DNA from: Synechococcus sp. A15-62
GTDB taxonomy: Bacteria > Cyanobacteriota > Cyanobacteriia > PCC-6307 > Cyanobiaceae
Reading direction: 5' to 3'
Assembly: GCF_014280075.1 (NCBI RefSeq)
Contig: NZ_CP047950.1
Coordinates: 620,001 to 684,000, forward strand
Length of the DNA stretch: 64,000 bases
Of the stretch, positions 1 to 64,000 are shown in pieces. A program made the translations under genes and the position numbers. Numbering within the stretch: position 1 is the first letter of the stretch; each line of letters starts with the position of its first letter. Below the pieces are notes generated by a model that saw only the letters and a list, made by a program, of their open reading frames with translations, did no database searches and was not told the DNA's origin.

Positions 1-1312
1 CGCGCAAGAGCGGCAGATGCACCCGTTTGAGCACGCGCTGCCACGGTGATCCCATCCCCGTCGCCGCCTCATCGAGGCTCGGGCTGATCCGTTCCAGGGC
101 TGCGTCCAGGCCTCCTTTCGCCACCGCCAGAAATCGATCGCTGTAGCCCCACAGCAGCAGGAGCAAGGGGGCGACCTGCCAGGGGGCGCCCGTGAGCAAC
201 AGGGCCAGAGCCAGGACGGTGCCGGGGATGGCGTAGCCCGTTCCGGCCAGGAAGGTGAGGCTTTTCAGCCATGGGGCGCTGGACCAGCGTTTGGCGATGG
301 CCAGCACCAGTGCTGCCGTTACCGCCAAAACAGCAGCGACCAGAGCCAGCAAAAGACTGCGGCCGCTCAGACTGATCAGATCGTCGTTCCAGCTGGTTTG
401 GAGCTGGTCCAAGTTGCTGGCGGCCCACAGCAGTGGGGTGCCCAGGCTCACGATCGGAGGGATCACGGCGAGCAGTTGCGCCACCCCAGCGCGGAATCCA
501 TGCAGGTGCCAAGCGGTTGCATCCCCGCCGGCCACGCCATCGCTCCAGCGTCGACTGCGCCTGCGCAGGCTGCGTTCACACACCACCAACGTCAACACGA
601 TCACCAGCGTGATCAAGGCCAAGCTGATGGCGCCTGCGGGATCGCCGTTGGACTGCCAGGTTTCCAGGATGCCCGCGGAGAGACTCGGGATGCCGAGCAG
701 CTGCACGGCACCCAGTTCATTGACCACTTCCATGCCCATGAGAGCGACGCCGGCGCCGATCGCGGGCAGTGCAATGGGCAAGGCCACACGCCGGAAGGCT
801 GACCAGGGACCAACCCCCAGGCTCCGGCATGCCTCCAGCTGACGCTGACCGCTGACGGAGAAACTTTCCGTGCTCAGCAGGAACACATAGGGGTAGGTCG
901 TCAGGGCCATCACAGCGATGCCCCACCCCATGCCGTGAATGGTCCAGCTATGGCGACTGCCCAGATCAACGAGGATCGCCGAGAGGAGATAGGCCGGCGT
1001 TGCCAGGGGAATCAGCTGGGCGATGCGCAGCCATGCCCGACCGGGAAAACGGCAGTTGCACAGCAGCCAACCGTTCGCAGTGCCAAGCAAGGTGCCCAGC
1101 GTTGCTGTTCCGAGCAGCAGCTGGATGGTGCCAACGATCTGGCGCATGCCATCGGGGCCAAGATCGCTGAAGCCGCTGTGCAAAGACGTCAGGGCCTCCC
1201 TCACCAGCGTCAACACCGGCCAGATCGCAACCAGGCCAGTGATGGAGGCGATCAGGATCAGGGCCAGCCGGGTTGGGCTTGGAACAACACTCCGGTTGGG
1301 CAGCAACTTCAC
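1..1312 (-). CDS. futB: Iron(III)-type ABC transporter permease, 3' end cut by window edge
   Basis: Inner-membrane permease that passes substrate, probably Fe3+, from a periplasmic binding protein to the cytoplasm. The frame is open to base 1, so the C-terminus is missing; about 437 codons are visible. The protein is many hydrophobic helices with two EAA-type loops that contact the ATPase: EACRSLGVGPW followed by LPIALPAI, and near the edge EAATGMGSPWQRV. This is the fused two-domain FbpB/FutB layout. The ATPase gene is divergent at 1482. The start is uncertain: I chose GTG at 1312, 13 residues before the first helix. An ATG at 1435 would add 41 residues that do not look coding. The iron substrate is inferred from family and the ATPase neighbour. 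Confidence 0.8.
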   Translation of the reverse strand, partial: MKLLPNRSVVPSPTRLALILIASITGLVAIWPVLTLVREALTSLHSGFSDLGPDGMRQIVGTIQLLLGTATLGTLLGTANGWLLCNCRFPGRAWLRIAQLIPLATPAYLLSAILVDLGSRHSWTIHGMGWGIAVMALTTYPYVFLLSTESFSVSGQRQLEACRSLGVGPWSAFRRVALPIALPAIGAGVALMGMEVVNELGAVQLLGIPSLSAGILETWQSNGDPAGAISLALITLVIVLTLVVCERSLRRRSRRWSDGVAGGDATAWHLHGFRAGVAQLLAVIPPIVSLGTPLLWAASNLDQLQTSWNDDLISLSGRSLLLALVAAVLAVTAALVLAIAKRWSSAPWLKSLTFLAGTGYAIPGTVLALALLLTGAPWQVAPLLLLLWGYSDRFLAVAKGGLDAALERISPSLDEAATGMGSPWQRVLKRVHLPLLR

Positions 1313-1481
1313 TTCAGCGATGGGCCGGACACCGTTGTCGCGACGTGGTGTTGCGACATTGCCATGGAACGAGTCTGGCGATGAACGATGGGGATCTGAT
1401 CGAGGACGTGCAAACCGCACACCGGCTTCGATCATTTGTCACACTCATAAGCTCGGTCGGTTCCCAAGCTTCATCTGATCT
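1313..1481. promoter_or_regulatory. Divergent intergenic region between permease and ATPase genes
   Basis: If the permease starts at 1312, this 169-base stretch must hold promoters for both divergent transporter genes. I see no clean -35/-10 pair and no convincing Fur box; the AT-richest part, 1431-1450, has only weak dyad character. If the permease starts at ATG 1435, only 46 bases remain between the genes. Confidence 0.4.
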
Positions 1482-2570
1482 GTGGAACAGCTGCTCCCGA
1501 TGGAGCCAACGGTTGCTTTAAACGGGGTCTGGCACAGCTACGGCGACGCCTATGACGGCTGGACCCTGAAGGGGGTGGATCTTCAGGTGGCGCCAGGGGA
1601 GCTGCTGGGCCTGCTGGGCCCCTCCGGCTGTGGCAAGACCACCCTGCTCCGCTTGATCGCTGGCTTTGAACGCCCCCGGCGCGGCACGGTGCAGCTAGAT
1701 CAGCGCATGGTGGCTGGAGATGGGATCTGGATGGAACCAGAACGTCGGGGCGTTGGCATGGTGTTCCAGGATTACGCCCTCTTCCCTCACCTGAACGCTT
1801 GGCAGAACGCCAGTTTCGGTTTGCCCCGGCGGAATCCCAACCGTGAGCGCGTCGCCTGGTTGTTTGCGTTGCTGGGGCTGAAGGGGCTCGAGCAGCGCTA
1901 CCCGCACCAGCTCTCCGGTGGCCAGCGGCAGCGGCTGGCGTTGGCACGCGCTCTGGCCCCAGCACCCAGGGTGGTTCTGCTTGATGAGCCTTTTTCAAGC
2001 CTTGATGTGGAGGTGAGGCTCCGCCTGCGCAGTGAGCTCTCCTCAGTGCTGGACGCCTGCGGTGCGAGCGGCGTGATCGTCACCCATGACCCCGGAGAAG
2101 CTCTGGCGATTTGCGATCGCGTTGCCGTCATGCGGGATGGCGTGCTGCATCAATGTGCATCGCCCCCCGAGATCGTGAGATCACCGGCGACGCCTTTTGT
2201 TGGATCCTTTGTGCTCCAGCGCAATTTGATTCCGGTTCAGGCCGATGCCCAAGGCCAGTTGTCTTGTCTGCTGGGAGAACTGGATGCTTCCGCCCCATGG
2301 GTCCAGGCTGACCGCAGGGCCTCCGGTGACTGTTGTGTGCTGGTGGATCCGCACGACATCAATGTCGTTGCCGATGCCGAAGGAGAGGCAAGCGTCCTCG
2401 GCCGGGAATTTCTGGGGGATGCATGGGAATACCGGATCCGTGTCGCGGATGTGCTGGTGCGGGCCCACTGTCCGATCGCACAGGAGCATCCTCCCCACAC
2501 CCGTTGTCGCCTCAGCTTCAGGGATGGGGCCAGAGTCACGCTGCTTCCGCTTGGCCAGGCGTTGGCATAA
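1482..2570 (+). CDS. futC: Iron-type ABC transporter ATP-binding protein
   Basis: Cytoplasmic ATPase powering the divergent permease at 1-1312. The N-terminal nucleotide-binding domain has Walker A GPSGCGKTT (about residues 46-54), a Q-loop (VFQDYALF), the ABC signature LSGGQRQRLALARAL, Walker B VVLLDEP and the H-loop VTHD. The C-terminal third, after about residue 235, fits the TOBE domain of the Fbp/Pot importer families. At 362 residues it is normal length. GTG 1482 gives MEQLLPMEPT; the in-frame ATG at 1500 is an equally good start. No convincing ribosome-binding site separates them. Confidence 0.85.
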   Translation: MEQLLPMEPTVALNGVWHSYGDAYDGWTLKGVDLQVAPGELLGLLGPSGCGKTTLLRLIAGFERPRRGTVQLDQRMVAGDGIWMEPERRGVGMVFQDYALFPHLNAWQNASFGLPRRNPNRERVAWLFALLGLKGLEQRYPHQLSGGQRQRLALARALAPAPRVVLLDEPFSSLDVEVRLRLRSELSSVLDACGASGVIVTHDPGEALAICDRVAVMRDGVLHQCASPPEIVRSPATPFVGSFVLQRNLIPVQADAQGQLSCLLGELDASAPWVQADRRASGDCCVLVDPHDINVVADAEGEASVLGREFLGDAWEYRIRVADVLVRAHCPIAQEHPPHTRCRLSFRDGARVTLLPLGQALA

Positions 2571-2596
2571 AAAATCCCCCGGCGCAGCGGAGGATT
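2569..2596 (-). terminator. Rho-independent terminator of the small gene at 2618-2764
   Basis: Read on the minus strand, an 8-base stem (AATCCTCC with GGGGGATT, one mismatch) closes a loop of 8 and is followed by a run of T. It lies 21 bases past the small minus-strand gene and also sits at the end of the plus-strand ATPase gene, but the T-run points to minus-strand use. Confidence 0.7.
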
Positions 2597-2617
2597 GAGG
2601 AAAAAGAATTGATGGTT

Positions 2618-2764
2618 TCAGCGTTGGTGATGACGCACCGGGATGGGCACAAGCACCGGCTGGCGTAAGCCACCGCCGCCGTTGTCGTCATCGGAATCAG
2701 CCAGAAGCCACAGCAGCAGGCTGGCAAGAACAAAAACCGTCCCGAGCAGCAGTGGTTCGACCAT
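2618..2764 (-). CDS. Small single-pass membrane protein, unknown function
   Basis: A 48-residue protein beginning MVEPLLLGTVFVLASLLLWL: one N-terminal hydrophobic helix, then an acidic and glycine patch (ADSDDDNGGGG), then a basic tail. The start at 2764 is supported by GGGAG about 9 bases upstream, better than the longer frame from 2800. A terminator follows the stop. It is probably real because it has a ribosome-binding site, a terminator and a helix. No family recognised. Confidence 0.55.
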   Translation of the reverse strand: MVEPLLLGTVFVLASLLLWLLADSDDDNGGGGLRQPVLVPIPVRHHQR

Positions 2765-2817
2765 TGAGGTTTCTCCCATGGCACGCACAATAAGCAGCAT
2801 TCCCTGGTTCTGCTGAA

Positions 2818-3957
2818 TCAGCTGAAACCTTTTCCTGCATCCGGTGCCACACAGGCCTTGAGTTGCTTCCGCAGCGTGTTGTGGTCGATGTTGCGGCCGA
2901 TCAGCACCAATTGATTCTTGCGATCACCGGTCCAGTCGGTGTCGTCGATGGAAAAGCGTTTGCCCGCCAAATGGAAGACATGGCGGCGTTCGCTTTCGTT
3001 GAACCAGAGGATTCCCTTGGCCCTGAACACCTCCTGGGGCATCTGGTTGTCGAGGAAGTTCTGGAACTTGCGTAGGGAGAAGGGGCCATCACTCTGGAAC
3101 GACACGGAGGTGAATCCCTCGATGTCCTGATGGTCACCGTGCTCATGGCCGTGCTCATGGCTGTGGTGATGGTGGCCATGGTCATGACCGTGCTCATGGT
3201 TGTGGTCATGGGTGTGATCGTGCCCATGGCTGTGGTCGTGTTCATGACCGTGATCGTGGTCATGACTGCAGTGGCCATGGTCATGGTCGCAGTCGCTGTG
3301 ATCCAGGCTCGGATCGTCGGCGGGGGAACTCACCTTGTCGGATTCGAACAGTCCGACGCTCAGCAATAGGGCAAGGGGCACGTCTCCTTTCACCGACCGC
3401 AGGATCCGCGCATCGTTCTTGACTTCTCTGAGTTGCTGTTCGACGGCCTCCAGCCGCTCCTCGGAGACGAGGTCGCACTTGTTCAGCAACAGAATGTCGC
3501 CGTAAATCACCTGGGCCCGGCCAACTTCCGTGTCGAGCACGACGTCGTCGAAGTTTTCTGCATCGATCAACGTGATGATCGAATCCAGGCGGGTTTGGTC
3601 CCGCAGCTCACTGCCCAGGAAGGTCATGGCCACCGGCAGGGGATCGGCCAGACCGGTGGTTTCGACGACGATGTAATCCAGCGGCTCTGGGCGTTCAATC
3701 ACCCGTTCCACCGCCTCCATCAGCTCGCCGTTAATCGAGCAGCAGATGCAACCGTTGCTCAGCTCCACCATGTCTTCATCGGTGGTGACGATTAGATCGT
3801 TGTCGATGCCGATTTCACCGAACTCGTTCACCAGCACCGCTGTCTTCACCCCCTGCTGATTGCTCAGGATGTGATTCAGCAGCGTGGTTTTTCCCGCACC
3901 GAGGAAGCCGCTGAGAATGGTGACGGGGACGTTGGCGGTGGCTGGTGCGGTGGTCAT
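2818..3957 (-). CDS. CobW/COG0523 G3E-family GTPase with His-rich metal-binding segment
   Basis: Cytoplasmic P-loop GTPase of the metallochaperone family. Walker A GFLGAGKTT lies at residues 18-26, the CxCC metal-site motif (NGCICC) at 69-73, and an NKCD guanine motif at 159-162. Between the GTPase and the CobW C-terminal domain, residues 220-277 are a His/Asp/Glu-rich run with dozens of histidines, which suggests zinc or a similar metal as cargo. Start at ATG 3957 (MTTAPATANV), because the extension to 4047 overlaps the neighbouring gene. The pterin dehydratase lies just upstream on the same strand, so the two may be co-transcribed. Confidence 0.85.
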   Translation of the reverse strand: MTTAPATANVPVTILSGFLGAGKTTLLNHILSNQQGVKTAVLVNEFGEIGIDNDLIVTTDEDMVELSNGCICCSINGELMEAVERVIERPEPLDYIVVETTGLADPLPVAMTFLGSELRDQTRLDSIITLIDAENFDDVVLDTEVGRAQVIYGDILLLNKCDLVSEERLEAVEQQLREVKNDARILRSVKGDVPLALLLSVGLFESDKVSSPADDPSLDHSDCDHDHGHCSHDHDHGHEHDHSHGHDHTHDHNHEHGHDHGHHHHSHEHGHEHGDHQDIEGFTSVSFQSDGPFSLRKFQNFLDNQMPQEVFRAKGILWFNESERRHVFHLAGKRFSIDDTDWTGDRKNQLVLIGRNIDHNTLRKQLKACVAPDAGKGFS

Positions 3958-3976
3958 GCGCAAGGACCCATTCGAC

Positions 3977-4267
3977 TCATGCTGGCAGCAGGGCGTCAAT
4001 GGCGCTGGCCAGCTCCACATCCAGGCTGCTGAGGCCGCCGAGATCATGGGTGGTCAGGTCAATTGAAACGCGGTTGTAGACGTTGCTCCAGTTCGGATGG
4101 TGATTTTTGGATTCGGCCAACAAGGCCACCTGTGCCATGAATCCGAAGGCCTCCACGAAGCTGTTGAACTCCAGATCGCGGTGCAGCCTGTCTCCGTTCA
4201 CCACCCAGTTGGGCAGGGTTGTGCTGAGTGCCGACTTCTGGGCGGCGTCAAGACGTTCAACTGGCAT
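3977..4267 (-). CDS. Pterin-4a-carbinolamine dehydratase (PCD/DCoH family)
   Basis: A 96-residue protein of the usual family length, predicted to dehydrate 4a-hydroxytetrahydropterin. The conserved core is visible: [20 protein letters not shown] with the paired histidines, then [20 protein letters not shown]. The stop is 19 bases before the CobW-type gene on the same strand. In some bacteria PCD-like proteins sit near COG0523 GTPases and have been linked to folate or metal stress; that link is inference here. Confidence 0.85.
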
Positions 4268-4309
4268 GGCAGCCCTGAATCACCCTTCCATCGTGGCTGG
4301 AGCTGGTCG

Positions 4310-4921
4310 TCAGTCGCTCAGGTCATGCAATCGATCAATCATCAGATCGGTGTCTGTGTCGATGCCGTCGTCGGTTTCCCAGGCGTTGGGGTCGTGGCGG
4401 GCCTGAATGGCTTGATTGATCCGCTCGCCATTGCGCAGGCTCAACAGGGTTTGCGGCGTGGCAGAGGTGTTCTGGGTGTTGCTCTCAGAGTTGGGGCGGC
4501 TGGATGGTTCACCGAACAGGTGGCAGGCGATCGTTCTTGAGTGAGCAGCGCTGCGGTGCTCCCAGAGGTAAACGGCTTGCCAGGTGCCCAGCAGCAGTTG
4601 GCCCCTGCTGACGCTCAGGTTCAGGGTCTGGCTGGTGAGCGCGGTTCGGATGTGGGCCGGCATGTCATCGGCTCCTTCGTCGTCATGGAGATAACGGCGT
4701 TGTTCCGGAACGGCATCGGCCATCCATGCATCCAGGTCCTGCAGCACCCGTGGATCTGCGTTCTCGTTGATCGTGAGGCTGGCGCTGGTGTGCAGACAGG
4801 TGAGATGCAGAACGCCCTGGTCCAGCCCCGTGCTGCGGATCCAGGTGTTCAACCGCCCGTCCAGACGGGTGAAGCCCCTCCCCGGGGTTTGAACTGTGAT
4901 CTGATGCAGGATCTGCTGCAC
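4310..4921 (-). CDS. YjbQ/UPF0047 family protein with C-terminal extension
   Basis: The N-terminal 130 or so residues match the small UPF0047 family: LHLTCLHTSASLTINENADP near the start and RGQLLLGTWQAVYLWEHR at the end of the domain. Some members have thiamine-phosphate synthase activity in vitro; the cellular role is unclear. About 70 residues follow the domain, polar and acidic (ETDDGIDTDTD), beyond the usual length of near 140. I chose GTG 4921 (VQQILHQIT); ATG 4981 would overlap the divergent DCC gene start. Confidence 0.75.
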   Translation of the reverse strand: MQQILHQITVQTPGRGFTRLDGRLNTWIRSTGLDQGVLHLTCLHTSASLTINENADPRVLQDLDAWMADAVPEQRRYLHDDEGADDMPAHIRTALTSQTLNLSVSRGQLLLGTWQAVYLWEHRSAAHSRTIACHLFGEPSSRPNSESNTQNTSATPQTLLSLRNGERINQAIQARHDPNAWETDDGIDTDTDLMIDRLHDLSD

Positions 4922-4979
4922 ACCCACCGCTCTCCAGCGTTCTTTCCTTACTTTGCGTGCTGCAGCACCGTCTGAGTCC

Positions 4980-5387
4980 ATGGCCAGCCCTTCTGCCCCA
5001 GAACTGACCCTGCTGTTCGACGGAGGGTGTCCGTTGTGTGTGCGCGAAGTTCGGTTTCTGCAGCGGCGTGATCGTCAGGCCCGGCTGGGTTTTGTTGACA
5101 TCGATGCTTCGGATTACGACGCAGCGGCCCATGCCGGCATCAGCTATCGGGCGGCTATGGGCCGCATTCATGCCATCACAGGCTCCGGGGAGGTGCTGCG
5201 TGATGTGGCCGTCTTCCGTGAGGCGTATCGCCTGATTGATCTGGGATGGCTCTACGCACCGACCCGCTGGCCCTTGATCGGCAGCGTGGTCGATTGGGTC
5301 TATGGGATTTGGGCCGCCCGGCGGCTTCAGATCACCGGACGCGCCGACCTTGAGACCCTGTGCCAAGGCCGCTGCAATTTGAAATGA
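4980..5387 (+). CDS. DCC-family (DUF393) thiol-disulfide oxidoreductase-like protein
   Basis: A 135-residue protein beginning MASPSAPELTLLFDGGCPLC. The DGGCPLC motif, with CxxC right after the first strand, defines the DCC family of thioredoxin-fold-like proteins. The biological substrate is unknown. Start ATG 4980 puts the DxxCxxC motif at residues 14-20, as in relatives; an upstream in-frame start at 4953 adds nothing recognisable. Divergent from the YjbQ gene. Confidence 0.8.
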   Translation: MASPSAPELTLLFDGGCPLCVREVRFLQRRDRQARLGFVDIDASDYDAAAHAGISYRAAMGRIHAITGSGEVLRDVAVFREAYRLIDLGWLYAPTRWPLIGSVVDWVYGIWAARRLQITGRADLETLCQGRCNLK

Positions 5388-5393
5388 CTCGCT

Positions 5394-5498
5394 TTACTGA
5401 AGCGGAGATGGCTGCCGGTAGATCAGCTTGAGCGGCCAGAGCGCCATGGGCAGAGCGATGAACAGTGTCGCCCGCATGAATAGTTCCCGCATCTTCAT
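5394..5498 (-). CDS. Possible very small membrane protein
   Basis: A 34-codon frame reading MKMRELFMRATLFIALPMAL and ending YRQPSPLQ. It has a hydrophobic helix of about 17 residues flanked by basic residues, as in many cyanobacterial mini-proteins. It fills an otherwise gene-free gap and does not overlap neighbours. No strong ribosome-binding site is visible, and the start could be any of three Met codons. Confidence 0.35.
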   Translation of the reverse strand: MKMRELFMRATLFIALPMALWPLKLIYRQPSPLQ

Positions 5499-5582
5499 CA
5501 GCAGTTGCGTTGAACGTCAACAGCATGGCCTTGGTTGATCTCAGCGCGCCAGGGTGACGTCCCAGGCCCGTGAACTGTCAGT

Positions 5583-5786
5583 TCAGAGAAGGTGCTTAAA
5601 CCCTCCTGCTTGCCACAGGGGATTCGCATTCACCTCGTCAACAGTGAGCTGGTAGCCATGTTTGGCGGCGATTTCCACCAGCTGTTCGGTGCTGATCTCC
5701 TCCTGCATCGCCTTCTGAAGATCGGGGTTCTCGAGGATTGCCTTGAGAAAGCTTTTCAACGTTGCACTCGATGACAGGGGTGGCAC
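5583..5786 (-). CDS. Nif11-like peptide ending near an AGG motif
   Basis: About 67 residues. LKSFLKAILENPDLQKAM followed by STEQLVEIAAKHGYQLTVDE matches the Nif11 domain found in nitrogen-fixation peptides and in leader peptides of cyanobacterial ribosomal peptides. The sequence ends NPLWQAGGFKHLL, so only five residues follow the GG. No modification enzyme is nearby, so a secreted peptide role is unproven. Start uncertain: GTG 5786 or a TTG just before LKSFL. The longer frame to 5990 runs into the divergent peptidase. Confidence 0.65.
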   Translation of the reverse strand: MPPLSSSATLKSFLKAILENPDLQKAMQEEISTEQLVEIAAKHGYQLTVDEVNANPLWQAGGFKHLL

Positions 5787-5910
5787 GGCGTGACCAACAA
5801 CATCCTTTCCATCAATAGCCCTGTGGGAACACTTCTGCTGCCCCTCCTGATGGAAGGCCTTGGTTGCGAGGTTCTTCTCGCCATGATGATCTGATCTTTG
5901 CTGCAGCGTC

Positions 5911-7419
5911 TTGGTGCATGCGTCGACGCCTTGGGATGCACTGGGCGACCACCTGCGTGAAACGAAACTCCTCGGTTCCATCCAAAGCACCCTGTACTGG
6001 GATCAGAACACCCGCATGCCCCCCTCTGGGGCGCTTTGGCGGGGTGAGCAGCTCACGCTTCTGGCAACCCAGCTGCATGCCCGTCAGAGCTCCGCGGCTT
6101 ATGCGGATCTGGTGGCCGCAGCGCGTCAGCACTGGAACTCCGCTGACCAATGCCCCGAGCAGGGCCGCAATCTTGATCTGCTGGAACAGGACCTTCAGCG
6201 GCAGCAGTCCCTCGATCCAGCTCTCGTCGCTGCCCTGGCCAAGGCCAAGGCCGAGGGCTACAACCGTTGGCAGCAGGCTCGATCGGCCTCCGATTTCAGC
6301 CTCTTCGCACCTGCGCTTCAGACCTTGATTGACCTGCGTCAGGAGCAGGCCAAACAGCTGGATGAGCCCCGCTCCTGCTGGGAGACCCTGGCGCAACCCT
6401 TCGAGCCGGACCTTCGTCTGGAGCGTCTCGAGGCCTTGTTTGCGCCGCTGCGGCAACGCTTGCCGCAATTGGCCGCTCAGGCATCCACCCGGCCTCGCCC
6501 CCGATCAGCGAACTGGGATCTTGAGGAGTCCAGCCAGCAACAGCTCTGCGATCAGCTGCTTGGTGCCTGGGGCCGCGATCCCGCCATCACCTGCATGGCG
6601 CGCTCGCCCCACCCCTTCTCCATCACGCTTGGGCCGGCGGATTACCGCATCACCACCCGTGTGGTGCCAGGGCAGCCGTTGTCGTGTTTTCTTGCCACAG
6701 CCCATGAGTGGGGGCATTCCCTTTACGAACAGGGGTTGCCGGACCAGAGCCATCAATGGTTTGCCTGGCCCCTGGGACAGGCCACCTCGATGGCGGTGCA
6801 TGAAAGTCAGTCGTTGTTCTGGGAGAACCGGGTTGCCCGGAGCCGTCCGTTCGCAGAGCGGTGGTGGCAACGTTTTGCACAGGCCGGAGCTCCCTTCAGC
6901 GGCGCTCAGGACATGTGGCAGGCGATGAATCCGATGGCGCCTGGTTTGAACCGGGTTGAGGCCGATGAACTCAGCTATGGCCTTCACATCCTGATTCGCA
7001 CTGATCTTGAAATTGCTCTACTGGAGCAGGGCTTGGCGGTGAAGGATCTCCCTGATGAATGGAATCTGCGCTATCAGGAGCTCCTGGGGGTGCGTCCACT
7101 GAGTGATGCCGAGGGTTGTCTTCAAGATGTGCATTGGTCGGAGGGGTTGTTCGGGTATTTCCCTTCGTATCTGTTGGGCCACCTGATCAGTGCACAGTTG
7201 AGTGAAGCGATGGCGGAGGCCATTGGGTCTCCGGAAGAGCATGTGGAGCGCGGTGATGTCTCGCCTTTGCTGGCTTGGCTGCGTGCGCATGTTCACCCGC
7301 TCGGACGCAGCGTGAATGCCGATCAACTGGTGGAAAGGGTTAGCGGACGACCCTTGAGCACCGAGGCCTTTCTGGGCTATCTGGAGAACAAGCTTGATCG
7401 GCTGCAGCAGGTCTCCTAG
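5911..7419 (+). CDS. M32 (carboxypeptidase Taq) family metallopeptidase
   Basis: A 502-residue cytoplasmic zinc carboxypeptidase, the normal family length. The active site is visible: HEWGHSLYEQ (HExxH) and, about 30 residues on, HESQSLFWEN, which supplies the third zinc ligand. The N-terminus (LGSIQSTLYWDQNTRMPP) is typical of M32. An in-frame TGA lies about 20 bases before the start, so translation begins at TTG 5911 or GTG 5914. It is followed after 62 bases by ppa, possibly in one transcript. Confidence 0.9.
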   Translation: MVHASTPWDALGDHLRETKLLGSIQSTLYWDQNTRMPPSGALWRGEQLTLLATQLHARQSSAAYADLVAAARQHWNSADQCPEQGRNLDLLEQDLQRQQSLDPALVAALAKAKAEGYNRWQQARSASDFSLFAPALQTLIDLRQEQAKQLDEPRSCWETLAQPFEPDLRLERLEALFAPLRQRLPQLAAQASTRPRPRSANWDLEESSQQQLCDQLLGAWGRDPAITCMARSPHPFSITLGPADYRITTRVVPGQPLSCFLATAHEWGHSLYEQGLPDQSHQWFAWPLGQATSMAVHESQSLFWENRVARSRPFAERWWQRFAQAGAPFSGAQDMWQAMNPMAPGLNRVEADELSYGLHILIRTDLEIALLEQGLAVKDLPDEWNLRYQELLGVRPLSDAEGCLQDVHWSEGLFGYFPSYLLGHLISAQLSEAMAEAIGSPEEHVERGDVSPLLAWLRAHVHPLGRSVNADQLVERVSGRPLSTEAFLGYLENKLDRLQQVS

Positions 7420-7481
7420 CTGCTTGCAACTTGCTGGGTTGAGGGGGCCCGTAGGATGCGCCGCGCTGTCCATCGCCGTTT

Positions 7482-8069
7482 ATGGCCAACCTCGATCAGG
7501 CACCCAGCCGCAGCATGCCCAACCTGCTGCACGTGCTGCCGGCTTTCGCTGATGAAGCCGAACTTCGTCTCAACACGATCGTGGAGCTCAACTCCAACAC
7601 GATCAACAAGTACGAGCTGATCACCGAAACCGGCCATCTCAAGCTGGACCGCGTTGGTTACTCCTCGCTGGCTTACCCCTTCGCCTACGGATGCATTCCC
7701 CGCACCTGGGATGAAGATGGCGATCCTCTCGACATTGAAATCGTTGGTGTTACCGAGCCCCTGATACCCGGCTCGATTGTCGAGGCCCGCATCATCGGTG
7801 TGATGACCTTCGACGACGGTGGTGAAGTCGACGACAAGGTGATCGCTGTTCTTGCCGACGACAAGCGCATGGATCACATCAAGAGTTGGGAGGATCTTGG
7901 TGAGCACTGGAAGAAAGAAACCACCTACTACTGGGAGCATTACAAGGATCTGAAGAAGCCTGGTACTTGCTCGGTGAACGGTTTCTTCGGAACTGAAAAA
8001 GCCGTCGAGATCATCAAGAGCTGCGAGGCCCGCTACATGGCTGAGATCGACCCCAAGTTGGTCGACTGA
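7482..8069 (+). CDS. ppa: Inorganic pyrophosphatase, family I, intact active site
   Basis: Cytoplasmic enzyme hydrolysing pyrophosphate to phosphate. The family I signature is complete: DGDPLDIEIVG, with all three Asp of the DxDPxD motif. Further acidic residues lie in DDGGEVDDKVIAV. At 195 residues it is longer than the usual bacterial form of about 170 and carries an insertion (HWKKETTYYWEHYKDLKKPG) more like eukaryotic-type enzymes. A second, altered paralogue lies at 24469. A strong terminator follows. Confidence 0.92.
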   Translation: MANLDQAPSRSMPNLLHVLPAFADEAELRLNTIVELNSNTINKYELITETGHLKLDRVGYSSLAYPFAYGCIPRTWDEDGDPLDIEIVGVTEPLIPGSIVEARIIGVMTFDDGGEVDDKVIAVLADDKRMDHIKSWEDLGEHWKKETTYYWEHYKDLKKPGTCSVNGFFGTEKAVEIIKSCEARYMAEIDPKLVD

Positions 8070-8095
8070 ACACGTCGGTGATCGGCTGCTGATTA

Positions 8096-8120
8096 GGCGG
8101 GGGATGTCCCCCGCCTTTTT
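8096..8120 (+). terminator. Rho-independent terminator of ppa
   Basis: Perfect 9-base stem GGCGGGGGA/TCCCCCGCC with a two-base loop, followed by five T. It lies 27 bases after the ppa stop. Confidence 0.9.
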
Positions 8121-8293
8121 CATGGTCGGCTTCACTCCAGCAGCCTCGAACGTTCTTCGATCGGCAAGGAGACCGCTCGGGAGGCAACAGGGCTGAGACA
8201 AGACAGATCTGCGCTGTTGGTCTTGCTCATGAGACCAAAGAGATTCTGAAGAAAGCAGTGTTAGAGGGGCTGCCGCAGTTTTTTCTCGCGGCA

Positions 8294-8833
8294 ATGAATA
8301 CGTTGAGACCAGTGAGTCTTGCGTGTCTCATGTCGCGGTCATTGGCGCCGGTGATGTTGGCTGGCCTGTTGGCGGGGTCCGTCCTCCCAGGCCTTGCTGC
8401 TGAGCCTGCTGAGCTGGCGGTGCGGCAACCGGCCCGTGAGTCCCGCATCGTGCTTGACCTCAGCAAGCGGCAGATCACCCTCGTGCGGGGTGAGCAGCGG
8501 CTTGGCGCCTGGCCGGTGGCGATCGGAGATCCCAAAACCCCCACCCCAAAGGGGGAATTCGCCATCCTCAACAAGAAGGTCAATCCGATCTATGTGACCC
8601 ACAAGTCGGGTCAGCGGCGGGAGCTGCGCGGACCTAGTAGCCCGATTGGCAATCGTTACATGGCCTTTCACCGCAATGGCCGCGGCGAGTTTGGGATCCA
8701 CGGAACGGCCTGGCCGCACTGGGTTCAGATCCGTGCGGCCGTCAGCCTGGGTTGCGTGCGCATGCTCAACAGCCACATCCGGCAGCTGCTTGATGCCGTG
8801 GATGTGGGAACGCGTCTGGAGATTCGCAGTTGA
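8294..8833 (+). CDS. L,D-transpeptidase (YkuD domain), exported
   Basis: A 179-residue envelope protein. An N-terminal signal sequence (hydrophobic stretch ending GLAAEP) precedes a YkuD domain: RIVLDLSKRQITLVRG, then GDPKTPTPKGEF, then HGT and the catalytic SLGCVRM. The family makes 3-3 peptidoglycan cross-links or attaches proteins to the wall. The usual His of SHGC is Leu here, a variation also seen in functional relatives. ATG 8294 fits the signal peptide; GTG 8258 is an alternative. The stop abuts the hemC stop: the two share TGATCA. Confidence 0.85.
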   Translation: MNTLRPVSLACLMSRSLAPVMLAGLLAGSVLPGLAAEPAELAVRQPARESRIVLDLSKRQITLVRGEQRLGAWPVAIGDPKTPTPKGEFAILNKKVNPIYVTHKSGQRRELRGPSSPIGNRYMAFHRNGRGEFGIHGTAWPHWVQIRAAVSLGCVRMLNSHIRQLLDAVDVGTRLEIRS

Positions 8834-9787
8834 TCAGGCTTCGGGGCGAACGGTCTCGAAGATCTCTTTGAGGATCTCCCCTGCACCCTGACCTTTGAGG
8901 GTGTTGGCGAGGGCGATGCCGATGGCTTCGGCGTCGCTTGCCGCGCCACTGGCTTGGTCGCGGATCAAGCGTTTGCCATCAAGGCTGGCCACCATTCCGG
9001 TAAGGATCAGTTGATCACCTTCGAAACGTGTGTTCACGCCGATGGGGACCTGGCAGCCACCTTCCAGTTCCCGCAGGAAAGCACGTTCGGCCAGGCATCG
9101 CTGGGACGTCGGGGTGTGCTCCAGCACTTTGATCGCCTCAAGCACTTCGGGCTTGCCCTCTACGCATTCAATGCCTAGGGCTCCCTGGCCAACCGCGTGC
9201 AGAGAGATCTCGCCGGGGATCAGCTGGTGGATCCGATCGCTGAAACCCAGTCGACCCAGGCCGGCCGCAGCCAGGATCAGGCAGTCGTAATCGCCGCTGT
9301 CCAATTTCTCCAGCCGGGTGATCACGTTCCCCCGCACATCTTTGAAGATCAGGTGGGGGTAGTGGTGACGAAGTTGAGCCAGGCGGCGCAGGGAACTCGT
9401 TCCCACCACTGAGCCTTCGGGGAGGGTCTCGAGCTTGTAGGCCTGGTTCTTGGCATTCACCACCAGCGCATCGGCCGGGTCCTCCCGTTCGGTGATGCAA
9501 CCGAGCATCAGCCCCTCAGGAAGGTTGGTCGGCAGGTCTTTGAGGGAGTGGACGGCGATGTCCGCACGATCCACCAGCATCTGGGCTTCCAGTTCCTTGG
9601 TGAACAGGCCTTTGTCGCCGATCTTGGCCAGGGCAACGTCCAGGATCTTGTCGCCCTGGGTGGCCATGGCTTCCACGGTGATCTTCAGGCCGGGATGGGC
9701 CTTCTCCAGTTCCGCTTTGACCCAGTTGGTTTGCACCATGGCCAGCTGGCTGCGTCGTGAGGCGATGCGCAGTTCGGTGAGGGCCAT
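8834..9787 (-). CDS. hemC: Porphobilinogen deaminase (hydroxymethylbilane synthase)
   Basis: Tetrapyrrole pathway enzyme joining four porphobilinogens into hydroxymethylbilane for heme and chlorophyll. 317 residues, full length. Visible motifs: [14 protein letters not shown] at the start, [20 protein letters not shown], and the dipyrromethane-cofactor Cys in [10 protein letters not shown]. Starts at ATG 9787. It is convergent with the transpeptidase gene with no spacer. Another heme gene, hemH, is far away at 44 kb. Confidence 0.95.
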
Positions 9788-9870
9788 GGAAAGGGCGAAT
9801 CAGCCGCCCACCCTACGCTTTTGGACTCGAATTCTTGGATTCGCCTTCGCGAGTTTGTGAAGCTTCGAAA

Positions 9871-9899
9871 GGGAGGATCTCTTTATGAAGAACGCTTAA
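9871..9899 (+). other. Strong ribosome-binding site followed by a 4-codon mini-ORF
   Basis: GGGAGG at 9871-9876 is ideally spaced before ATG 9885, which opens a frame of only four codons (Met-Lys-Asn-Ala) ending at TAA 9897. It lies 25 bases before the next gene's start at 9925. It may be an upstream mini-ORF affecting that gene, or chance. Confidence 0.3.
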
Positions 9900-9924
9900 C
9901 ATTCGTGAGCAACGCAGGACAGCC

Positions 9925-10392
9925 ATGCCCGGACCCGTCGTCAATGGCGTTCGTCAGGCCGGAGCGATTGGCTCGGTTGCCCCGGACCCCCAAGAGCAGG
10001 AAGCCATGCTCCCCTTGGTGGCTGAGGGCTGCATTCGTCTGATCCTGTTGTGCAGTGGCGATGTTCTGATGGCGCGGCTGCGCCATACCACCGATCGCGA
10101 TGGAGACCATGCGTATCAACTGCTGCGGCCCCGTCTGGTGCGATCAGCGGCAGGGCCCTCGCAGGATGGTCAATCCAGTTGGGTGCTTCAGCCTTATCTG
10201 GTGGGGCTGACATCGCAGCAGAATCTGGTCCTCTTCAAGGGGGCGGTGGCCTCCGTGCTTGAACCGGACCCTCGCCTGCTCCAGGCCTATGCGTTGGAAA
10301 CACGCCAGGAGTGCCCCCTCGAAGAAACTCCTGTGGAACGCCTGAAGCGTGCCTTTCAGGAATTCACGGAAACCTTCGAAAGCAGTCAGTGA
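9925..10392 (+). CDS. Conserved-looking hypothetical protein
   Basis: A 155-residue soluble protein beginning MPGPVVNGVRQAGAIGSVAP. It has a central hydrophobic strand (GCIRLILLCSGDVLMARLRH), a second block (VLQPYLVGLTSQQNLVLFKG) and an acidic helical tail (ERLKRAFQEFTETFESSQ). I do not recognise the family; there is no signal peptide and no catalytic motif. ATG 9925 has AGGA nearby. A symmetric terminator separates it from convergent rpoD. Confidence 0.6.
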   Translation: MPGPVVNGVRQAGAIGSVAPDPQEQEAMLPLVAEGCIRLILLCSGDVLMARLRHTTDRDGDHAYQLLRPRLVRSAAGPSQDGQSSWVLQPYLVGLTSQQNLVLFKGAVASVLEPDPRLLQAYALETRQECPLEETPVERLKRAFQEFTETFESSQ

Positions 10393-10425
10393 ATCTGTTG
10401 CACTGAATTTTTGCTTTCCAAAGGA

Positions 10426-10450
10426 AAACCCCAGCCTCAGGCTGGGGTTT
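10426..10450. terminator. Bidirectional terminator between 9925 gene and rpoD
   Basis: Perfect 11-base stem AAACCCCAGCC/GGCTGGGGTTT with a three-base loop. T-rich on both strands (TTT on plus, TTTT on minus), so it can end both convergent transcripts. Confidence 0.85.
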
Positions 10451-10582
10451 GATCTCTTCCGTGTGAGGAGGGCGTCTCAATTCCCTCACGCTCTCTTATA
10501 GGAGCCCGACACGCCATTCAGCCAGGGGGAATGTACTTATGTATTACTCCCGTGACTATTTGATGGCGGGCTTAATGCGGGC

Positions 10583-11959
10583 TTACTTGATGTATTCCTT
10601 GAACACCCCATTGCGGTTGGGGTGGCGCAATTTGCGCAGGGCCTTTGCTTCGATCTGACGGATCCGTTCCCGGGTCACATCAAAGATCTGGCCGATTTCC
10701 TCGAGGGTCTTCATCCGCCCGTCGTCCAGGCCGTAGCGCAGGCGCAGCACATCGCGCTCGCGGGGGCTGAGGGTGGCTAACACACCCTCCAGGTCTTCAC
10801 GAAGCAGGTTCTTGGCAACATCCTGCTCGGGATTCTCGATATCGGCTTCGATGAAATCGCCAAGGCGGGAATCCTCTTCCTTGCCGATTGGGGTCTCCAG
10901 GGAGATCGGCAGCTGGGCACTCTTGGCGATGAAGCGCAGTTTTTCGATGGTCATTTCCATCGATTCAGCGATTTCCTCTTCCGTTGGCTTGCGGCCGAAC
11001 TCCTGGGAGAGAACCTTGGTGGTCTTCTTGATTCTGGAGATCGTTTCGTAGAGGTGCACCGGCAGGCGGATGGTGCGGCTTTGGTCGGCAATGGCGCGTG
11101 TGATGGCCTGGCGAATCCACCAGGTGGCGTAGGTGGAGAACTTGTAGCCCTTCTCGTGGTCAAATTTCTCGGCTGCGCGGATCAGGCCAAGGCTTCCTTC
11201 CTGAATCAGGTCTTGGAAGCTCAGGCCTCGATTCATGTACTTCTTGGCAATCGAGACCACCAGGCGCAAGTTGGATTGCACCATCTTTTCCTTGGCCCGG
11301 CGGCCCAGCATCAAGCGCCGGCGGAAGCGGATGAGCGGCATTTCCACCAAGGCTGCCCACTCTTTGTTGTCGGGTTCCCGGCCGTTATCGCTCTCAAATT
11401 GAGCGGCCAGTTCCTCGAGATAGAGAAGATCGGCAATTTTGCGGGCCAGTTCGATCTCTTCGTCGGGACGCAGCAGGCGGATCCGCCCGATTTCCTGCAG
11501 ATAAACCCGGATGGAGTCTTCGGTGTAAACGCCTTTGGGGCCGATCTTGATGCTGGCCAGGGCTTTGGCCTTGGCTTCCTTCTCAGCAGCTGCGGTTTTG
11601 GCTTTCTCTTCAGCGGTTGGTTTCGCTGCTGCTGCTTTGGCTGTTGATGTTTTGGTGGCGGTCTTCTTGGCGGTGGCTGCTTTCTTTGTTGTAGTGGCCT
11701 TTTTCGTTGTGGTTTTGGCCTTGGTGCTTTTCGCAGCAGCCTTTTTGGTGGTTCCCGAAGCCTTGGCTTGATCGGCCGCAGCGAGCAGTTCGTCGGCCGC
11801 GGCGTTCAGGTCCTTGGCGCTGGCCTTGCTGGTTCGTCGGCGTGCGGTGGCTTTTTTGGCTTCTTTATCGGAACCCTTCTCAACTTCCTTCACCTTGCCG
11901 TCAGCATTCGCCAGAAGAACGATGTCCGGCTTGGCAGCTTTGGTGGCAGCAGGGGTCAT
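10583..11959 (-). CDS. rpoD: Primary RNA polymerase sigma factor (group 1, SigA/RpoD)
   Basis: Housekeeping sigma factor, 458 residues. Conserved regions are clear: region 1.2/2 ([20 protein letters not shown]), 2.3-2.4 ([20 protein letters not shown]), region 3, and 4.2 ([20 protein letters not shown]), ending [13 protein letters not shown]. The N-terminal 140 residues differ from the rest: Lys/Ala/Thr-rich and low-complexity, histone H1-like, in place of an ordinary acidic region 1.1. Starts at ATG 11959. Just past the stop a 9-base segment that includes the stop codon is repeated once. Confidence 0.96.
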
Positions 11960-12264
11960 GGTGAATGTCGAAGTCGGATAGAGGGGAGATGCAACAGCGG
12001 CAGCAACGCACCAGCGGCAATGGCCGGAACCAAGAACTTCCGTTCAAGCGAAAGAGAACCACACAGCTGACGCTGAGACGGAGTTCATGGGCTGATGGTG
12101 GTGTCCGCGAGTCGACGAAACGCTTGGACTGATTGTGTCTGTGCTGTCCGGGGTGGTCTCAGACCGGTCAAAGTGGCAAGGAACAAGACCTTGACTTCAG
12201 ACACTGTGTCTTCCCTCTGGATCGAGCGCAGGGTTGGCAGAAACTGTCCAACCTGTCCACGTTA
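11960..12264. promoter_or_regulatory. Divergent intergenic region rpoD/priA
   Basis: This 305-base stretch must hold promoters for rpoD (minus) and priA (plus). At 12191 there is TTGACT followed by a 13-base dyad AGACACTGTGTCT (12199-12211), 53 bases before the priA start; the dyad could be an operator. No tRNA, repeat or clear -10 box is visible. The priA frame is open back to 12133, but that part does not resemble PriA. Confidence 0.45.
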
Positions 12265-14514
12265 ATGAAGTCTTCCGAAGTTTGCAAGGTCCTGTCGCAT
12301 TCGCCGCGATGTGTTGAGGTCTGGCTGGAGGCTGGGCGGGAAGGACGCTCCTTCAGTTATGCCGCAGATCCCAGCATGGGTTTGAAGCCGGGAGATCTGG
12401 TGCGGGTGCGGCTCCGGGGACGAGCCATGCATGGGCTTGTGGTGGAGGAGCGGGAGTGGGCTGAGCAGGATCCTCAGGAGCTGCAACCGGTGGAATCACT
12501 CCTGCAGCGAGCTGCTGTCGACTCTGATTGGTACAGCTGGCTGGAGCGGGTGGCGGACCGTTGCCATCTCAGTGTCTTCCGCACCTTGAAGGCGGCTCTG
12601 CCGTCGGGCTGGATTGGTCAGGTTGGCCAGCGTTCCCTGGCCGGCGGGCGTCAAATGTGGTGGATACAGGCCCGGGTCTCCCCTGATGCAGCGAACCCAC
12701 CCACCCCTCGCCAGCGGGAGCTTCTGGCTTGGTTGGAGGGCCAGGGCGATGGCGCTTGGCAACGGGACCTGGTGGCCAGTGGGTTTGGGGCGCAATTGCT
12801 GCCGCCGCTGATCCAGCAGGGCTACCTGGTGCGTGAGCAGCGTCGTTGTGAGGACAAGGGCTCTTCAGCTGCTTCTGGCCCCAAGGAGCTTCCCCAGGCC
12901 TTGACCGCTGAGCAGCAGGACGTGGTGAAGGCCTACCAACAGCTTTCTCCGGGGAGAGGACTGCTGCTCTGGGGAATCACCGGCTCCGGCAAGACCGAGG
13001 TGTACCTCCAACTGGCTGCCCAGGAGCTGGAGCGGGGCCGGCACGTCCTGCTGCTCACCCCCGAGATCGGATTGATCCCCCAACTTGTTGACCGTTGCCG
13101 CAAACGCTTCGGCTCGCGCGTCGTGGAATACCACAGCGGTTGTGGTGACGCTGAACGGGTTCGAACCTGGCGCCGCTGTCTTGCTGCCGAACAGCCGTTG
13201 GTGGTGGTGGGAACCCGCTCCGCGGTGTTCGTGCCGTTGAAGCCGCTGGGGCTGGTCGTTCTGGATGAGGAGCACGACAGCTCTTACAAGCAAGACGCAC
13301 CCATGCCCTGCTATCACGCCCGGGACCTGGCCCTGGACCGGGTTGTGATGCAACAGGCACGGCTTGTGCTGGGTAGCGCCACGCCTTCGCTCGAAAGCTG
13401 GATTCAATCGGGCCCCGAAGGTGCCTTGACCTTGGTGCGCCTGACCCAGCGGATTTCCCGGCAGTCCCTACCCCCTGTGCATGTGATCGACATGCGCCAT
13501 GAACTGGCCGAAGGACACAAGCGTCTGGTCAGTCGCGCCTTGATGGATCGTCTTGCGGCGCTGCCGGAGCAGGGCGAACAGGCCGTGGTTTTGGTGCCTC
13601 GTCGGGGATACAGCCCCTTTTTGAGCTGCCGCAGTTGCGGCGAGGTGGTGATGTGCCCCCACTGCGATGTGGCGCTCACCGTTCACCGCAGCAAGGCCGG
13701 ACGTCAGTGGCTGCGTTGCCATTGGTGTGACCATCGTGAGGACCTGGAGAACCGTTGCAGTCACTGTGGTTCCACGGCCTTCAAGCCGTTTGGGGCCGGG
13801 ACGCAGAAGGTGTTGGAACTGCTTTCTCAGGAGCTTGAAGGCCTTCGTTTGCTCCGCTTTGACCGCGATTCCACCGGCGGACGTGATGGCCATCGACGCC
13901 TGTTGGACCGTTTTGCTGCCGGAGAAGCCGACGTTTTGATTGGCACGCAGATGCTGGCCAAGGGCATGGACCTGCCGCGGGTCACCCTCGCGGCGGTGCT
14001 CGCGGCGGATGGGCTTCTGCACCGCCCCGACCTCCGCGCAGGAGAACAGGCCCTGCAGTTGCTGTTGCAGTTGGCAGGCCGTGCCGGACGAGGTGAGCGA
14101 CCGGGGCAGGTGTTGGTGCAGACCTACACCCCAGAGCATCCGGTGATTCAGCACCTGGTGGATGGTCGGTATGAAGCGTTCCTCTCTCAGGAAGTGGCCC
14201 TCCGCAAGGAAGCTGGTCTGGTGCCCTTCAGTCGCGCTTGTCTGCTGCGACTGTCTGGAGATTCCCCCAGCAAAACAGCAACGGCGGCAGCGGTGCTCGC
14301 GGAGCGGATCCGGCCGATTTGTCAGCGCCAGAACTGGTGGTTGTTGGGTCCGGCCCCGGCGCCTGTGGCCCGTGTTGCTGGCCGAAGCCGATGGCAGCTG
14401 TTGCTGCATGGTCCGGCGGGCTCTCCGCTGCCTCTCCCTCCGGGACAGGCCCTCTGGGATGGCTTGCCCAAGGGTGTGGCGCTCACTGTGGATCCCGACC
14501 CGCAGCAGCTTTGA
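12265..14514 (+). CDS. priA: Primosomal protein N', replication-restart helicase
   Basis: 3'-5' DNA helicase that reloads the replisome at stalled forks. 749 residues. Visible: Walker A GITGSGKTEVYLQ, helicase box DEEHDSSYKQD, GSATPSLES, the zinc-binding Cys pairs (CRSCGEVVMCPHC, CHWC, CSHCGS), then the C-terminal helicase motifs IGTQMLAKGMDLP and QLAGRAGRGERPGQ. ATG 12265 (MKSSEVCKVL) fits the family better than the upstream start at 12133, whose extra 44 residues are unlike PriA. Confidence 0.95.
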   Translation: MKSSEVCKVLSHSPRCVEVWLEAGREGRSFSYAADPSMGLKPGDLVRVRLRGRAMHGLVVEEREWAEQDPQELQPVESLLQRAAVDSDWYSWLERVADRCHLSVFRTLKAALPSGWIGQVGQRSLAGGRQMWWIQARVSPDAANPPTPRQRELLAWLEGQGDGAWQRDLVASGFGAQLLPPLIQQGYLVREQRRCEDKGSSAASGPKELPQALTAEQQDVVKAYQQLSPGRGLLLWGITGSGKTEVYLQLAAQELERGRHVLLLTPEIGLIPQLVDRCRKRFGSRVVEYHSGCGDAERVRTWRRCLAAEQPLVVVGTRSAVFVPLKPLGLVVLDEEHDSSYKQDAPMPCYHARDLALDRVVMQQARLVLGSATPSLESWIQSGPEGALTLVRLTQRISRQSLPPVHVIDMRHELAEGHKRLVSRALMDRLAALPEQGEQAVVLVPRRGYSPFLSCRSCGEVVMCPHCDVALTVHRSKAGRQWLRCHWCDHREDLENRCSHCGSTAFKPFGAGTQKVLELLSQELEGLRLLRFDRDSTGGRDGHRRLLDRFAAGEADVLIGTQMLAKGMDLPRVTLAAVLAADGLLHRPDLRAGEQALQLLLQLAGRAGRGERPGQVLVQTYTPEHPVIQHLVDGRYEAFLSQEVALRKEAGLVPFSRACLLRLSGDSPSKTATAAAVLAERIRPICQRQNWWLLGPAPAPVARVAGRSRWQLLLHGPAGSPLPLPPGQALWDGLPKGVALTVDPDPQQL

Positions 14515-15573
14515 TCAGGAGGGCAGCTCCGGGAAGCCAAAGCCCAGCTTCCGCCGCACCACCTGCAGCACCATGCTGCTGATCAGCAGCATCAGGATCA
14601 CCACGCCCCCTAGGCCAAGCGAATTCCAGCGCCAGCCCTGCCAGCTGATTTCGGTGGTGGTGCCGGTAAGAGCCGTGCGCTCCACCTGCCCGTGGTTGAG
14701 GCTCAGATGAACATCGAGCCCAGGGATCTCGGGCAGATCGCTGAGGTCCACCATCAGCTGCATGTGCTGCTGCACCCCCAGCAGCCAGTTGCGTTCTTCG
14801 AGCTTGAGCGTCGGTGCCGGGAGTGAGACTCCAGCCGCCCGACCAGCCACGGCCACCACTGCCGCCATTTGTTGCGCCAGCTCGTGCGATGAGGCAACAC
14901 GGCTGCTGATCTGTTGGCGTCCTGGGCCTTTTTGTTCGATCTTCAGCCCGGGCACCTCCCGTTGCAGGTCTCGCTCGAATTGCTCCTGCCAGGGCAGCGG
15001 GCGTTGCTGGGTGCTCCGAACGTCCCATGTGAGGGCCAGTCGATCCGGGCCGCGAAGGTCGAGATCAGCCTCGATTCGGACGCAACCACTCAGCAAAAGC
15101 GTGATCCCCAGCAGAACCGCCATCACCAGCACGGCGAAACCCGCCGCCGGTGAACGCGTCGGCCCCGTCGGTGGTGGTGGCGGGGGTTCGGGGCGCCGCG
15201 AACGCCGCCGCCGCATGGTGGAGGTCTGCCCGCTGCCGGAGCCATCCAGTTCCAGTTGCGGCATCCGCATCGACCAGCGTTCCGGACGATCCAGGCTTGG
15301 GGCTTCAAGAACCCCGAGCATTTGTTTGGCTTGCTGGCGCAACTTGGGATCGCGGCAGCGACTCAGAAGCCTGCAGGTGGCTATGGCTTTGTCGTTCTGA
15401 CCCTGACCCATCCAGGCGGTGATCATCAGGAGCCGAAGGCCCGGCCCCTCCGGGCTGTTGAGCGGGTGTTGCTCCGCCAGGGGGAGAAGCAGCTCCAGGC
15501 CCTGGCCGTAGTCCCCGCGCTCCAGGGCTGCCTCCGCTTCAGAGAGGTCCAGTGCTGCGTCCTGCTCGCTCAC
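14515..15573 (-). CDS. DUF3153-like membrane protein with TPR-like N-terminus
   Basis: 352 residues. The N-terminal 100 residues form helical repeats resembling a TPR (EAALERGDYGQGLELLLPLA). A Pro/Arg linker leads to a lipobox-like helix, VLLGITLLLSGCVRIEADL, then an extracytoplasmic domain of the cyanobacterial DUF3153 type and a last helix near the C-terminus. Function unknown. Overall it looks anchored by two helices with the DUF3153 domain outside. It sits three bases after argB on the same strand and abuts the priA stop on the other. Confidence 0.7.
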   Translation of the reverse strand: MSEQDAALDLSEAEAALERGDYGQGLELLLPLAEQHPLNSPEGPGLRLLMITAWMGQGQNDKAIATCRLLSRCRDPKLRQQAKQMLGVLEAPSLDRPERWSMRMPQLELDGSGSGQTSTMRRRRSRRPEPPPPPPTGPTRSPAAGFAVLVMAVLLGITLLLSGCVRIEADLDLRGPDRLALTWDVRSTQQRPLPWQEQFERDLQREVPGLKIEQKGPGRQQISSRVASSHELAQQMAAVVAVAGRAAGVSLPAPTLKLEERNWLLGVQQHMQLMVDLSDLPEIPGLDVHLSLNHGQVERTALTGTTTEISWQGWRWNSLGLGGVVILMLLISSMVLQVVRRKLGFGFPELPS

Positions 15574-15576
15574 CCT

Positions 15577-16458
15577 CTAGCCGCGTCCCACCACCATGGT
15601 GCCGATGCCGGCGTCGGTGAAGACCTCCAGCAAGAGGGCATGGGGAACCCGGCCATCAATGATGTGGGCGGCTGACACGCCCTGGGCCAGGGCGCGGATG
15701 CAACATTCCGTTTTGGGCGTCATGCCCCCTGCGACCACGCCATCCTCGATCAGCTGTCTCGCCTCTGAAAGGCGCAGTTTGCGGATCAGCGAGTCGGGAT
15801 CGTCCCGGTCCTCAAGGATGCCGGGGGTGTCGGTCAGCAGGATCAGTTTTTCGGCTTCCAGGGCCGCCGCCAGCTCTCCCGCCACCGTGTCGGCATTGAT
15901 GTTGTGGGCTCGCCCGTCATCGGGGGTTGCGGCAACGCTGGAAATGACGGGCACATACCCCTTCTCCAGCAGCGGTTCGAGCACATCGGGATTGACGCGG
16001 GCAACATCCCCCACCAGCCCATGGCTGCCATTCCCCCAGGGGCGTGCCTCCACAAGACTGCCGTCACTTCCGCTCAAACCAACCGCACGGGTGCCGAGCT
16101 GATTGAGGCCATTCACGATCTGCTTGTTGACGCGGCCCACCAGCACCATCTCCACCACGTCCATGGTGTCGGCGTCGGTGACCCGCAGTCCGTCGCGGAA
16201 TTCGGCGGGAATTTCCAGACGTTGAAGCCACTGGTTGATTTCGGGCCCGCCGCCATGAACCACCACGGGTTGGACGCCGACGCAGGCGAGCAGAGCCAGG
16301 TCGCGAAAGACGGCAGCCCGCAGCTCGGCATGGGCCATGGCGGCCCCGCCGTACTTGATCACGATGCGCCGACCGGCGAAGCGCTGGATGTAGGGGAGAG
16401 CTTCGCTGAGCACCGACACCCTGAGGGCGTCATTGTTGTGCTGGGTGGATTGGGCCAT
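15577..16458 (-). CDS. argB: Acetylglutamate kinase
   Basis: Second step of arginine synthesis: phosphorylates N-acetylglutamate. 293 residues with KYGGAAM near the start, the glycine-rich [12 protein letters not shown], and [21 protein letters not shown] followed by LTDTPGIL. In cyanobacteria this enzyme is the target of the PII protein; PII is not in the window. It is followed after three bases by the DUF3153 gene and preceded by DUF2854, so the three are probably one transcript. Confidence 0.95.
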
Positions 16459-16461
16459 GGC

Positions 16462-17004
16462 TTAGGCCTCACCCGCTGGAAGCAGAAGAACGTCCAGCCG
16501 TTGTTCATCAAGTTGCTTGAGTTCCGCTCGCATCCCCTTGGCGAAGAAACGCCCCAGCCGCTCCTGTCGCTCCTGCCAGCGTTCGAGGGGAACGGCCCCC
16601 AGCAGGAAACGCATCCGCAGGCCGTAGCCGCTGTCGGAATGCAGCTCTTCGATCTCTTCCAACTGCGGTGGAGTGTCTTCATCCCAGAGTTTGAGCGCTT
16701 CCAGCGACGACTCCAGGTGGGCCTTCTGGCCATAGCGCCAGCGCGTCACATCGCCGAGCAACTTGCCCAGTTCTGGTGCCGCAGCTTCGCGTTCCTTTTG
16801 AAACGTCTTGATCGGTGTCACCCGGATGGCGGGTGGCAGCTCCGATGATTTCAGGGCCAGCCCCCCCAGCAAGATCGGGATTCCGTAGAAGATCGTGGGC
16901 AGGCTGAGGTTGGCGCTTCCGGTGGCGTAAGCGGTGGCACCGACCACGGTCAGCACGCCTCCGGCGATGGTGACGAGGCTGCCGGGGGAGAAGAAATCCT
17001 TCAT
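16462..17004 (-). CDS. DUF2854 family membrane protein
   Basis: 180 residues, two close N-terminal helices (LVTIAGGVLTVVGATAYATG and TIFYGIPILLGGLAL), then a soluble domain with WRYGQKAHLESSLEALKLWD. This fits DUF2854, found in cyanobacteria and plastids; function unknown. The ATG at 17004 is the natural start. The stop is three bases from the argB start. Confidence 0.75.
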   Translation of the reverse strand: MKDFFSPGSLVTIAGGVLTVVGATAYATGSANLSLPTIFYGIPILLGGLALKSSELPPAIRVTPIKTFQKEREAAAPELGKLLGDVTRWRYGQKAHLESSLEALKLWDEDTPPQLEEIEELHSDSGYGLRMRFLLGAVPLERWQERQERLGRFFAKGMRAELKQLDEQRLDVLLLPAGEA

Positions 17005-17073
17005 GAAGGCCTTTGCTTGATCGTCATTTTGACCTCTTGGCCATCAGGATGGAGATCCACTGCTTCGAGCTAG

Positions 17074-17262
17074 ATGCCTGATCCATCGTCGACCGGCATG
17101 GATGATCTGCTCCAGCAGCTTGACCGTGATCGCAGCTGGTTGCTGCAGCAGATTGATGGGGGCCGTTGGCCCGAGCTGAGGCTGGATCTTGCCGCCCTTG
17201 AACGGGAGCTCGGGCAATTGATCACCCGAGCTTCAGAGCTCCAGGACGAAGAGGGTCGCTAA
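17074..17262 (+). CDS. Small hypothetical coiled-coil-like protein
   Basis: 62 residues, helical and charged: LLQQLDRDRSWLLQQIDGGR and DLAALERELGQLITRASELQ. No cysteines, membrane segment or known domain. It lies in the gap between DUF2854 (divergent) and ssb (convergent) and has coding-like composition. An inner ATG at 17098 is an alternative start. Confidence 0.5.
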   Translation: MPDPSSTGMDDLLQQLDRDRSWLLQQIDGGRWPELRLDLAALERELGQLITRASELQDEEGR

Positions 17263-17291
17263 GCGACCACGACCTGCAAGTGTCCTCTGAT

Positions 17292-17750
17292 TCAGAAGGG
17301 GATGTCGTCGGTGTCGGGCACGAGGGGCGCAGCATTCCAGCTGGCCGGTTCAGGCTCTTTCGCCACTTTGGTCGGCGCAGCCGCAGGGGCCTGGCGGCTG
17401 GGGGCTGCGGCTGAGGGGGTGCCGGAAGGAGCTGCACCCGTGGCTGCCGCGCCGATCGGATGGAGCCGAGCCAGGGTGAATTCAGCCCTTTTTTCCTTCA
17501 TGCCATCGCCTCGGGGCATGGTGTTCATCCGCAGCCGGCCTTCGATCAGCAGCCGCTGCCCGGTTTGCACACGGTTCTGCAGCTCCTGGGCAAGGTTGCC
17601 CCAGCCCACCACTTTCAATTCACCTGGCGGATCACCCTCCCGAAGGGGGTCAAAGCGCACGGCCATCTCCGCAATGGGAGTCTGGTTGTCCTGGGTGTAT
17701 CGAACCGTCGGTGCGTCGATCACCTCCACTTCGAGCACGCAATGGTTCAT
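17292..17750 (-). CDS. ssb: Single-stranded DNA-binding protein
   Basis: OB-fold protein coating single-stranded DNA in replication and repair. 152 residues: OB domain over about residues 1-100 (VVGWGNLAQELQNRVQTGQR, then LLIEGRLRMNT), an Ala/Pro-rich linker, and the acidic tail DTDDIPF that binds partner proteins such as PriA (also in this window). ATG 17750 is the start; the upstream extension to 17948 runs into divergent cobK. Confidence 0.9.
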   Translation of the reverse strand: MNHCVLEVEVIDAPTVRYTQDNQTPIAEMAVRFDPLREGDPPGELKVVGWGNLAQELQNRVQTGQRLLIEGRLRMNTMPRGDGMKEKRAEFTLARLHPIGAAATGAAPSGTPSAAAPSRQAPAAAPTKVAKEPEPASWNAAPLVPDTDDIPF

Positions 17751-17779
17751 GGCTTGAGCTGGTGTCGGCGCACATCCTG

Positions 17780-18571
17780 ATGCAAGGCCCCGCGAATGAC
17801 CAGCGCCGTGTGCTGCTGCTGGCTGGAACCGGTGATGGGCCGCGCTTGGTGAAAGAGCTCTTCCGCCGCAATTGGCGTGTGAGTGTGAGTGTGGTGACGG
17901 CAACCGCAGCAAAGGCCTACGCGGGATTGCCTGTGGAGCACATCTCAATTGGAGCTCTGCAGGGCGTTGGCGGAATCAAGGCAGCTCTGCATCAGGCCGG
18001 CCCTTTCCGTTGGGTGGTGGATGCCACGCATCCTTTTGCGGCTTGCATCAGCCATGACCTGGTCACGGCCTGTGCGGATATCGACCAACCGTTGCTGCGT
18101 TATGAGCGTCGCTTTGAACCGCTTGGAGCTGCCTCACTGGTGGCGGATGCCGAGGCATTGGCCGCCCAGTCGCTGCAGGGCCAACGCCTGTTGCTGGCCA
18201 TCGGAGGTCGTCATCTTCCAGCTTTAACTGCTGCTGTGCGCCGCGCCGGAGCCATCCCCTATGGCCGTGCGCTTCCCTCCCCCGATGGATTACGCGCTGC
18301 TCTGCGGGCGGGGCTTCCCCCGGATCACCTGGCAGTAGTGCGCCCTCTGCAAGGGGAGGTGCCGGGGGCGATCGAGCGGTCTCTTTGCCGTCGCTGGGGC
18401 ATCGACGTGGTGCTCTGCCGCCAGTCCGGTGGCGTGACGGAACAGCTATGGCATCAGCTCACCACAGATCTTGGGCTGAGCTTGCAGCTGTTGCGGCGTC
18501 CTTCCCCCCCCGATGGGATGGCTTGTGTGGAGGATGTGAGCAGCCTGATAGATCGGCTTGAGCGTGATTGA
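17780..18571 (+). CDS. cobK: Precorrin-6A reductase
   Basis: Corrin-ring reduction step of B12 synthesis using NADPH. 263 residues from ATG 17780. Recognised by VLLLAGTGDGPRLVKEL at the start and VVDATHPFAACISHDLVTAC, then RYERR and the C-terminal CRQSGG. It starts 29 bases from divergent ssb. The stop overlaps the cutA start, so the two are probably translated together. cobO, another B12 gene, is at 41.6 kb. Confidence 0.85.
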   Translation: MQGPANDQRRVLLLAGTGDGPRLVKELFRRNWRVSVSVVTATAAKAYAGLPVEHISIGALQGVGGIKAALHQAGPFRWVVDATHPFAACISHDLVTACADIDQPLLRYERRFEPLGAASLVADAEALAAQSLQGQRLLLAIGGRHLPALTAAVRRAGAIPYGRALPSPDGLRAALRAGLPPDHLAVVRPLQGEVPGAIERSLCRRWGIDVVLCRQSGGVTEQLWHQLTTDLGLSLQLLRRPSPPDGMACVEDVSSLIDRLERD

Positions 18572-18908
18572 AACGAGTGGGCTTGTGCTGGCCCTCACCA
18601 CGGAAGCGAACGCTGAGCGCGCCCAACAGCTGGCAGAGGCCTTGTTGGAGCGCCATCTCGTGGCCTGTTTGTCCATCCACCCCGTTCAGTCGTTCTATCG
18701 CTGGGAGGGGGAGCTGCAGGTGTCCCATGAGGTCCAACTGCTGATGAAGACTTCCGCCCAGCATGTGGATGCGCTGCGCTCGGCCGTCTTGGAGCTGCAC
18801 AGCTACGACACCCCTGAGTGGTTGTGCTGGCCGGTGACGGCATCACCGGCCTATGGATCCTGGGCAATCGCTGAGCTCAGTTCAGATGCGTCTCCGCCAG
18901 CTGCTTGA
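18564..18908 (+). CDS. cutA: CutA1 divalent-ion tolerance protein
   Basis: Small trimeric protein linked to copper/divalent ion tolerance; exact role unsettled. 114 residues with the family pattern: ALTTEANAERAQQLAEALLE, LVACLSIHPVQSFYRWEGEL, EVQLLMKTSAQHVDAL and the C-terminal YDTPEWLCWPV. I start at GTG 18564, eight bases inside cobK; TTG 18558 is possible. The 3' end overlaps convergent pfkB-family gene by 32 bases. Confidence 0.85.
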   Translation: MIETSGLVLALTTEANAERAQQLAEALLERHLVACLSIHPVQSFYRWEGELQVSHEVQLLMKTSAQHVDALRSAVLELHSYDTPEWLCWPVTASPAYGSWAIAELSSDASPPAA

Positions 18909-19890
18909 GGGAGATCTGGGAGCGGGCCCCCAGTTGGGTCACAATCTGGCCGGCGCAGAGGGCACCGAGCTCACCACAGCGCTCAAGAGATTCGCCCTGG
19001 GTGAAGCCATGCAGAAATCCCCCGGCATAGAGGTCGCCTGCTCCCGTGGTGTCCACCAGATCTCCCAGACCGAAGATGCCGACATCCCAGCGCTGGTTTC
19101 CACTCAGCACGACGGACCCCTGGGCACCACGGGTGATCGCAATCACTGAGCAGCAGCCGCGCACCCGCTCGAGGGCCTGGTCGAAATCGTCGGTCTCGTA
19201 GAGCGACTGAATTTCAACGTCATTGGCGAACAGCACATCGACGTGGCCATTCACCAGTTCAAGAAAACTCGCTCTGTGCCGATCCACACAGAAGCCATCG
19301 GAGAGGGAAAGAGCCACCTTGCCGCCTGCTTCACGGCAGGCTTCTGCGGCGGCGATGAAGGCCCGTTTGGCGGCCGGACTGTCCCAGAGGTAGCCCTCCA
19401 GGTAAAGCACCTTGGCCTGCTTGACCATGGAGAGGTCGAGATCCTCGGGCTCCAGTTGGGTGGAAGCCCCCAGGAAGGTGCACATGGTGCGCTCGGCATC
19501 GGGCGTGACGTAAATCAGGCAGCGCGCTGTTGTGGCCCCACTGGTGGCTGCTGGCGTCTCAAAGCGTGCTCCAACGGCCCGGATGTCGTGGCTGAAAATG
19601 CTGCCGAGCTGGTCATCACGGACGCGGCCGATGAAACCAGCGCGTCCGCCGAGCTGGGCGATCCCCACCATGGTGTTGGCGACCGATCCGCCGGAGGTCT
19701 CGAGGCCCGTTCCACTGGCCTTGTAGAGAGCCTCAGCTTGTTGTTCATCGATCAGCGCCATTCCCCCCTTTTGGAGGCCTTGTTCAGCGATGAAACTGTC
19801 GTCCGTTTGCACCAGAACATCAACGATGGCGTTGCCGATGCCAACGACATCGAGACTGCAGTCGCTGGGGAAACGGGTTTCTGATGACAT
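18877..19890 (-). CDS. PfkB-family sugar/nucleoside kinase, adenosine-kinase-like
   Basis: 337 residues, ribokinase fold. The N-terminal signature DVVGIGNAIVDVLVQTDD and the C-terminal DTTGAGDLYAGGFLHGF, with the catalytic Asp, mark an active PfkB kinase. The layout (GGSVANTMVGIAQLGGRAGF) is that of the adenosine-kinase-like group. The adjacent upstream gene on the same strand is purA, which fits AMP metabolism, but the substrate is inferred. The gene's 3' end overlaps cutA. Confidence 0.8.
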   Translation of the reverse strand: MSSETRFPSDCSLDVVGIGNAIVDVLVQTDDSFIAEQGLQKGGMALIDEQQAEALYKASGTGLETSGGSVANTMVGIAQLGGRAGFIGRVRDDQLGSIFSHDIRAVGARFETPAATSGATTARCLIYVTPDAERTMCTFLGASTQLEPEDLDLSMVKQAKVLYLEGYLWDSPAAKRAFIAAAEACREAGGKVALSLSDGFCVDRHRASFLELVNGHVDVLFANDVEIQSLYETDDFDQALERVRGCCSVIAITRGAQGSVVLSGNQRWDVGIFGLGDLVDTTGAGDLYAGGFLHGFTQGESLERCGELGALCAGQIVTQLGARSQISLKQLAETHLN

Positions 19891-19931
19891 CGGGGCGTGG
19901 AAAGCAGCCCCGAAGTATGAACCTCAGAGGC

Positions 19932-21245
19932 TCAGGCGCTCAATAGGGCCCGCTTGGGGCCATGGATCGGATCTTCAACAACGATGGTTTGATCACGGCT
20001 GGCCCCCAGGGAGACAATGGCGATCGGCACTTCCATCAGATCGGCGAGGAAGCGCAGGTAATCCATGGCCGGTTTGGGGAGATCCTCAAGGCTGCGGCAT
20101 TCCTCGGTGGAGCACTGCCAGCCAGGCAGTGTTTCGAAGATGGGTTTGCACTGGGCGAAATCATCAGCACTGCTGGGAAAGTGCTCGATTCGCTCGCCGT
20201 TGAGTTCATAGGCCACGCAGACCTGAATTTCGTCCAGTTCGTCCAGCACATCCAGCTTGGTCACGGCCAGACAGTCCAAGCCGTTCACCTGCACGGCGTA
20301 GCGACCGATCACGCCGTCAAACCAGCCACAGCGCCTTTGGCGGCCAGTGGTGGTGCCGAATTCACCACCGCGTTCCGTGAGCTGGTCATTCAGGCTGCCG
20401 CTCAGCTCGGTTGGGAAGGGGCCTTCACCCACGCGGGTGGTGTAAGCCTTGGCGACGCCAATGACGCGGTCGATCAGGGTTGGGCCGACGCCTGCACCGA
20501 TGCAGGCACCGCCGGAAACGGGATTGGAGGAGGTGACGTAGGGGTAGGTGCCGTGGTCCAGGTCCAACAGCGTGCCCTGGGCACCTTCGAACAGGATGTT
20601 CTTGCGATCTCGCGCTGCCTGATGAATCGTCTGGGTGCACTCCACCACGTGGGGGGCGAGGCGCTTTCCGTATCCCAGATATTCCTGGATGACGTCTTCG
20701 GCGTTCAGGGGCGCAACGCCATAAATCGTTTGAAGAAGTTCGTTCTTCTCCTGAAGTGGGCCTTCAAGGCGATCCCGCAGCCGCTGTTCGTCCAGCAGGT
20801 CGATCACACGGATGCCGCTGCGCTGGGACTTGTCGGCGTAGGTGGGTCCGATCCCCCGGCCTGTGGTTCCAATCCGTCGTGCTCCCCGCTGCTTCTCCAT
20901 GGCCTGGTCGAGCAGGCGGTGGTAAGGCATCGTCACGTGCGCCGTGGATGCCAGGCGAAGCCCTGAAATATCAATGTCGTTGGCGATGAGCATGTCCAGC
21001 TCACCGAGCATCACCTTGGGATCCACCACCGTGCCGGATCCGATCAGGCAGATCGTGTCGGGATAAAGGATTCCGGAGGGAATCAGGTGCAGCTTGAGCA
21101 CACGATCATCGACAACAATCGTGTGGCCTGCATTCACACCACCCTGATAACGAACCACCACATCGGCGGAGCGGCTCAGGAGATCGGTGATCTTTCCTTT
21201 TCCCTCGTCACCCCACTGCGCTCCGATGACGACAACGTTGGCCAA
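19932..21245 (-). CDS. purA: Adenylosuccinate synthase
   Basis: Joins IMP and Asp using GTP, the first step from IMP to AMP. 437 residues. [11 protein letters not shown] near the start, [23 protein letters not shown] and the C-terminal substrate region are intact. Start chosen at TTG 21245 ([14 protein letters not shown], read as Met), the position used by relatives; GTG 21251 adds two residues. An adenosine-kinase-like gene lies 41 bases downstream. Confidence 0.95.
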
Positions 21246-21336
21246 GAACACGGCGGCCCGAAGCCGCAGATCTGCACAATCCGCGAGTATCTCAGATCTC
21301 GGGTGGCCTCGTCAAAACTGAGTTTGTCTCAGGGGC

Positions 21337-21762
21337 TCAGCTGCCCCGGACAACTGATTTCTCAGCCTTGTTGAGTTCCTTGGCGATGCGGTCGTGCAGC
21401 GCTTCCGGAAGGGGGCGATTGGCGTAGGAGGCGTAGTGACCAGCCAGCGAATTGAGCGCGGTCTGCATCGTGGTGAAGGAGCTGAGTCCGTTCACACGGG
21501 GCTGGGGCCGATAACGGGACATGTAGTCGTTGATCAGGGCCCGCGCGTCGGCTTCAGCTTCCGCGTGGGTGGGATCGTCCTGAGGCAGGTCGATCACCGT
21601 CAGCAGCGTGCGGGAGACCGCCACGGTGTCTTCCACGTAGTCGCCGCTCAGACGAGCTTCAGCGTCTCCACTGCAGGCCGTCAGCAGGAGGCATAACCCG
21701 AGGCCAAGGGCTACAGCAGCCCGGCTGAGGGGGCGAAGCAGGCGTGTCAGTGCGGAGAGCAT
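21337..21762 (-). CDS. psb27: Photosystem II assembly lipoprotein Psb27
   Basis: Lumenal lipoprotein that binds CP43 during PSII assembly and repair. 141 residues: a signal peptide with lipobox LLTACSG, then the four-helix bundle (SGDYVEDTVAVSRTLLTVID, then ARALINDYMSRYRP). Length and motifs fit Psb27. It follows proS by 24 bases on the same strand, so it may be co-transcribed. Confidence 0.9.
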   Translation of the reverse strand: MLSALTRLLRPLSRAAVALGLGLCLLLTACSGDAEARLSGDYVEDTVAVSRTLLTVIDLPQDDPTHAEAEADARALINDYMSRYRPQPRVNGLSSFTTMQTALNSLAGHYASYANRPLPEALHDRIAKELNKAEKSVVRGS

Positions 21763-21786
21763 GAAACCCTTAAGAGTCGTTCGACT

Positions 21787-23568
21787 TTAGGGGTGGAGTG
21801 CCTTGATCAGGCAGCTCACAGCCTCAACGTGGGGAAGCTTCTGCACCTCGCGGCTGCTGCGGCGCACCAGCTCAACGGTGCCCTCGCTGGCGTCGCGTCC
21901 CACCACGATTCGCCAAGGGATGCCGATCAGATCCGCGTCTTTGAACTTGACGCCGGCTCGTTCTTTGCGGTCGTCGAGGAGCACATCGACGTCAGCAGCT
22001 TGAAGCTCCGCATAGAGCGCTTCCCCCAGCTGGGCCTGGGTGTCGTCCTGGATGTTGGCAACAACCACGATGGCTTCAAAGGGGGCGATGGCGGTCGGCC
22101 AGCAGATGCCGCTGTCGTCGTGGTGCTGTTCGACGGCCGCTTGCGCCAGCCTGGAAACGCCGATTCCGTAGCAACCCATCCAGAACGGTTCGGTTTTGCC
22201 GTTCTCGTTGGTGAAACGGCTCTCCATGGCCTCGGAATATTTCCGGCCCAATTGAAAAATGTGGCCGACTTCGATGCCTCTTTTTTCCGTCAGTCGTGAT
22301 TTCGGGTTGTGTTGGCAGACGTCGCCTGCCCGTGCATTACGCAGATCCAGGCTGGTTGGCTTCTGCTCGATGGCGGTCCAGCTGGTGTTGAAGCGGTGCA
22401 GATCGGGCTGGTTGGCACCACAGATGAAGCTGCCGAGTTCGCTGGCGGTTTCATCCGCCAGACGTAGGAACGTTGGCTCCCAGGTCTTGGCTCCCTTCAG
22501 AACGTCATCCGAGAGGTCGGGCCCGATCGATCCAAAGGGGATCGGATCAATCTGCTGACGGTTGGTGTCGTCGGGTGTGATCGGGCGGCAATCGAGAACA
22601 CCTTTGTTGAGGGTTCGGCTGACGGCGTTCACGACCTTGGTGGGGTTGAGCTCCTGGTCACCACGGAGGCTCACCAGCAGCGGTTGGAGGGTCTCATCGT
22701 CCAGGGTCGCCACGAACAGCAGCACCTTCACCACCTGGCTCGGATTCCAGCCTTTTGTGTCGCAGAGGCTCTCGATGCTGCCCAACCCAGGGGTTGGAAT
22801 CGATTCCTCCGGGCCGTCGGGGAGAGGGGATGCGGCGGATGGGATCGAAACAGCCTTCTCTTGGTTGGCGGCGTATTGGCCGTCATCGCTGATCAGGATT
22901 AGGTCTTCCCCGGCATCCGCCGTCACCATGAACTCCTGGGAGGCGGCACCGCCGATCGCTCCGCTGTCGGCATCAACAGGGACGGCATCCAGGCCACAAC
23001 GCTCAAAGATGCGGCGGTAGGCCTGGTCCATGGCGCCGTAGGTCTCGCGAAGATCCGCTTCGCTGGCATGGAAGGAATACGCGTCCTTCATGATGAATTC
23101 GCGGCCCCGCATCAGGCCAAAGCGGGGACGGATCTCGTCGCGAAATTTGGTCTGGATCTGATAGAGGTTCACGGGAAGCTGCCGGTATGACCTCAGCAGC
23201 TCGCCCGCCAGGCTGGTGATCACCTCTTCATGGGTTGGTCCAAGCCCCAACTCTCTGCCCTGGCGGTCTTCGAGGTGAAACATGATCCCCTCGCCAGCGG
23301 TGTAGCCCTGCCAGCGCCCGCTTTTCTGCCAGAGCTCAGCAGGATGCAGCTGCGGCAGCAGGGTTTCCTGAGCACCGGCGCGGTTCATCTCCTCGCGCAC
23401 CACAGCGGTGATCTTTTGCAGCACCCTCCACATCAAGGGGAGATAGGCGTAGATCCCTGATCCAACGCGACGGATATACCCGGCCCTGAGAAGCAACTGA
23501 TGCGAGGTGATCTCCGCTTCGGCGGGAACATCCCGAAGCGTCACCAGCAGCAGGCGGGAGACGCGCAT
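21787..23568 (-). CDS. proS: Prolyl-tRNA synthetase
   Basis: Charges tRNA-Pro. 593 residues, bacterial type with the inserted editing domain. Class II motifs visible: GIYAYLPLMWRVL and RFGLMRGREFIMKDAYSFH, an editing domain across the middle, then IEVGHIFQLGRKYSEAM and GCYGIGVSRLAQA. Start at ATG 23568 (MRVSRLLLVTLRDVP); the few extra upstream codons are not conserved-looking. Confidence 0.95.
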   Translation of the reverse strand: MRVSRLLLVTLRDVPAEAEITSHQLLLRAGYIRRVGSGIYAYLPLMWRVLQKITAVVREEMNRAGAQETLLPQLHPAELWQKSGRWQGYTAGEGIMFHLEDRQGRELGLGPTHEEVITSLAGELLRSYRQLPVNLYQIQTKFRDEIRPRFGLMRGREFIMKDAYSFHASEADLRETYGAMDQAYRRIFERCGLDAVPVDADSGAIGGAASQEFMVTADAGEDLILISDDGQYAANQEKAVSIPSAASPLPDGPEESIPTPGLGSIESLCDTKGWNPSQVVKVLLFVATLDDETLQPLLVSLRGDQELNPTKVVNAVSRTLNKGVLDCRPITPDDTNRQQIDPIPFGSIGPDLSDDVLKGAKTWEPTFLRLADETASELGSFICGANQPDLHRFNTSWTAIEQKPTSLDLRNARAGDVCQHNPKSRLTEKRGIEVGHIFQLGRKYSEAMESRFTNENGKTEPFWMGCYGIGVSRLAQAAVEQHHDDSGICWPTAIAPFEAIVVVANIQDDTQAQLGEALYAELQAADVDVLLDDRKERAGVKFKDADLIGIPWRIVVGRDASEGTVELVRRSSREVQKLPHVEAVSCLIKALHP

Positions 23569-23715
23569 CAATCGCAACAAAATGGGATTTGGAAGTTATC
23601 ACCGCTTCGGAAGCATGCCGATCGCGGAAGTGTCTGTTTTGCTGGAATTCCTCTGTGCGCCCTGAGTCTCGGCTGCTACCGTCCAGCTCAATCCAGCCTG
23701 TCCTAGGCCCGTCTC

Positions 23716-24180
23716 ATGTTTCCTCGGTCCGTTGAATCAGTGGCGACAAGCGTTCAACAAGCGACCGAACTTTCCATGGATCCGGCTCCCTCATCGGCTC
23801 AAGCTGAGGCCCTGGTGGGAATTGACGACGTTCAGAAATCCCTGAACCGCTCCCGCGCTTCGGTGTATCGCTACACCAACACAGACCCCCGCAACCTCAA
23901 CCCTCCGTTCAATCCCCGCAAGCTGAATCCGGAGTACCGCAGCGATCAGAAAGATCCGCTGATGTTCCACCCCAACGAGGTGGCGCGCTTCGCCAAGGAT
24001 GTTCTACGCATCAAAGAAGTCACCGTTGAAGTGCTGAATTCCCCTTCAACGGCGACCCAGCAAATCCTGGGATCGATCCTTGAGGAGCTTCGACTGATCC
24101 GAACCCATCTCGAGGCAAGTGGGGCATCACCCTCTGACCTGAGTGCACGTCTTGACCAGCAGGATCGGCCCGCCGCTTAA
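23716..24180 (+). CDS. Putative DNA-binding protein with HTH-like N-terminal region
   Basis: 154 residues. GIDDVQKSLNRSRASVYRYT looks like a helix-turn-helix of the MerR/excisionase or resolvase-associated kind, and FHPNEVARFAKDVLRIKEVT looks like a winged second part. The C-terminus is helical (QQILGSILEELRLIRTHLEA) and could dimerise. I recognise no exact family. Divergent from proS; a hairpin terminator follows. Confidence 0.6.
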   Translation: MFPRSVESVATSVQQATELSMDPAPSSAQAEALVGIDDVQKSLNRSRASVYRYTNTDPRNLNPPFNPRKLNPEYRSDQKDPLMFHPNEVARFAKDVLRIKEVTVEVLNSPSTATQQILGSILEELRLIRTHLEASGASPSDLSARLDQQDRPAA

Positions 24181-24239
24181 TGATCGGTGCGTCCTGCTTT
24201 TGGCAGTGACAGAATGAATTCAACAACCTTGTGATCGAA

Positions 24240-24266
24240 GGGAGGGGCTTTGCCGCTCCCCGTTTT
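24240..24266 (+). terminator. Terminator of the HTH-protein gene
   Basis: Stem GGGAG/CTCCC with an inner GGC/GCC and a TTT loop, one G/G mismatch between, followed by CGTTTT. It lies 60 bases after the HTH gene stop, and the T-run is immediately before ATG 24267. Confidence 0.65.
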
Positions 24267-24527
24267 ATGGCCTCAGATGTTCCCCACCCGTCTCACGATG
24301 ACGCCATGGCGTCTTCGGAGGCGGATGAGCCGTTCAGTCGTCGCGCCTCGTTGACGGCCATCAAAGGACTGCTGATTGCTGTTGTCAGTTTCAGTGCTCC
24401 TCTCGTGGCTGTGATCACGGATCGAACCTTCCCTTCTCCGCGACTGATCCCCACCGCCTCGGATCGGCATGGATCTCCATCAGCTCCCCCCGTCACCTTC
24501 GCCAGGCTTGGTGAATCTCATCGTTGA
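24267..24527 (+). CDS. Possible small membrane protein overlapping the second ppa start
   Basis: An 86-residue frame with one clear hydrophobic segment (TAIKGLLIAVVSFSAPLVAV) near its middle and polar ends. It overlaps the pyrophosphatase start by 59 bases in another frame. The first ATG directly abuts a terminator; ATG 24306 is a more plausible start. Could be chance, but the helix argues for a real small protein. Confidence 0.35.
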   Translation: MASDVPHPSHDDAMASSEADEPFSRRASLTAIKGLLIAVVSFSAPLVAVITDRTFPSPRLIPTASDRHGSPSAPPVTFARLGESHR

Positions 24528-24978
24528 GATTCCGGCAGGAAGCAGAAACAAATACGAATATTCCGCCGAAGCCGGCGTGATGGTTCTCGACCGGGTGATG
24601 CACTCCTCAGTGCGTTACCCCTTTGATTACGGCTTCATCCCCAATACGTTGGCGGAGGATGGATCTCCCCTCGACGCCATGGTGATCATGGCTGAACCCA
24701 CGTTCGCTGGTTGCCTGATCAAGGCTCGCCCCATCGGCGTGTTGGACCTCCACGACCGGGATGTTTACGACGGGAAGATTCTCTGTGTCCCGGACGCAGA
24801 CCCCCGTCAGGACGAGATCCGAAGCATTCGTCAGATCGCCGCATCCCAGCTGGAGGACGTTGCGGAATTTTTCAGGACATACCGCACGTTGCAGGGCAGC
24901 GTCGTGTCGATTGATGGATGGCGCGACCTCGATGCGGTTCAGCCGTTGCTTGATTCCTGCATCAATGCAGCCGATTGA
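24469..24978 (+). CDS. Family I pyrophosphatase paralogue with altered active site
   Basis: 169 residues, the normal bacterial length, and very like bacterial enzymes: VEIPAGSRNKYEY, DRVMHSSVRYPFDYGFIPNT, and the HDRDVYDGKILCVP block with its Asp/Asp/Lys. However, the signature reads DGSPLDAM: the middle Asp of DGDP, a metal ligand, is Ser (codon TCT). The protein may be weakly active or inactive; the intact enzyme is at 7482. Starts at ATG 24469. The rest of the reading frame is undamaged, so it is probably expressed. Confidence 0.85.
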   Translation: MDLHQLPPSPSPGLVNLIVEIPAGSRNKYEYSAEAGVMVLDRVMHSSVRYPFDYGFIPNTLAEDGSPLDAMVIMAEPTFAGCLIKARPIGVLDLHDRDVYDGKILCVPDADPRQDEIRSIRQIAASQLEDVAEFFRTYRTLQGSVVSIDGWRDLDAVQPLLDSCINAAD

Positions 24979-25047
24979 TCTCAGGGAAGAGCCCCGTGAT
25001 CAGGCCGGATGCTTGTAAGTTGGTGCGCACAGAGATTTGCGGTAACC

Positions 25048-25407
25048 GTGCCCACCATCCGATTCGAGCAGGAAGGCCAGCAGGTTGGCTGCATCGAGGG
25101 CGCGAATCTGCGTAAGGCTGCACTTGATGCGGGCGTCAACCCCTACAAGAGTCTCAACAACCTCAACAATTGCAGTGGCGTTGGTCAGTGCGGCACCTGC
25201 GTGATGGAGGTGGTTGAAGGGCAAGCCAACCTCTCCCCCCGCAGCGACGTTGAAGAGGTCTATCTGGCAGACCGTCCTGCAAACTTCCGCCTGAGCTGCC
25301 GCACCACAGTGTTTGGTGATGTCACCGTTCGCACCCGTCCCGCTGAAGGTGTGGGCCGCGGCTCCAACAGCCTCGTTGGTGCTATCAAATCCCTGTTCGG
25401 CCGCTGA
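25048..25407 (+). CDS. [2Fe-2S] ferredoxin-like protein
   Basis: 119 residues with cluster cysteines in NCSGVGQCGTCVMEV (spacing Cx5Cx2C) and a fourth in FRLSCRTTV. The motif starts after GVNPYKSLNNLN. This is a divergent ferredoxin, not the PetF electron carrier of photosynthesis. Start GTG 25048 (VPTIRFEQEG); 25009 would add non-matching residues. An ArsC-like gene follows three bases on, so they probably share an mRNA. Confidence 0.8.
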   Translation: MPTIRFEQEGQQVGCIEGANLRKAALDAGVNPYKSLNNLNNCSGVGQCGTCVMEVVEGQANLSPRSDVEEVYLADRPANFRLSCRTTVFGDVTVRTRPAEGVGRGSNSLVGAIKSLFGR

Positions 25408-25410
25408 GTT

Positions 25411-25773
25411 TTGGCCGGAACTCTCCAGGTCTACAGCTACAACCGCTGCAGCACCTGTCGAAAGGCATTGACTTGGCTTACTAAGCGAGGCATTGCCCAC
25501 GAGGTGCACGACATCACCCTGACTCCACCGTCCAAGGACATGTTGGTGGCCGCTCACCAATCTCTCGGCGACAGGAAGCTGTTGTTCAACACCAGTGGTC
25601 AGAGCTATCGCGCCATGGGCGCGGCAGCAGTGAAGGCGCTGTCGGATGACGAGGCTCTCGAGGCCTTGGCTGCCGATGGCAAGTTGATCAAACGTCCCTT
25701 TGTGGAGGTGAATTCCTCCACGTATTTGACCGGTTTCAAGCCTGATCTTTGGAAATCGGCACTCCAGGGCTGA
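25411..25773 (+). CDS. ArsC/Spx-family reductase-like protein
   Basis: 120 residues with YSYNRCSTCRKALTWL, a CxxC-type motif in a thioredoxin-like fold, and KRPFVEV followed by the C-terminal FKPDLW. Family members are arsenate reductases or Spx/MgsR-type regulators; sequence alone does not decide. TTG 25411 is the start, three bases after the ferredoxin stop. The 3' end overlaps the convergent unknown gene by 38 bases. Confidence 0.75.
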   Translation: MAGTLQVYSYNRCSTCRKALTWLTKRGIAHEVHDITLTPPSKDMLVAAHQSLGDRKLLFNTSGQSYRAMGAAAVKALSDDEALEALAADGKLIKRPFVEVNSSTYLTGFKPDLWKSALQG

Positions 25774-27241
25774 AATTCAAACCATCCAATTCGCTGATCA
25801 GGGCATTCACATCGCCTTGGTCGCGGATCTGGCGGAAGCTCGAGCGTTTGATCTCTTCCAGCAGGGCCACCAGCAAATCCTGGCTGCGGCTGAGTACGGG
25901 ACCCTGCTCCAACGTGTGGGCCAGTTCCTCCCAGAGCCGATCCAAAGCCTCGGATCCAAGCGATTCCAGAACCGGGTCCCGCTGACCGATGCGGTTTCCG
26001 GCTCCTTTGGACAGGTCGAGCACGGAGGTCACCATGCTTTCAGCCAGCTGACGGCTGAATTCCGATTCGGCGTTTTGCAGTCCAGGAAGTCGCCGCAGGG
26101 CATCCGGCACCACGTTCCGGTCCAAGCTCTGCTGTACCAGATGGCTGATCACGGCTTGCAGTTGCGGTCGCATGGCCGGGCCAATGCGGGTGAGCAGCAG
26201 GGGAAGCCACAACCGCAGCAGCTCGATCACCTCTCGCTCATCATTCAGATCACTGCTCTGGTAGCTGCAGAGTCCGCGAACCCTCTCCGGCAGCTGTGGT
26301 GATCGGATCAGTTGCTGCAGAGCATCGACCACCCTGATGGCGATCACTTCAAACAGCTCCACTGCCAACAGGGCCACCACGCCGCGACTGATCACGGCAC
26401 GAAGCGGTTCGAGTTGCAGTAAGCCGGCTCCGCAAAGCCGTTCTGTGACCGGGATTAGCCTGAGCCAGCGTGCAAACGGCAGCAGCAGGGGCAGGTCGAT
26501 CCAGCGGCGTAACAGGGCATCCCGCCAGCGGATCGCTGGGTAGCGCTGTTTCAGACGCCAGGCACGCAGAAGAATGTCGAGCAGAAACAGCAGTTGAAAT
26601 GGTGTGTCGATGCGCCAGCTCAAATCGCTGGGGCGGCCGTTTTCATCGATGCTTCGCCAGTAGTTGCTTTCCACTAGCGGCAGGATCTGCTGGCTCCAGA
26701 ACTGACGCTCCTGGCTCCAGGGAGAGCGTTCAAGATGCTTGGGGCTGAGAAGAAGCTTGGCGGATTCACGGGCTGATTCCAGGCCGGTGCGGGCGCGCAG
26801 TCGGTTCTTGAATTTTTCAAGCGTGCCGGCTTGGCCTGAACTGATGAATGGGTTGCTGTCCATCAGCGCTGTGGTGAGAACCGCCTGCTGCTTCAGCAGA
26901 GCGGTGCTTTCAGCAGGGCTCGAGCCGTTCTGCTGCAGTGCCCGATCCAGGGCGCTGTAGGCCTTGAGGTAAGCCTCGGTGTCGCGATGGGGTTCGATGC
27001 CCTTGAGGGGATCCAGCCAGGGGGTGATGTCCGGCAACCAGGGCAGGGGAACCACCAGGGGAAGCGATGGCACCGGATAAAGATTGCGTTGCAGCCAGAA
27101 GTTGCGCAGGGGGATGTAGGTGAGGTCGATGGCGACCCAGGTGAGATTGACCGCGGCGATCACAGCAATGGCCTGGTCCCAGCGGCGCCAGCTGAGCAGG
27201 CCGTGTTGGGGCTTCAGTGCTTGCCAGCGTGGACGGATCAT
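25736..27241 (-). CDS. Large unknown membrane protein
   Basis: 501 residues. An N-terminal helix (QAIAVIAAVNLTWVAIDLTY) is followed by soluble stretches, one hydrophobic segment near residue 230 (FQLLFLLDILLRAWRL), another around 295 (ISRGVVALLAVELFEVIAIR), and a soluble helical C-terminal region with many charged residues. An ion-channel-like arrangement is possible but not demonstrated. I do not recognise the family. Divergent from lepB (78 bases); the 3' end overlaps the ArsC-like gene. Confidence 0.65.
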   Translation of the reverse strand: MIRPRWQALKPQHGLLSWRRWDQAIAVIAAVNLTWVAIDLTYIPLRNFWLQRNLYPVPSLPLVVPLPWLPDITPWLDPLKGIEPHRDTEAYLKAYSALDRALQQNGSSPAESTALLKQQAVLTTALMDSNPFISSGQAGTLEKFKNRLRARTGLESARESAKLLLSPKHLERSPWSQERQFWSQQILPLVESNYWRSIDENGRPSDLSWRIDTPFQLLFLLDILLRAWRLKQRYPAIRWRDALLRRWIDLPLLLPFARWLRLIPVTERLCGAGLLQLEPLRAVISRGVVALLAVELFEVIAIRVVDALQQLIRSPQLPERVRGLCSYQSSDLNDEREVIELLRLWLPLLLTRIGPAMRPQLQAVISHLVQQSLDRNVVPDALRRLPGLQNAESEFSRQLAESMVTSVLDLSKGAGNRIGQRDPVLESLGSEALDRLWEELAHTLEQGPVLSRSQDLLVALLEEIKRSSFRQIRDQGDVNALISELDGLNFSPGVPISKDQA

Positions 27242-27319
27242 GGGGCCTGCAGGCTCCCCCTATCGTGGGTCGAAAGATTGAGCCTGCCCACATTGAACGC
27301 GGAGAGAGGGCCTTCCGAT

Positions 27320-27985
27320 GTGAAGGGCAGAGTGAGCGCGATCTGGGAGTTCTGGGCCCCTTTTCTGTTCACGGTTTCGCTGTATCTCCTGCTTCGGCAG
27401 TTCGCCTTTGAAGCCCGCTATATCCCTTCGGGGTCGATGCTGCCGGGTCTTCAGGTGGGCGACAAGTTGATCGTCGAGAAGCTGTCGTATCGCTCCCGAC
27501 CTCCTCAGCGGGGAGAGATCGTTGTGTTCAATTCTCCGAGCGCCTTCGATCCCGTTTGGAAGTTGGAGGCGGGGCAACCCAATCCACTGAAGTGTGGCTT
27601 CGTCACCTTCCCTGGCATCAGCTGGGTTGTGGATCGTGTGCTGCTTCAGCGCTATCCCGAATGTGAAGCCTGGATCAAACGAGTGGTGGGTGTGCCTGGT
27701 GATGTTGTGGAGGTCAACAGCCGTGGTGCCGTGAGCATCAATGGCACGGCCTTCAATGAGCCTTACGTCACCAACTTCTGCTCCGATCGCGACGGAATGA
27801 TCGGCTGCAAGGGCCTGTATGCAGTTGTTCCCGAAGGCAACGTCGTTGTCCTGGGCGACAACCGCCGCAACAGCCAGGACGCCCGTCGTTGGCCGGGCGG
27901 ACCGTTTTTGCCTGACAATCAGATCATCGGGCGTGCCGTCTTCCGCTTCTGGCCCCCTTCACGTGTCGGTCCGCTTAGCAACTGA
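27320..27985 (+). CDS. lepB: Signal peptidase I
   Basis: Membrane protease removing signal peptides from exported proteins. 221 residues: one N-terminal helix (FWAPFLFTVSLYLLLRQFAF), the catalytic Ser in PSGSMLPGL, the catalytic Lys in IKRVVGVPGD, and the conserved LGDNRRNSQDAR. GTG 27320 is preceded by a GGAGAGAGGG run, a good ribosome-binding site; longer frames upstream are antisense to the neighbour. Its 3' end overlaps the dihydroorotase-like gene by 11 bases. Confidence 0.9.
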   Translation: MKGRVSAIWEFWAPFLFTVSLYLLLRQFAFEARYIPSGSMLPGLQVGDKLIVEKLSYRSRPPQRGEIVVFNSPSAFDPVWKLEAGQPNPLKCGFVTFPGISWVVDRVLLQRYPECEAWIKRVVGVPGDVVEVNSRGAVSINGTAFNEPYVTNFCSDRDGMIGCKGLYAVVPEGNVVVLGDNRRNSQDARRWPGGPFLPDNQIIGRAVFRFWPPSRVGPLSN

Positions 27986-29240
27986 GGCCACAGGCCACAA
28001 CGCGTCCCTGAAGCTCCCGCCCCAGCCAGGGGATGTTGGCGGCACGTGGTGCTCCTGGCGTGTCACTGCCGATGGTCCAGCGTGAATCGGGATCAAACAG
28101 TAGCCAGCGCCTGCTGCCGTGGTCGAGTTGTTCAGGGGGCTGATCGATCAGGGCTGACGGCCCAAAGCTGAGGGCTTGCCAAAGGTCTTCAACGCTCCAG
28201 TGGCCCGGCCGCACCAGGGCATTCCAGAGCGCAGGAAGCACCACATGGTGGCCGCTGAGGCCTGCGGGGCGCTGGTCACCCGGCAACAGCATGTCCTCAG
28301 CATCCAGAGGAACAGCGTGGACAGCTACGGCAGTAATCGTTCGCTGCTGAACGGCCTGGATCAACAGCTGGCGATCGTCTGGACCACCGAGGGAGGGGCA
28401 GACGCGCCAGCCCGGATTGCTGCTGGCCAGCATGCTGCGGTCGGTGAGGAGATGCCACCAGCTCACGCTGCTTATGGGGGGCGACTCGCAGCCTGAAAGC
28501 TGCTGCACCGCCGCTGCTGTGGAGAGGTTCATCAGCCGCAGTTGTCGTTCCGGATGACGTTGGTGCAGCAGCAGCACCTGGCCGAGAGGAAGGGTCTCGC
28601 TGGTGACCGGATCCGCTGGCCATCCGGCCCGCAGCGTCTCCACCCCTTCCCGCACCAGCCCCTCTCCCTGCAGAGTGGGATCCCGGGGTGCCACGAGCAC
28701 CGGGCAACCCCCCATTTCTCCGAGCAGCAATCCCCGTTCCAGCAACGGGGCTGGAACCATGGCGTCGTCGTCCGCCAGTCCGATGGCACCGTGTTCGAGA
28801 AGATCGCCATGGGGAGCAAGTTCATCCCCCTTGCCACCACTGCTGAAGCCTCCCCAAAGGTGCAGGCGAACCGTTGCCGTCTGATCCTGATCGAGGCTGA
28901 ATCCCTGGAGTCGTTCCGGACGATCGCGCCAACTGCTGCTGCGGGGAAGCAGGGCAATCTGGCCGTAGCCTCCTGCGGCGGCACAGTGCCGCAGGCTCAC
29001 GGCTGTTTCTTGATCCCCACTGAAGGGGGTCTCCAGGACGGAATGGGGATCAACCAGGCAGGGAGCGACCAGTTGATCCGCTGCAGGACTGGCTTTGATG
29101 CCCAGGCCGAGGGCCTGCTGCCTCGCCTCGTCGTCAAAGCCGACGAGAACCCCTTGGTTGATCAGGACTGCACCCAGCTGAACCGAATGTCCGGGGCCAC
29201 GCAGGACGCGCACCGGATCCAGCAGCAAGGTGTCGTTCAT
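27975..29240 (-). CDS. Dihydroorotase-like amidohydrolase lacking key metal ligands
   Basis: 421 residues with the dihydroorotase fold, from LLLDPVRVLRGPG at the start to GREL/RVVACG at the end. The metal site is altered: where active enzymes have DxHxHxR, this reads VDPHSVLETPF, so the second His and the Arg are gone. That fits the non-catalytic dihydroorotase homologs (PyrC'-type) known to partner aspartate transcarbamoylase. Start ATG 29240, four bases after the phosphatase stop, so translation is probably coupled. Confidence 0.75.
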   Translation of the reverse strand: MNDTLLLDPVRVLRGPGHSVQLGAVLINQGVLVGFDDEARQQALGLGIKASPAADQLVAPCLVDPHSVLETPFSGDQETAVSLRHCAAAGGYGQIALLPRSSSWRDRPERLQGFSLDQDQTATVRLHLWGGFSSGGKGDELAPHGDLLEHGAIGLADDDAMVPAPLLERGLLLGEMGGCPVLVAPRDPTLQGEGLVREGVETLRAGWPADPVTSETLPLGQVLLLHQRHPERQLRLMNLSTAAAVQQLSGCESPPISSVSWWHLLTDRSMLASSNPGWRVCPSLGGPDDRQLLIQAVQQRTITAVAVHAVPLDAEDMLLPGDQRPAGLSGHHVVLPALWNALVRPGHWSVEDLWQALSFGPSALIDQPPEQLDHGSRRWLLFDPDSRWTIGSDTPGAPRAANIPWLGRELQGRVVACGLSC

Positions 29241-29244
29241 GACG

Positions 29245-30573
29245 TCAGAGAGCGCCTGCTGCCGTGCGGTCAATCACGCTTCCGAAGTGGGAGGTGAGGT
29301 TGAGGCAGGTCACCACTGCAGGCTGGCCTGGATCGGCGGCAATGTCGACCACCGTGACGCCACCGTTGCCCTGTTTGACGGCCCAGATGTCGGCCGGGGT
29401 CAGCCCCAACAGGTCGCAGAGGATCGTCTTGTTGACGGCGTCGTGGGCCACCACCAGCACCGTTTCCTCAGGCTTCAACTCGCCAGCGATCTCTCCCCAG
29501 CTGCGAACGGAACGGGCCCACACGTCCTGAATGGTTTCCCCCTCAGGCATCTGCACGGTCTCCGGAGCACGTTTCCAGGTGTCCAGCAGCTCCGACCAGT
29601 CCTCTCTGATTTCGGATTCGAGCTTGCCTTCCCAGACTCCGTGTCCGATTTCCACCAGTCCGTCGATCTGGGTCAGGGGCACATCGGGATGCGCCTCGAG
29701 AATGATCTGGGCCGTTTCGGTCGGGCGCGACAGCGTGCTGCTCCAGGCCCGATCGATGGGGATGTCTTTGAGGAAGTCGCGGGCGGCCGCGGCTTGACGG
29801 CGACCGTTCTCATTCAGCGGAATATCGATCTGCCCCTGGAAGCGCCCGGCTTTGTTCCAGTCGGTTTCGCCGTGTCGCACCAAAATCAGCCTGGAGTTTT
29901 TGCCCTTCTCCGGAAGCGGTTGCAGGTGCGTGGTGCTGTTCAGGCATTCAATCTGCACCTGGGGGCCGTTCTCTCCCGGCCGGATGTTGAAGATCGAAAG
30001 GGAGGTGTTGTCGACGCGAAGCCGCCGGAAGCCGTGGTCGGGTTCCCCCAGCAACACCAGCATCAGGCAGCGCAGGATGGCGTTGTGGGCCACCACCAGC
30101 ACCGTGTCGTTGCCGTTGGCGGGATGGCGTTCCAACAACTTGCTAATGAAGTCCTGCGCCTGTTCCATCAGCTCAGGCAGTGGCTTGTAACTCGAACCAT
30201 CACGACGCTGGAGCTCCAGCTCCATGGGCCGCTGCTTCCAGATCTTGTAGACCTCCGTTGAGCCTTGCATCAGTTCGTCGATGGTCTGGCCGGACCAGGG
30301 CTCAAGATCCACCTCCAATAGTCCGTCATCAAAGACGGGATCTGGGGTCTGACCACCTTTGGTCTCCAGCAGGCTCGCCGTCGTCGCGGCCGCTCGCTGC
30401 AGTGGGGAGCTGTAGATGGCCTGGAGGCTCACGTCCTGAAGCGAACGGCCCAGGGCCCGGGCCTGCTCATGGCCCTCCTCGCTGAGGTTCGAAAGATCGT
30501 CGCGGCCCTGGATCCGTCGTTCCTTGTTGAAACTGCTGAGACCGTGGCGGACCAGAAGAAGACGAAGGGGCAC
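29245..30573 (-). CDS. Tandem histidine-phosphatase (phosphoglycerate-mutase-like) protein
   Basis: 442 residues made of two fused histidine-phosphatase domains. Domain 1 has LLVRHGLSSFNKERRIQGRD (catalytic His at residue 10) and its second His in VVAHNAILRCL. Domain 2, from about residue 225, has LVRHGETDWNKAGRFQGQID and VVAHDAVNKTIL. Both catalytic sets look intact. Substrate unknown: such proteins include cofactor-dependent mutases and sugar-phosphate phosphatases. GTG start 30573. Confidence 0.85.
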   Translation of the reverse strand: MPLRLLLVRHGLSSFNKERRIQGRDDLSNLSEEGHEQARALGRSLQDVSLQAIYSSPLQRAAATTASLLETKGGQTPDPVFDDGLLEVDLEPWSGQTIDELMQGSTEVYKIWKQRPMELELQRRDGSSYKPLPELMEQAQDFISKLLERHPANGNDTVLVVAHNAILRCLMLVLLGEPDHGFRRLRVDNTSLSIFNIRPGENGPQVQIECLNSTTHLQPLPEKGKNSRLILVRHGETDWNKAGRFQGQIDIPLNENGRRQAAAARDFLKDIPIDRAWSSTLSRPTETAQIILEAHPDVPLTQIDGLVEIGHGVWEGKLESEIREDWSELLDTWKRAPETVQMPEGETIQDVWARSVRSWGEIAGELKPEETVLVVAHDAVNKTILCDLLGLTPADIWAVKQGNGGVTVVDIAADPGQPAVVTCLNLTSHFGSVIDRTAAGAL

Positions 30574-30649
30574 GGTTCAGCGTCAGGGCGCGGCTATCGT
30601 ATGGAAGCGGCCTTTCGGGTGGACAATCGTGGGCAGTTGACGCCTGCTG

Positions 30650-31912
30650 GTGCCCAGTTCCCCACAACCGGTTTCCCCGCGCTGGAAGGGACTTCTGGCG
30701 GCCTTGTCCCTCGCGTTGGCCGGTTTCATCTGGTTGTCCGGCTTGATTGACAGCCTCTCGCGACCTTCGGTGGCACCGGCCCTGAGCCTTCAGCAGCAGG
30801 AGCTGACACTTCTGGCCGAACCAGCAGTGCCGCCTCCGCTGCGGGAGGCCCTCCTGGGGGAGGCGCCGCGGGAGGCGCTGCGCAAGGCCCTTGAGGGAAT
30901 CAGCGCAGAAGAGCGCACTGAACGGCAGCAACAAATGTTCCTGCTGTTGGAAGGGCAAGGTTCCGTATCAGCGGATCTCGAACGCGGTGGCGACGATCCT
31001 TTGCTCCAGCAGCTCCAGTGCGAAGCAGGCGCCGCTGATCCGACGCTCTGCATCGATGCTGCTGCCGCGGGGCAAGCGGCGTTCCGTTTGGCCCTCAGCA
31101 CGGTGCTGCCCCTGGTGACGGCTCTGCTCGGTGGCCTGCTGCTGCTCGGTCAGGCCTGGCGTCTGCTGCGAGGTCGTCTGATGGCCTGGCCCGATGTTCA
31201 GGGGCCGGAGCTGACCCTGGTCGACATGGCCCTGCTGGTGGCGGGTGGCTTTGTGGTGATCAGTGCCGTTGGCGTTCCGCTGGTGGCGTTCCCGTTGGTT
31301 GGTGCACTGACGGCGGGGCTGGGCAGCCCTCGTCGTGAAGCCGTCAGCGTGGTGATCAATTACGGCGTGATGGCGCTGCCGAGCTTGCTGATCCTCTGGC
31401 GGCAAGTGCGTTCGCTGCCCAGGGAGAGGGCACCGCTGGGGGGATGGATGCAGTGGCGTGTGCGGCCGCTGTTCTCCGCTCTGCGGGATGCAATGACGGG
31501 CTGGTTGATGGTGACGCCGGTGGTGATGCTCACGGGGTGGTTGCTCGTGCGCCTGGTGGGGGACCCCGGGGGCAGCAATCCGCTGTTGGAGTTGGTGCTG
31601 GGCAGCCGTGATCCGCTTGCTCTGGGCTTGCTTGCTCTCACCGCGGTTGTGCTGGCGCCGTTGTTTGAGGAGACGATCTTCCGCGGTGCCTTGCTGCCGG
31701 TGTTGGCGACCAAGCTCGGTCCCCTCCCGGGGGTCCTGCTCAGTGGCCTGTTGTTTGCCATGGCCCACATCAGTGTTGGCGAGTTGGCACCGCTCATGGT
31801 GTTGGGGGTTGGGCTTGGTTTGGTGCGGCTCCGCAGCGGACGCCTGTGGCCCTCGGTGTTGATGCATGGGCTGTGGAACGCCGTGACCTTCCTGAACCTG
31901 CTGCTGCTCTGA
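30650..31912 (+). CDS. CPBP-family (CAAX-like) intramembrane protease
   Basis: 420 residues with about eight hydrophobic segments. The ABI motifs lie in the last third: EETIFRGALLPVL (EExxxR), then FAMAHISVG and, near the end, SVLMHGLWNAVTF. The N-terminal 140 residues are extra, with a first helix and a soluble helical domain outside the membrane. Divergent from the tandem phosphatase. Start GTG 30650. The next gene begins three bases after the stop. Confidence 0.85.
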   Translation: MPSSPQPVSPRWKGLLAALSLALAGFIWLSGLIDSLSRPSVAPALSLQQQELTLLAEPAVPPPLREALLGEAPREALRKALEGISAEERTERQQQMFLLLEGQGSVSADLERGGDDPLLQQLQCEAGAADPTLCIDAAAAGQAAFRLALSTVLPLVTALLGGLLLLGQAWRLLRGRLMAWPDVQGPELTLVDMALLVAGGFVVISAVGVPLVAFPLVGALTAGLGSPRREAVSVVINYGVMALPSLLILWRQVRSLPRERAPLGGWMQWRVRPLFSALRDAMTGWLMVTPVVMLTGWLLVRLVGDPGGSNPLLELVLGSRDPLALGLLALTAVVLAPLFEETIFRGALLPVLATKLGPLPGVLLSGLLFAMAHISVGELAPLMVLGVGLGLVRLRSGRLWPSVLMHGLWNAVTFLNLLLL

Positions 31913-31915
31913 GCC

Positions 31916-32404
31916 TTGCCCCGCCTTTCTGCAGGTGGTTCACTGGCCTATTCGCCTGTGATCCCGGTGGTTGCCGCTCCGGAACAGCGTGCATCGACCA
32001 CGGCTTTCGAGCTGATTCAAGGGTCACTGTCCTCCGGACGCATTGCACGACGCTCCCCTCTCCTTGGAGGGCTCCATCGCCTGATGGACGGCACGCTGCT
32101 GGGATTGATTGCGGCGGTTGCCGTTCTGGCCGGCCTCACGCTGCACTGGCAGCATCGCTGGACTGTGGCCTTCCGCCTGCTGGAGGCAACCCGCACCCAG
32201 GCGCACCGGTTGACGGAATCAACCGCTGTGATGGAACAGCATCTCTTGCTGGGTTCTCAGCAGCCCAACCGCCTGGTGCCAACGCAGGTCGCCAATCTGG
32301 TGCATCTTGATCGCCCCGATCCGGGCTCATTGCAAGCGTCCGCCTCCTCCCCAATGGCATCGCTGCAGGCCCTGGGGAATCAGCCCATTCGGGCCGGCTA
32401 CTGA
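31916..32404 (+). CDS. FtsL-like small cell-division membrane protein (by context)
   Basis: 162 residues: a cytoplasmic N-terminus, one helix (GTLLGLIAAVAVLAGLTLHW), then a predicted helical extracytoplasmic region (RWTVAFRLLEATRTQAHRLT) and a Pro/Ser tail. This size and topology, immediately before ftsI with a 1-base overlap, is what FtsL looks like in other bacteria. Sequence similarity is not evident to me, so the call rests on layout. TTG 31916 start. Confidence 0.55.
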   Translation: MPRLSAGGSLAYSPVIPVVAAPEQRASTTAFELIQGSLSSGRIARRSPLLGGLHRLMDGTLLGLIAAVAVLAGLTLHWQHRWTVAFRLLEATRTQAHRLTESTAVMEQHLLLGSQQPNRLVPTQVANLVHLDRPDPGSLQASASSPMASLQALGNQPIRAGY

Positions 32405-34209
32405 TGACGCGGGTGTCAGGGCGTCGACCCATCCGTTCGCGCAGCTCCCGCGCGCGGGTCGTGCCTCTGACCCAGGTTCCCCCCAAGCGGCTTTGGATCA
32501 TCTTCTGGATCCTGTCGGCAGGTTTGTTGGGGTTGGTGGGTCGCATGGCCTGGCTGCAGTTGGTGCAAGCCCCCGACCTTGAGCAGCGTGCCCGTCAGCT
32601 GCAGACGCAGCGCACCCAACCCTTGGGGCAACGCCGTCCGATCGTCGATCGCACTGGCCGCTTGGTCGCGATGGATGAAAAGCGCTTCCGGCTCTGGGCC
32701 CATCCCCGCTACTTCAACATGCCGGGAGATGACCCCAATCTCGTCCGCCCTGCCGAAGATGTGGCGGCGGTGTTGGCCGATCCCTTGGCGCGTCCCGCAC
32801 CTGCGCTGCTCAAGGCCATGGGAACCCAGGCCTCAGGGATCAAATTGGCTGAGGAGCTGGATCCGGAAACGGCTGATCGCATCCGGGCCCTCGGAATCAG
32901 TGGTCTCGATCTGGAGGCCTATCCCCAGCGGGTTTACCCCCAGGCGTCGTTGTTCGCCAACGTGGTGGGCTTCCTCAATGCGGAGCGGCAACCTCAAGCG
33001 GGTCTTGAGCAGAGCCGTGATGGTGATCTGGCTCGCCATGAGCAAACCCGATACCTCCGCCGGGGTGCTGATGGCACGCCGTTGCCGGCCAACCTCGCTC
33101 CGGGATCCTTCTATGGCGATGATTTGCGCCTGCAGCTGACGCTGGATTCCAGGCTCCAGCAGGTGGCGCTCAAAGCTCTTGCTGAGCAGGTTGCCAAGTG
33201 GAAAGCCCAGAAGGGCGCCGCAATCGTGATGGATGCCACCAATGGTGAGTTGTTGGTGCTGGCATCGACACCCACCTATGACCCCAACCGCTACTGGGAT
33301 TTCCCCACAGGGCGATTTCGGGAATGGTCCGTTCAGGATCTCTATGAACCCGGCTCGACGTTCAAGCCGATCAACTTGGCTCTGGCCCTCCAGGACGGCG
33401 CCATTCAGGCGACGGATCGGGTGAATGACGTGGGCAAGCTGATGGTCGGTGGTTGGCCGATCAACAACCACGACAAAAAAGCCCATGGTTTGGTGGACTT
33501 CGCCACTGTGCTGCAGGTTTCAAGCAACGTCGGCATGGTCCAGGCCATGCGGCGTCTCGACGACGACGCCTACTGGAACTGGATGGAGCGTCTTGGCATC
33601 AATCAGCGTCCCGACACTGACCTCCCTGGTGCGGTGGCTGGTCAGCTCAAGAGCAAGAAGCAGTTCACCAGTCAGCCGATCGAGCCGGCGACGACGGCCT
33701 TTGGTCAGGGGTTTTCTCTCACACCGCTCAAGCTGGTGCAGCTGCACGGAATGCTGGCCAATGGTGGCAAGTTGATCAGTCCCCACATCACCCGTGGCTT
33801 CCGCTCGGGTGATGCCTTGGCTCCTGCGGCGGCACCCAGTGGTCAGCAGTTGCTGAACCCGGAGGTCACGCGCACGGTGCTCCAGTGGATGGAATCGGTG
33901 GTGGATCAGGGCAGTGGCAAGGGAGTGAAAACACCCGGCTACCGAATTGGTGGCAAAACAGGTACGGCGCAAAAGGCCCTGAATGGGATCTATCTCCCAG
34001 GAGCCAAGATCTGCAGCTTCGTGGCCACCTTGCCGATTGAGGATCCCCGTTACGTGGTGTTTGTGGTGGTGGATGAGCCCCGAGGTGAACACGCCTATGG
34101 CTCCACAGTTGCCGTTCCTGTCGCCAAACAGATCATTGATGCCTTGCTGGTTGTTGAGCGCATCGCCCCCTCAAAACCTGCTGAATTGAACAAGCTTTTG
34201 AACAGCTGA
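32404..34209 (+). CDS. ftsI: Cell-division transpeptidase (class B penicillin-binding protein)
   Basis: Septal peptidoglycan transpeptidase. 601 residues: cytoplasmic tail, one helix (LWIIFWILSAGLLGLVGRMA), dimerisation domain, then the penicillin-binding domain with the active-site Ser in STFKPINLAL (SxxK), SSNVGMVQ (SxN) and KTGTAQKAL (KTG). The full set is intact. It follows the FtsL-like gene with a one-base overlap, as in a division operon. Confidence 0.92.
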   Translation: MTRVSGRRPIRSRSSRARVVPLTQVPPKRLWIIFWILSAGLLGLVGRMAWLQLVQAPDLEQRARQLQTQRTQPLGQRRPIVDRTGRLVAMDEKRFRLWAHPRYFNMPGDDPNLVRPAEDVAAVLADPLARPAPALLKAMGTQASGIKLAEELDPETADRIRALGISGLDLEAYPQRVYPQASLFANVVGFLNAERQPQAGLEQSRDGDLARHEQTRYLRRGADGTPLPANLAPGSFYGDDLRLQLTLDSRLQQVALKALAEQVAKWKAQKGAAIVMDATNGELLVLASTPTYDPNRYWDFPTGRFREWSVQDLYEPGSTFKPINLALALQDGAIQATDRVNDVGKLMVGGWPINNHDKKAHGLVDFATVLQVSSNVGMVQAMRRLDDDAYWNWMERLGINQRPDTDLPGAVAGQLKSKKQFTSQPIEPATTAFGQGFSLTPLKLVQLHGMLANGGKLISPHITRGFRSGDALAPAAAPSGQQLLNPEVTRTVLQWMESVVDQGSGKGVKTPGYRIGGKTGTAQKALNGIYLPGAKICSFVATLPIEDPRYVVFVVVDEPRGEHAYGSTVAVPVAKQIIDALLVVERIAPSKPAELNKLLNS

Positions 34210-34257
34210 CGCATTAAAAAGCGCGGCTACGTTACGGGTATTGAGCCGTCGTACATC

Positions 34258-35430
34258 ATGGCCAGCCTGCTCGATCAGCTTTCACAAATGACCGTGGTCG
34301 TTGCCGACACGGGTGATCTGGAGGCGATCCGTAAGTTCACCCCTCGGGATGCCACCACCAACCCGTCGTTGATCCTGGCTGCTGCACAGATTCCGGCTTA
34401 TCAGAACCTGATTGATGAGGCTTTGCGGTCATCGCGCAAGTTGATGGGCAGCGATGCAGCGGTGGAAGATGTGGTGCGGGAAGCTCTGGATGAGATCAGT
34501 GTGATCTTCGGTAAGGAGATTCTCAAGATTGTTCCCCGCCGTGTGTCAACGGAGGTGGATGCTCGCCTGAGTTTTGACACCGACGCCACGATTGAAAAAG
34601 GGCGCAAGCTGATTCGTCTGTACAACGATGCCGGCATCAGCAACGATCGCGTTCTGATCAAAATTGCCTCCACCTGGGAAGGCATCAAAGCCGCCGAGGT
34701 GCTGGAGCAAGAGGGGATTCACTGCAACCTCACCCTTCTGTTTGGTTTCGGTCAGGCCGTTGCCTGTGCCGAAGCCGGCGTCACTCTGATCTCCCCCTTC
34801 GTCGGGCGCATCCTGGACTGGTACAAGGCTGAAACCGGACGCGATTCTTACCCCGGGCCTGAGGATCCGGGTGTGATTTCTGTGACCAAGATCTTCAACT
34901 ACTACAAAACCCACGGCTATGGCACGGAGGTGATGGGGGCGAGCTTCCGCAACATTGATGAGATCACGGAGTTGGCCGGTTGCGATCTGCTCACGATCTC
35001 ACCGAAGTTGCTGGATCAGCTCCGTGAGACTGATGCTGTGCTGACCCAGAAATTGGATGCCACCCATCCCACCGATGGCGAAGCCAAGATCCACGTCGAT
35101 CGCGCCACCTTTGATGCACTGATGCAGGACGATCGGATGGCCAGCGACAAACTCACCGAGGGCATTAAAGGCTTCAGCAAGGCCATTGAAACCCTGGAGC
35201 ATCAACTGGCCCATCGTCTGGCCGAACTGGAGGGTGGATCTGCCTTCCGCCATGCCGTTTCCGAGATCTTCATGCTTAACGACATGAACGGCGATGGCTC
35301 GATCACCCGCGATGAATGGCTCGGCAGCGATGCCATTTTTGATGCCCTGGATCAGGACCACGACGGTCTGATCTCTCAGGAGGACGTGCGTCAAGGTTTT
35401 GGCGCAGCGCTGACTCTGACCTCGGTCTGA
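34258..35430 (+). CDS. tal: Transaldolase with C-terminal EF-hands
   Basis: Pentose-phosphate enzyme moving a three-carbon unit. 390 residues; the catalytic domain (about 1-330) has [13 protein letters not shown], the Schiff-base Lys in [12 protein letters not shown] and [18 protein letters not shown]. After it come two calcium-binding loops: [12 protein letters not shown], a textbook EF-hand, and [12 protein letters not shown], a slightly off one. Plain transaldolases end near residue 320-330. Both EF loops lie in the last 45 residues. Confidence 0.93.
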
Positions 35431-35444
35431 GTCGCGCTGGTTCC

Positions 35445-35828
35445 ATGCATGCGCTCGACACCATGCGTGCTTTGGCCAGCAAGGCCGAAGTGATTCATCT
35501 GAGTCAGGGTGATGTGCTGTTTCGTACCGGCGAAACCGGCACCTGCATGTACGGCCTGCTGGAGGGATCGGTGCGGCTCACCTGGATCGATTCAGCAGGT
35601 CATGAGGGACATGAAGACATCCCTGTGGGTCATGTCTTCGGCGCAGGGGCCTTGGTGATGGAGGACCATCAGCGTCTGAGCACCGCCACGGCCACCAATG
35701 ATTGCCGTTTGATTGCCATGAACCGCGACAAGTTCCTGTTTGCGGTGCAAGAGACGCCGATGTTCGCTGTGCAACTCCTCGCATCGATTGATGCCCGTTT
35801 GCGGGACATCAAGTTGGCTGACGGATGA
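35445..35828 (+). CDS. Stand-alone cyclic-nucleotide-binding (Crp/Fnr N-terminal type) domain
   Basis: 127 residues covering only a cNMP-binding beta-roll; no DNA-binding domain follows. The phosphate-binding cassette region reads FGAGALVMEDHQRLSTATA, where the usual FGE Glu is absent, so cAMP binding is doubtful. It starts 14 bases after transaldolase on the same strand, which suggests shared expression. Start ATG 35445; ATG 35463 is possible. Confidence 0.75.
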   Translation: MHALDTMRALASKAEVIHLSQGDVLFRTGETGTCMYGLLEGSVRLTWIDSAGHEGHEDIPVGHVFGAGALVMEDHQRLSTATATNDCRLIAMNRDKFLFAVQETPMFAVQLLASIDARLRDIKLADG

Positions 35829-35891
35829 TCGCGGGCGGCTCGGTATTCCAAGCGAAAACGGCATAATTCCGCAAGTTTTGAGACCGGATCG

Positions 35892-37281
35892 GTGCACAGC
35901 CGTCCCCTGCGTCTGGCAATGCAGTTGGGGTTGTTCCAGCTCAGCCTGGGGATTCTTGGCGTCCTGATCCTGGGACTTCTCAATCGTCTGTTGATTCAAG
36001 ACATCCAGGTCCCGGCGGTGCTGGCGGCTGTCGCCGTTGGTGGTCAGCAGTTGATGGGGTTCACCCGTGCCTGGTTCGGTCATCGTTCCGATCGCATCCC
36101 CATCAGCCGGCTGCGGCGCACGCCCTTCATCGTCAGCAGCACTGTGGCGATTGCACTGTTGTTCGGTGTGGCCTGCCAATTGGTGCTGCGCTTGGCCATC
36201 AGCATGGAAGCCTCCGGCGGTGAGCTGAATGGCCTGCTGATGGGTCTGTTGATCCTGGTTTTTGTTGGGATTGGTACCGCGATTGCCGCTGGTGGTACGG
36301 CGTTTTCAGCCTTGATTGCTGATCGCACCACGGAAGCCGAACGGCCGCGGCTGCTGTCGGTGGTGTGGGGGATGCGTCTCCTGGGGGGTGTTGCTGGGAA
36401 GTGTTCTGGTGAATCAGGTGTTCGGAAGTGCCTGTGCGGCTGATGCCAGCCGAACATCGGTGCTGGCTGGTTTGGAGCGTCTTTCGCTGGTGACGCCGCT
36501 GCTGCTGCTGGGGCTTGGCCTGGTATCGGTCTTTGGCGTGGAACGCCGCACCACGGGCTTGATGCTGCCTGCAGGGCCGGTTCCCCCCGATGTTCCTCAG
36601 CGGTTGGCTTTGCCCCAGTTGCTGTTGCAACTGCGCACCATCCCTCAGGCCGGGCGCTTCCTCGGGGTGCTGTGCCTGTTCACCTTCAGCATGTTCCTCA
36701 ACGATGCGGTGCTTGAGCCCTACGGCGCCGCCGTCTTTGGCATGAGTGTCTGTGGCACCACAGCGCTGAATGTGTTGATTGCCCTGGGCTTCTTTGCTGG
36801 CCTGGGTCTGAGTGGCTTCTGGTTGATTGAGCGTGTCGGCAACATCAGAACGGCCCGGGTGGGTGCGGTGCTGGCTGCTTTGGCTTTGCTGTTGATGCTT
36901 TGGGCAGGCTCTGAGAAGTCGATCCCCCTGTTGCGGACTGCCGTTGGATTGTTTGGATTGTCGCTTGGGGTGTGCATGAATGCCTGCCTCACCTTGATGT
37001 TCAGCTTTGTGCAACCTGGACGCACCGGCTTTCTGCTTGGTGTTTGGGGGGCGGGCTATTCCTATTCCTGCGGCCTGGCCACCATCAGTGGAGGCGGTCT
37101 GCTCACCTTGTTGAAAGCCTGGAACGGTGGTGATTTGTTCGCTGCCTATGGCGGAGTGTTTGGCCTGCAGATGGTCTGTTTTCTGGGTGCCGCATTGATG
37201 ACGCGCCGTTTGGATGTGGTGGCTTTCCGCAACACGGTGAAAACCCGCTTTTCCGATGTCATTGAAATGGCAGTGGATTGA
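35892..37281 (+). pseudogene. BCD/PucC-family MFS transporter split by a one-base frameshift
   Basis: Membrane protein of the bacteriochlorophyll-delivery family, about 12 helices. Frame 1 runs from GTG 35892 to 36443 (starts MHSRPLRLAMQLGLFQ) and contains the first helices. At a run of six G (36382-36387) the reading leaves the frame. The rest (LLGSVLVNQVFGSAC onward) is in the next frame to 37281. Removing one G restores VWGMRLLGVLLGSVLVNQ and one open frame of about 460 codons. Sequencing error, true mutation or slippage cannot be told apart from one sequence. A relative of PucC, which delivers chlorophyll in photosynthetic bacteria. Confidence 0.7.
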
Positions 37282-37334
37282 AGCTTGGCTGGAGCTCAGG
37301 ATCCACTAGAACCGGGTTCCCTTTATTGCAGTGA

Positions 37335-38816
37335 ATGGCAGCGCTGCAGATCGTCTGGTTCAAGCGTGATCTGCGCATCGTTGATCACCGGCCCTTGGCG
37401 GCTGCTGTGGAGCGGGGTCTGGTGCTGCCGCTGTATGTGGTCGAGCCGGAGTTGTGGCGGCAGCCCGATGCGTCCGAGCGGCAGTGGATGTTTTGCCGGG
37501 AGTCGCTGCTGGAGTTGCGCCAGGCCCTAGCGGATCGGGGCCAACCCCTGGTGGTTCGCGCTGGGGATGTGGTGCAGGTGCTGGAGCGGGCCCGGCGTCA
37601 GTTCGGTATCGATGGGCTGTGGAGCCATGAGGAAACCGGCAATGGCTGGACGTACCAGCGCGACAAACGCGTTGGCGCCTGGGCCCGTCGGCATGGCATC
37701 GCCTGGATGGAACTCCCGCAGTTCGGGGTGACGCGCCGGATGCGCAGCCGCAATGGCTGGGCCAAACGCTGGGAGGTTCAGATGACGGAGCCCATCACAC
37801 CCGTGCCGGCCGCATTGCAAGCGCTGGATGGCATTGATCATGGAGTGATCCCGGAGCGCCCCTGTTCAGAGCTGCTTTCGGATGCGTGTCCGCAGCGTCA
37901 GATCGGCGGGCGTTCTTCCGGCCTGGAGGAGTTGAACGACTTTCTGCAGCACCGTGCCCAGCGGTATCAACGGTCGATGTCGAGCCCCAACTCGGCATTC
38001 ACAGGTTGTTCGCGCCTGTCGACCTATCTCACGTGGGGTTGTCTCTCAATGCGGGAAGTGCTGCAGACCAGCCGCACCCACAGCGGCCGCGGCGTCAGCA
38101 GCTTTGAATCACGGCTGCACTGGCACTGCCATTTCATTCAGAAGCTGGAGGATCAGCCGGCGATTGAATTCAGCGATTTCCATCCGTTCATGCGGGGCAT
38201 TCGCGCAGCGGACGCCGAGCGTTTGACGGCCTGGAGCGAAGGTCGTACGGGTGTGCCCTTTGTGGACGCCTGCATGCGCGCCTTGCGGGCCCATGGCTGG
38301 ATCAACTTCCGCATGCGGGCGTTGTTGATGTCTTTTGCCAGCTACAACCTCTGGCTTCCCTGGAGGGATAGTGGCCTGCACTTAGCGCGCCAGTTCGTCG
38401 ACTACGAGCCCGGCATTCACTGGAGCCAGTGCCAGATGCAGTCGGGCAGCACCTCGATCAACACGATTCGGATCTACAACCCGATCAAGCAGGGCATGGA
38501 CCACGACCCCCAGGGGCTGTTCATCCGTCAGTGGTGCCCTGAACTCAAGGATGTGCCCACGATTCACATTCATGAGCCCTGGATGCTGGGGGGTGGCATG
38601 CCTGTACCGATTGTTGATGTCACCGCATCGATGCAGGACGCCAAAGATCGCATCTGGGACATTCGCCGATCGGCCGGTTTTGATCGTCATGCCGATGCGA
38701 TTCAGCGCAAGCATGGCTCCCGCAAGGCGGGATTGAAGCCAACAACGGCTCGCCGCCGCCGGCGCCAACCTCAGCCACCCGACAACGGCAGCCAGCAGCT
38801 CAGCCTCGGTCTTTAG
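37335..38816 (+). CDS. Cryptochrome/photolyase-family flavoprotein
   Basis: 493 residues. [20 protein letters not shown] at the start is the photolyase N-terminal domain; the FAD-binding domain contains [29 protein letters not shown] and [20 protein letters not shown]. It ends with a basic, Arg-rich tail ([13 protein letters not shown]). It is probably a light-dependent DNA repair enzyme or blue-light receptor; the subclass cannot be fixed by eye. The last four bases overlap the convergent reductase gene. Confidence 0.85.
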
Positions 38817-39958
38817 TTGCGCTGCAGCAGAAGCCGTTTGATCACCCGTTGGGCGATGTCGCCATAGCCCATCTCCCCGGAGAGAATCTGAGCAATCCGC
38901 CGTGGTGCGGTGGCCCGCTTGATCCCCAGCTGATATCCCACACCGGGAAAGCGATAGAACACCTGGGCAATGCGCCGACCCCAGGCCATCGACTCACCCC
39001 AGCGCTCTCGCATGCTGCTGCTGTAGCCCCGCAGATCCCGGCTCTCGCCCTTGAGCCATCGGTTCAGATGTCGAGCCGCCTCGCAGCCACTCATCAGGGC
39101 AGGGCGTAGCCCTTCCGCGAGAAAGGGGTCGCACAGCGATGCTGCATCGCCCACCACCACAATGCCGTTGCCATCAAGACGGTGATGGCCGTTCCACACC
39201 CGCAGTTGCCCCCGTTGCCGGATCCCGGCATCGGCGGCGAAGCCCAGATCCGGCAACAGCTGAGCCAGCACCTGCTCCGGGTCGGCGTCCTGTTTGCCGA
39301 TGAAGCTGCCCACACCGATGTTCACACCACCTGCGAGAGGAAAGGCCCAGGCGAAGCCCTGTTTCACCAGGCCGAATTCAAAGCGAGTGCTGCCGTCGTT
39401 GAGTTTGCCTTGCCCCTCCAGCCGCACCGACATGGTGGTGGCCATCTGGGGTTGTTTGGCTCCTAGGCCGAGCCGTTGGGGCCAAGGGGACCCCGAACCA
39501 TCGGCGATCACCACGGCCTTCCCCTGCCAATGGCGTCCATTGGTTGCCGTGACGTGCCAGACGTCGCCATGACGACGGATGTCATTGACCTCAACGCCTG
39601 AAAGGCGTTCAGCTCCCGCCTGAATGGCCTGGTCTGAAAGCAGTTGATCGAGCCTTTCGCGGCGCACGATCCAGAACGGTGCATCGCCGGGCAGCTCGGC
39701 GACCACCGGATCCTCCAGGCACCAACTGAAGTCCACCTTCCGGATCACCTGCTCCACTGCTGGCTCCAGGGAAAAGGGGAACCACTGCTGCACTGAGGCC
39801 GCCATTCCGCCGCCGCAGGGTTTGATCCGCGGCTCCGAATCGCGCTCAAGCATTAGGGCGTCATGGCCCGCTAACGCGAGATGCACGGCCGCCGCACCAC
39901 CAGCGGCCCCGGACCCGACGATCAGAACATCGCGGGTCCGATCCACTCCGTTGCTCAC
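38813..39958 (-). CDS. Geranylgeranyl-reductase-family FAD oxidoreductase
   Basis: 381 residues. FAD motif [18 protein letters not shown] at the N-terminus, RIKPCGGGM (the PCGGG signature of the family) and the C-terminal [20 protein letters not shown]. Relatives reduce prenyl chains of chlorophyll or archaeal lipids. The main chlorophyll enzyme ChlP may be elsewhere, and substrate is unknown. Start ATG 39958, four bases inside frr. Confidence 0.8.
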
Positions 39959-40503
39959 ACCTTGAGGATGTCGGCTTCCTTGTTGGCCAGATGCTTCTCG
40001 AGTTCAGCAATGAACTTGTCGAGCGTTTTCTGCACGTCGTCTTGCTCATCGCGGCTCTGGTCTTCTGAGAACTCGCCCTCCTTTTCCTGCTTCTTGATCT
40101 TGTCGATCGCGTCGCGGCGCAGGTTGCGCAGAGCCACCTTGCCTTCCTCGGCGTACTTGGAGGCCAGCTTGCAGAACTCCTTGCGGCGTTCCTCGGTGAG
40201 GGGCGGCACGTTGATGCGGATGATCTTGCCGTCGTTGTTGGGGGTGAAGCCCAGCTCGCTCATGGCGATCGCTTTTTCGATCGAAGCCAGGGCGCTGATG
40301 TCGAACGGTTGGATCTGGATCGTCTGGGAATCAGGAGTCGACAGCGTGGCCAGCGACTTCAGCGGGGTTTCGGCGCCGTAGTACTCCACGCTGATGCGAT
40401 CCAGCAGTGAGGAATTGGCCCGGCCGGTGCGGATGGTGTTGAAGTTGCGCTGGGTGGCCTCCACCGACTTGCGCATGCTGGCTTCGAGGTCCTGGGTCGA
40501 CAT
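39955..40503 (-). CDS. frr: Ribosome recycling factor
   Basis: Releases ribosomes after termination together with EF-G. 182 residues: [58 protein letters not shown] and the helical C-terminus are all present. pyrH lies 40 bases upstream on the same strand, the classic pyrH-frr pair. The last four bases overlap the reductase start. Confidence 0.96.
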
Positions 40504-40542
40504 GGTTGCTGAGGGAGGAGGCGTGCGTACTGGGAGGCTTTG

Positions 40543-41256
40543 TTAGGCGGGGTCGCCGATGCGGGACCCGATCGGTTCCCCGGCTACGGCTCTGCCGATG
40601 TTGCCAGGTTCAAACAGGTTGAAAACAACAATCGGGATGTTGTTGTCTTTGCAGAGAGCGATGGCGGTGCTGTCCATCACTCCCAACTCGCCGCTCAGCA
40701 CATCCTGATAGCTGAGCTGAGAGTGCTTCACCGCATCGGCGTGCTTGGCCGGGTCCTTGTCGTAGACCCCATCCACCTTGGTGGCTTTGAACACCACATC
40801 GGCATTGATTTCAGCGGCCCGCAGGGCCGCTGTGGTGTCGGTGGTGAAGAAGGGGTTGCCGCAACCGGCGCCGAACACGACCACCCGGTTTTTTTCCAGG
40901 TGCCGAATGGCCTTACGGCGGATGTAGGGCTCCGCCACTTCCTGCATGGCGATGGCGGTCTGCACCCTGGTGGGAACGCCGGCCCTCTCGAGACCATCCT
41001 GAAGGGTGATGGCGTTCATCACCGTGGCCAACATGCCGACGTAGTCAGCTGTGGCCCGTTCCATTCCCGCTGCAGAACCCTTGAGGCCGCGGAAGATGTT
41101 GCCTCCGCCAACAACGATCGCCAGTTGGGTGCCATTGGCCACCACCTTGGCCACGTCGGAAGCAATCGACTGAACAATGGCGGGGTCGATGCCATAGCCC
41201 TGAGATCCCATCAGAGCTTCGCCGCTGAGTTTCAGCAGGACGCGTGTGTAGGTCAT
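40543..41256 (-). CDS. pyrH: UMP kinase
   Basis: Phosphorylates UMP to UDP. 237 residues: [40 protein letters not shown] and [21 protein letters not shown] are intact. Followed by frr on the same strand. ATG 41256 start. A small plus-strand gene begins 83 bases away in the other direction. Confidence 0.96.
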
Positions 41257-41339
41257 CTACGGTCCAGATCCTTTTGACAGTAGCAAGCACTGGCATAAGC
41301 CCCTGATCGCCGCTTGGATGGGGAAATTGCGGCTGTTAG

Positions 41340-41534
41340 ATGCCAGAGACCGATGCCACCCAAAGCGGTGTGATGGCCCGTCTCACACTCTCAGCCCTGG
41401 AACGCGCCAGCCAGGATCCGGACTGTTGGCGTGAGCCTGTTGTTCACCGCGCTCTACTGGTGAGTGGGCTGTCGGTGCTCACCGCGGCCACCCGTCATCT
41501 GCAAGACGAACTCGACGCGGCTGAAGCGGCCTAA
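41340..41534 (+). CDS. Small hypothetical protein
   Basis: 64 residues, helical and soluble: MARLTLSALERASQDPDCWR then a hydrophobic-rich middle (HRALLVSGLSVLTAATRH) and acidic tail. No motif recognised. It fills the gap between divergent pyrH and convergent cobO. Composition is coding-like. Confidence 0.45.
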   Translation: MPETDATQSGVMARLTLSALERASQDPDCWREPVVHRALLVSGLSVLTAATRHLQDELDAAEAA

Positions 41535-41552
41535 GGCTGGGTTGTTCAACCC

Positions 41553-42218
41553 TTAAAACTCAATCCCCGCTTGGGCCTTCACCCCCTGTTCGCGGAAGGG
41601 GTGGTGCACCAGGGTCATCTCAGTCACGAGATCGGCCCGCTCCACCAGCTCAGCTGGTGCGCCCCGGCCGGTTACCGCAACGTGGGTGAGCTCCGGTCGC
41701 TCGTTTAATCCGGCGATCACCGTACCGGCCTCGATGTAGCCCAGTTTCAAGGCCACATTCAGCTCGTCGAGCAGCACCAATTTCACGCTGGCATCGCTCA
41801 GGTAGCCCAGGGCTGTCTGCCAGGCCTCCTCCACCAGTTGTTGATCCCGCTCTCGGTTCTGGGTCTCCCAGGTGAAGCCTTCCCCCAGGGCATGCCAGCT
41901 CACCTGCTCACCGAAGGCCTGCAGTGCCCGTGCTTCGCCGGGTTCCCAGCCTCCCTTGATGAATTGAACAATGGCCACCCGCTCGCCATGGCCAAGGGTG
42001 CGCAGCACCAGCCCAAGCCCGGCGGTGGTTTTGCCTTTGCCCTGGCCGGTGAACACCAGCACCAGTCCCTTCTCTTTGCTGCGTTCCTCCACCCGCTGCT
42101 TCTGCACCTGCTGGCGCCGCTCCATCCGTTTGCGGTAACCGGCGTCGTCGGTTTCGGGGGCGAGCTTGCCCCCCATGCCCAGCTCTGCGGCGGATTGATC
42201 GAGGTCGTTCGTGCTCAT
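41553..42218 (-). CDS. cobO: Cob(I)alamin adenosyltransferase
   Basis: Adds the adenosyl group to cobalamin. 221 residues of the CobO/BtuR type: P-loop VFTGQGKGKTTAGLGLVLR, VQFIKGGWEPGEAR, and KLVLLDELNVALKLGY. The N-terminal 50 residues are longer than in the shortest relatives. A methyltransferase gene lies just upstream on the same strand, 22 bases away. Confidence 0.92.
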   Translation of the reverse strand: MSTNDLDQSAAELGMGGKLAPETDDAGYRKRMERRQQVQKQRVEERSKEKGLVLVFTGQGKGKTTAGLGLVLRTLGHGERVAIVQFIKGGWEPGEARALQAFGEQVSWHALGEGFTWETQNRERDQQLVEEAWQTALGYLSDASVKLVLLDELNVALKLGYIEAGTVIAGLNERPELTHVAVTGRGAPAELVERADLVTEMTLVHHPFREQGVKAQAGIEF

Positions 42219-42240
42219 GGAGGAAGAGGCGTTGTTGGTT

Positions 42241-42873
42241 TTATCGAGGCCGCGTTGCGGTGATGCGTTGCAGGGCCCGGCCCGCCAGCAGCTCCTGGCT
42301 CACGCTGCTGAACCCGAGTTGCTCCAGCTCGGTGGGCAGGTCGTCCTCCAGCATGGCGGTGGCGGTGTCGGTTTCAAACAGGGCGCAAAACAGTTGTTGG
42401 GGAAGCTTCAGCCAAGCTCCGGCTGGATGCAGATCCACAAGCACCAACCAGCCGCCCGGTTCCAGCAGCCGCAGGGCACTACGGAGCACCCGTTTCCGAT
42501 CGCTGCGGGGGAATTCGTGCAGGGCCACGCTCAGCTGGATGGCACTGAAGCTGGCATCGGCCAGAGGCGGATCTTCGGCCAGTCCCTCCACCCGCTCCAG
42601 GCTGGGGTGGCGTTGAGCGGCCAAATCCAGGGCGCGGGGGGAGACATCGATCCCCGTCACGGCAAAGCCCGCCGCCAGCCAAGGGGCTGCTGCTTCGCCA
42701 CTGCCGCAGCAGAGATCCAGCACCGCCGCGCCGGGCTTGAGATGGGGCTGCACCGCTTCGAGCCCCAGGCCCCGCAGGCGCTCCACCCCACCCACACTCA
42801 GCGATGACACCGCCGTGACCGTGTCGTAAATCCAGCGGTAGCGGTAGGCCAGCGGCCTCAGAAATGAGGTCAT
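42241..42873 (-). CDS. SAM-dependent methyltransferase
   Basis: 210 residues with AdoMet motif I VLDLCCGSGEAAAPWLAAGF, an acidic residue closing the next strand (VTGIDVSPRAL), and post-II motif FSAIQLSVALHEFP. Substrate unknown; the N-terminus (LRPLAYRYRWIYDTVTAVSS) resembles UbiE-like small-molecule methyltransferases. Start ATG 42873. It lies 34 bases downstream of the recombinase gene. Confidence 0.8.
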   Translation of the reverse strand: MTSFLRPLAYRYRWIYDTVTAVSSLSVGGVERLRGLGLEAVQPHLKPGAAVLDLCCGSGEAAAPWLAAGFAVTGIDVSPRALDLAAQRHPSLERVEGLAEDPPLADASFSAIQLSVALHEFPRSDRKRVLRSALRLLEPGGWLVLVDLHPAGAWLKLPQQLFCALFETDTATAMLEDDLPTELEQLGFSSVSQELLAGRALQRITATRPR

Positions 42874-42907
42874 CGTTGATGTGCAAAGAAGGGCAGACAG
42901 GGTGACG

Positions 42908-44062
42908 TCAGGCCGGTTGCCGGGCCAGGGCTGCATCCACCGCCTGCTGCTGGTCACGCCGGGTGATCCAGTGGTGATAGGTGCGGGTGTGGATCGTCAC
43001 CGAGTGGCCCATCATCCTGGCGGCGACGGTGTCCGGTAGGCCGACGTGGATGGTCCGCACCGCCCAAGCGTGGCGCAGGTCGTAGGGGGTGATCGGCAGG
43101 TCGTAGCGGCGGAACTGTTCACTCACCCGCCGTCCCACCTGCTGCAGGGTGGTGCGACGCAGATCGGTCTGGATCGCCGGCAGAGCGGCTGGGTTCTCCG
43201 CCAGCTCTCGCAACTCGAAGTGCTCGACCCAGTCGGGATGGAAGGGCCAGCTCTGGTGCTCACCGGTTTTGGTGGTGGGCAGCACCCGCAACACCCGATC
43301 TCCTCCGGGCGCTAGCGAGGAGCAATCGCAGAAGAACACCTCATGGTTGCGCAGGCCGTAGGTGGCCATCAGGGCAAAGGCCAGGCGCCACTGTGGATTG
43401 GGGATGCGGCCTGCGGCCTCCAGAATCTGTGGATCAGTGGGCAGCTGGCGGAACCGGGCACGGTGCAGGCCGTAGCCGCTGGCTTCCTGGCGCCAGTCTT
43501 CCGGTAAGGGCAGCTCCAGGTGACGGGCCAGGGCGGCCAGGGCCGTGGCGCACTGCTGCCGGCTGCGGCTGCCGTCGTCGTAACTGGTCAGCGTCTGCAT
43601 CAGCAGCGCTGGCTCCAGCGGCTGATCACCGCACTGACGTGCCAGTCGCCTGAGGTAGGGCAAGTAGGCACTGGTCCAGGTGGTGCGACTGCTCGCCGGG
43701 GAACGGCGTCGACGCGGGTCGGCAAAAAAGGCTGCTTCGAAGCCCTCGATGGCGGCCTGGATCCCGATCGAACGTCCTCTGGCCGTGGCTGCAGACGTGG
43801 AGGCCGACCAGAGCGCCCAATCAAAACTGCGCTGCTCCAGTTGCAGCTGCACAAGGGCAGCGGTGCTGAGGGCCTGATTCAGTCCGGCTGCATCGGCCAT
43901 CAGCCCCAGGCTGATCCGTTGCAAGCCGTTCCGGCTCGGATCCCCACGCAAAGGCAGAGACCCGCGCAGGTTCAGGCGCCGACCCCGCTGTTCGATGCGC
44001 AGGCGTGACCCCTGTGCCGCCAGCTGCGCATTGGCGGTCTCCAGCGCACTTTTGAGCTCCAT
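42908..44062 (-). CDS. Tyrosine site-specific recombinase
   Basis: 384 residues with a catalytic domain at the C-terminus: Arg I in [10 protein letters not shown], the R-H box [25 protein letters not shown] with His and the Tyr nucleophile. In the HxxR box the first His is Tyr here. A conserved-looking N-terminal domain ([20 protein letters not shown]) precedes it. No tRNA, phage or conjugation genes are near, so a chromosomal housekeeping role or an old relic are both possible. ATG 44062 chosen; GTG 44110 is alternative. Confidence 0.8.
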
Positions 44063-44134
44063 AAATGTGTCGTTGGAACCAAGGATCGCGTCCGTGGCGG
44101 CTACGCTCAACCCCCGAAAACCGTTCTGATCGGT

Positions 44135-45310
44135 ATGTCTCGCGTCGGTGTCGTCCTGCTGAACCTGGGTGGCCCGGAGCGTATCCAGGACGTTGGCCCG
44201 TTTCTCTATAACCTGTTCGCCGATCCCGAGATCATTCGGCTTCCCAGTCCTGCGCTGCAGAAACCGCTGGCTTGGTTGATCAGCACCCTGCGCAGTGGCA
44301 AGTCGCAGGAGGCCTATCGCTCCATCGGTGGCGGATCGCCGCTACGGCGCATCACTGAGCAGCAGGCCCGTGAACTCCAGAGCTTGCTGCGTCAGCGCGG
44401 CATTGATGCCACCAGCTACGTGGCCATGCGCTACTGGCATCCGTTCACGGAATCCGCCGTGGCGGACATCAAGGCTGATGGCATGGATGAGGTGGTGGTG
44501 CTCCCCCTCTACCCCCATTTTTCGATCAGCACCAGTGGATCCAGTTTCCGCGAGCTGCAGCGCCTTCGTCAGGCGGATCCCGCATTTGAGAAGCTGCCGA
44601 TTCGCTGCATCCGCAGCTGGTTTGACCATCCGGGCTATGTGAAGGCCATGGCCGAGCTGATCGCGACAGAGGTGCGCAACAGCGACGATCCCACCAAGGC
44701 CCATGTCTTCTTCAGTGCCCACGGTGTGCCGAAGAGCTACGTCGAAGAGGCTGGCGACCCCTATCAGAAGGAGATCGAAACCTGCACGGGCTTGATCATG
44801 AAGGAGCTGGCCGTTCAGGTGGGTCACGACAATCCCTTCACCCTGGCGTACCAAAGCCGTGTGGGCCCCGTGGAGTGGCTCAAGCCCTACACCGAGGAGG
44901 CCCTTGAGGAATTGGGTCAAGCCAAGACCAACGATCTGGTGGTGGTGCCGATCAGCTTCGTCAGCGAACACATTGAGACGCTCGAGGAGATCGACATCGA
45001 ATACCGGGAGTTGGCCACCGAAGCCGGTGTGGTCAATTTCCGCCGCGTGCGCGCTCTCGACACCTACGCCCCCTTCATCGAAGGCTTGGCGGATCTCGTG
45101 GCCACAAGCCTGCAGGGCCCTGAGGTGAGTCTCGATGCGGCGGCAGAGCTGCCCAACAAAGTGAAGCTCTATCCCCAGGAAAAATGGGAATGGGGTTGGA
45201 ACAACAGCTCTGAGGTCTGGAACGGCCGTCTGGCCATGGTTGGTTTTTCAGCCTTTTTGCTCGAGCTGATCAGTGGTCAAGGGCCGCTGCATGCACTCGG
45301 TCTGCTCTGA
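44135..45310 (+). CDS. hemH: Ferrochelatase with chlorophyll-binding-like C-terminus
   Basis: Inserts Fe2+ into protoporphyrin IX. 391 residues: the catalytic domain to about 325 has [14 protein letters not shown], the His-containing [16 protein letters not shown] and [15 protein letters not shown] linker leads to a single LHC/CAB-like helix with ExxN...R ([20 protein letters not shown]), common in photosynthetic ferrochelatases. It diverges from the recombinase gene by 72 bases. Confidence 0.95.
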
Positions 45311-45331
45311 CCCAGCCAGGTGAGCTACGGG

Positions 45332-45357
45332 CCCTTAACCTTGAGGGTCATTGACCC
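45332..45357 (+). promoter_or_regulatory. Overlapping short hairpins before ilvB
   Basis: CCCT/AGGG (45332-45347) and GGGTC/GACCC (45345-45357) overlap, so only one can form at a time. They lie 9 bases before the ilvB start at 45367. No T-run or amino-acid-rich leader is seen, so attenuation is only a possibility. Confidence 0.3.
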
Positions 45358-45366
45358 GTCGCCTCT

Positions 45367-47154
45367 GTGACTCTCACCTCAGCGTCTTCGGCCGTCACTG
45401 GGCAGCAGGCCGGTCACGGTGGTCAGAAAATGTCTGGGGCGACTGCCCTGATGGATGCGTTGCGGCGCCATGACGTCGACACAATTTTCGGCTACCCCGG
45501 CGGCGCGATTCTCCCGATTTACGACGCACTCCACATCGCCGAGAGCGAGGGCTGGGTGAAGCACATCCTGGTGCGGCATGAGCAGGCCGGCACCCACGCG
45601 GCCGATGCCTATGCGCGCGCCACCGGCAAGGTGGGCGTTTGCTTCGGCACGTCGGGGCCTGGTGCCACCAACTTGGTGACCGGTATCGCCACAGCCCAGA
45701 TGGACTCGGTGCCCATGGTGGTGATCACCGGTCAGGTGCCGCGTCCGGCGATTGGCACTGATGCTTTCCAGGAGACCGACATCTTCGGCATCACCCTGCC
45801 GATCGTGAAACATTCCTGGGTGGTGCGTGATCCGGCCGATCTCGCCTCCATCGTTGCCCAGGCCTTTCTGATTGCAGCCAGTGGTCGTCCGGGCCCCGTG
45901 TTGATTGATATCCCGAAGGATGTTGGCCAGGAGATGTTCGATTATGTGCCTGTTGAGCCCGGATCGATTGTTCCCAAAGGCTTCCGCAAGCCTCAGCCCC
46001 CCCGGGATGAACCGATCCTTTCGGCGCTTGAGCTCATCGCCGAAGCAGAGCGTCCCCTGCTCTATCTGGGCGGTGGTGCGATCTCAGCTGGTGCTCACGA
46101 CAGCCTGCGGGTGATTGCGGAGCGGTATCAGATCCCCGTCACCACCACCTTGATGGGGAAGGGTGCCTTCGATGAAAACGATCCCCTTTCGGTGGGCATG
46201 CTCGGCATGCATGGCACGGCCTATGCCAACTTCGCTGTCACCGAATGCGATCTGTTGATTGCTGTTGGCGCCCGTTTTGACGATCGGGTGACCGGAAAGC
46301 TCGACACCTTTGCTCCTCGGGCGCAGGTGATCCACTTTGAGATTGACCCGGCCGAAATCGGCAAGACCCGGCGCCCCGATGTGGCGGTGCTCGGTGATCT
46401 GGGCCTGAGCGTGGCGCGGTTGGTGGAGCTGAGCATGCAGCAGCAGGTGCAACCCCGCACGTCCGCTTGGTTGGCACGCATCGCTGAGTGGAAACAGACC
46501 TATCCCCTCACGGTGCCTCCCACCGAAGGCCCCCTCTTCCCCCAGGAGGTGCTACTTGCCGTGCGCGAGTTGGCCCCCAATGCCATCGTCACCACGGACG
46601 TGGGCCAGCACCAGATGTGGGCGGCCCAGTACCTGCGCAATGGGCCCCGGGGCTGGATCAGCAGTGCCGGTCTCGGCACCATGGGCTTCGGCATGCCGGC
46701 CGCAATGGGCGCCCAGGTGGCTTGCCCCGATCGTCAGGTGGTGTGCATCGCAGGTGACGCCAGCATCCTGATGAACATTCAGGAGCTGGGAACCCTGGCG
46801 GCCTATGGCCTCCCAGTGAAGGTGGTGATCGTGAACAACCACTGGCAAGGCATGGTGCGCCAGTGGCAGGAGAGCTTCTACGAGGAGCGCTATTCCGCTT
46901 CCGACATGCTCAATGGCATGCCGGACTTCGTGGCTCTCGCCCGCTCCTTCGGAGTCGACGGCGTGCACATCCGCGAGCGGGAGTCGTTGAAGCGTGATCT
47001 CGAGGCGGCGCTCAAGGCCCCCGGTCCGATGTTGATCGACATCCACGTGCGTCGTGGTGAGAACTGCTATCCGATGGTTCCCCCGGGCAAAAGCAATGCT
47101 GAAATGGTGGGCCTACCGGCTCCCATGCCGGTTCTCAACGCTCCGACCTCTTGA
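45367..47154 (+). CDS. ilvB: Acetolactate synthase large subunit
   Basis: First enzyme of branched-chain amino acid synthesis, using thiamine diphosphate. 595 residues: TIFGYPGGAILPIYDALH with the catalytic Glu in RHEQAGTHAADAYAR, the FAD-type domain, and the ThDP motif IAGDASILMNIQELGTLAAY (GDxxxN). The small subunit is not in the window. GTG 45367 start. The stop overlaps the next gene by 4 bases (TTGA). Confidence 0.93.
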   Translation: MTLTSASSAVTGQQAGHGGQKMSGATALMDALRRHDVDTIFGYPGGAILPIYDALHIAESEGWVKHILVRHEQAGTHAADAYARATGKVGVCFGTSGPGATNLVTGIATAQMDSVPMVVITGQVPRPAIGTDAFQETDIFGITLPIVKHSWVVRDPADLASIVAQAFLIAASGRPGPVLIDIPKDVGQEMFDYVPVEPGSIVPKGFRKPQPPRDEPILSALELIAEAERPLLYLGGGAISAGAHDSLRVIAERYQIPVTTTLMGKGAFDENDPLSVGMLGMHGTAYANFAVTECDLLIAVGARFDDRVTGKLDTFAPRAQVIHFEIDPAEIGKTRRPDVAVLGDLGLSVARLVELSMQQQVQPRTSAWLARIAEWKQTYPLTVPPTEGPLFPQEVLLAVRELAPNAIVTTDVGQHQMWAAQYLRNGPRGWISSAGLGTMGFGMPAAMGAQVACPDRQVVCIAGDASILMNIQELGTLAAYGLPVKVVIVNNHWQGMVRQWQESFYEERYSASDMLNGMPDFVALARSFGVDGVHIRERESLKRDLEAALKAPGPMLIDIHVRRGENCYPMVPPGKSNAEMVGLPAPMPVLNAPTS

Positions 47155-47498
47155 TTCGTCTCGTCTTAATCGGCCTTCTGCTGCTGCTTTGGGCCGTGCC
47201 GGTACAGGCCGCTGAGGTGCTTCAGGTGCGCAGCAGCTCACTGTTGCAAGTTGGAGATCGCAACCGCACCTACACCGTTGCCCTGGCCTGTGCTTCCGTT
47301 GATCCGAGCCAGGAAGCCGAGGCCACCGCATGGCTGCGTCAGGAGCTGCCGCGTCGTCGCAAGGTCAATCTGCGGCCGGTCGGCTCCAGCGAGGGCCAGC
47401 TGATGGCTCGGGTGACCCCGATTGGTGCTGAGGGTGACCTCAGCACTGGCTTGATTGCCGCTGGTCTGGCCAGCAACAGCTGTGGGGTCGATGGCTGA
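47151..47498 (+). CDS. Exported small protein, degenerate SNase-like
   Basis: 115 residues with a signal peptide (IRLVLIGLLLLLWAVPVQAA) and a short domain faintly like a thermonuclease or nuclease-associated fold (VALACASVDPSQEAEATAWL then QELPRRRKVNLRPV). The catalytic residues of real SNases are not evident. TTG 47151 overlaps the ilvB stop by four bases, so translation is probably coupled. Function unknown. Confidence 0.6.
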   Translation: MIRLVLIGLLLLLWAVPVQAAEVLQVRSSSLLQVGDRNRTYTVALACASVDPSQEAEATAWLRQELPRRRKVNLRPVGSSEGQLMARVTPIGAEGDLSTGLIAAGLASNSCGVDG

Positions 47499-47727
47499 TA
47501 ACCGCATTGCCCGGGGCATTGTGTTGGTGCCCTGCTTGCTTCTGGGGGGTGCCTTTCTTGCCACAGCGGCCTGGGGCCAGGGCGCTGCAGCTGAAAACCG
47601 GACCCTCGCGATCGGCATCGGTGTTGGCTTGCTGTTGGCGGGTTGGTTGTCCCAGTTGGGTGGCGGCTCAGAGGGTGGGACTGAGACCTCTGTGACAAAA
47701 CCAGACGAGTCCGACCCCTCTCCCTAA
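47491..47727 (+). CDS. Small two-helix membrane protein
   Basis: 78 residues: two hydrophobic helices (GIVLVPCLLLGGAFLATAAW and LAIGIGVGLLLAGWLSQLGG) joined by a polar turn, then a Thr/Ser/Pro tail. ATG 47491 overlaps the upstream small gene's stop by eight bases. No family recognised. Same strand and very close to the two upstream genes, so likely one transcript. Confidence 0.55.
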   Translation: MADNRIARGIVLVPCLLLGGAFLATAAWGQGAAAENRTLAIGIGVGLLLAGWLSQLGGGSEGGTETSVTKPDESDPSP

Positions 47728-47733
47728 TTTGCG

Positions 47734-47760
47734 GGGATCGGGTTGCTTCCCTCCGATCCC
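47734..47760 (+). promoter_or_regulatory. Hairpin ending exactly at the next start codon
   Basis: GGGATCGG (47734-47741) and CCGATCCC (47753-47760) form a perfect 8-base stem, loop 11, and the 3' arm ends right at ATG 47761. No T-run, so it is not a terminator; it could hide the start region of the next gene. Confidence 0.45.
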
Positions 47761-48951
47761 ATGTCGAAGCCTGAGTGGCGACGTTGGCCTTGGCTGTCGT
47801 GGAGTGTTGTTGCAGCCACGCTGATCGGCTGCCAGTCGATCGTCGCCAGTGGCGTCAGTCGCCCGAGGCTGGCGGTGCTGCTGCCAATGGGGCACCGCGA
47901 TGCTGAATTGCGACACAACTTCCTCCAGGGCTTTCGTCTGGGCCAGGCATCAGTGGAGGCTTGTGGTGAGCCCTTCCCGCAGGTTGCCTGGTATGGGAGC
48001 AACTCCGGCGACGCTCCCGCTCCTCAGTTGATGCCCTCGATGGAGCTCAAGTTGCTGGTGGCTCCCCCGTCTGCGGATCTCCGGGCTTACGCCGCCGTGG
48101 CAGATGAGCGGGATCTCACCGTGCTTCTCCCCTATCAGCGGGGGCAGTCGCTGGACACCCTGCGCGGGCTGGAAGGCCGTGAACGGCTCTGGCCGCTTGT
48201 CCCCTCCCGTCAGGAGGATCTGAAGGCGATGGTGGCGGCGGCCATGGAGGCCGGCTGGGGACGGGCGATGGTGGTTGAGGACCCTTCTGCCCTTGAGTCC
48301 ACCAGCTCCAATGCCTTTGTGGAGCTGTTCAATGCCGCTGGCGGCATTGTTGAGAGCTACGAAGCGCAGTCGGTTCAGCGGGTGGATCCCAGCAACGACG
48401 CGCGTCTGCAACGGTTCAAGGACGACATGGCCTGGTCTTGGGTGCCCACCGTTGTGGTGGCTGATGCTCCAAACGGCCCTCTCTCGCAAGAGCTGCGGGC
48501 TGAGCAGCAGCAGGGGCGTTTCGGTGGTGGTGCACCGCAGGCGCCGAACTGGATTTGGCTCAGCGAGGCGGAGGATCTGCAGGATGCGCCCGCGGTGCCC
48601 TGGCAACAGCTTGGGCTGCAGCACCCAGCCCGTGGTGCGGGCTGGGCTGAGTTTCAACAGGATTTCAAGCAGTTCACCGGCAAGGCTCCATCGTTGCTCG
48701 CGGGTGCGGGTTTTGATACGGCGCGGCTGTTGGCCCTGGCCGATGCAGCCCCTTGGCCAAGGTCCGCTGACGGGGGCATCGATGCGATGGGGTGGGTGGA
48801 CCCCGATCAGAAGGAAGCCGTTCCGATTTGCCAGGCCTTTGATCAGCGTCGCCGCGGCGAGCGTCTGCGTCTCAAGGCCGTGGCCAGCGATTCCCGCTTT
48901 CGCGCCGGCCAGGCACCATCGGGCCAGGCCCTGGCCGGTCTGATCGAATGA
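47761..48951 (+). CDS. Periplasmic-binding-type lipoprotein
   Basis: 396 residues. A signal peptide with a lipobox-type Cys (SVVAATLIGCQS) precedes a type I periplasmic-binding-like domain: RLAVLLPMGHRDAELRHNFL, then later AMVVEDPSALESTSSNAFVE. It looks like amino-acid-binding or LpoA-type proteins; no transporter is adjacent. ATG 47761 start. The next gene is 22 bases downstream. Confidence 0.7.
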   Translation: MSKPEWRRWPWLSWSVVAATLIGCQSIVASGVSRPRLAVLLPMGHRDAELRHNFLQGFRLGQASVEACGEPFPQVAWYGSNSGDAPAPQLMPSMELKLLVAPPSADLRAYAAVADERDLTVLLPYQRGQSLDTLRGLEGRERLWPLVPSRQEDLKAMVAAAMEAGWGRAMVVEDPSALESTSSNAFVELFNAAGGIVESYEAQSVQRVDPSNDARLQRFKDDMAWSWVPTVVVADAPNGPLSQELRAEQQQGRFGGGAPQAPNWIWLSEAEDLQDAPAVPWQQLGLQHPARGAGWAEFQQDFKQFTGKAPSLLAGAGFDTARLLALADAAPWPRSADGGIDAMGWVDPDQKEAVPICQAFDQRRRGERLRLKAVASDSRFRAGQAPSGQALAGLIE

Positions 48952-48973
48952 GGTCTGGGGAGATGACCTAGAG

Positions 48974-50641
48974 ATGCTGCGCCTGAGTGAACTGAAGCTG
49001 CCCCTCGACCATGGGGAGGAAGCGCTGCAGGAAGCGGTGCTCCAGCGTTTGCGGATCCCTGCGGATCGTCTTCTGGGTCAGACCCTGGTGAAGCGCAGTG
49101 TTGATGCCCGGCGCCGCGACCGGATTCAGCTGATCTACAGCGTGGACGTTCAGGTGAAGGGGGAAGCCGCCCTGTTGCGGCGGATCGGTAACAAAGGCCG
49201 GGTGCGTCTCGCCCCAGACACCCGCTACCGGTCTGTGGGTCATGCCCCGGATGGCTTCCCCTTGGATGCGGGCGATCGGCCGGTGGTGGTGGGGGCGGGC
49301 CCCTGCGGTTATTTCGCTGCTCTGCTGTTGGCGCAGATGGGCTTTCGCCCGCTGTTGCTGGAGCGGGGTCAGGCTGTGAAGCAACGCACCGCAGACACCT
49401 TCGGCTTCTGGCGGGGCACCAGCCCCTTTAACCCGGAATCCAATGCCCAATTCGGTGAGGGCGGAGCCGGCACCTTCTCCGACGGCAAGCTCTACAGCCA
49501 GGTGAGTGATCCCGAGCACTACGGCCGCAAGGTTCTTGAGGAGCTGGTGGCCTGTGGTGCCAGCGAGGAGATCCTCACGCTGCACCGTCCCCACATCGGC
49601 ACTTTCAAACTCGCCACCGTGGTGCGAGGCCTGCGAGCACGGATTGAAGCCCTCGGGGGTGAGGTGCGTTTCAACAGTCGCGTGACACGCCTTCAGCTCA
49701 GCGACAGCAGCGCTGGGAAGCCGCATCAACTCGATGGAGTGGTGCTGGCCGATGGAACGGAGATTCCCTGCCGCCATCTGGTGCTGGCCCCCGGTCATTC
49801 TGCGCGCGACTGCTTTGAAATGCTGGAGCACATCGGTGTGCAGCTGCAGCGCAAACCGTTTTCCGTGGGTGTGCGGATTGAGCATCCGCAGCATCTGATT
49901 GACGCAGCCCGCTGGGGAGAGGCGGCGGGCCATCCGCGTCTCGGTGCAGCCGAGTACAAGCTGGTCCACCACGCCGAAAACGGCCGCTGCGTTTACAGCT
50001 TCTGCATGTGTCCCGGGGGATTTGTGGTTGGCGCAACCTCGGAGGAAGGCCGGGTGGTGACCAATGGCATGAGCCAGCACTCCCGCAACGAGCGCAACGC
50101 CAACAGCGGTTTGGTTGTGGCTCTTGACGCCGATGACCTGGCGCCGTTTGAACGCTTCCTCGGGGATCCGTTGGCGGGGATTGCCCTTCAACGGGAGCTG
50201 GAGGCGCGCGCCTTCAGGCTGGGTGGAAACAGTTATGCCGCACCGGCGCAGCGGTTGGAGGACTTCCTGGCTGCCCGTCCCTCCACCCGTCTTGGTGCCA
50301 TCGCAGCGTCGTACCAGCCGGGCGTGCACCCCGCCGATCTGGATGCGTTGCTTCCACCTCCCATCGTTGAGGCCTTGCGGGAGGCGTTGCCGGTATTTGC
50401 CCGCAAGCTGAAGGGTTACGACCACCCCGATGCAGTGCTCACAGGAGTGGAAACCCGCACGTCATCGCCCGTGCGGATTCCCAGGGATGAGGCGTTGGAA
50501 TCGCTCAATGTGAAGGGGCTGGTGCCGGCCGGTGAAGGGGCGGGCTACGCCGGCGGCATCCTGTCGGCTGGAATTGATGGCATTCGTGCCGCTGAGGCAT
50601 TGGCCATCCAAATCCTGAACACGAGTTCCCCGTCCTCTTGA
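48974..50641 (+). CDS. FAD-dependent dehydrogenase, COG2509 type
   Basis: 555 residues. An N-terminal domain without cofactor motif (about 95 residues) precedes an FAD-binding Rossmann motif VVVGAGPCGYFAALLLAQMG. Also visible: AQFGEGGAGTFSDGKLYS, GHSARDCFEMLEHIGVQLQR and the C-terminal GEGAGYAGGILSAGIDG. This is the widespread uncharacterised COG2509 family. Substrate unknown. Confidence 0.85.
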   Translation: MLRLSELKLPLDHGEEALQEAVLQRLRIPADRLLGQTLVKRSVDARRRDRIQLIYSVDVQVKGEAALLRRIGNKGRVRLAPDTRYRSVGHAPDGFPLDAGDRPVVVGAGPCGYFAALLLAQMGFRPLLLERGQAVKQRTADTFGFWRGTSPFNPESNAQFGEGGAGTFSDGKLYSQVSDPEHYGRKVLEELVACGASEEILTLHRPHIGTFKLATVVRGLRARIEALGGEVRFNSRVTRLQLSDSSAGKPHQLDGVVLADGTEIPCRHLVLAPGHSARDCFEMLEHIGVQLQRKPFSVGVRIEHPQHLIDAARWGEAAGHPRLGAAEYKLVHHAENGRCVYSFCMCPGGFVVGATSEEGRVVTNGMSQHSRNERNANSGLVVALDADDLAPFERFLGDPLAGIALQRELEARAFRLGGNSYAAPAQRLEDFLAARPSTRLGAIAASYQPGVHPADLDALLPPPIVEALREALPVFARKLKGYDHPDAVLTGVETRTSSPVRIPRDEALESLNVKGLVPAGEGAGYAGGILSAGIDGIRAAEALAIQILNTSSPSS

Positions 50642-50657
50642 CCCCTCCTTTCGGTGA

Positions 50658-51254
50658 TCAATAGCCAGCGAAGGGGGTCGAGGAGTGATGCACGACGATT
50701 CGCAGGGCACCTGCGTCATCTCGCACGTAGCCAAAGGTCTTGTCGACCTTGCTGGTGGTGCCATCAGCTGCCTCAATGTGCACCCAGCCCATCGCATTGG
50801 CGGTGTTGCCGAAGCTTTGGATGACGAAAATCTCGGGCTCACATTTCACCCAGGGGCTGCGCTTCGCGCCGGGCGTCCCAATGGCAAAGCCGGGGTCAGC
50901 AAAGCTGGGATCGTCTCCTACGAAATAGGACACAGCACCAGCGCGAGTGTCGCGGAAGGTCACGTCACCTTTGGCCCAGGTGGGCTTGAAGGCCACAGGG
51001 CCGAACTGGTAGCCGTAGGCAGCATCGATCACGTCGCCGGCCAGGGGTTTGGATTTGGCCAAACCTCCCTCAGCATGGGTTTTGCTGATGTTGATGAGTG
51101 CATCACACCAAGCGTTCTGGGCAGCTTTCACCTCGCTCACACGGATGGTTTCTGACATCACCGCTGGCTTGGCTTCCGCGGTGGCAGCTCCAGAGATCAA
51201 GGCACCCATGGCGGCTGCACTGGCCAAGCCGAGGCCGAGGATCGCTTTGAACAT
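50658..51254 (-). CDS. Exported SnoaL/NTF2-like protein
   Basis: 198 residues with a clean signal peptide (FKAILGLGLASAAAMGALIS then GAATAEAKP). The mature part (EVKAAQNAWCDALINISKTH and later TFRDTRAGAVSYFVGDDPSF) suggests an NTF2-like or SnoaL fold; no catalytic motif stands out. ATG 51254 chosen because it begins the signal peptide. Such proteins are sometimes misnamed as phosphoribosyl-AMP cyclohydrolase; nothing here supports that. Confidence 0.6.
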   Translation of the reverse strand: MFKAILGLGLASAAAMGALISGAATAEAKPAVMSETIRVSEVKAAQNAWCDALINISKTHAEGGLAKSKPLAGDVIDAAYGYQFGPVAFKPTWAKGDVTFRDTRAGAVSYFVGDDPSFADPGFAIGTPGAKRSPWVKCEPEIFVIQSFGNTANAMGWVHIEAADGTTSKVDKTFGYVRDDAGALRIVVHHSSTPFAGY

Positions 51255-51334
51255 CGTGCAAGTTGAGAGGCAATTCACACTGGCTTGCATTCGGAGGCAA
51301 GTCAGGTTTTGCCAGTGAATCGAAACCGGCGGGA

Positions 51335-52123
51335 TCAGGTTGGCGCTTGCGCCACGATCCCGCTCCACTGCACGGCTTTCACCTGATCCCGTCGCCAGGA
51401 ATGGAACAGCTCGGGTTCACTGACGGTGCACAGCGGGCAGTGGGCGATCCGTTCGCTGAGGATTCCCGCGCCCTTGAGCTGCACTCTGGCGGCCGTTCGA
51501 ATGTCCAGGCGATGCCGCCCCGGCTGCTCATCCGGCAACAGGGCCCCGGCCTCGGATAACGAGGCCTCGTCGGGGATCGCGGCGCTGACGGCCTCCACCA
51601 CCTCGTCGCCCACCTGGTAGCAGGGGCCGCTGACAGCCGGACCCAGGGCAACGACCAGATCCTCCCGCTGCGCACCCCGCTCTACCAATTGATTCAGGGC
51701 CGTGATCAGGATTCCAGCCGCCACCCCACGCCAACCGGCATGACAGGCCGCGGCATGCCCGGTGCGGGGATCGGCGATCAGAACCGGGGTGCAGTCGGCG
51801 CCGCACACCCAGAGGCTCTGGCCTCCGCGATCACTCACCAGGCCATCGGCCTCAGGCCAGGGATCCTGAAGGGCGTCGCTGGCGTTGAGGACGATCCCAC
51901 TATGAATCTGCTGGGGCCGGTGGATGCTGATGCCGGCGCTGACGTATCCCGCCAGTTCATCAGGTCCACGGCCGTGCCAGAGCCGGGTGAAAAAGCCGTG
52001 CTCGAACCCCTGATCGTGCAGAAGATCGCTCTGGAGGTAATAGCCCCCGTAACAACCGATCCAGGTCCAGCCCTTCAACGTGTTGAAGCGGCTGTCTGGT
52101 CGATCAAATGGCCCGTCTTTCAT
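51335..52123 (-). CDS. Laccase-domain (YfiH/DUF152) protein
   Basis: 262 residues. Family metal motifs are clear: VCGADCTPVLIADPRTGHAA followed by CHAGWRGVAAGIL, and later GPAVSGPCYQVGDEVVEA. Some relatives have purine nucleoside phosphorylase or polyphenol oxidase activity; physiological role unsettled. Tab2 gene lies 11 bases upstream on the same strand. Confidence 0.85.
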   Translation of the reverse strand: MKDGPFDRPDSRFNTLKGWTWIGCYGGYYLQSDLLHDQGFEHGFFTRLWHGRGPDELAGYVSAGISIHRPQQIHSGIVLNASDALQDPWPEADGLVSDRGGQSLWVCGADCTPVLIADPRTGHAAACHAGWRGVAAGILITALNQLVERGAQREDLVVALGPAVSGPCYQVGDEVVEAVSAAIPDEASLSEAGALLPDEQPGRHRLDIRTAARVQLKGAGILSERIAHCPLCTVSEPELFHSWRRDQVKAVQWSGIVAQAPT

Positions 52124-52134
52124 CAGCCCTGCAA

Positions 52135-53019
52135 TCAGGCCATGGGGATGTCCCGCAGCATCCAGAAACCACCGAAGGTCTGTTCTTCGGGGCTGGACTG
52201 GATGGCGATGAATTGGAGGCCGCGCACCTGCTGCTGCGAAGTGGCCAGGGCTTCGGCGATTTCAGCGGCGATGCCTGGCTCCAGGTCGCTCACCAGCCAG
52301 CGGTCGTCCTGACCAGCCTCCAGCACCAGCTGGCGGTCTTCAACGATCATCCGCACGGGTTCCAGACCCCCCAACCAGCCCGCCATGGCAAGGGAGCGGC
52401 TTTGGCTGAACAGGCGCAGACCAGGAACAGAGGCCTCGGGGTCGATGCCATCGGGCACCGGCAGCAGACCGCTGAAACTCATCGGCCATTCCGATGCCTC
52501 CAGCAGCAGGCTCGCCGGCAGGGCGGCCCAGCTCCAGGCATCTCCTTGAACTTCCTCCGGCAGGGGCACCGGTGGGGTTGGAACGGGAGCCGGCGGCGGT
52601 GCCAATGGGCCCGCCATGAAGCCCTCCTCCTCGGGATACACCTCCCTCTCGCGCTGTTGAAGCCAGTCGAGCAGGGCGAAGGTGCGGCGACTGGGAATCA
52701 CCTCGAGGTCTTGTTCGGCTGCGGCGCGCTGCACCATGGTGCGCATCGAACTGCGCCAGCAGCGCAAGCGCACTGGAGAACCCCAGCCCCCGCTGGCGGA
52801 TGCTTCCTTGGCTTCAGCCAGGGCTTGGCTCAACCAGAGCGAGTTCACATCACCAGAGGGGCACACCTTGGCGAAGCGAAATGGCTCTGCATCGCCACTT
52901 GCGGCGGGAGTGGAGGTGATCAGCAGCTCCCAGCGCTTGCGGCCATCGGCCTCAAGGATGGGTCGGGAGTAGAAGTCGAGTTCCCAGTCTTCAGCGGCTG
53001 TCAGGGCAGCAGTGCTCAT
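52135..53019 (-). CDS. Tab2/Atab2-family RNA-binding protein
   Basis: 294 residues. WELDFYSRPILEADGRKRWE at the start and the C-terminal WLVSDLEPGIAAEIAEALAT then GFWMLRDIP match the Tab2 family. In plants and algae Tab2 activates translation of a PSI reaction-centre mRNA; a similar role in cyanobacteria is plausible but inferred. Start ATG 53019 overlaps the S1-protein stop by four bases. Confidence 0.85.
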   Translation of the reverse strand: MSTAALTAAEDWELDFYSRPILEADGRKRWELLITSTPAASGDAEPFRFAKVCPSGDVNSLWLSQALAEAKEASASGGWGSPVRLRCWRSSMRTMVQRAAAEQDLEVIPSRRTFALLDWLQQREREVYPEEEGFMAGPLAPPPAPVPTPPVPLPEEVQGDAWSWAALPASLLLEASEWPMSFSGLLPVPDGIDPEASVPGLRLFSQSRSLAMAGWLGGLEPVRMIVEDRQLVLEAGQDDRWLVSDLEPGIAAEIAEALATSQQQVRGLQFIAIQSSPEEQTFGGFWMLRDIPMA

Positions 53020-54290
53020 CCGGCGGATTGCTCCTGCTGTTTCAGGGTGTTCTGGGCGCGGCTGGCGCGATCGGCGGCTTCAGCCATCACCTTGTCTTTT
53101 TCGATCAGCAGCTCGCCAGGAGGCCCCTCCAGCAGGGCAGTGTTGAGGCCGATCCGTCCGCGGCCCGGGTCCAGTTCCGTGATCAGGGCCGACACTCGGT
53201 CGCCCTGGTCGAACACCTCACGGATCGAGCGCAGGCTGCCATTGGTGATGGCTGATTGGTGCAGTAGTCCGCTGATGCCACCGAGGTCGACGAACAGGCC
53301 GTAGGGCTTCACCGCAGCAACCTGGCCCTCCACCAATTGGCCCACCTCCAGATCCTGGAAGCGTTCCGCAACAGCAGCCCGCTTTTCGGACAGCACCAGC
53401 TTGCGCGTCTCCGAATTCACCTCGATGAAGGCCACGCCCAGGGTCTTGCCCACCAGCTCCTGATGGTTTTCACCGTTTTGAAGTTGAGAGCGGGGAATGA
53501 AGCCGCGTAGCCCTTCGAGATCGCAGGTGACCCCGCCGCGGTTGAAGCCATTGACGATGACTTGAACCACTTTCCCCTGTTTCTCCAGCTCCTTCACTCG
53601 GTCCCAGCTCTTGCGCAGCTCAAGGGCGCGACAGCTGATCGTGACCATCCCATCAGCGTTCTGCTCACGGGTCACCAGAACTTCAACCTCCAGGCCCTTG
53701 GGGAAGCGCTCCCGGAAGTTGGTCACAACGCCCAGGCCCGCTTCGCTCTTGGGCATGTAGCCGGGGGCTTTGCCGCCGATATCCACGTACACGCCATCGC
53801 TTTCGATGCCGATCACCGTGCCCTTGATCACCTCACCGGTGGTGCCAACCGGAGCGTTCTCGTCGAGGGCGGCGAGGAAGGCTTCTTCATCGAAATCGAA
53901 GTCGTCCACGCTGCGCGGCTGATTGCGCTGCTCTTTCCTGGGTTGCTGATCCGGCGCACCCATCAGGTCAGCCATGGTCATGCCTTCCATGCCGCCCATG
54001 TCGAACAGAGCGTCGTCATCCGTTGCTGGTGACGAGGCGGGTTCCTGCTGGACCGGTCGCGGAGGGGTGGCGAGACCCGCCCGTTCCTCAAGGATGCGTG
54101 CCTTTTCCGCCGCAGCCTCTGCTGCTGCCCGAGCTTCAGCCGCTTCCCGAGCCAGCTTTTCCTGCTCCTCGCGGCGGTTGATCTGCATCACCTGCAGCGG
54201 TTTCGTCGCTGCCGGCTTGGGTGCCTTGGGGCGGTTGGGCTGCGGGCTGCCGGCTGCGGGCATGGACCATTGGGCTTTTCGATCGCTCAT
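53016..54290 (-). CDS. S1-domain RNA-binding protein (Rps1/Nbp1-like)
   Basis: 424 residues with three S1 domains near 152-220, 238-305 and 325-395 (GEVIKGTVIGIESDGVYVDI, QVIVNGFNRGGVTCDLEGL, GQLVEGQVAAVKPYGLFVDL). The first 140 residues are a charged coiled-coil-like segment, including EAAEARAAAEAAAEKARILE. Cyanobacteria carry two S1-type proteins; this one is a longer, non-canonical form. ATG 54290 chosen; the frame is open to 54317. The stop overlaps the Tab2 start. Confidence 0.85.
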   Translation of the reverse strand: MSDRKAQWSMPAAGSPQPNRPKAPKPAATKPLQVMQINRREEQEKLAREAAEARAAAEAAAEKARILEERAGLATPPRPVQQEPASSPATDDDALFDMGGMEGMTMADLMGAPDQQPRKEQRNQPRSVDDFDFDEEAFLAALDENAPVGTTGEVIKGTVIGIESDGVYVDIGGKAPGYMPKSEAGLGVVTNFRERFPKGLEVEVLVTREQNADGMVTISCRALELRKSWDRVKELEKQGKVVQVIVNGFNRGGVTCDLEGLRGFIPRSQLQNGENHQELVGKTLGVAFIEVNSETRKLVLSEKRAAVAERFQDLEVGQLVEGQVAAVKPYGLFVDLGGISGLLHQSAITNGSLRSIREVFDQGDRVSALITELDPGRGRIGLNTALLEGPPGELLIEKDKVMAEAADRASRAQNTLKQQEQSAG

Positions 54291-54337
54291 TTTGACAGGC
54301 TGGGCTGGGATCAGCACCCCCGTGCCTGTGCAACTCC

Positions 54338-55180
54338 ATGGACCAGCTCCGCAAGCGATTTGATCAGCTGACGTGGCCCGAGGCCAGTCATGCCGCCCGC
54401 CAACCTGGTGCCACGGTGATCTGGCCGTTTGGAGCCTGTGAGCAACACGGCCCCCAATTGCCGCTTTCGACGGACGCTGTTTTTGCTGACGGAATCCTTG
54501 ATTCCGTGTTGTGGGGGCTTGAGCCGGCTCTGCCGATTTGGCGACTGCCCTGTCAGGCCATCGGCTTTTCGCCTGAGCACCAGAACTTCCCCGGCACCCT
54601 CAGCCTTTCGGCCCCTCTACTTCTGGATCTGGTCGACCAGGTGGGCACGCAGCTGGCGGCGATGGGGGTGCAGCGCCTTGTTCTGTTCAACGCCCATGGC
54701 GGCCAGATCGGTTTGCTGCAGGTGGCAGCCCGACAGCTGCGGGCTCGCTGCCCATCGTTGGCCGTTCTGCCCTGCTTCCTCTGGAGTGGCGTGGAGGGGC
54801 TGGCGGATCTGTTGCCTGAGCAGGAGCTGCTCCATGGTCTTCATGCCGGCCAAGCCGAAACCAGCTTGATGCTCCAGATGGCTCCAGATCTGGTGGGATC
54901 GGCCCGCCCGGTGGATGGACGTCCAGCGCCGGGTTCCGCCCCGGAGCCGCCGGAGGGTTGGAGCCTCGAAGGGGCGGCACCCTGCGCTTGGCTCACCGAC
55001 GATCTCAGCGCGACGGGGGTGATCGGGGATGCCCGCCAGGCCTCAGCAGATCTGGGACGTTGTCTGGAAGATCGCTTGATCAACCACTGGCAGAAGCGTT
55101 TTCAGGCCCTTTTGACCAGCGACTGGCCACCCACCCAAAGCCTTCTCTCCAAACCGTCCAAGATCACGCCCACGTCCTGA
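54338..55180 (+). CDS. Creatininase-family amidohydrolase
   Basis: 280 residues. Metal motifs of the family are seen: [20 protein letters not shown] (E..H..D) and [20 protein letters not shown]. Family members hydrolyse creatinine, formamides or related amides; substrate unknown here. Divergent from the S1 gene by 47 bases. ado follows 76 bases later on the same strand. Confidence 0.85.
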
Positions 55181-55186
55181 ACCTTG

Positions 55187-55212
55187 GACGCATGTGTCCC
55201 CAACTCTTGGGG
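55187..55212 (+). promoter_or_regulatory. Overlapping hairpins in the ado leader
   Basis: A short GGAC/GTCC hairpin (55187-55199) overlaps a better one, CCCCAA/TTGGGG with a three-base loop (55198-55212), so they exclude each other. They lie 45 bases before ado. No T-run, so not a terminator for the creatininase gene. Could be chance. Confidence 0.3.
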
Positions 55213-55256
55213 CACTGGTTATTGTCGGTCCCACTGAACGTGGTGGACAGCGTCCT

Positions 55257-55976
55257 ATGACTACCCTCAATGCACCTGAAGCACCCGTGCTGGAGGGCCA
55301 GGACGCACTGCCGGATTTCACGACTGCTGCCTACAAGGACGCTTACAGCCGGATCAACGCCATCGTGATCGAGGGCGAGCAGGAAGCCCACGACAACTAC
55401 ATCTCCCTTGGAACACTGATCCCCGAGCAGGCCGAGGAGCTCAAGCGTCTGGCACGGATGGAGATGAAGCACATGAAGGGCTTCACATCCTGCGGTCGCA
55501 ACCTTGGCGTTGAAGCCGATCTGCCTTTCGCCAAGAAGTTCTTCGAACCCCTTCACGGCAATTTTCAGGCTGCTCTCAAAGAGGGCAAGGTGGTCACTTG
55601 CCTGCTGATTCAGGCCTTGTTGATCGAAGCATTCGCCATTTCCGCGTATCACATCTATATCCCTGTGGCCGATCCCTTCGCCCGCAAAATCACTGAGGGT
55701 GTGGTGAAGGATGAGTACACCCACCTCAATTACGGCCAGGAATGGCTGAAGGCCAACTTCGAGGCCAGCAAAGATGAGCTTTTTGAGGCCAACAAAGCCA
55801 ATCTTCCACTCATCCGCTCGATGCTCGAAGACGTGGCTGCTGATGCTGCTGTCCTTCACATGGAGAAGGAAGACCTGATCGAAGACTTCTTGATCGCTTA
55901 TCAGGAAGCTTTGGGTGAAATCGGCTTCACCTCCCGCGACATCGCCCGCATGGCAGCAGCAGCGCTTGCTGTTTGA
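55257..55976 (+). CDS. ado: Aldehyde-deformylating oxygenase
   Basis: Di-iron enzyme that turns long-chain aldehydes into alkanes and formate. 239 residues: [10 protein letters not shown] and EMKHMKG carry the first iron ligands (E, then ExxH); [14 protein letters not shown] carries the second ExxH. The hydrophobic helix [20 protein letters not shown] contributes the last Glu. ATG 55257 chosen. It is followed by the acyl-ACP reductase, which supplies the aldehyde. Confidence 0.96.
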
Positions 55977-56000
55977 GCCGTTTCAGGGCTTGATCATTCG

Positions 56001-56036
56001 CCGGTTTATCGACAGGCACGTTGCCGTCGATACCGG
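56001..56036 (+). promoter_or_regulatory. Long intercistronic hairpin between ado and aar
   Basis: CCGGT-TT-ATCGAC (56001-56013) pairs with GTCGATACCGG (56026-56036), 11 base pairs with a two-base bulge. The loop folds further: GGCA/TGCC (56015-56018 with 56022-56025) around a three-base tip. No T-run follows, so it is not a standard terminator. It may protect or process the shared mRNA. Confidence 0.6.
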
Positions 56037-56090
56037 TTGCCATGGGAGCATGGTCGTTCGAGGTGTTCTTTGAGACGTCAGCGGTAAGAC

Positions 56091-57131
56091 ATGTTTGGTC
56101 TGATCGGACATTCAACGAGTTTTGAGGCTGCCCGCCGCAAGGCGATGGAACTCGGGTTCGATCACATCGCCGATGGTGATTTAGATGTGTGGTGCAGTGC
56201 ACCTCCGCAGCTCGTTGAGCACGTGAAAGTCACTAGTCCTGTAGGAACGACCATCGAGGGTGCCTACATCGACTCCTGCTTCGTGCCCGAGATGCTGAGC
56301 CGCTTCAAAACGGCCCGGCGCAAGGTTCTTAACGCGATGGAACTTGCCCAGAAGAAGGGCATCAACATCACTGCCCTGGGCGGCTTCACCTCGATCATTT
56401 TCGAGAATTTCAACCTCCTGCAGCACCAGACAGTGCGGAGCACCACCCTGGATTGGCAGCGGTTCACCACCGGAAACACCCACACGGCCTGGGTGATCTG
56501 CCGTCAGGTGGAGAACAACGCTCCAACCCTTGGCATTGACCTCAGCAAAGCCAAGGTGGCCGTAGTAGGTGCCACTGGTGATATCGGCTCAGCCGTCTGT
56601 CGTTGGCTGCAGGCACGCACCGGAGTTGGTGAGCTGCTGCTAGTGGCGCGTCAGCAGCAACCGCTGCTCGATCTTCAGCAGGAACTGGGAGGTGGACGAA
56701 TTCTGTCGCTCGATGAAGCCCTGCCTGAGGCCGATGTGGTCGTCTGGGTGGCGAGCATGCCCCGCACCCTTGAGATCGATCAAGACAGCCTCAAGAAGCC
56801 CTGTTTGATGATTGATGGGGGCTATCCCAAAAATCTCAATACCAAGGTCGCCGGTGGTGGCATCCACGTTCTCAAGGGTGGAATCGTTGAGTTCTGCCGC
56901 GACATCGGCTGGTCGATGATGGCCATCGCCGAGATGGAGCGGCCGCAGCGCCAGATGTTTGCCTGCTTTGCCGAAGCCATGCTGCTCGAGTTTGAGCGCT
57001 GCCATACCAACTTCAGCTGGGGACGCAACAACATCACCCTCGAGAAGATGGATTTCATTGGTGCGGCATCGGTCCGCCATGGGTTCAGCACCTTGAACCT
57101 CCATCCCAACCTGCAGGCCACCGCTGCCTGA
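56091..57131 (+). CDS. aar: Long-chain acyl-ACP reductase
   Basis: Reduces acyl-ACP to fatty aldehyde with NADPH, feeding ADO. 346 residues: [20 protein letters not shown] is the dinucleotide site, and the Cys in [14 protein letters not shown] (about residue 292) corresponds to the active-site Cys of known AARs. ATG 56091. 114 bases after ado and 19 before accA. Confidence 0.96.
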
Positions 57132-57150
57132 CCCTCGGAGAGCCAGAGCC

Positions 57151-58140
57151 ATGCCCCGTCGCCCCCTGCTTGAGTTCGAAAAACCGCTCGTCGAGCTTGA
57201 GCAGCAGATTGAGCAAATCCGCCAGCTGGCCAGAGATTCGGAAGTCGACGTTTCGCAGCAGCTTCAGCAACTGGAGAGTCTCGCGGCCCGTCGTCGTCAG
57301 GAGATCTTTCAGGGCCTAACTCCAGCTCAGAAAATTCAAGTTGCTCGTCACCCGCAGCGTCCGAGCACGCTGGATTTCATCCAGATGTTCTGCGACGACT
57401 GGGTCGAACTGCATGGCGATCGTCGCGGTAATGACGATCAGGCCTTAATTGGCGGTGTCGGCCGAGTTGGCGATCGACCCGTGATGTTGATCGGTCATCA
57501 GAAAGGCCGCGACACCAAGGAAAATGTCGCCCGTAATTTCGGGATGGCTGCTCCGGGTGGCTACCGCAAAGCCATGCGGTTGATGGACCATGCCGATCGT
57601 TTCCGCCTGCCGATTCTCACGTTCATCGATACCCCCGGGGCCTACGCCGGCCTTGAGGCTGAAGAGCTTGGTCAGGGTGAAGCGATCGCCGTCAACCTGC
57701 GGGAGATGTTCCGCTTGCGAGTTCCGGTGATCGCCACCGTGATTGGTGAAGGCGGCTCCGGGGGTGCCTTGGGCATCGGGGTGGCGGATCGCTTGCTGAT
57801 GTTCGAGCACAGCGTCTATACGGTGGCCAGCCCTGAGGCCTGTGCATCCATTCTCTGGCGTGATGCGGCCAAGGCGCCTGATGCGGCGGCAGCCTTGCGG
57901 ATCACGGGTCGTGACCTGCTGGAACTTGGGGTGGTGGATGAGGTGCTCGAGGAGCCCTCCGGTGGCAACAACTGGGCACCATTGGAGGCTGGAGAAAACC
58001 TGCGGGCGGCGATCGAGCGTCACCTCGACCAACTGCTGAGCCTTTCGGAACAGCAACTGCGTGAGGCCCGTTACTCCAAATTCAGAGCGATGGGGCGGTT
58101 CCTCGAAAAAACGTCACAGGATGTCGACAAAGCCGCTTAA
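57151..58140 (+). CDS. accA: Acetyl-CoA carboxylase carboxyltransferase alpha subunit
   Basis: Half of the carboxyltransferase that makes malonyl-CoA for fatty acid synthesis. 329 residues: [20 protein letters not shown] at the start, [40 protein letters not shown] and [20 protein letters not shown] are intact. Position right after aar links lipid supply to alkane synthesis. Confidence 0.96.
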
Positions 58141-58164
58141 AGTGTCGCGGTTTGCTAACGGTTT

Positions 58165-58872
58165 TTGCCAACGGCTCTAATCACAGGTGCGAGCCGAGGC
58201 ATAGGTTGCCGAACTGCTGAGCTTCTGGCTCTCCAGGGCTGGGACTTGTTGCTCACCGCCCGTAGCGCTGATCAACTGGAGCAGCTGAGTGATCAGCTCA
58301 GCTCCAAGGGCGTCTCTGTGGCCTCTGCCGCCATCGACCTGACTCAACCTGATGGCATCGCTTCTGCGATGGCTGGCTTGTTGCAGCAGGGTGAGACCCC
58401 TTCAGTGTTGATCAACAACGCGGGGGCTGCTTACACCGGCGATCTAATGGCCATGCCGATCGAGCGTTGGCAATGGCTGCTACAGCTGAATGTCACCAGC
58501 GTGATGCAGGTTTGTTCTGCTGTTGTTCCCTCCATGCGTGAGAACGGCGGACTGGTGATCAACATCAGCAGCCATGCCGCCCGCAATGCCTTCCCTCAAT
58601 GGGGTGCGTATTGCGTCAGCAAAGCTGCCTTGGCCAGCTTCACCCGCTGCCTGGCGGAAGAGGAACGGAACAACGGCATTCGTGCCTGCACCCTCACTCT
58701 TGGGGCCGTGAACACACCACTGTGGGACGCGGAAACCGTACAAAGCGATTTCGATCGTCGTGCCATGCTCTCTGTCGATCAGGCGGCAGAAACACTGGCG
58801 AATCTGGCGATGCAACCCAGCAACCAGTTGATCGAAGACCTCACACTTATGCCGGCCGCCGGCGCCTTCTGA
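58165..58872 (+). CDS. Short-chain dehydrogenase/reductase
   Basis: 235 residues with NAD(P) site ALITGASRGIG, NNAGAA and catalytic GAYCVSKAAL (YxxxK). It follows accA in the alkane gene block of marine cyanobacteria, but its substrate is unknown and it is not required for the ADO/AAR chemistry. TTG 58165 start. folE begins nine bases after the stop. Confidence 0.88.
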   Translation: MPTALITGASRGIGCRTAELLALQGWDLLLTARSADQLEQLSDQLSSKGVSVASAAIDLTQPDGIASAMAGLLQQGETPSVLINNAGAAYTGDLMAMPIERWQWLLQLNVTSVMQVCSAVVPSMRENGGLVINISSHAARNAFPQWGAYCVSKAALASFTRCLAEEERNNGIRACTLTLGAVNTPLWDAETVQSDFDRRAMLSVDQAAETLANLAMQPSNQLIEDLTLMPAAGAF

Positions 58873-58881
58873 ACGAACACC

Positions 58882-59631
58882 ATGACCTCCACAGTCCCTT
58901 TCGTTTCCAACGGCGTCGCCAACGGCAACGGCAACAAGCTTTTGAATCCCCAGGTTTCAGCCCGAATTCGTGAACGGTTGATCGACTCTGGAGTTTCCTT
59001 TCTGGCCAACGACAACATCGCTGATCACCTTCAGCCCGGTGAGCTGGATCAGCTTCAGGTTGAAGTTGCAGACAAGGTTCGCGACCTGCTGCGCAGCCTG
59101 GTGATCGACATCGATAACGACCACAACACCCATGAGACGGCTGAGCGGGTCGCCAAGATGTACCTCCAGGAGGTGTTCAAGGGGCGTTACCACCAGCAGC
59201 CCAAGGTGGCCAGCTTCCCCAACGTGAAACAGCTGGATGAGATCTACACCGTTGGCCCGATCACGGTGCGCTCGGCCTGCTCTCACCACCTGGTGCCGAT
59301 CATGGGCAACTGCTGGATCGGGATTAAGCCGGGTGCCCGGGTGATTGGCCTTTCCAAGTTCACCAGAGTGGCCGATTGGGTCTTCTCCCGCCCTCACATT
59401 CAGGAAGAGGCTGTGATGATCCTTGCTGACGAAATCGAAAAGCTCTGTGAGCCTCAGGGTCTTGGCATCATCATCAAGGCGCAGCACTACTGCATGAAGT
59501 GGCGTGGCGTGAAGGAGCCCCAAACCAGCATGGTGAACTCAGTGGTACGTGGTGATTTCCGCCACGACCCCAGCCTCAAGCAGGAGTTCTTTGAGCTGGT
59601 GCGTCAGCAGGAAGCCCTGCTGAGCACCTGA
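58882..59631 (+). CDS. folE: GTP cyclohydrolase I
   Basis: First step of folate synthesis, GTP to dihydroneopterin triphosphate. 249 residues: RSACSHHLVPIMGNCWIGIK (Cys and two His bind zinc), LSKFTRVADWVFSRPHIQEE and AQHYCMKWRGVKEPQTSMVN with the last Cys. The N-terminal 45 residues are extra. Starts at ATG 58882. Confidence 0.95.
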   Translation: MTSTVPFVSNGVANGNGNKLLNPQVSARIRERLIDSGVSFLANDNIADHLQPGELDQLQVEVADKVRDLLRSLVIDIDNDHNTHETAERVAKMYLQEVFKGRYHQQPKVASFPNVKQLDEIYTVGPITVRSACSHHLVPIMGNCWIGIKPGARVIGLSKFTRVADWVFSRPHIQEEAVMILADEIEKLCEPQGLGIIIKAQHYCMKWRGVKEPQTSMVNSVVRGDFRHDPSLKQEFFELVRQQEALLST

Positions 59632-59642
59632 TCAGCTTCGAC

Positions 59643-60314
59643 TCAACCCTGTTTCACAGCCTCGACAAGGGCTTGAACCTTGTCGAGGTTTTTCCATCCC
59701 GGTCGTTCCTCAAGCCGACTGGAGGCATCGAGCCCCTGGGGAGTAACGCGACTAAGCAGTTCCGGAACCCATTCCGCACTCACTCCTCCTGCCAGCCACC
59801 ACGGCACCGATAGCTCGGTCTCGCGGACCCAATCAAGAGGGATCCGGTGCCCGGTGCCGCCCAGTTGATCGGCGCTCCAAGCATCGATCAGCAGAGCATC
59901 CACGTGGGGCGCATAGTGCTCGAGCTGCTTGAGATCGTCGGGTTCACGCACCCGTAACGCTTTCCACCACTTCTGGCGGGGGTAGCGCTGTTTCAAGTGT
60001 TGGCAGCGTTCGACGGACTCGCCGCCGTGCAGCTGCACCACGGAAGGCTGCCCAGCACCGTTGAGCGCTTCCTCGAGGGCGGCATCGTCCGGATCGGCCA
60101 CCACCCAAACGCGATGCAGCTGGGGGTGCTGATGTTCCAGCAGCTGGAACAACCCCCTGCGCTGGGCTGGTTCCACAAAGCGTGGGGTGGCGGGTACGCC
60201 GATCACGCCAATCGCCTGCACGCCCATCTGCGCGATGGCTTGAGCCTGCTCGGGGTCGGTGATCCCACAGATCTTGAGGTCTGGAGTGGGGCGGGGATCA
60301 CGCAAGGGCTGCAT
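59643..60314 (-). CDS. trpF: Phosphoribosylanthranilate isomerase
   Basis: Tryptophan pathway enzyme, (beta/alpha)8 barrel. 223 residues: LKICGITDPEQAQAIAQMGV with the catalytic Cys, VQLHGGESVERCQ, and near the end WWLAGGVSAEWVPELL then GLDASSRLEE with the catalytic Asp. Convergent with folE, 11 bases apart; divergent from the M50 gene by 20 bases. Confidence 0.95.
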   Translation of the reverse strand: MQPLRDPRPTPDLKICGITDPEQAQAIAQMGVQAIGVIGVPATPRFVEPAQRRGLFQLLEHQHPQLHRVWVVADPDDAALEEALNGAGQPSVVQLHGGESVERCQHLKQRYPRQKWWKALRVREPDDLKQLEHYAPHVDALLIDAWSADQLGGTGHRIPLDWVRETELSVPWWLAGGVSAEWVPELLSRVTPQGLDASSRLEERPGWKNLDKVQALVEAVKQG

Positions 60315-60334
60315 GGATTGCTCTCCCTAGGATC

Positions 60335-61627
60335 GTGGATGGCAGTCCGCAGCAGCGGCACACGACGGGATTGGCGGTGGGAGAGGGCTGGCAGGTGCTC
60401 AAGATTGGCGGAATCCCCCTGCGGCTCCAGCCCAGCTGGTTGTTTGCCGTGGCGATCTTCACCACGTTGTTTCAATCCCGCTACGCGACCACGGCCCCGG
60501 TAACGGTGAGTTGGGGGCTGGGATTGCTGACCACCTTGTTGCTGTTCAGCTCCGTGCTGCTGCATGAATTGGGCCATGCCCTGATGGCCCTACGGGAAGG
60601 GGTAAAGGTGTTGAGCATCACCCTGTTTCATCTGGGCGGCATCGCGCGGGTGGAGAAGGAATGCCCCACCGCCATGGGCAATCTGCGCATTGCGGCTGCT
60701 GGTCCGATCGTGAGTTTGGTGCTCGCCTTCGGGATGTTGGCGGGGGCTGCAGCGCTGTCGGACACCCAGCCCTTGGCCACACAGTTGTTGAGCCAGGTGG
60801 GTTTGCTGAACTTGATGCTTGGCTTGTTCAATCTCTTGCCAGGACTGCCCCTCGATGGCGGGCTGATCCTCAAGGCCTTGGTCTGGCAGCTGAGTGGCAG
60901 TCAGCAGAAAGGCGTTCAGGTGGCATCGGCGTCCGGGCGGGCTTTGTCGATGCTGATGATCCTGTTGGGCGGTGTCCTGCTCTGGCAGGGCTGGGGGCTC
61001 AACGGCCTCCTGCTGATGTTGATCGGTTGGTTCGGCTTGAGTGCCAACCGCAGTCAGACCCAGATGCTGCACTTGCAGAAGGTGCTGCGGGAGTTGAAGG
61101 TGGAGGCTGCGGCCGGCAAACGTTTCCGCGTGCTGGAGGCGGATCAGACCTTGCGGCGCCTCAGCAAGCTGCGGCTGACGGCCAGCGAGGCGGAGGGGCC
61201 TGCTGATTGGGTGCTCGTTTGCAAGAGCGGCCGTTGGGTGGGTTGGATTGACGATCAGCCCCTGAAACTCCTTCCGGTGCAGCAATGGGACCAACAGCGT
61301 CTCGAGGATCATCTACGGCCCCTCACCGAACTGCCGTCCATCGCAAGTTCGGCCTCACTGGTGGATGCGGTGCCGGCCCTGGAGGCGGCCTCCCAGGGGC
61401 GCCTGTTGGTGGTGAGTGCTGCGGGCCTTCCCTCCGGCACCCTTGATCGCATGGATGTGGGCGATGCAGTGCTGAAGCGGCTCGGGGTGACCCTGCCCCC
61501 AGCGATTCTCGATGAGGCGCGCAAGCGCAATGGATACCCCCTGGGTTTGGCGATGCTTCCCCAGATGGTGCAGACGATGCAGGCTCAGAGTGCAGAGCCG
61601 GACGCCAGCTCGACCTCCAACTCCTGA
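60335..61627 (+). CDS. M50 site-2-type intramembrane metalloprotease
   Basis: 430 residues. About six helices; catalytic HExxH in SVLLHELGHALMALREGV and the second motif NLLPGLPLDGGLILKAL with the Asp zinc ligand. The C-terminal 200 residues are soluble and resemble degenerate CBS or regulatory modules. Family members cut membrane-bound factors. GTG 60335 start; TTG at 60371 is possible. The 3' end overlaps the lipoate-ligase-like gene by 43 bases. Confidence 0.85.
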   Translation: MDGSPQQRHTTGLAVGEGWQVLKIGGIPLRLQPSWLFAVAIFTTLFQSRYATTAPVTVSWGLGLLTTLLLFSSVLLHELGHALMALREGVKVLSITLFHLGGIARVEKECPTAMGNLRIAAAGPIVSLVLAFGMLAGAAALSDTQPLATQLLSQVGLLNLMLGLFNLLPGLPLDGGLILKALVWQLSGSQQKGVQVASASGRALSMLMILLGGVLLWQGWGLNGLLLMLIGWFGLSANRSQTQMLHLQKVLRELKVEAAAGKRFRVLEADQTLRRLSKLRLTASEAEGPADWVLVCKSGRWVGWIDDQPLKLLPVQQWDQQRLEDHLRPLTELPSIASSASLVDAVPALEAASQGRLLVVSAAGLPSGTLDRMDVGDAVLKRLGVTLPPAILDEARKRNGYPLGLAMLPQMVQTMQAQSAEPDASSTSNS

Positions 61628-62301
61628 ACTTCGTCAGCCTTCAGGGGCTGCATCTTCCACGGGCAATGGCTCCAGGATTGAACCAGACTTTGGCGCAGTC
61701 GTTGATCCAGCTCCAGCCGGTTGATCCGGGCCGGAGCCGCCGCCGGTGCCGCTTCCTCAAACACCTCCTCCCAGAGCTCAGCAGGTGAATCCATCAGGAT
61801 TTCACCGTGCTGAAGCAGGCGACCGTTCTGCCATCGCTGGGCGCTACCGACCCGTTTGACGCCGCACGGATCCACCAGGTCAGCCACCGTTGCCGTGGCG
61901 AAACAGTTGTTGGCCTCGGCACCAGCCGGGTCGGAACCGAAGTGCAGCGGTAGGCCGAGATCCTGGAAGCCATCGATCAACCACTGGCAGGCCTGGCGGT
62001 AGGCCTCCTGGCGTCGCCGGGGTGCATCCGGCCAGATCAAGGCGTAGGTGAGACCGCCCGCATGAAGCACGGCCCGGCCTCCGCTGGGGCGTCGCACCAG
62101 GCTGATGCGGCCGCGGCGGGCCAGATCATTCCAGTGCTCAGGCCAGTGGCGTTGATGGCGTCCCAGTGAGAGCCAGGGCCCATCCCAGCGGTAAAAACGC
62201 AGAACCGGACCGCTGCTGCGCTTCAGAAGCCAGGCATCCAAAGCCATCTGGGTGTGTCCGTCCGCTTGCTGGGTGGGGAGCAAACGCCCGGTTGCGGGCA
62301 T
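61585..62301 (-). CDS. Lipoate-protein ligase/octanoyltransferase-family protein
   Basis: 238 residues of the BPL/LplA/LipB fold: LRFYRWDGPWLSLGRHQRHW, LVRRPSGGRAVLHAGGLTYA, and KRVGSAQRWQNGRLLQHGEI. These match the LplA-like branch; whether it moves lipoyl or octanoyl groups is unclear. Start chosen at ATG 62301; ATG 62316 or 62247 are alternatives. Divergent from the TauE gene; the 3' end overlaps M50. Confidence 0.8.
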   Translation of the reverse strand: MPATGRLLPTQQADGHTQMALDAWLLKRSSGPVLRFYRWDGPWLSLGRHQRHWPEHWNDLARRGRISLVRRPSGGRAVLHAGGLTYALIWPDAPRRRQEAYRQACQWLIDGFQDLGLPLHFGSDPAGAEANNCFATATVADLVDPCGVKRVGSAQRWQNGRLLQHGEILMDSPAELWEEVFEEAAPAAAPARINRLELDQRLRQSLVQSWSHCPWKMQPLKADEVQELEVELASGSAL

Positions 62302-62328
62302 GCTGGAGGAAAGCATCGTTCGCACGCC

Positions 62329-63096
62329 ATGGTGCCCTGGTGGGATGTGCCGATCCTGATCGCCCTGGGCCTGCTTGCGGGGGGCTTGGCCGGGCTGTTG
62401 GGGATCGGCGGTGGCTTGATCTTTGCCCCGCTCCTGCTCTGGCTTGATCTCCCGCCCCATCAGGCCCTGGCCACCAGCAGTTTCGCCATTGTGCCCACTG
62501 CTTTGGCGGGCACCATCACCCATCTGCGCCAGGGGCGGCTGCCGACCCGGCCGGGACTCGCCATCGGCTTGGCAGCCTTTGGCTCGGCACTGCTGTTCGG
62601 TGGTTTGGCCGGTTTGGCAGCGGGCTGGATTCTGCTGGCGATGCAGACGCTGATGTACATCGTGCTGGCGTTCTGCGTTCGCGAACGGCCCGAGACGGAT
62701 GTCAATGATGACGTTGATGACAGCAGCGCACCGCAGTTGGCTGGTGTGGGCTGCATCGCCGGCTGGACCGCTGGGATGTTGGGCTTGGGCGGGGGGCTGG
62801 TGATGGTGCCCCTGATGAGCGGTCCGATGTCTGTTCCGATTCATCAGGCCGTGCGGCTGAGCACTGTGGCGGTGCTTTGCTCGGCCAGCGCAGCATCCCT
62901 GCAGTTCCTGCATGAAGGACGCGGCGTTCCTCTGATGGGCCTGCTGCTGGGGGCGGTGGCAGCGACCGCTGCGCAGTGGACGGCCAGCCGTCTCGATCAG
63001 TTTGATGCGGCCCTACTCGTGCGCTGCCTGCGGGGGCTCGCCATCATCCTGGCGATCGACAGCTCCAGGCGGGCCCTGCAGCTTTGGTTGAGCTGA
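62329..63096 (+). CDS. TauE/SafE-family membrane permease
   Basis: 255 residues with about eight helices in two repeats. GLLAGGLAGLLGIGGGLIFA and GWTAGMLGLGGGLVMVPLMS are the glycine-rich repeats of the TSUP family, which move sulfonates or similar anions outward or inward. Substrate unknown. ATG 62329 chosen; longer frames overlap the divergent gene. Confidence 0.88.
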   Translation: MVPWWDVPILIALGLLAGGLAGLLGIGGGLIFAPLLLWLDLPPHQALATSSFAIVPTALAGTITHLRQGRLPTRPGLAIGLAAFGSALLFGGLAGLAAGWILLAMQTLMYIVLAFCVRERPETDVNDDVDDSSAPQLAGVGCIAGWTAGMLGLGGGLVMVPLMSGPMSVPIHQAVRLSTVAVLCSASAASLQFLHEGRGVPLMGLLLGAVAATAAQWTASRLDQFDAALLVRCLRGLAIILAIDSSRRALQLWLS

Positions 63097-63105
63097 CTGG
63101 TCAGC

Positions 63106-63576
63106 TCAACTCAACAGACTCCAAAACCCCGCATCCAGCTCATAGCCCAGGGCTGCGGCCATCTGGGAGAGGTTGCCCCGCATCGGGCGTCCGAGCTCTC
63201 GCTGGCAGAGGTCGTCCAACACCATCAATCGATGCGTCACCCAGAGCTCCAAGGCTTCCGGGTCAAAACGGAGGCCTTCGCTGCGGCTGAAATTGTGGGG
63301 TACCACCAGGGCAACATGGCGAATCAAGCTGCCCTGGTCGCGTTCAAGCAAGAGCGGCAGCCAGGGGAAGCGCGCATCGGCCCGTAGGGCCCAGAGCCGA
63401 GGCTCGGGGCATTCTGGCAATTCGCGTGGGTCATCCTGCGCCCGTGGCCAGTCGAAACGAAGCTCGAGCACCGGTCCCTGGCTGAGCAGTGCATCCAGCG
63501 GCTGAGTGCTCCAGATCTCCAGCGGCCGTAGATCCAAGGCGCGGATGGCAGGGGCATCGATCAGAACCGGATCCAT
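63106..63576 (-). CDS. CRR6-family NDH-1 (NdhI) assembly factor
   Basis: 156 residues. EPRLWALRADARFPWLPLLL, VVPHNFSRSEGLRFDPEALE and MAAALGYELDAGFWSLL match the CRR6/DUF1817 family, needed in plants for maturation of the NdhI subunit. Soluble, no signal peptide. ATG 63576 (MDPVLIDAPAIRALDLRPLE) is the start used by relatives; the frame is open to 63681, overlapping psaM. Confidence 0.8.
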   Translation of the reverse strand: MDPVLIDAPAIRALDLRPLEIWSTQPLDALLSQGPVLELRFDWPRAQDDPRELPECPEPRLWALRADARFPWLPLLLERDQGSLIRHVALVVPHNFSRSEGLRFDPEALELWVTHRLMVLDDLCQRELGRPMRGNLSQMAAALGYELDAGFWSLLS

Positions 63577-63659
63577 GGGCTGGTGTGACAGGCCTTTGCG
63601 AATGATGGCCTGCAGCCCTTCCCTCAGAGAAGAATAGGACCGTTTGATGCATGGCTCCC

Positions 63660-63764
63660 ATGGAAACCGTTCTGTCTGCACCTGAGGTGTTCATTGCCCT
63701 CGTGGTGGCTGCCCATGCCGCTGTTCTGGCCCTTCGTCTCTCCATCAGCCTTTACGAGGCCTGA
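63660..63764 (+). CDS. psaM: Photosystem I reaction centre subunit XII
   Basis: 34 residues: METVLSAPEVFIALVVAAHA then AVLALRLSISLYEA. One helix with the RLSxxLYE ending, as in PsaM, which helps trimerise PSI. ATG 63660. It lies 83 bases from the divergent CRR6 gene. Its size means it can be missed by automatic gene calling. Confidence 0.88.
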   Translation: METVLSAPEVFIALVVAAHAAVLALRLSISLYEA

Positions 63765-63852
63765 TTTCAAAAGACGCCCAGATCAACGGGCGTGGAGCTG
63801 GTCTTGGCACTGCGAACGGATTGCGTTAAAAGCGGATGTTCGTGCTGATGCG

Positions 63853-64000
63853 GTGACCGCCAGTCAGGTTCAAAGATCAGCTCCCCGCACGGATGCAGCC
63901 AGCATGGCTGCAGCGATTCAGCGGCAGACCGACCAACAGGAATTGCAGTGCAGCCTTCTCGCCTTGGCGTCCAAGGCGGGTCTTATTCTGTTGGGCGCTG
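63853..64000 (+). CDS. Start of an unknown gene, cut by right edge
   Basis: An open frame from GTG 63853 to the window end (49 codons) reads VTASQVQRSAPRTDAASMAA, then a helical QTDQQELQCSLLALASKAGL leading into a hydrophobic LILLGA. The strong end suggests a transmembrane helix. Not recognised. The gap 63765-63852 has one weak hairpin (ACGCCC/GGGCGT, 63774-63793) without a T-run. Confidence 0.4.
   Translation, partial: MTASQVQRSAPRTDAASMAAAIQRQTDQQELQCSLLALASKAGLILLGA

Follow-up and report, generated by a model that had tools for sequence, protein, structure and literature searches.

The 114-nt spacer between ado and aar, the two alkane genes in the 64-kb window analysed here, appears to combine a hairpin part with a linear-element part. 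As a joint account of both, our best explanation, which we hold tentatively, is a hairpin without a U-tract acting on the ado side as RNA, together with a linear element, CRTGGGANNATG, lying near an aar promoter. For the most part, this would be the ordinary anatomy of a gene end followed by a gene start. The source genome, assigned to the genus coded g1, is a single contig of 2,294,140 bp (2.29 Mb), in which the gene order is ado, aar and then accA. The ado stop and the aar ATG are on the same strand, and both flanking genes are assigned by curated protein models. The gene 5′ of ado (54338–55180 of the window) shows a creatininase/MftE-type resemblance under the curated cut-offs. Searched against the 2.29-Mb genome, the full spacer hits no second site beyond two 18–19-nt matches at chance level (E 1.5 and 2.8). 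A repeat element was ruled out on this single copy; in the repeat-element check the sole further copy, with one mismatch, sits within a 315-aa reading frame. Additionally, Rfam 15 gave no match in the 64-kb window, and a search of 55150–56150 returned two hits (E 0.22 and 0.73), both on the minus strand and both below the gathering score. We found no published description of the large hairpin or the motif in the open-access literature searched, and a search of PMC5607370 for the gene names gave no hit.

Table 1 Features of the ado–aar region (positions in the window)
Feature	Position	Strand	Basis
Predicted ado −10, TATTGT in CTGGTTATTGT	55220–55225	+	Predicted from conservation; internal yardstick
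ado, aldehyde-deformylating oxygenase	55257–55976	+	NCBIfam equivalog TIGR04059, 406.8 bits (cutoff 222.65)
Large stem-loop	56000–56037	+	56000–56005/56032–56037, bulge TT, 56008–56013/56026–56031, bulge A, 56015–56018/56022–56025, loop 56019–56021
Upstream block CCGGTTTATCGACAGGCACGTT, the left arm of the hairpin	56001–56022	+	Read by eye; single genome copy at ≤3 mismatches
Conserved linear motif CRTGGGANNATGG (earlier "small hairpin")	56041–56053	+	Spacer counts, column conservation, pairing test
Possible place of an aar −10; reads TCGAGG, no consensus −10	56058–56063	+	By homology, from the offset of 17–18 from the motif in relatives; weakly placed
aar, long-chain acyl-ACP reductase	56091–57131	+	TIGR04058, 635 bits (cutoff 449.7)

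The large stem-loop comprises 16 pairs interrupted by bulges of 2 nt and 1 nt, with a minimum free energy of −22.0 kcal/mol and a z of −3.90 that none of 200 shuffles equalled. An 11-bp stem with an inner 4-bp stem had been proposed at 56001–56036. These pairs form as described (CCGGT/ACCGG plus ATCGAC/GTCGAT, then GGCA/TGCC closing a CGT loop), but the outer G-U pair and both bulges had been omitted. The claim that no T-run follows is correct, as the downstream sequence reads TGCCATGGGAGC. The whole spacer folds with a z of −2.17 (6/200 shuffles equal), and the opposite strand of the hairpin folds nearly as well, with a z of −3.17. However, stability by itself proves little, since −22.0 kcal/mol is reached at 43 separate places on the plus strand of the 64 kb (40-nt window), by 11 of 279 mid-gene controls and by 4 of 28 co-directional gaps, the ado–aar gap included. 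None of six convergent gaps reached it; this control set came from crude ORF calling over 464 kb (321 ORFs). The large hairpin is beyond chance locally and unexceptional genome-wide.

The 211 loci compared carry 179 distinct spacers, and hairpins were scored in the 116 that had a recognised ado stop, sufficient length and a genus label. L139–L142 are absent from these, their ado end having been missed by the pattern, and their folds are weak (−8.4 to −11.8). The best local hairpin had a z below −2 in 42 of the 116 spacers, with 15/27 in g1, 9/9 in g4 (Prochlorococcus), 11/24 in g5 and 0/7 in g2. Within g1, the carriers are the window's subclade, a second subclade (L020, L021, L137 and, in part, L138) and L136, which has a different sequence; at the same place the hairpin is weak or absent in L016–L019, L022, L024, L133–L135 and L139–L142. 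On an aar tree built without L087, the hairpin label takes 8 changes against a shuffled mean of 13.1 (5/500 as low) and is clustered.

When 16 sequences (14 distinct) are aligned without gaps, both sides have changed in 4 pairs versus 1.8 (19/500 shuffles as high) and in 7 cells versus 2.1 shuffled (0/500), and the covariation score is 0.213 against 0.141 (0/500 as high); with the 3′ side displaced by +3, 3 pairs and 6 cells are still obtained. In a second register, fitted by ourselves without a control by shifting the left arm of four clade-IV rows by one base, 15 of the 16 sequences retain 14–15 of 15 pairs, and four pairs have changed on both sides between the two subclades. Five subclade sequences have one broken, uncompensated pair each. 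By eye, the left arm reads TCGAC in the subclade, which pairs with the right arm, and TTCAC, TCCAC or ATCAC in sister lineages; L143–L156 have no rows in the by-eye spacer comparison, and L132 was left out of one alignment. Since all compensated changes fall between two subclades, they may represent few events. The alignments thus give moderate support to the large hairpin as an RNA structure conserved in two subclades, through few events. The proposal of a structured element survives in this form, but the structure is not general in marine cyanobacteria.

The class of this hairpin can be narrowed by what follows the stem. A stable, GC-rich hairpin 3′ of a gene (−22.0 kcal/mol, z −3.9) is one half of an intrinsic terminator; the other half, a U-tract (at least 4 U in 8 nt) past the stem, occurs in none of the 15 g1 hairpins with z below −2. 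All 15 strong g1 hairpins being without it, the structure is not a canonical Rho-independent terminator, and a consensus scan of 55100–57200 detected two terminator-like sites, neither at the large hairpin. As a U-tract-less hairpin 3′ of a stop codon, it falls within the I-shaped terminator-like type, which it resembles in being stable, soon past the stop codon and free of a T-run (PMC7406221, in part); it differs in being a candidate known from sequence, kept in part of one genus, and in overlapping the upstream part of a possible promoter. In g4, by contrast with the U-less g1 hairpins, all nine distinct spacers have, in the same part of the spacer, a strong hairpin with a T-run behind it.

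Three published systems help to place the element. Synechocystis PCC 6803 is alike in having, within one spacer, a hairpin after ado and a separate aar start site (promoter P3); there, however, the stem-loop at the mapped ado 3′ end is reported to be of typical Rho-independent type, with the end 75 nt past the stop, whereas the window hairpin has no U-tract (PMC4094844). The REP-type 3′-stabilising hairpins of E. coli share the possible protection of a 3′ end without stopping transcription, but they form a repeat family, while the window hairpin is a single genome copy (PMC13289151). In S. elongatus, strong structure was reported in 46% of the defined 3′ ends that have no U-tract, and the phylum is reported to have no Rho, according to the same paper. 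In PCC 7002, I-shaped ends marked the less stable messages, whose half-lives were shorter than those of messages with U-tract ends (PMC7406221), so a strong protective role of the hairpin should not be assumed. A 2025 study also predicted stem-loops in the untranslated regions of both genes in Synechocystis and Limnothrix (PMC12127877, in part). The large hairpin is a possible structured element of the ado mRNA, which may serve protection or partial termination.

Just downstream, an inverted repeat, CCATG-GGAG-CATGG, lies at 56040–56053 exactly where it had been placed, but its reading as an RNA hairpin does not hold up. Of 131 genus-labelled distinct spacers, 66 have the motif, giving 51 distinct 20-nt sequences, among which L122 was retained although it is probably a chance match. 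Pairing occurs in 84.7% of cells versus 83.5% when shuffled (87/500 as high), 192 of 500 shuffles gave a covariation score as high in the 51 sequences, and single pairs are broken in 18, 15 and 6 of them; the motif used to select the rows already determines two of the five pairs and one half of a third, which leaves the test free only at the remaining positions. Covariation, the check that the original prediction had named, is thus found as compensated pairs of the large hairpin in two subclades and is missing from the small one in all 51 sequences, in which the linear motif is nevertheless kept. We therefore rejected the small hairpin as an RNA structure. A short reading frame starting at the motif ATG was also rejected: it has 7 codons in the window and is in frame with aar in L017, L022 and L031 but differs elsewhere.

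The motif itself is far more frequent than expected, since CRTGGGANNATG stands at the right distance in 66 of the 131 labelled distinct spacers versus 0.87 in shuffles. By genus, it is found in g1 (31/31), g5 (16/24), g6 (3/3) and g10 (6/7), and in neither g4 (0/9) nor g2 (0/7). Among the 18 g1 sequences outside the subclade, information content along the spacer peaks in the motif columns, a signal that the search pattern sets in part, while dropping no g1 row. On these comparisons CRTGGGANNATG behaves as a conserved linear DNA element and not as a conserved RNA hairpin.

A yardstick for a promoter in these genomes is provided by ado. One of the strings CTGGTTATTGT, CTGGTTATTCT and CTGGTTACAGT lies upstream of ado in 31 of 31 distinct g1/g5 sequences, counting only those recognised by pattern, and a −10-like string is present at 40 of 41 eligible g1/g5/g6 loci, the exception being L028. 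At 55194–55225, a 7-bp hairpin (GTGTCCCC...GGGGCAC) is directly followed by the kept −10-like CTGGTTATTGT, in an order resembling that at aar; such a hairpin is within chance expectation (2 found, 1.6 expected).

For aar, a sigma-70-type −10 (TANNNT) is absent from the homologous place in the window, and in the 34 nt from the motif TANNNT occurs in no g1 row (0 of 31, counting that of the window); a scan of 55100–57200 gave no promoter-like hit for aar or elsewhere in the span. Relatives offer some indication of where such a −10 would lie. With a loosened motif, TANNNT occurs at an offset of 17–18 in 10 of 85 rows versus 1.8 shuffled (maximum 7 of 2000), six of the ten coming from patterns loosened after the sequences were seen (L032, L090, L103, L114, L174, L175, L181, L192, L219 and L220 are the ten). 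The strict motif gives 4 of 74 versus 1.5 (maximum 8), which is near chance. Ten further rows, from g10 and g14, have TANNNT at offset 12, inside TGTAGCGT, and six matches fall at other offsets. In the AT-rich spacers TANNNT alone is uninformative (26/26 versus 21.6 shuffled); a TG placed 3–5 nt before it, 35–70 nt upstream of aar, is found in 25 of 26 spacers versus 7.2 shuffled, this test covering five low-GC genera only (g2, g3, g4, g7 and g22). Equating the motif with the −10 of Prochlorococcus was dropped, as some sequences have both the motif and a TANNNT 17–18 nt further on. With this weaker evidence, CRTGGGANNATG may directly precede the aar −10 and be part of the aar promoter.

Two arrangements were seen near aar in other genera. 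All nine g4 spacers (L092, L093, L095–L097, L100, L101, L104 and L105) place a T-tailed terminator-like hairpin upstream of an TGGTCTAACCT-like aar −10. Variants of GATGTAGCGTCSGCGACATC, capable of forming a hairpin and slightly upstream of aar by eye, occur in g10 (L116, L121, L123–L125 and L129), and likewise in g8 (L046, L048, L050, L051 and L061) and g14 (L056–L058 and L068).

Start sites of Prochlorococcus MED4 and MIT9313 have reportedly been described by Voigt et al. in 2014. Separate ado and aar start sites are reported for Synechocystis, Anabaena, Nodularia, Trichodesmium and Prochlorococcus MIT9313 and MED4, and the RNAs of the two genes are mainly monocistronic in other cyanobacteria, MIT9313 and MED4 among them (PMC4094844). 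An in-situ start-site map exists for a near relative, Synechococcus CC9605 (PMC5069720, in part).

In the mechanism we favour, the observed and compensated hairpin would act on ado RNA, and CRTGGGANNATG, which probably adjoins the aar −10 region on its upstream side, would have a promoter function in the window genome. On this reading, aar most likely also starts from a site of its own, about 20 nt before its ATG. From such a start, neither hairpin would be in the primary transcript of aar, but only in ado or read-through RNA. Since the region may hold an aar promoter element, the relative expression of the two genes may be set by separate transcription and not by RNA processing alone.

The strongest competitor, which we consider possible though doubtful, is that ado and aar form one message in g1, with the hairpin as a read-through or processing element inside the dicistron, no promoter for aar and another role for the CRTGGGANNATG motif. 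The genes lie 114 nt apart on one strand, the strong g1 hairpins have no U-tract, the spacing from motif to −10 in relatives is weak, and a canonical aar −10 is missing from all 31 g1 rows while that of ado is kept. On these last two counts (0/31 and 31/31) aar in g1 may depend mainly on read-through. Against a dicistron, the CRTGGGANNATG motif is strongly kept, and independent ado and aar start sites are reported in six other cyanobacteria (PMC4094844).

Alternatively, the inverted repeat of the large hairpin could work at the DNA level, as a dyad operator that binds a transcription factor upstream of an aar promoter, with RNA pairing as a by-product. Compensated changes would fit a dyad too, both strands fold, and the left arm lies within reach of a block, overlapping it, that by eye is seen again in g1 and g5 even where the window hairpin is missing; several relatives in g1 and g5 have a form close to CCGGTTNNNNCACAGGCACGTT. 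The bulges are asymmetric, however, with 2 nt in one of the subclades and 1 nt in the second, which suits RNA better than a DNA dyad, and the sequence is a single copy in the genome. We consider this reading unlikely. Equally improbable is that the hairpin arose by chance in a GC-rich genome and persists solely through a conserved underlying DNA element: equal stability is common (43 plus-strand places and 11/279 mid-gene controls) and several sister lineages have no hairpin, but the z of −3.9, the compensated pairs and the subclade's TCGAC arm, which by eye pairs with the right arm in place of the sisters' TTCAC, TCCAC or ATCAC, stand against it.

A broader idea is one that we regard as more speculative than any of the above. 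CRTGGGANNATG and the block CCGGTTNNNNCACAGGCACGTT about 18 nt upstream would be a putative site at which, throughout the marine picocyanobacteria, a regulator acts specifically on the aar promoter. This site would offset the lost −10 in high-GC lineages, and ado terminator strength would have co-evolved with it: the terminator would be U-tailed in lineages with a canonical aar −10 and leaky in those without one.

The ado–aar spacer bears on two wider matters. How transcripts end without Rho in cyanobacteria is an open question (PMC13289151, in part), and the dosage of ado and aar is relevant to alkane engineering. Near relatives hold natural versions of the spacer before the same gene, with a U-tailed hairpin, a U-less hairpin or no strong hairpin.
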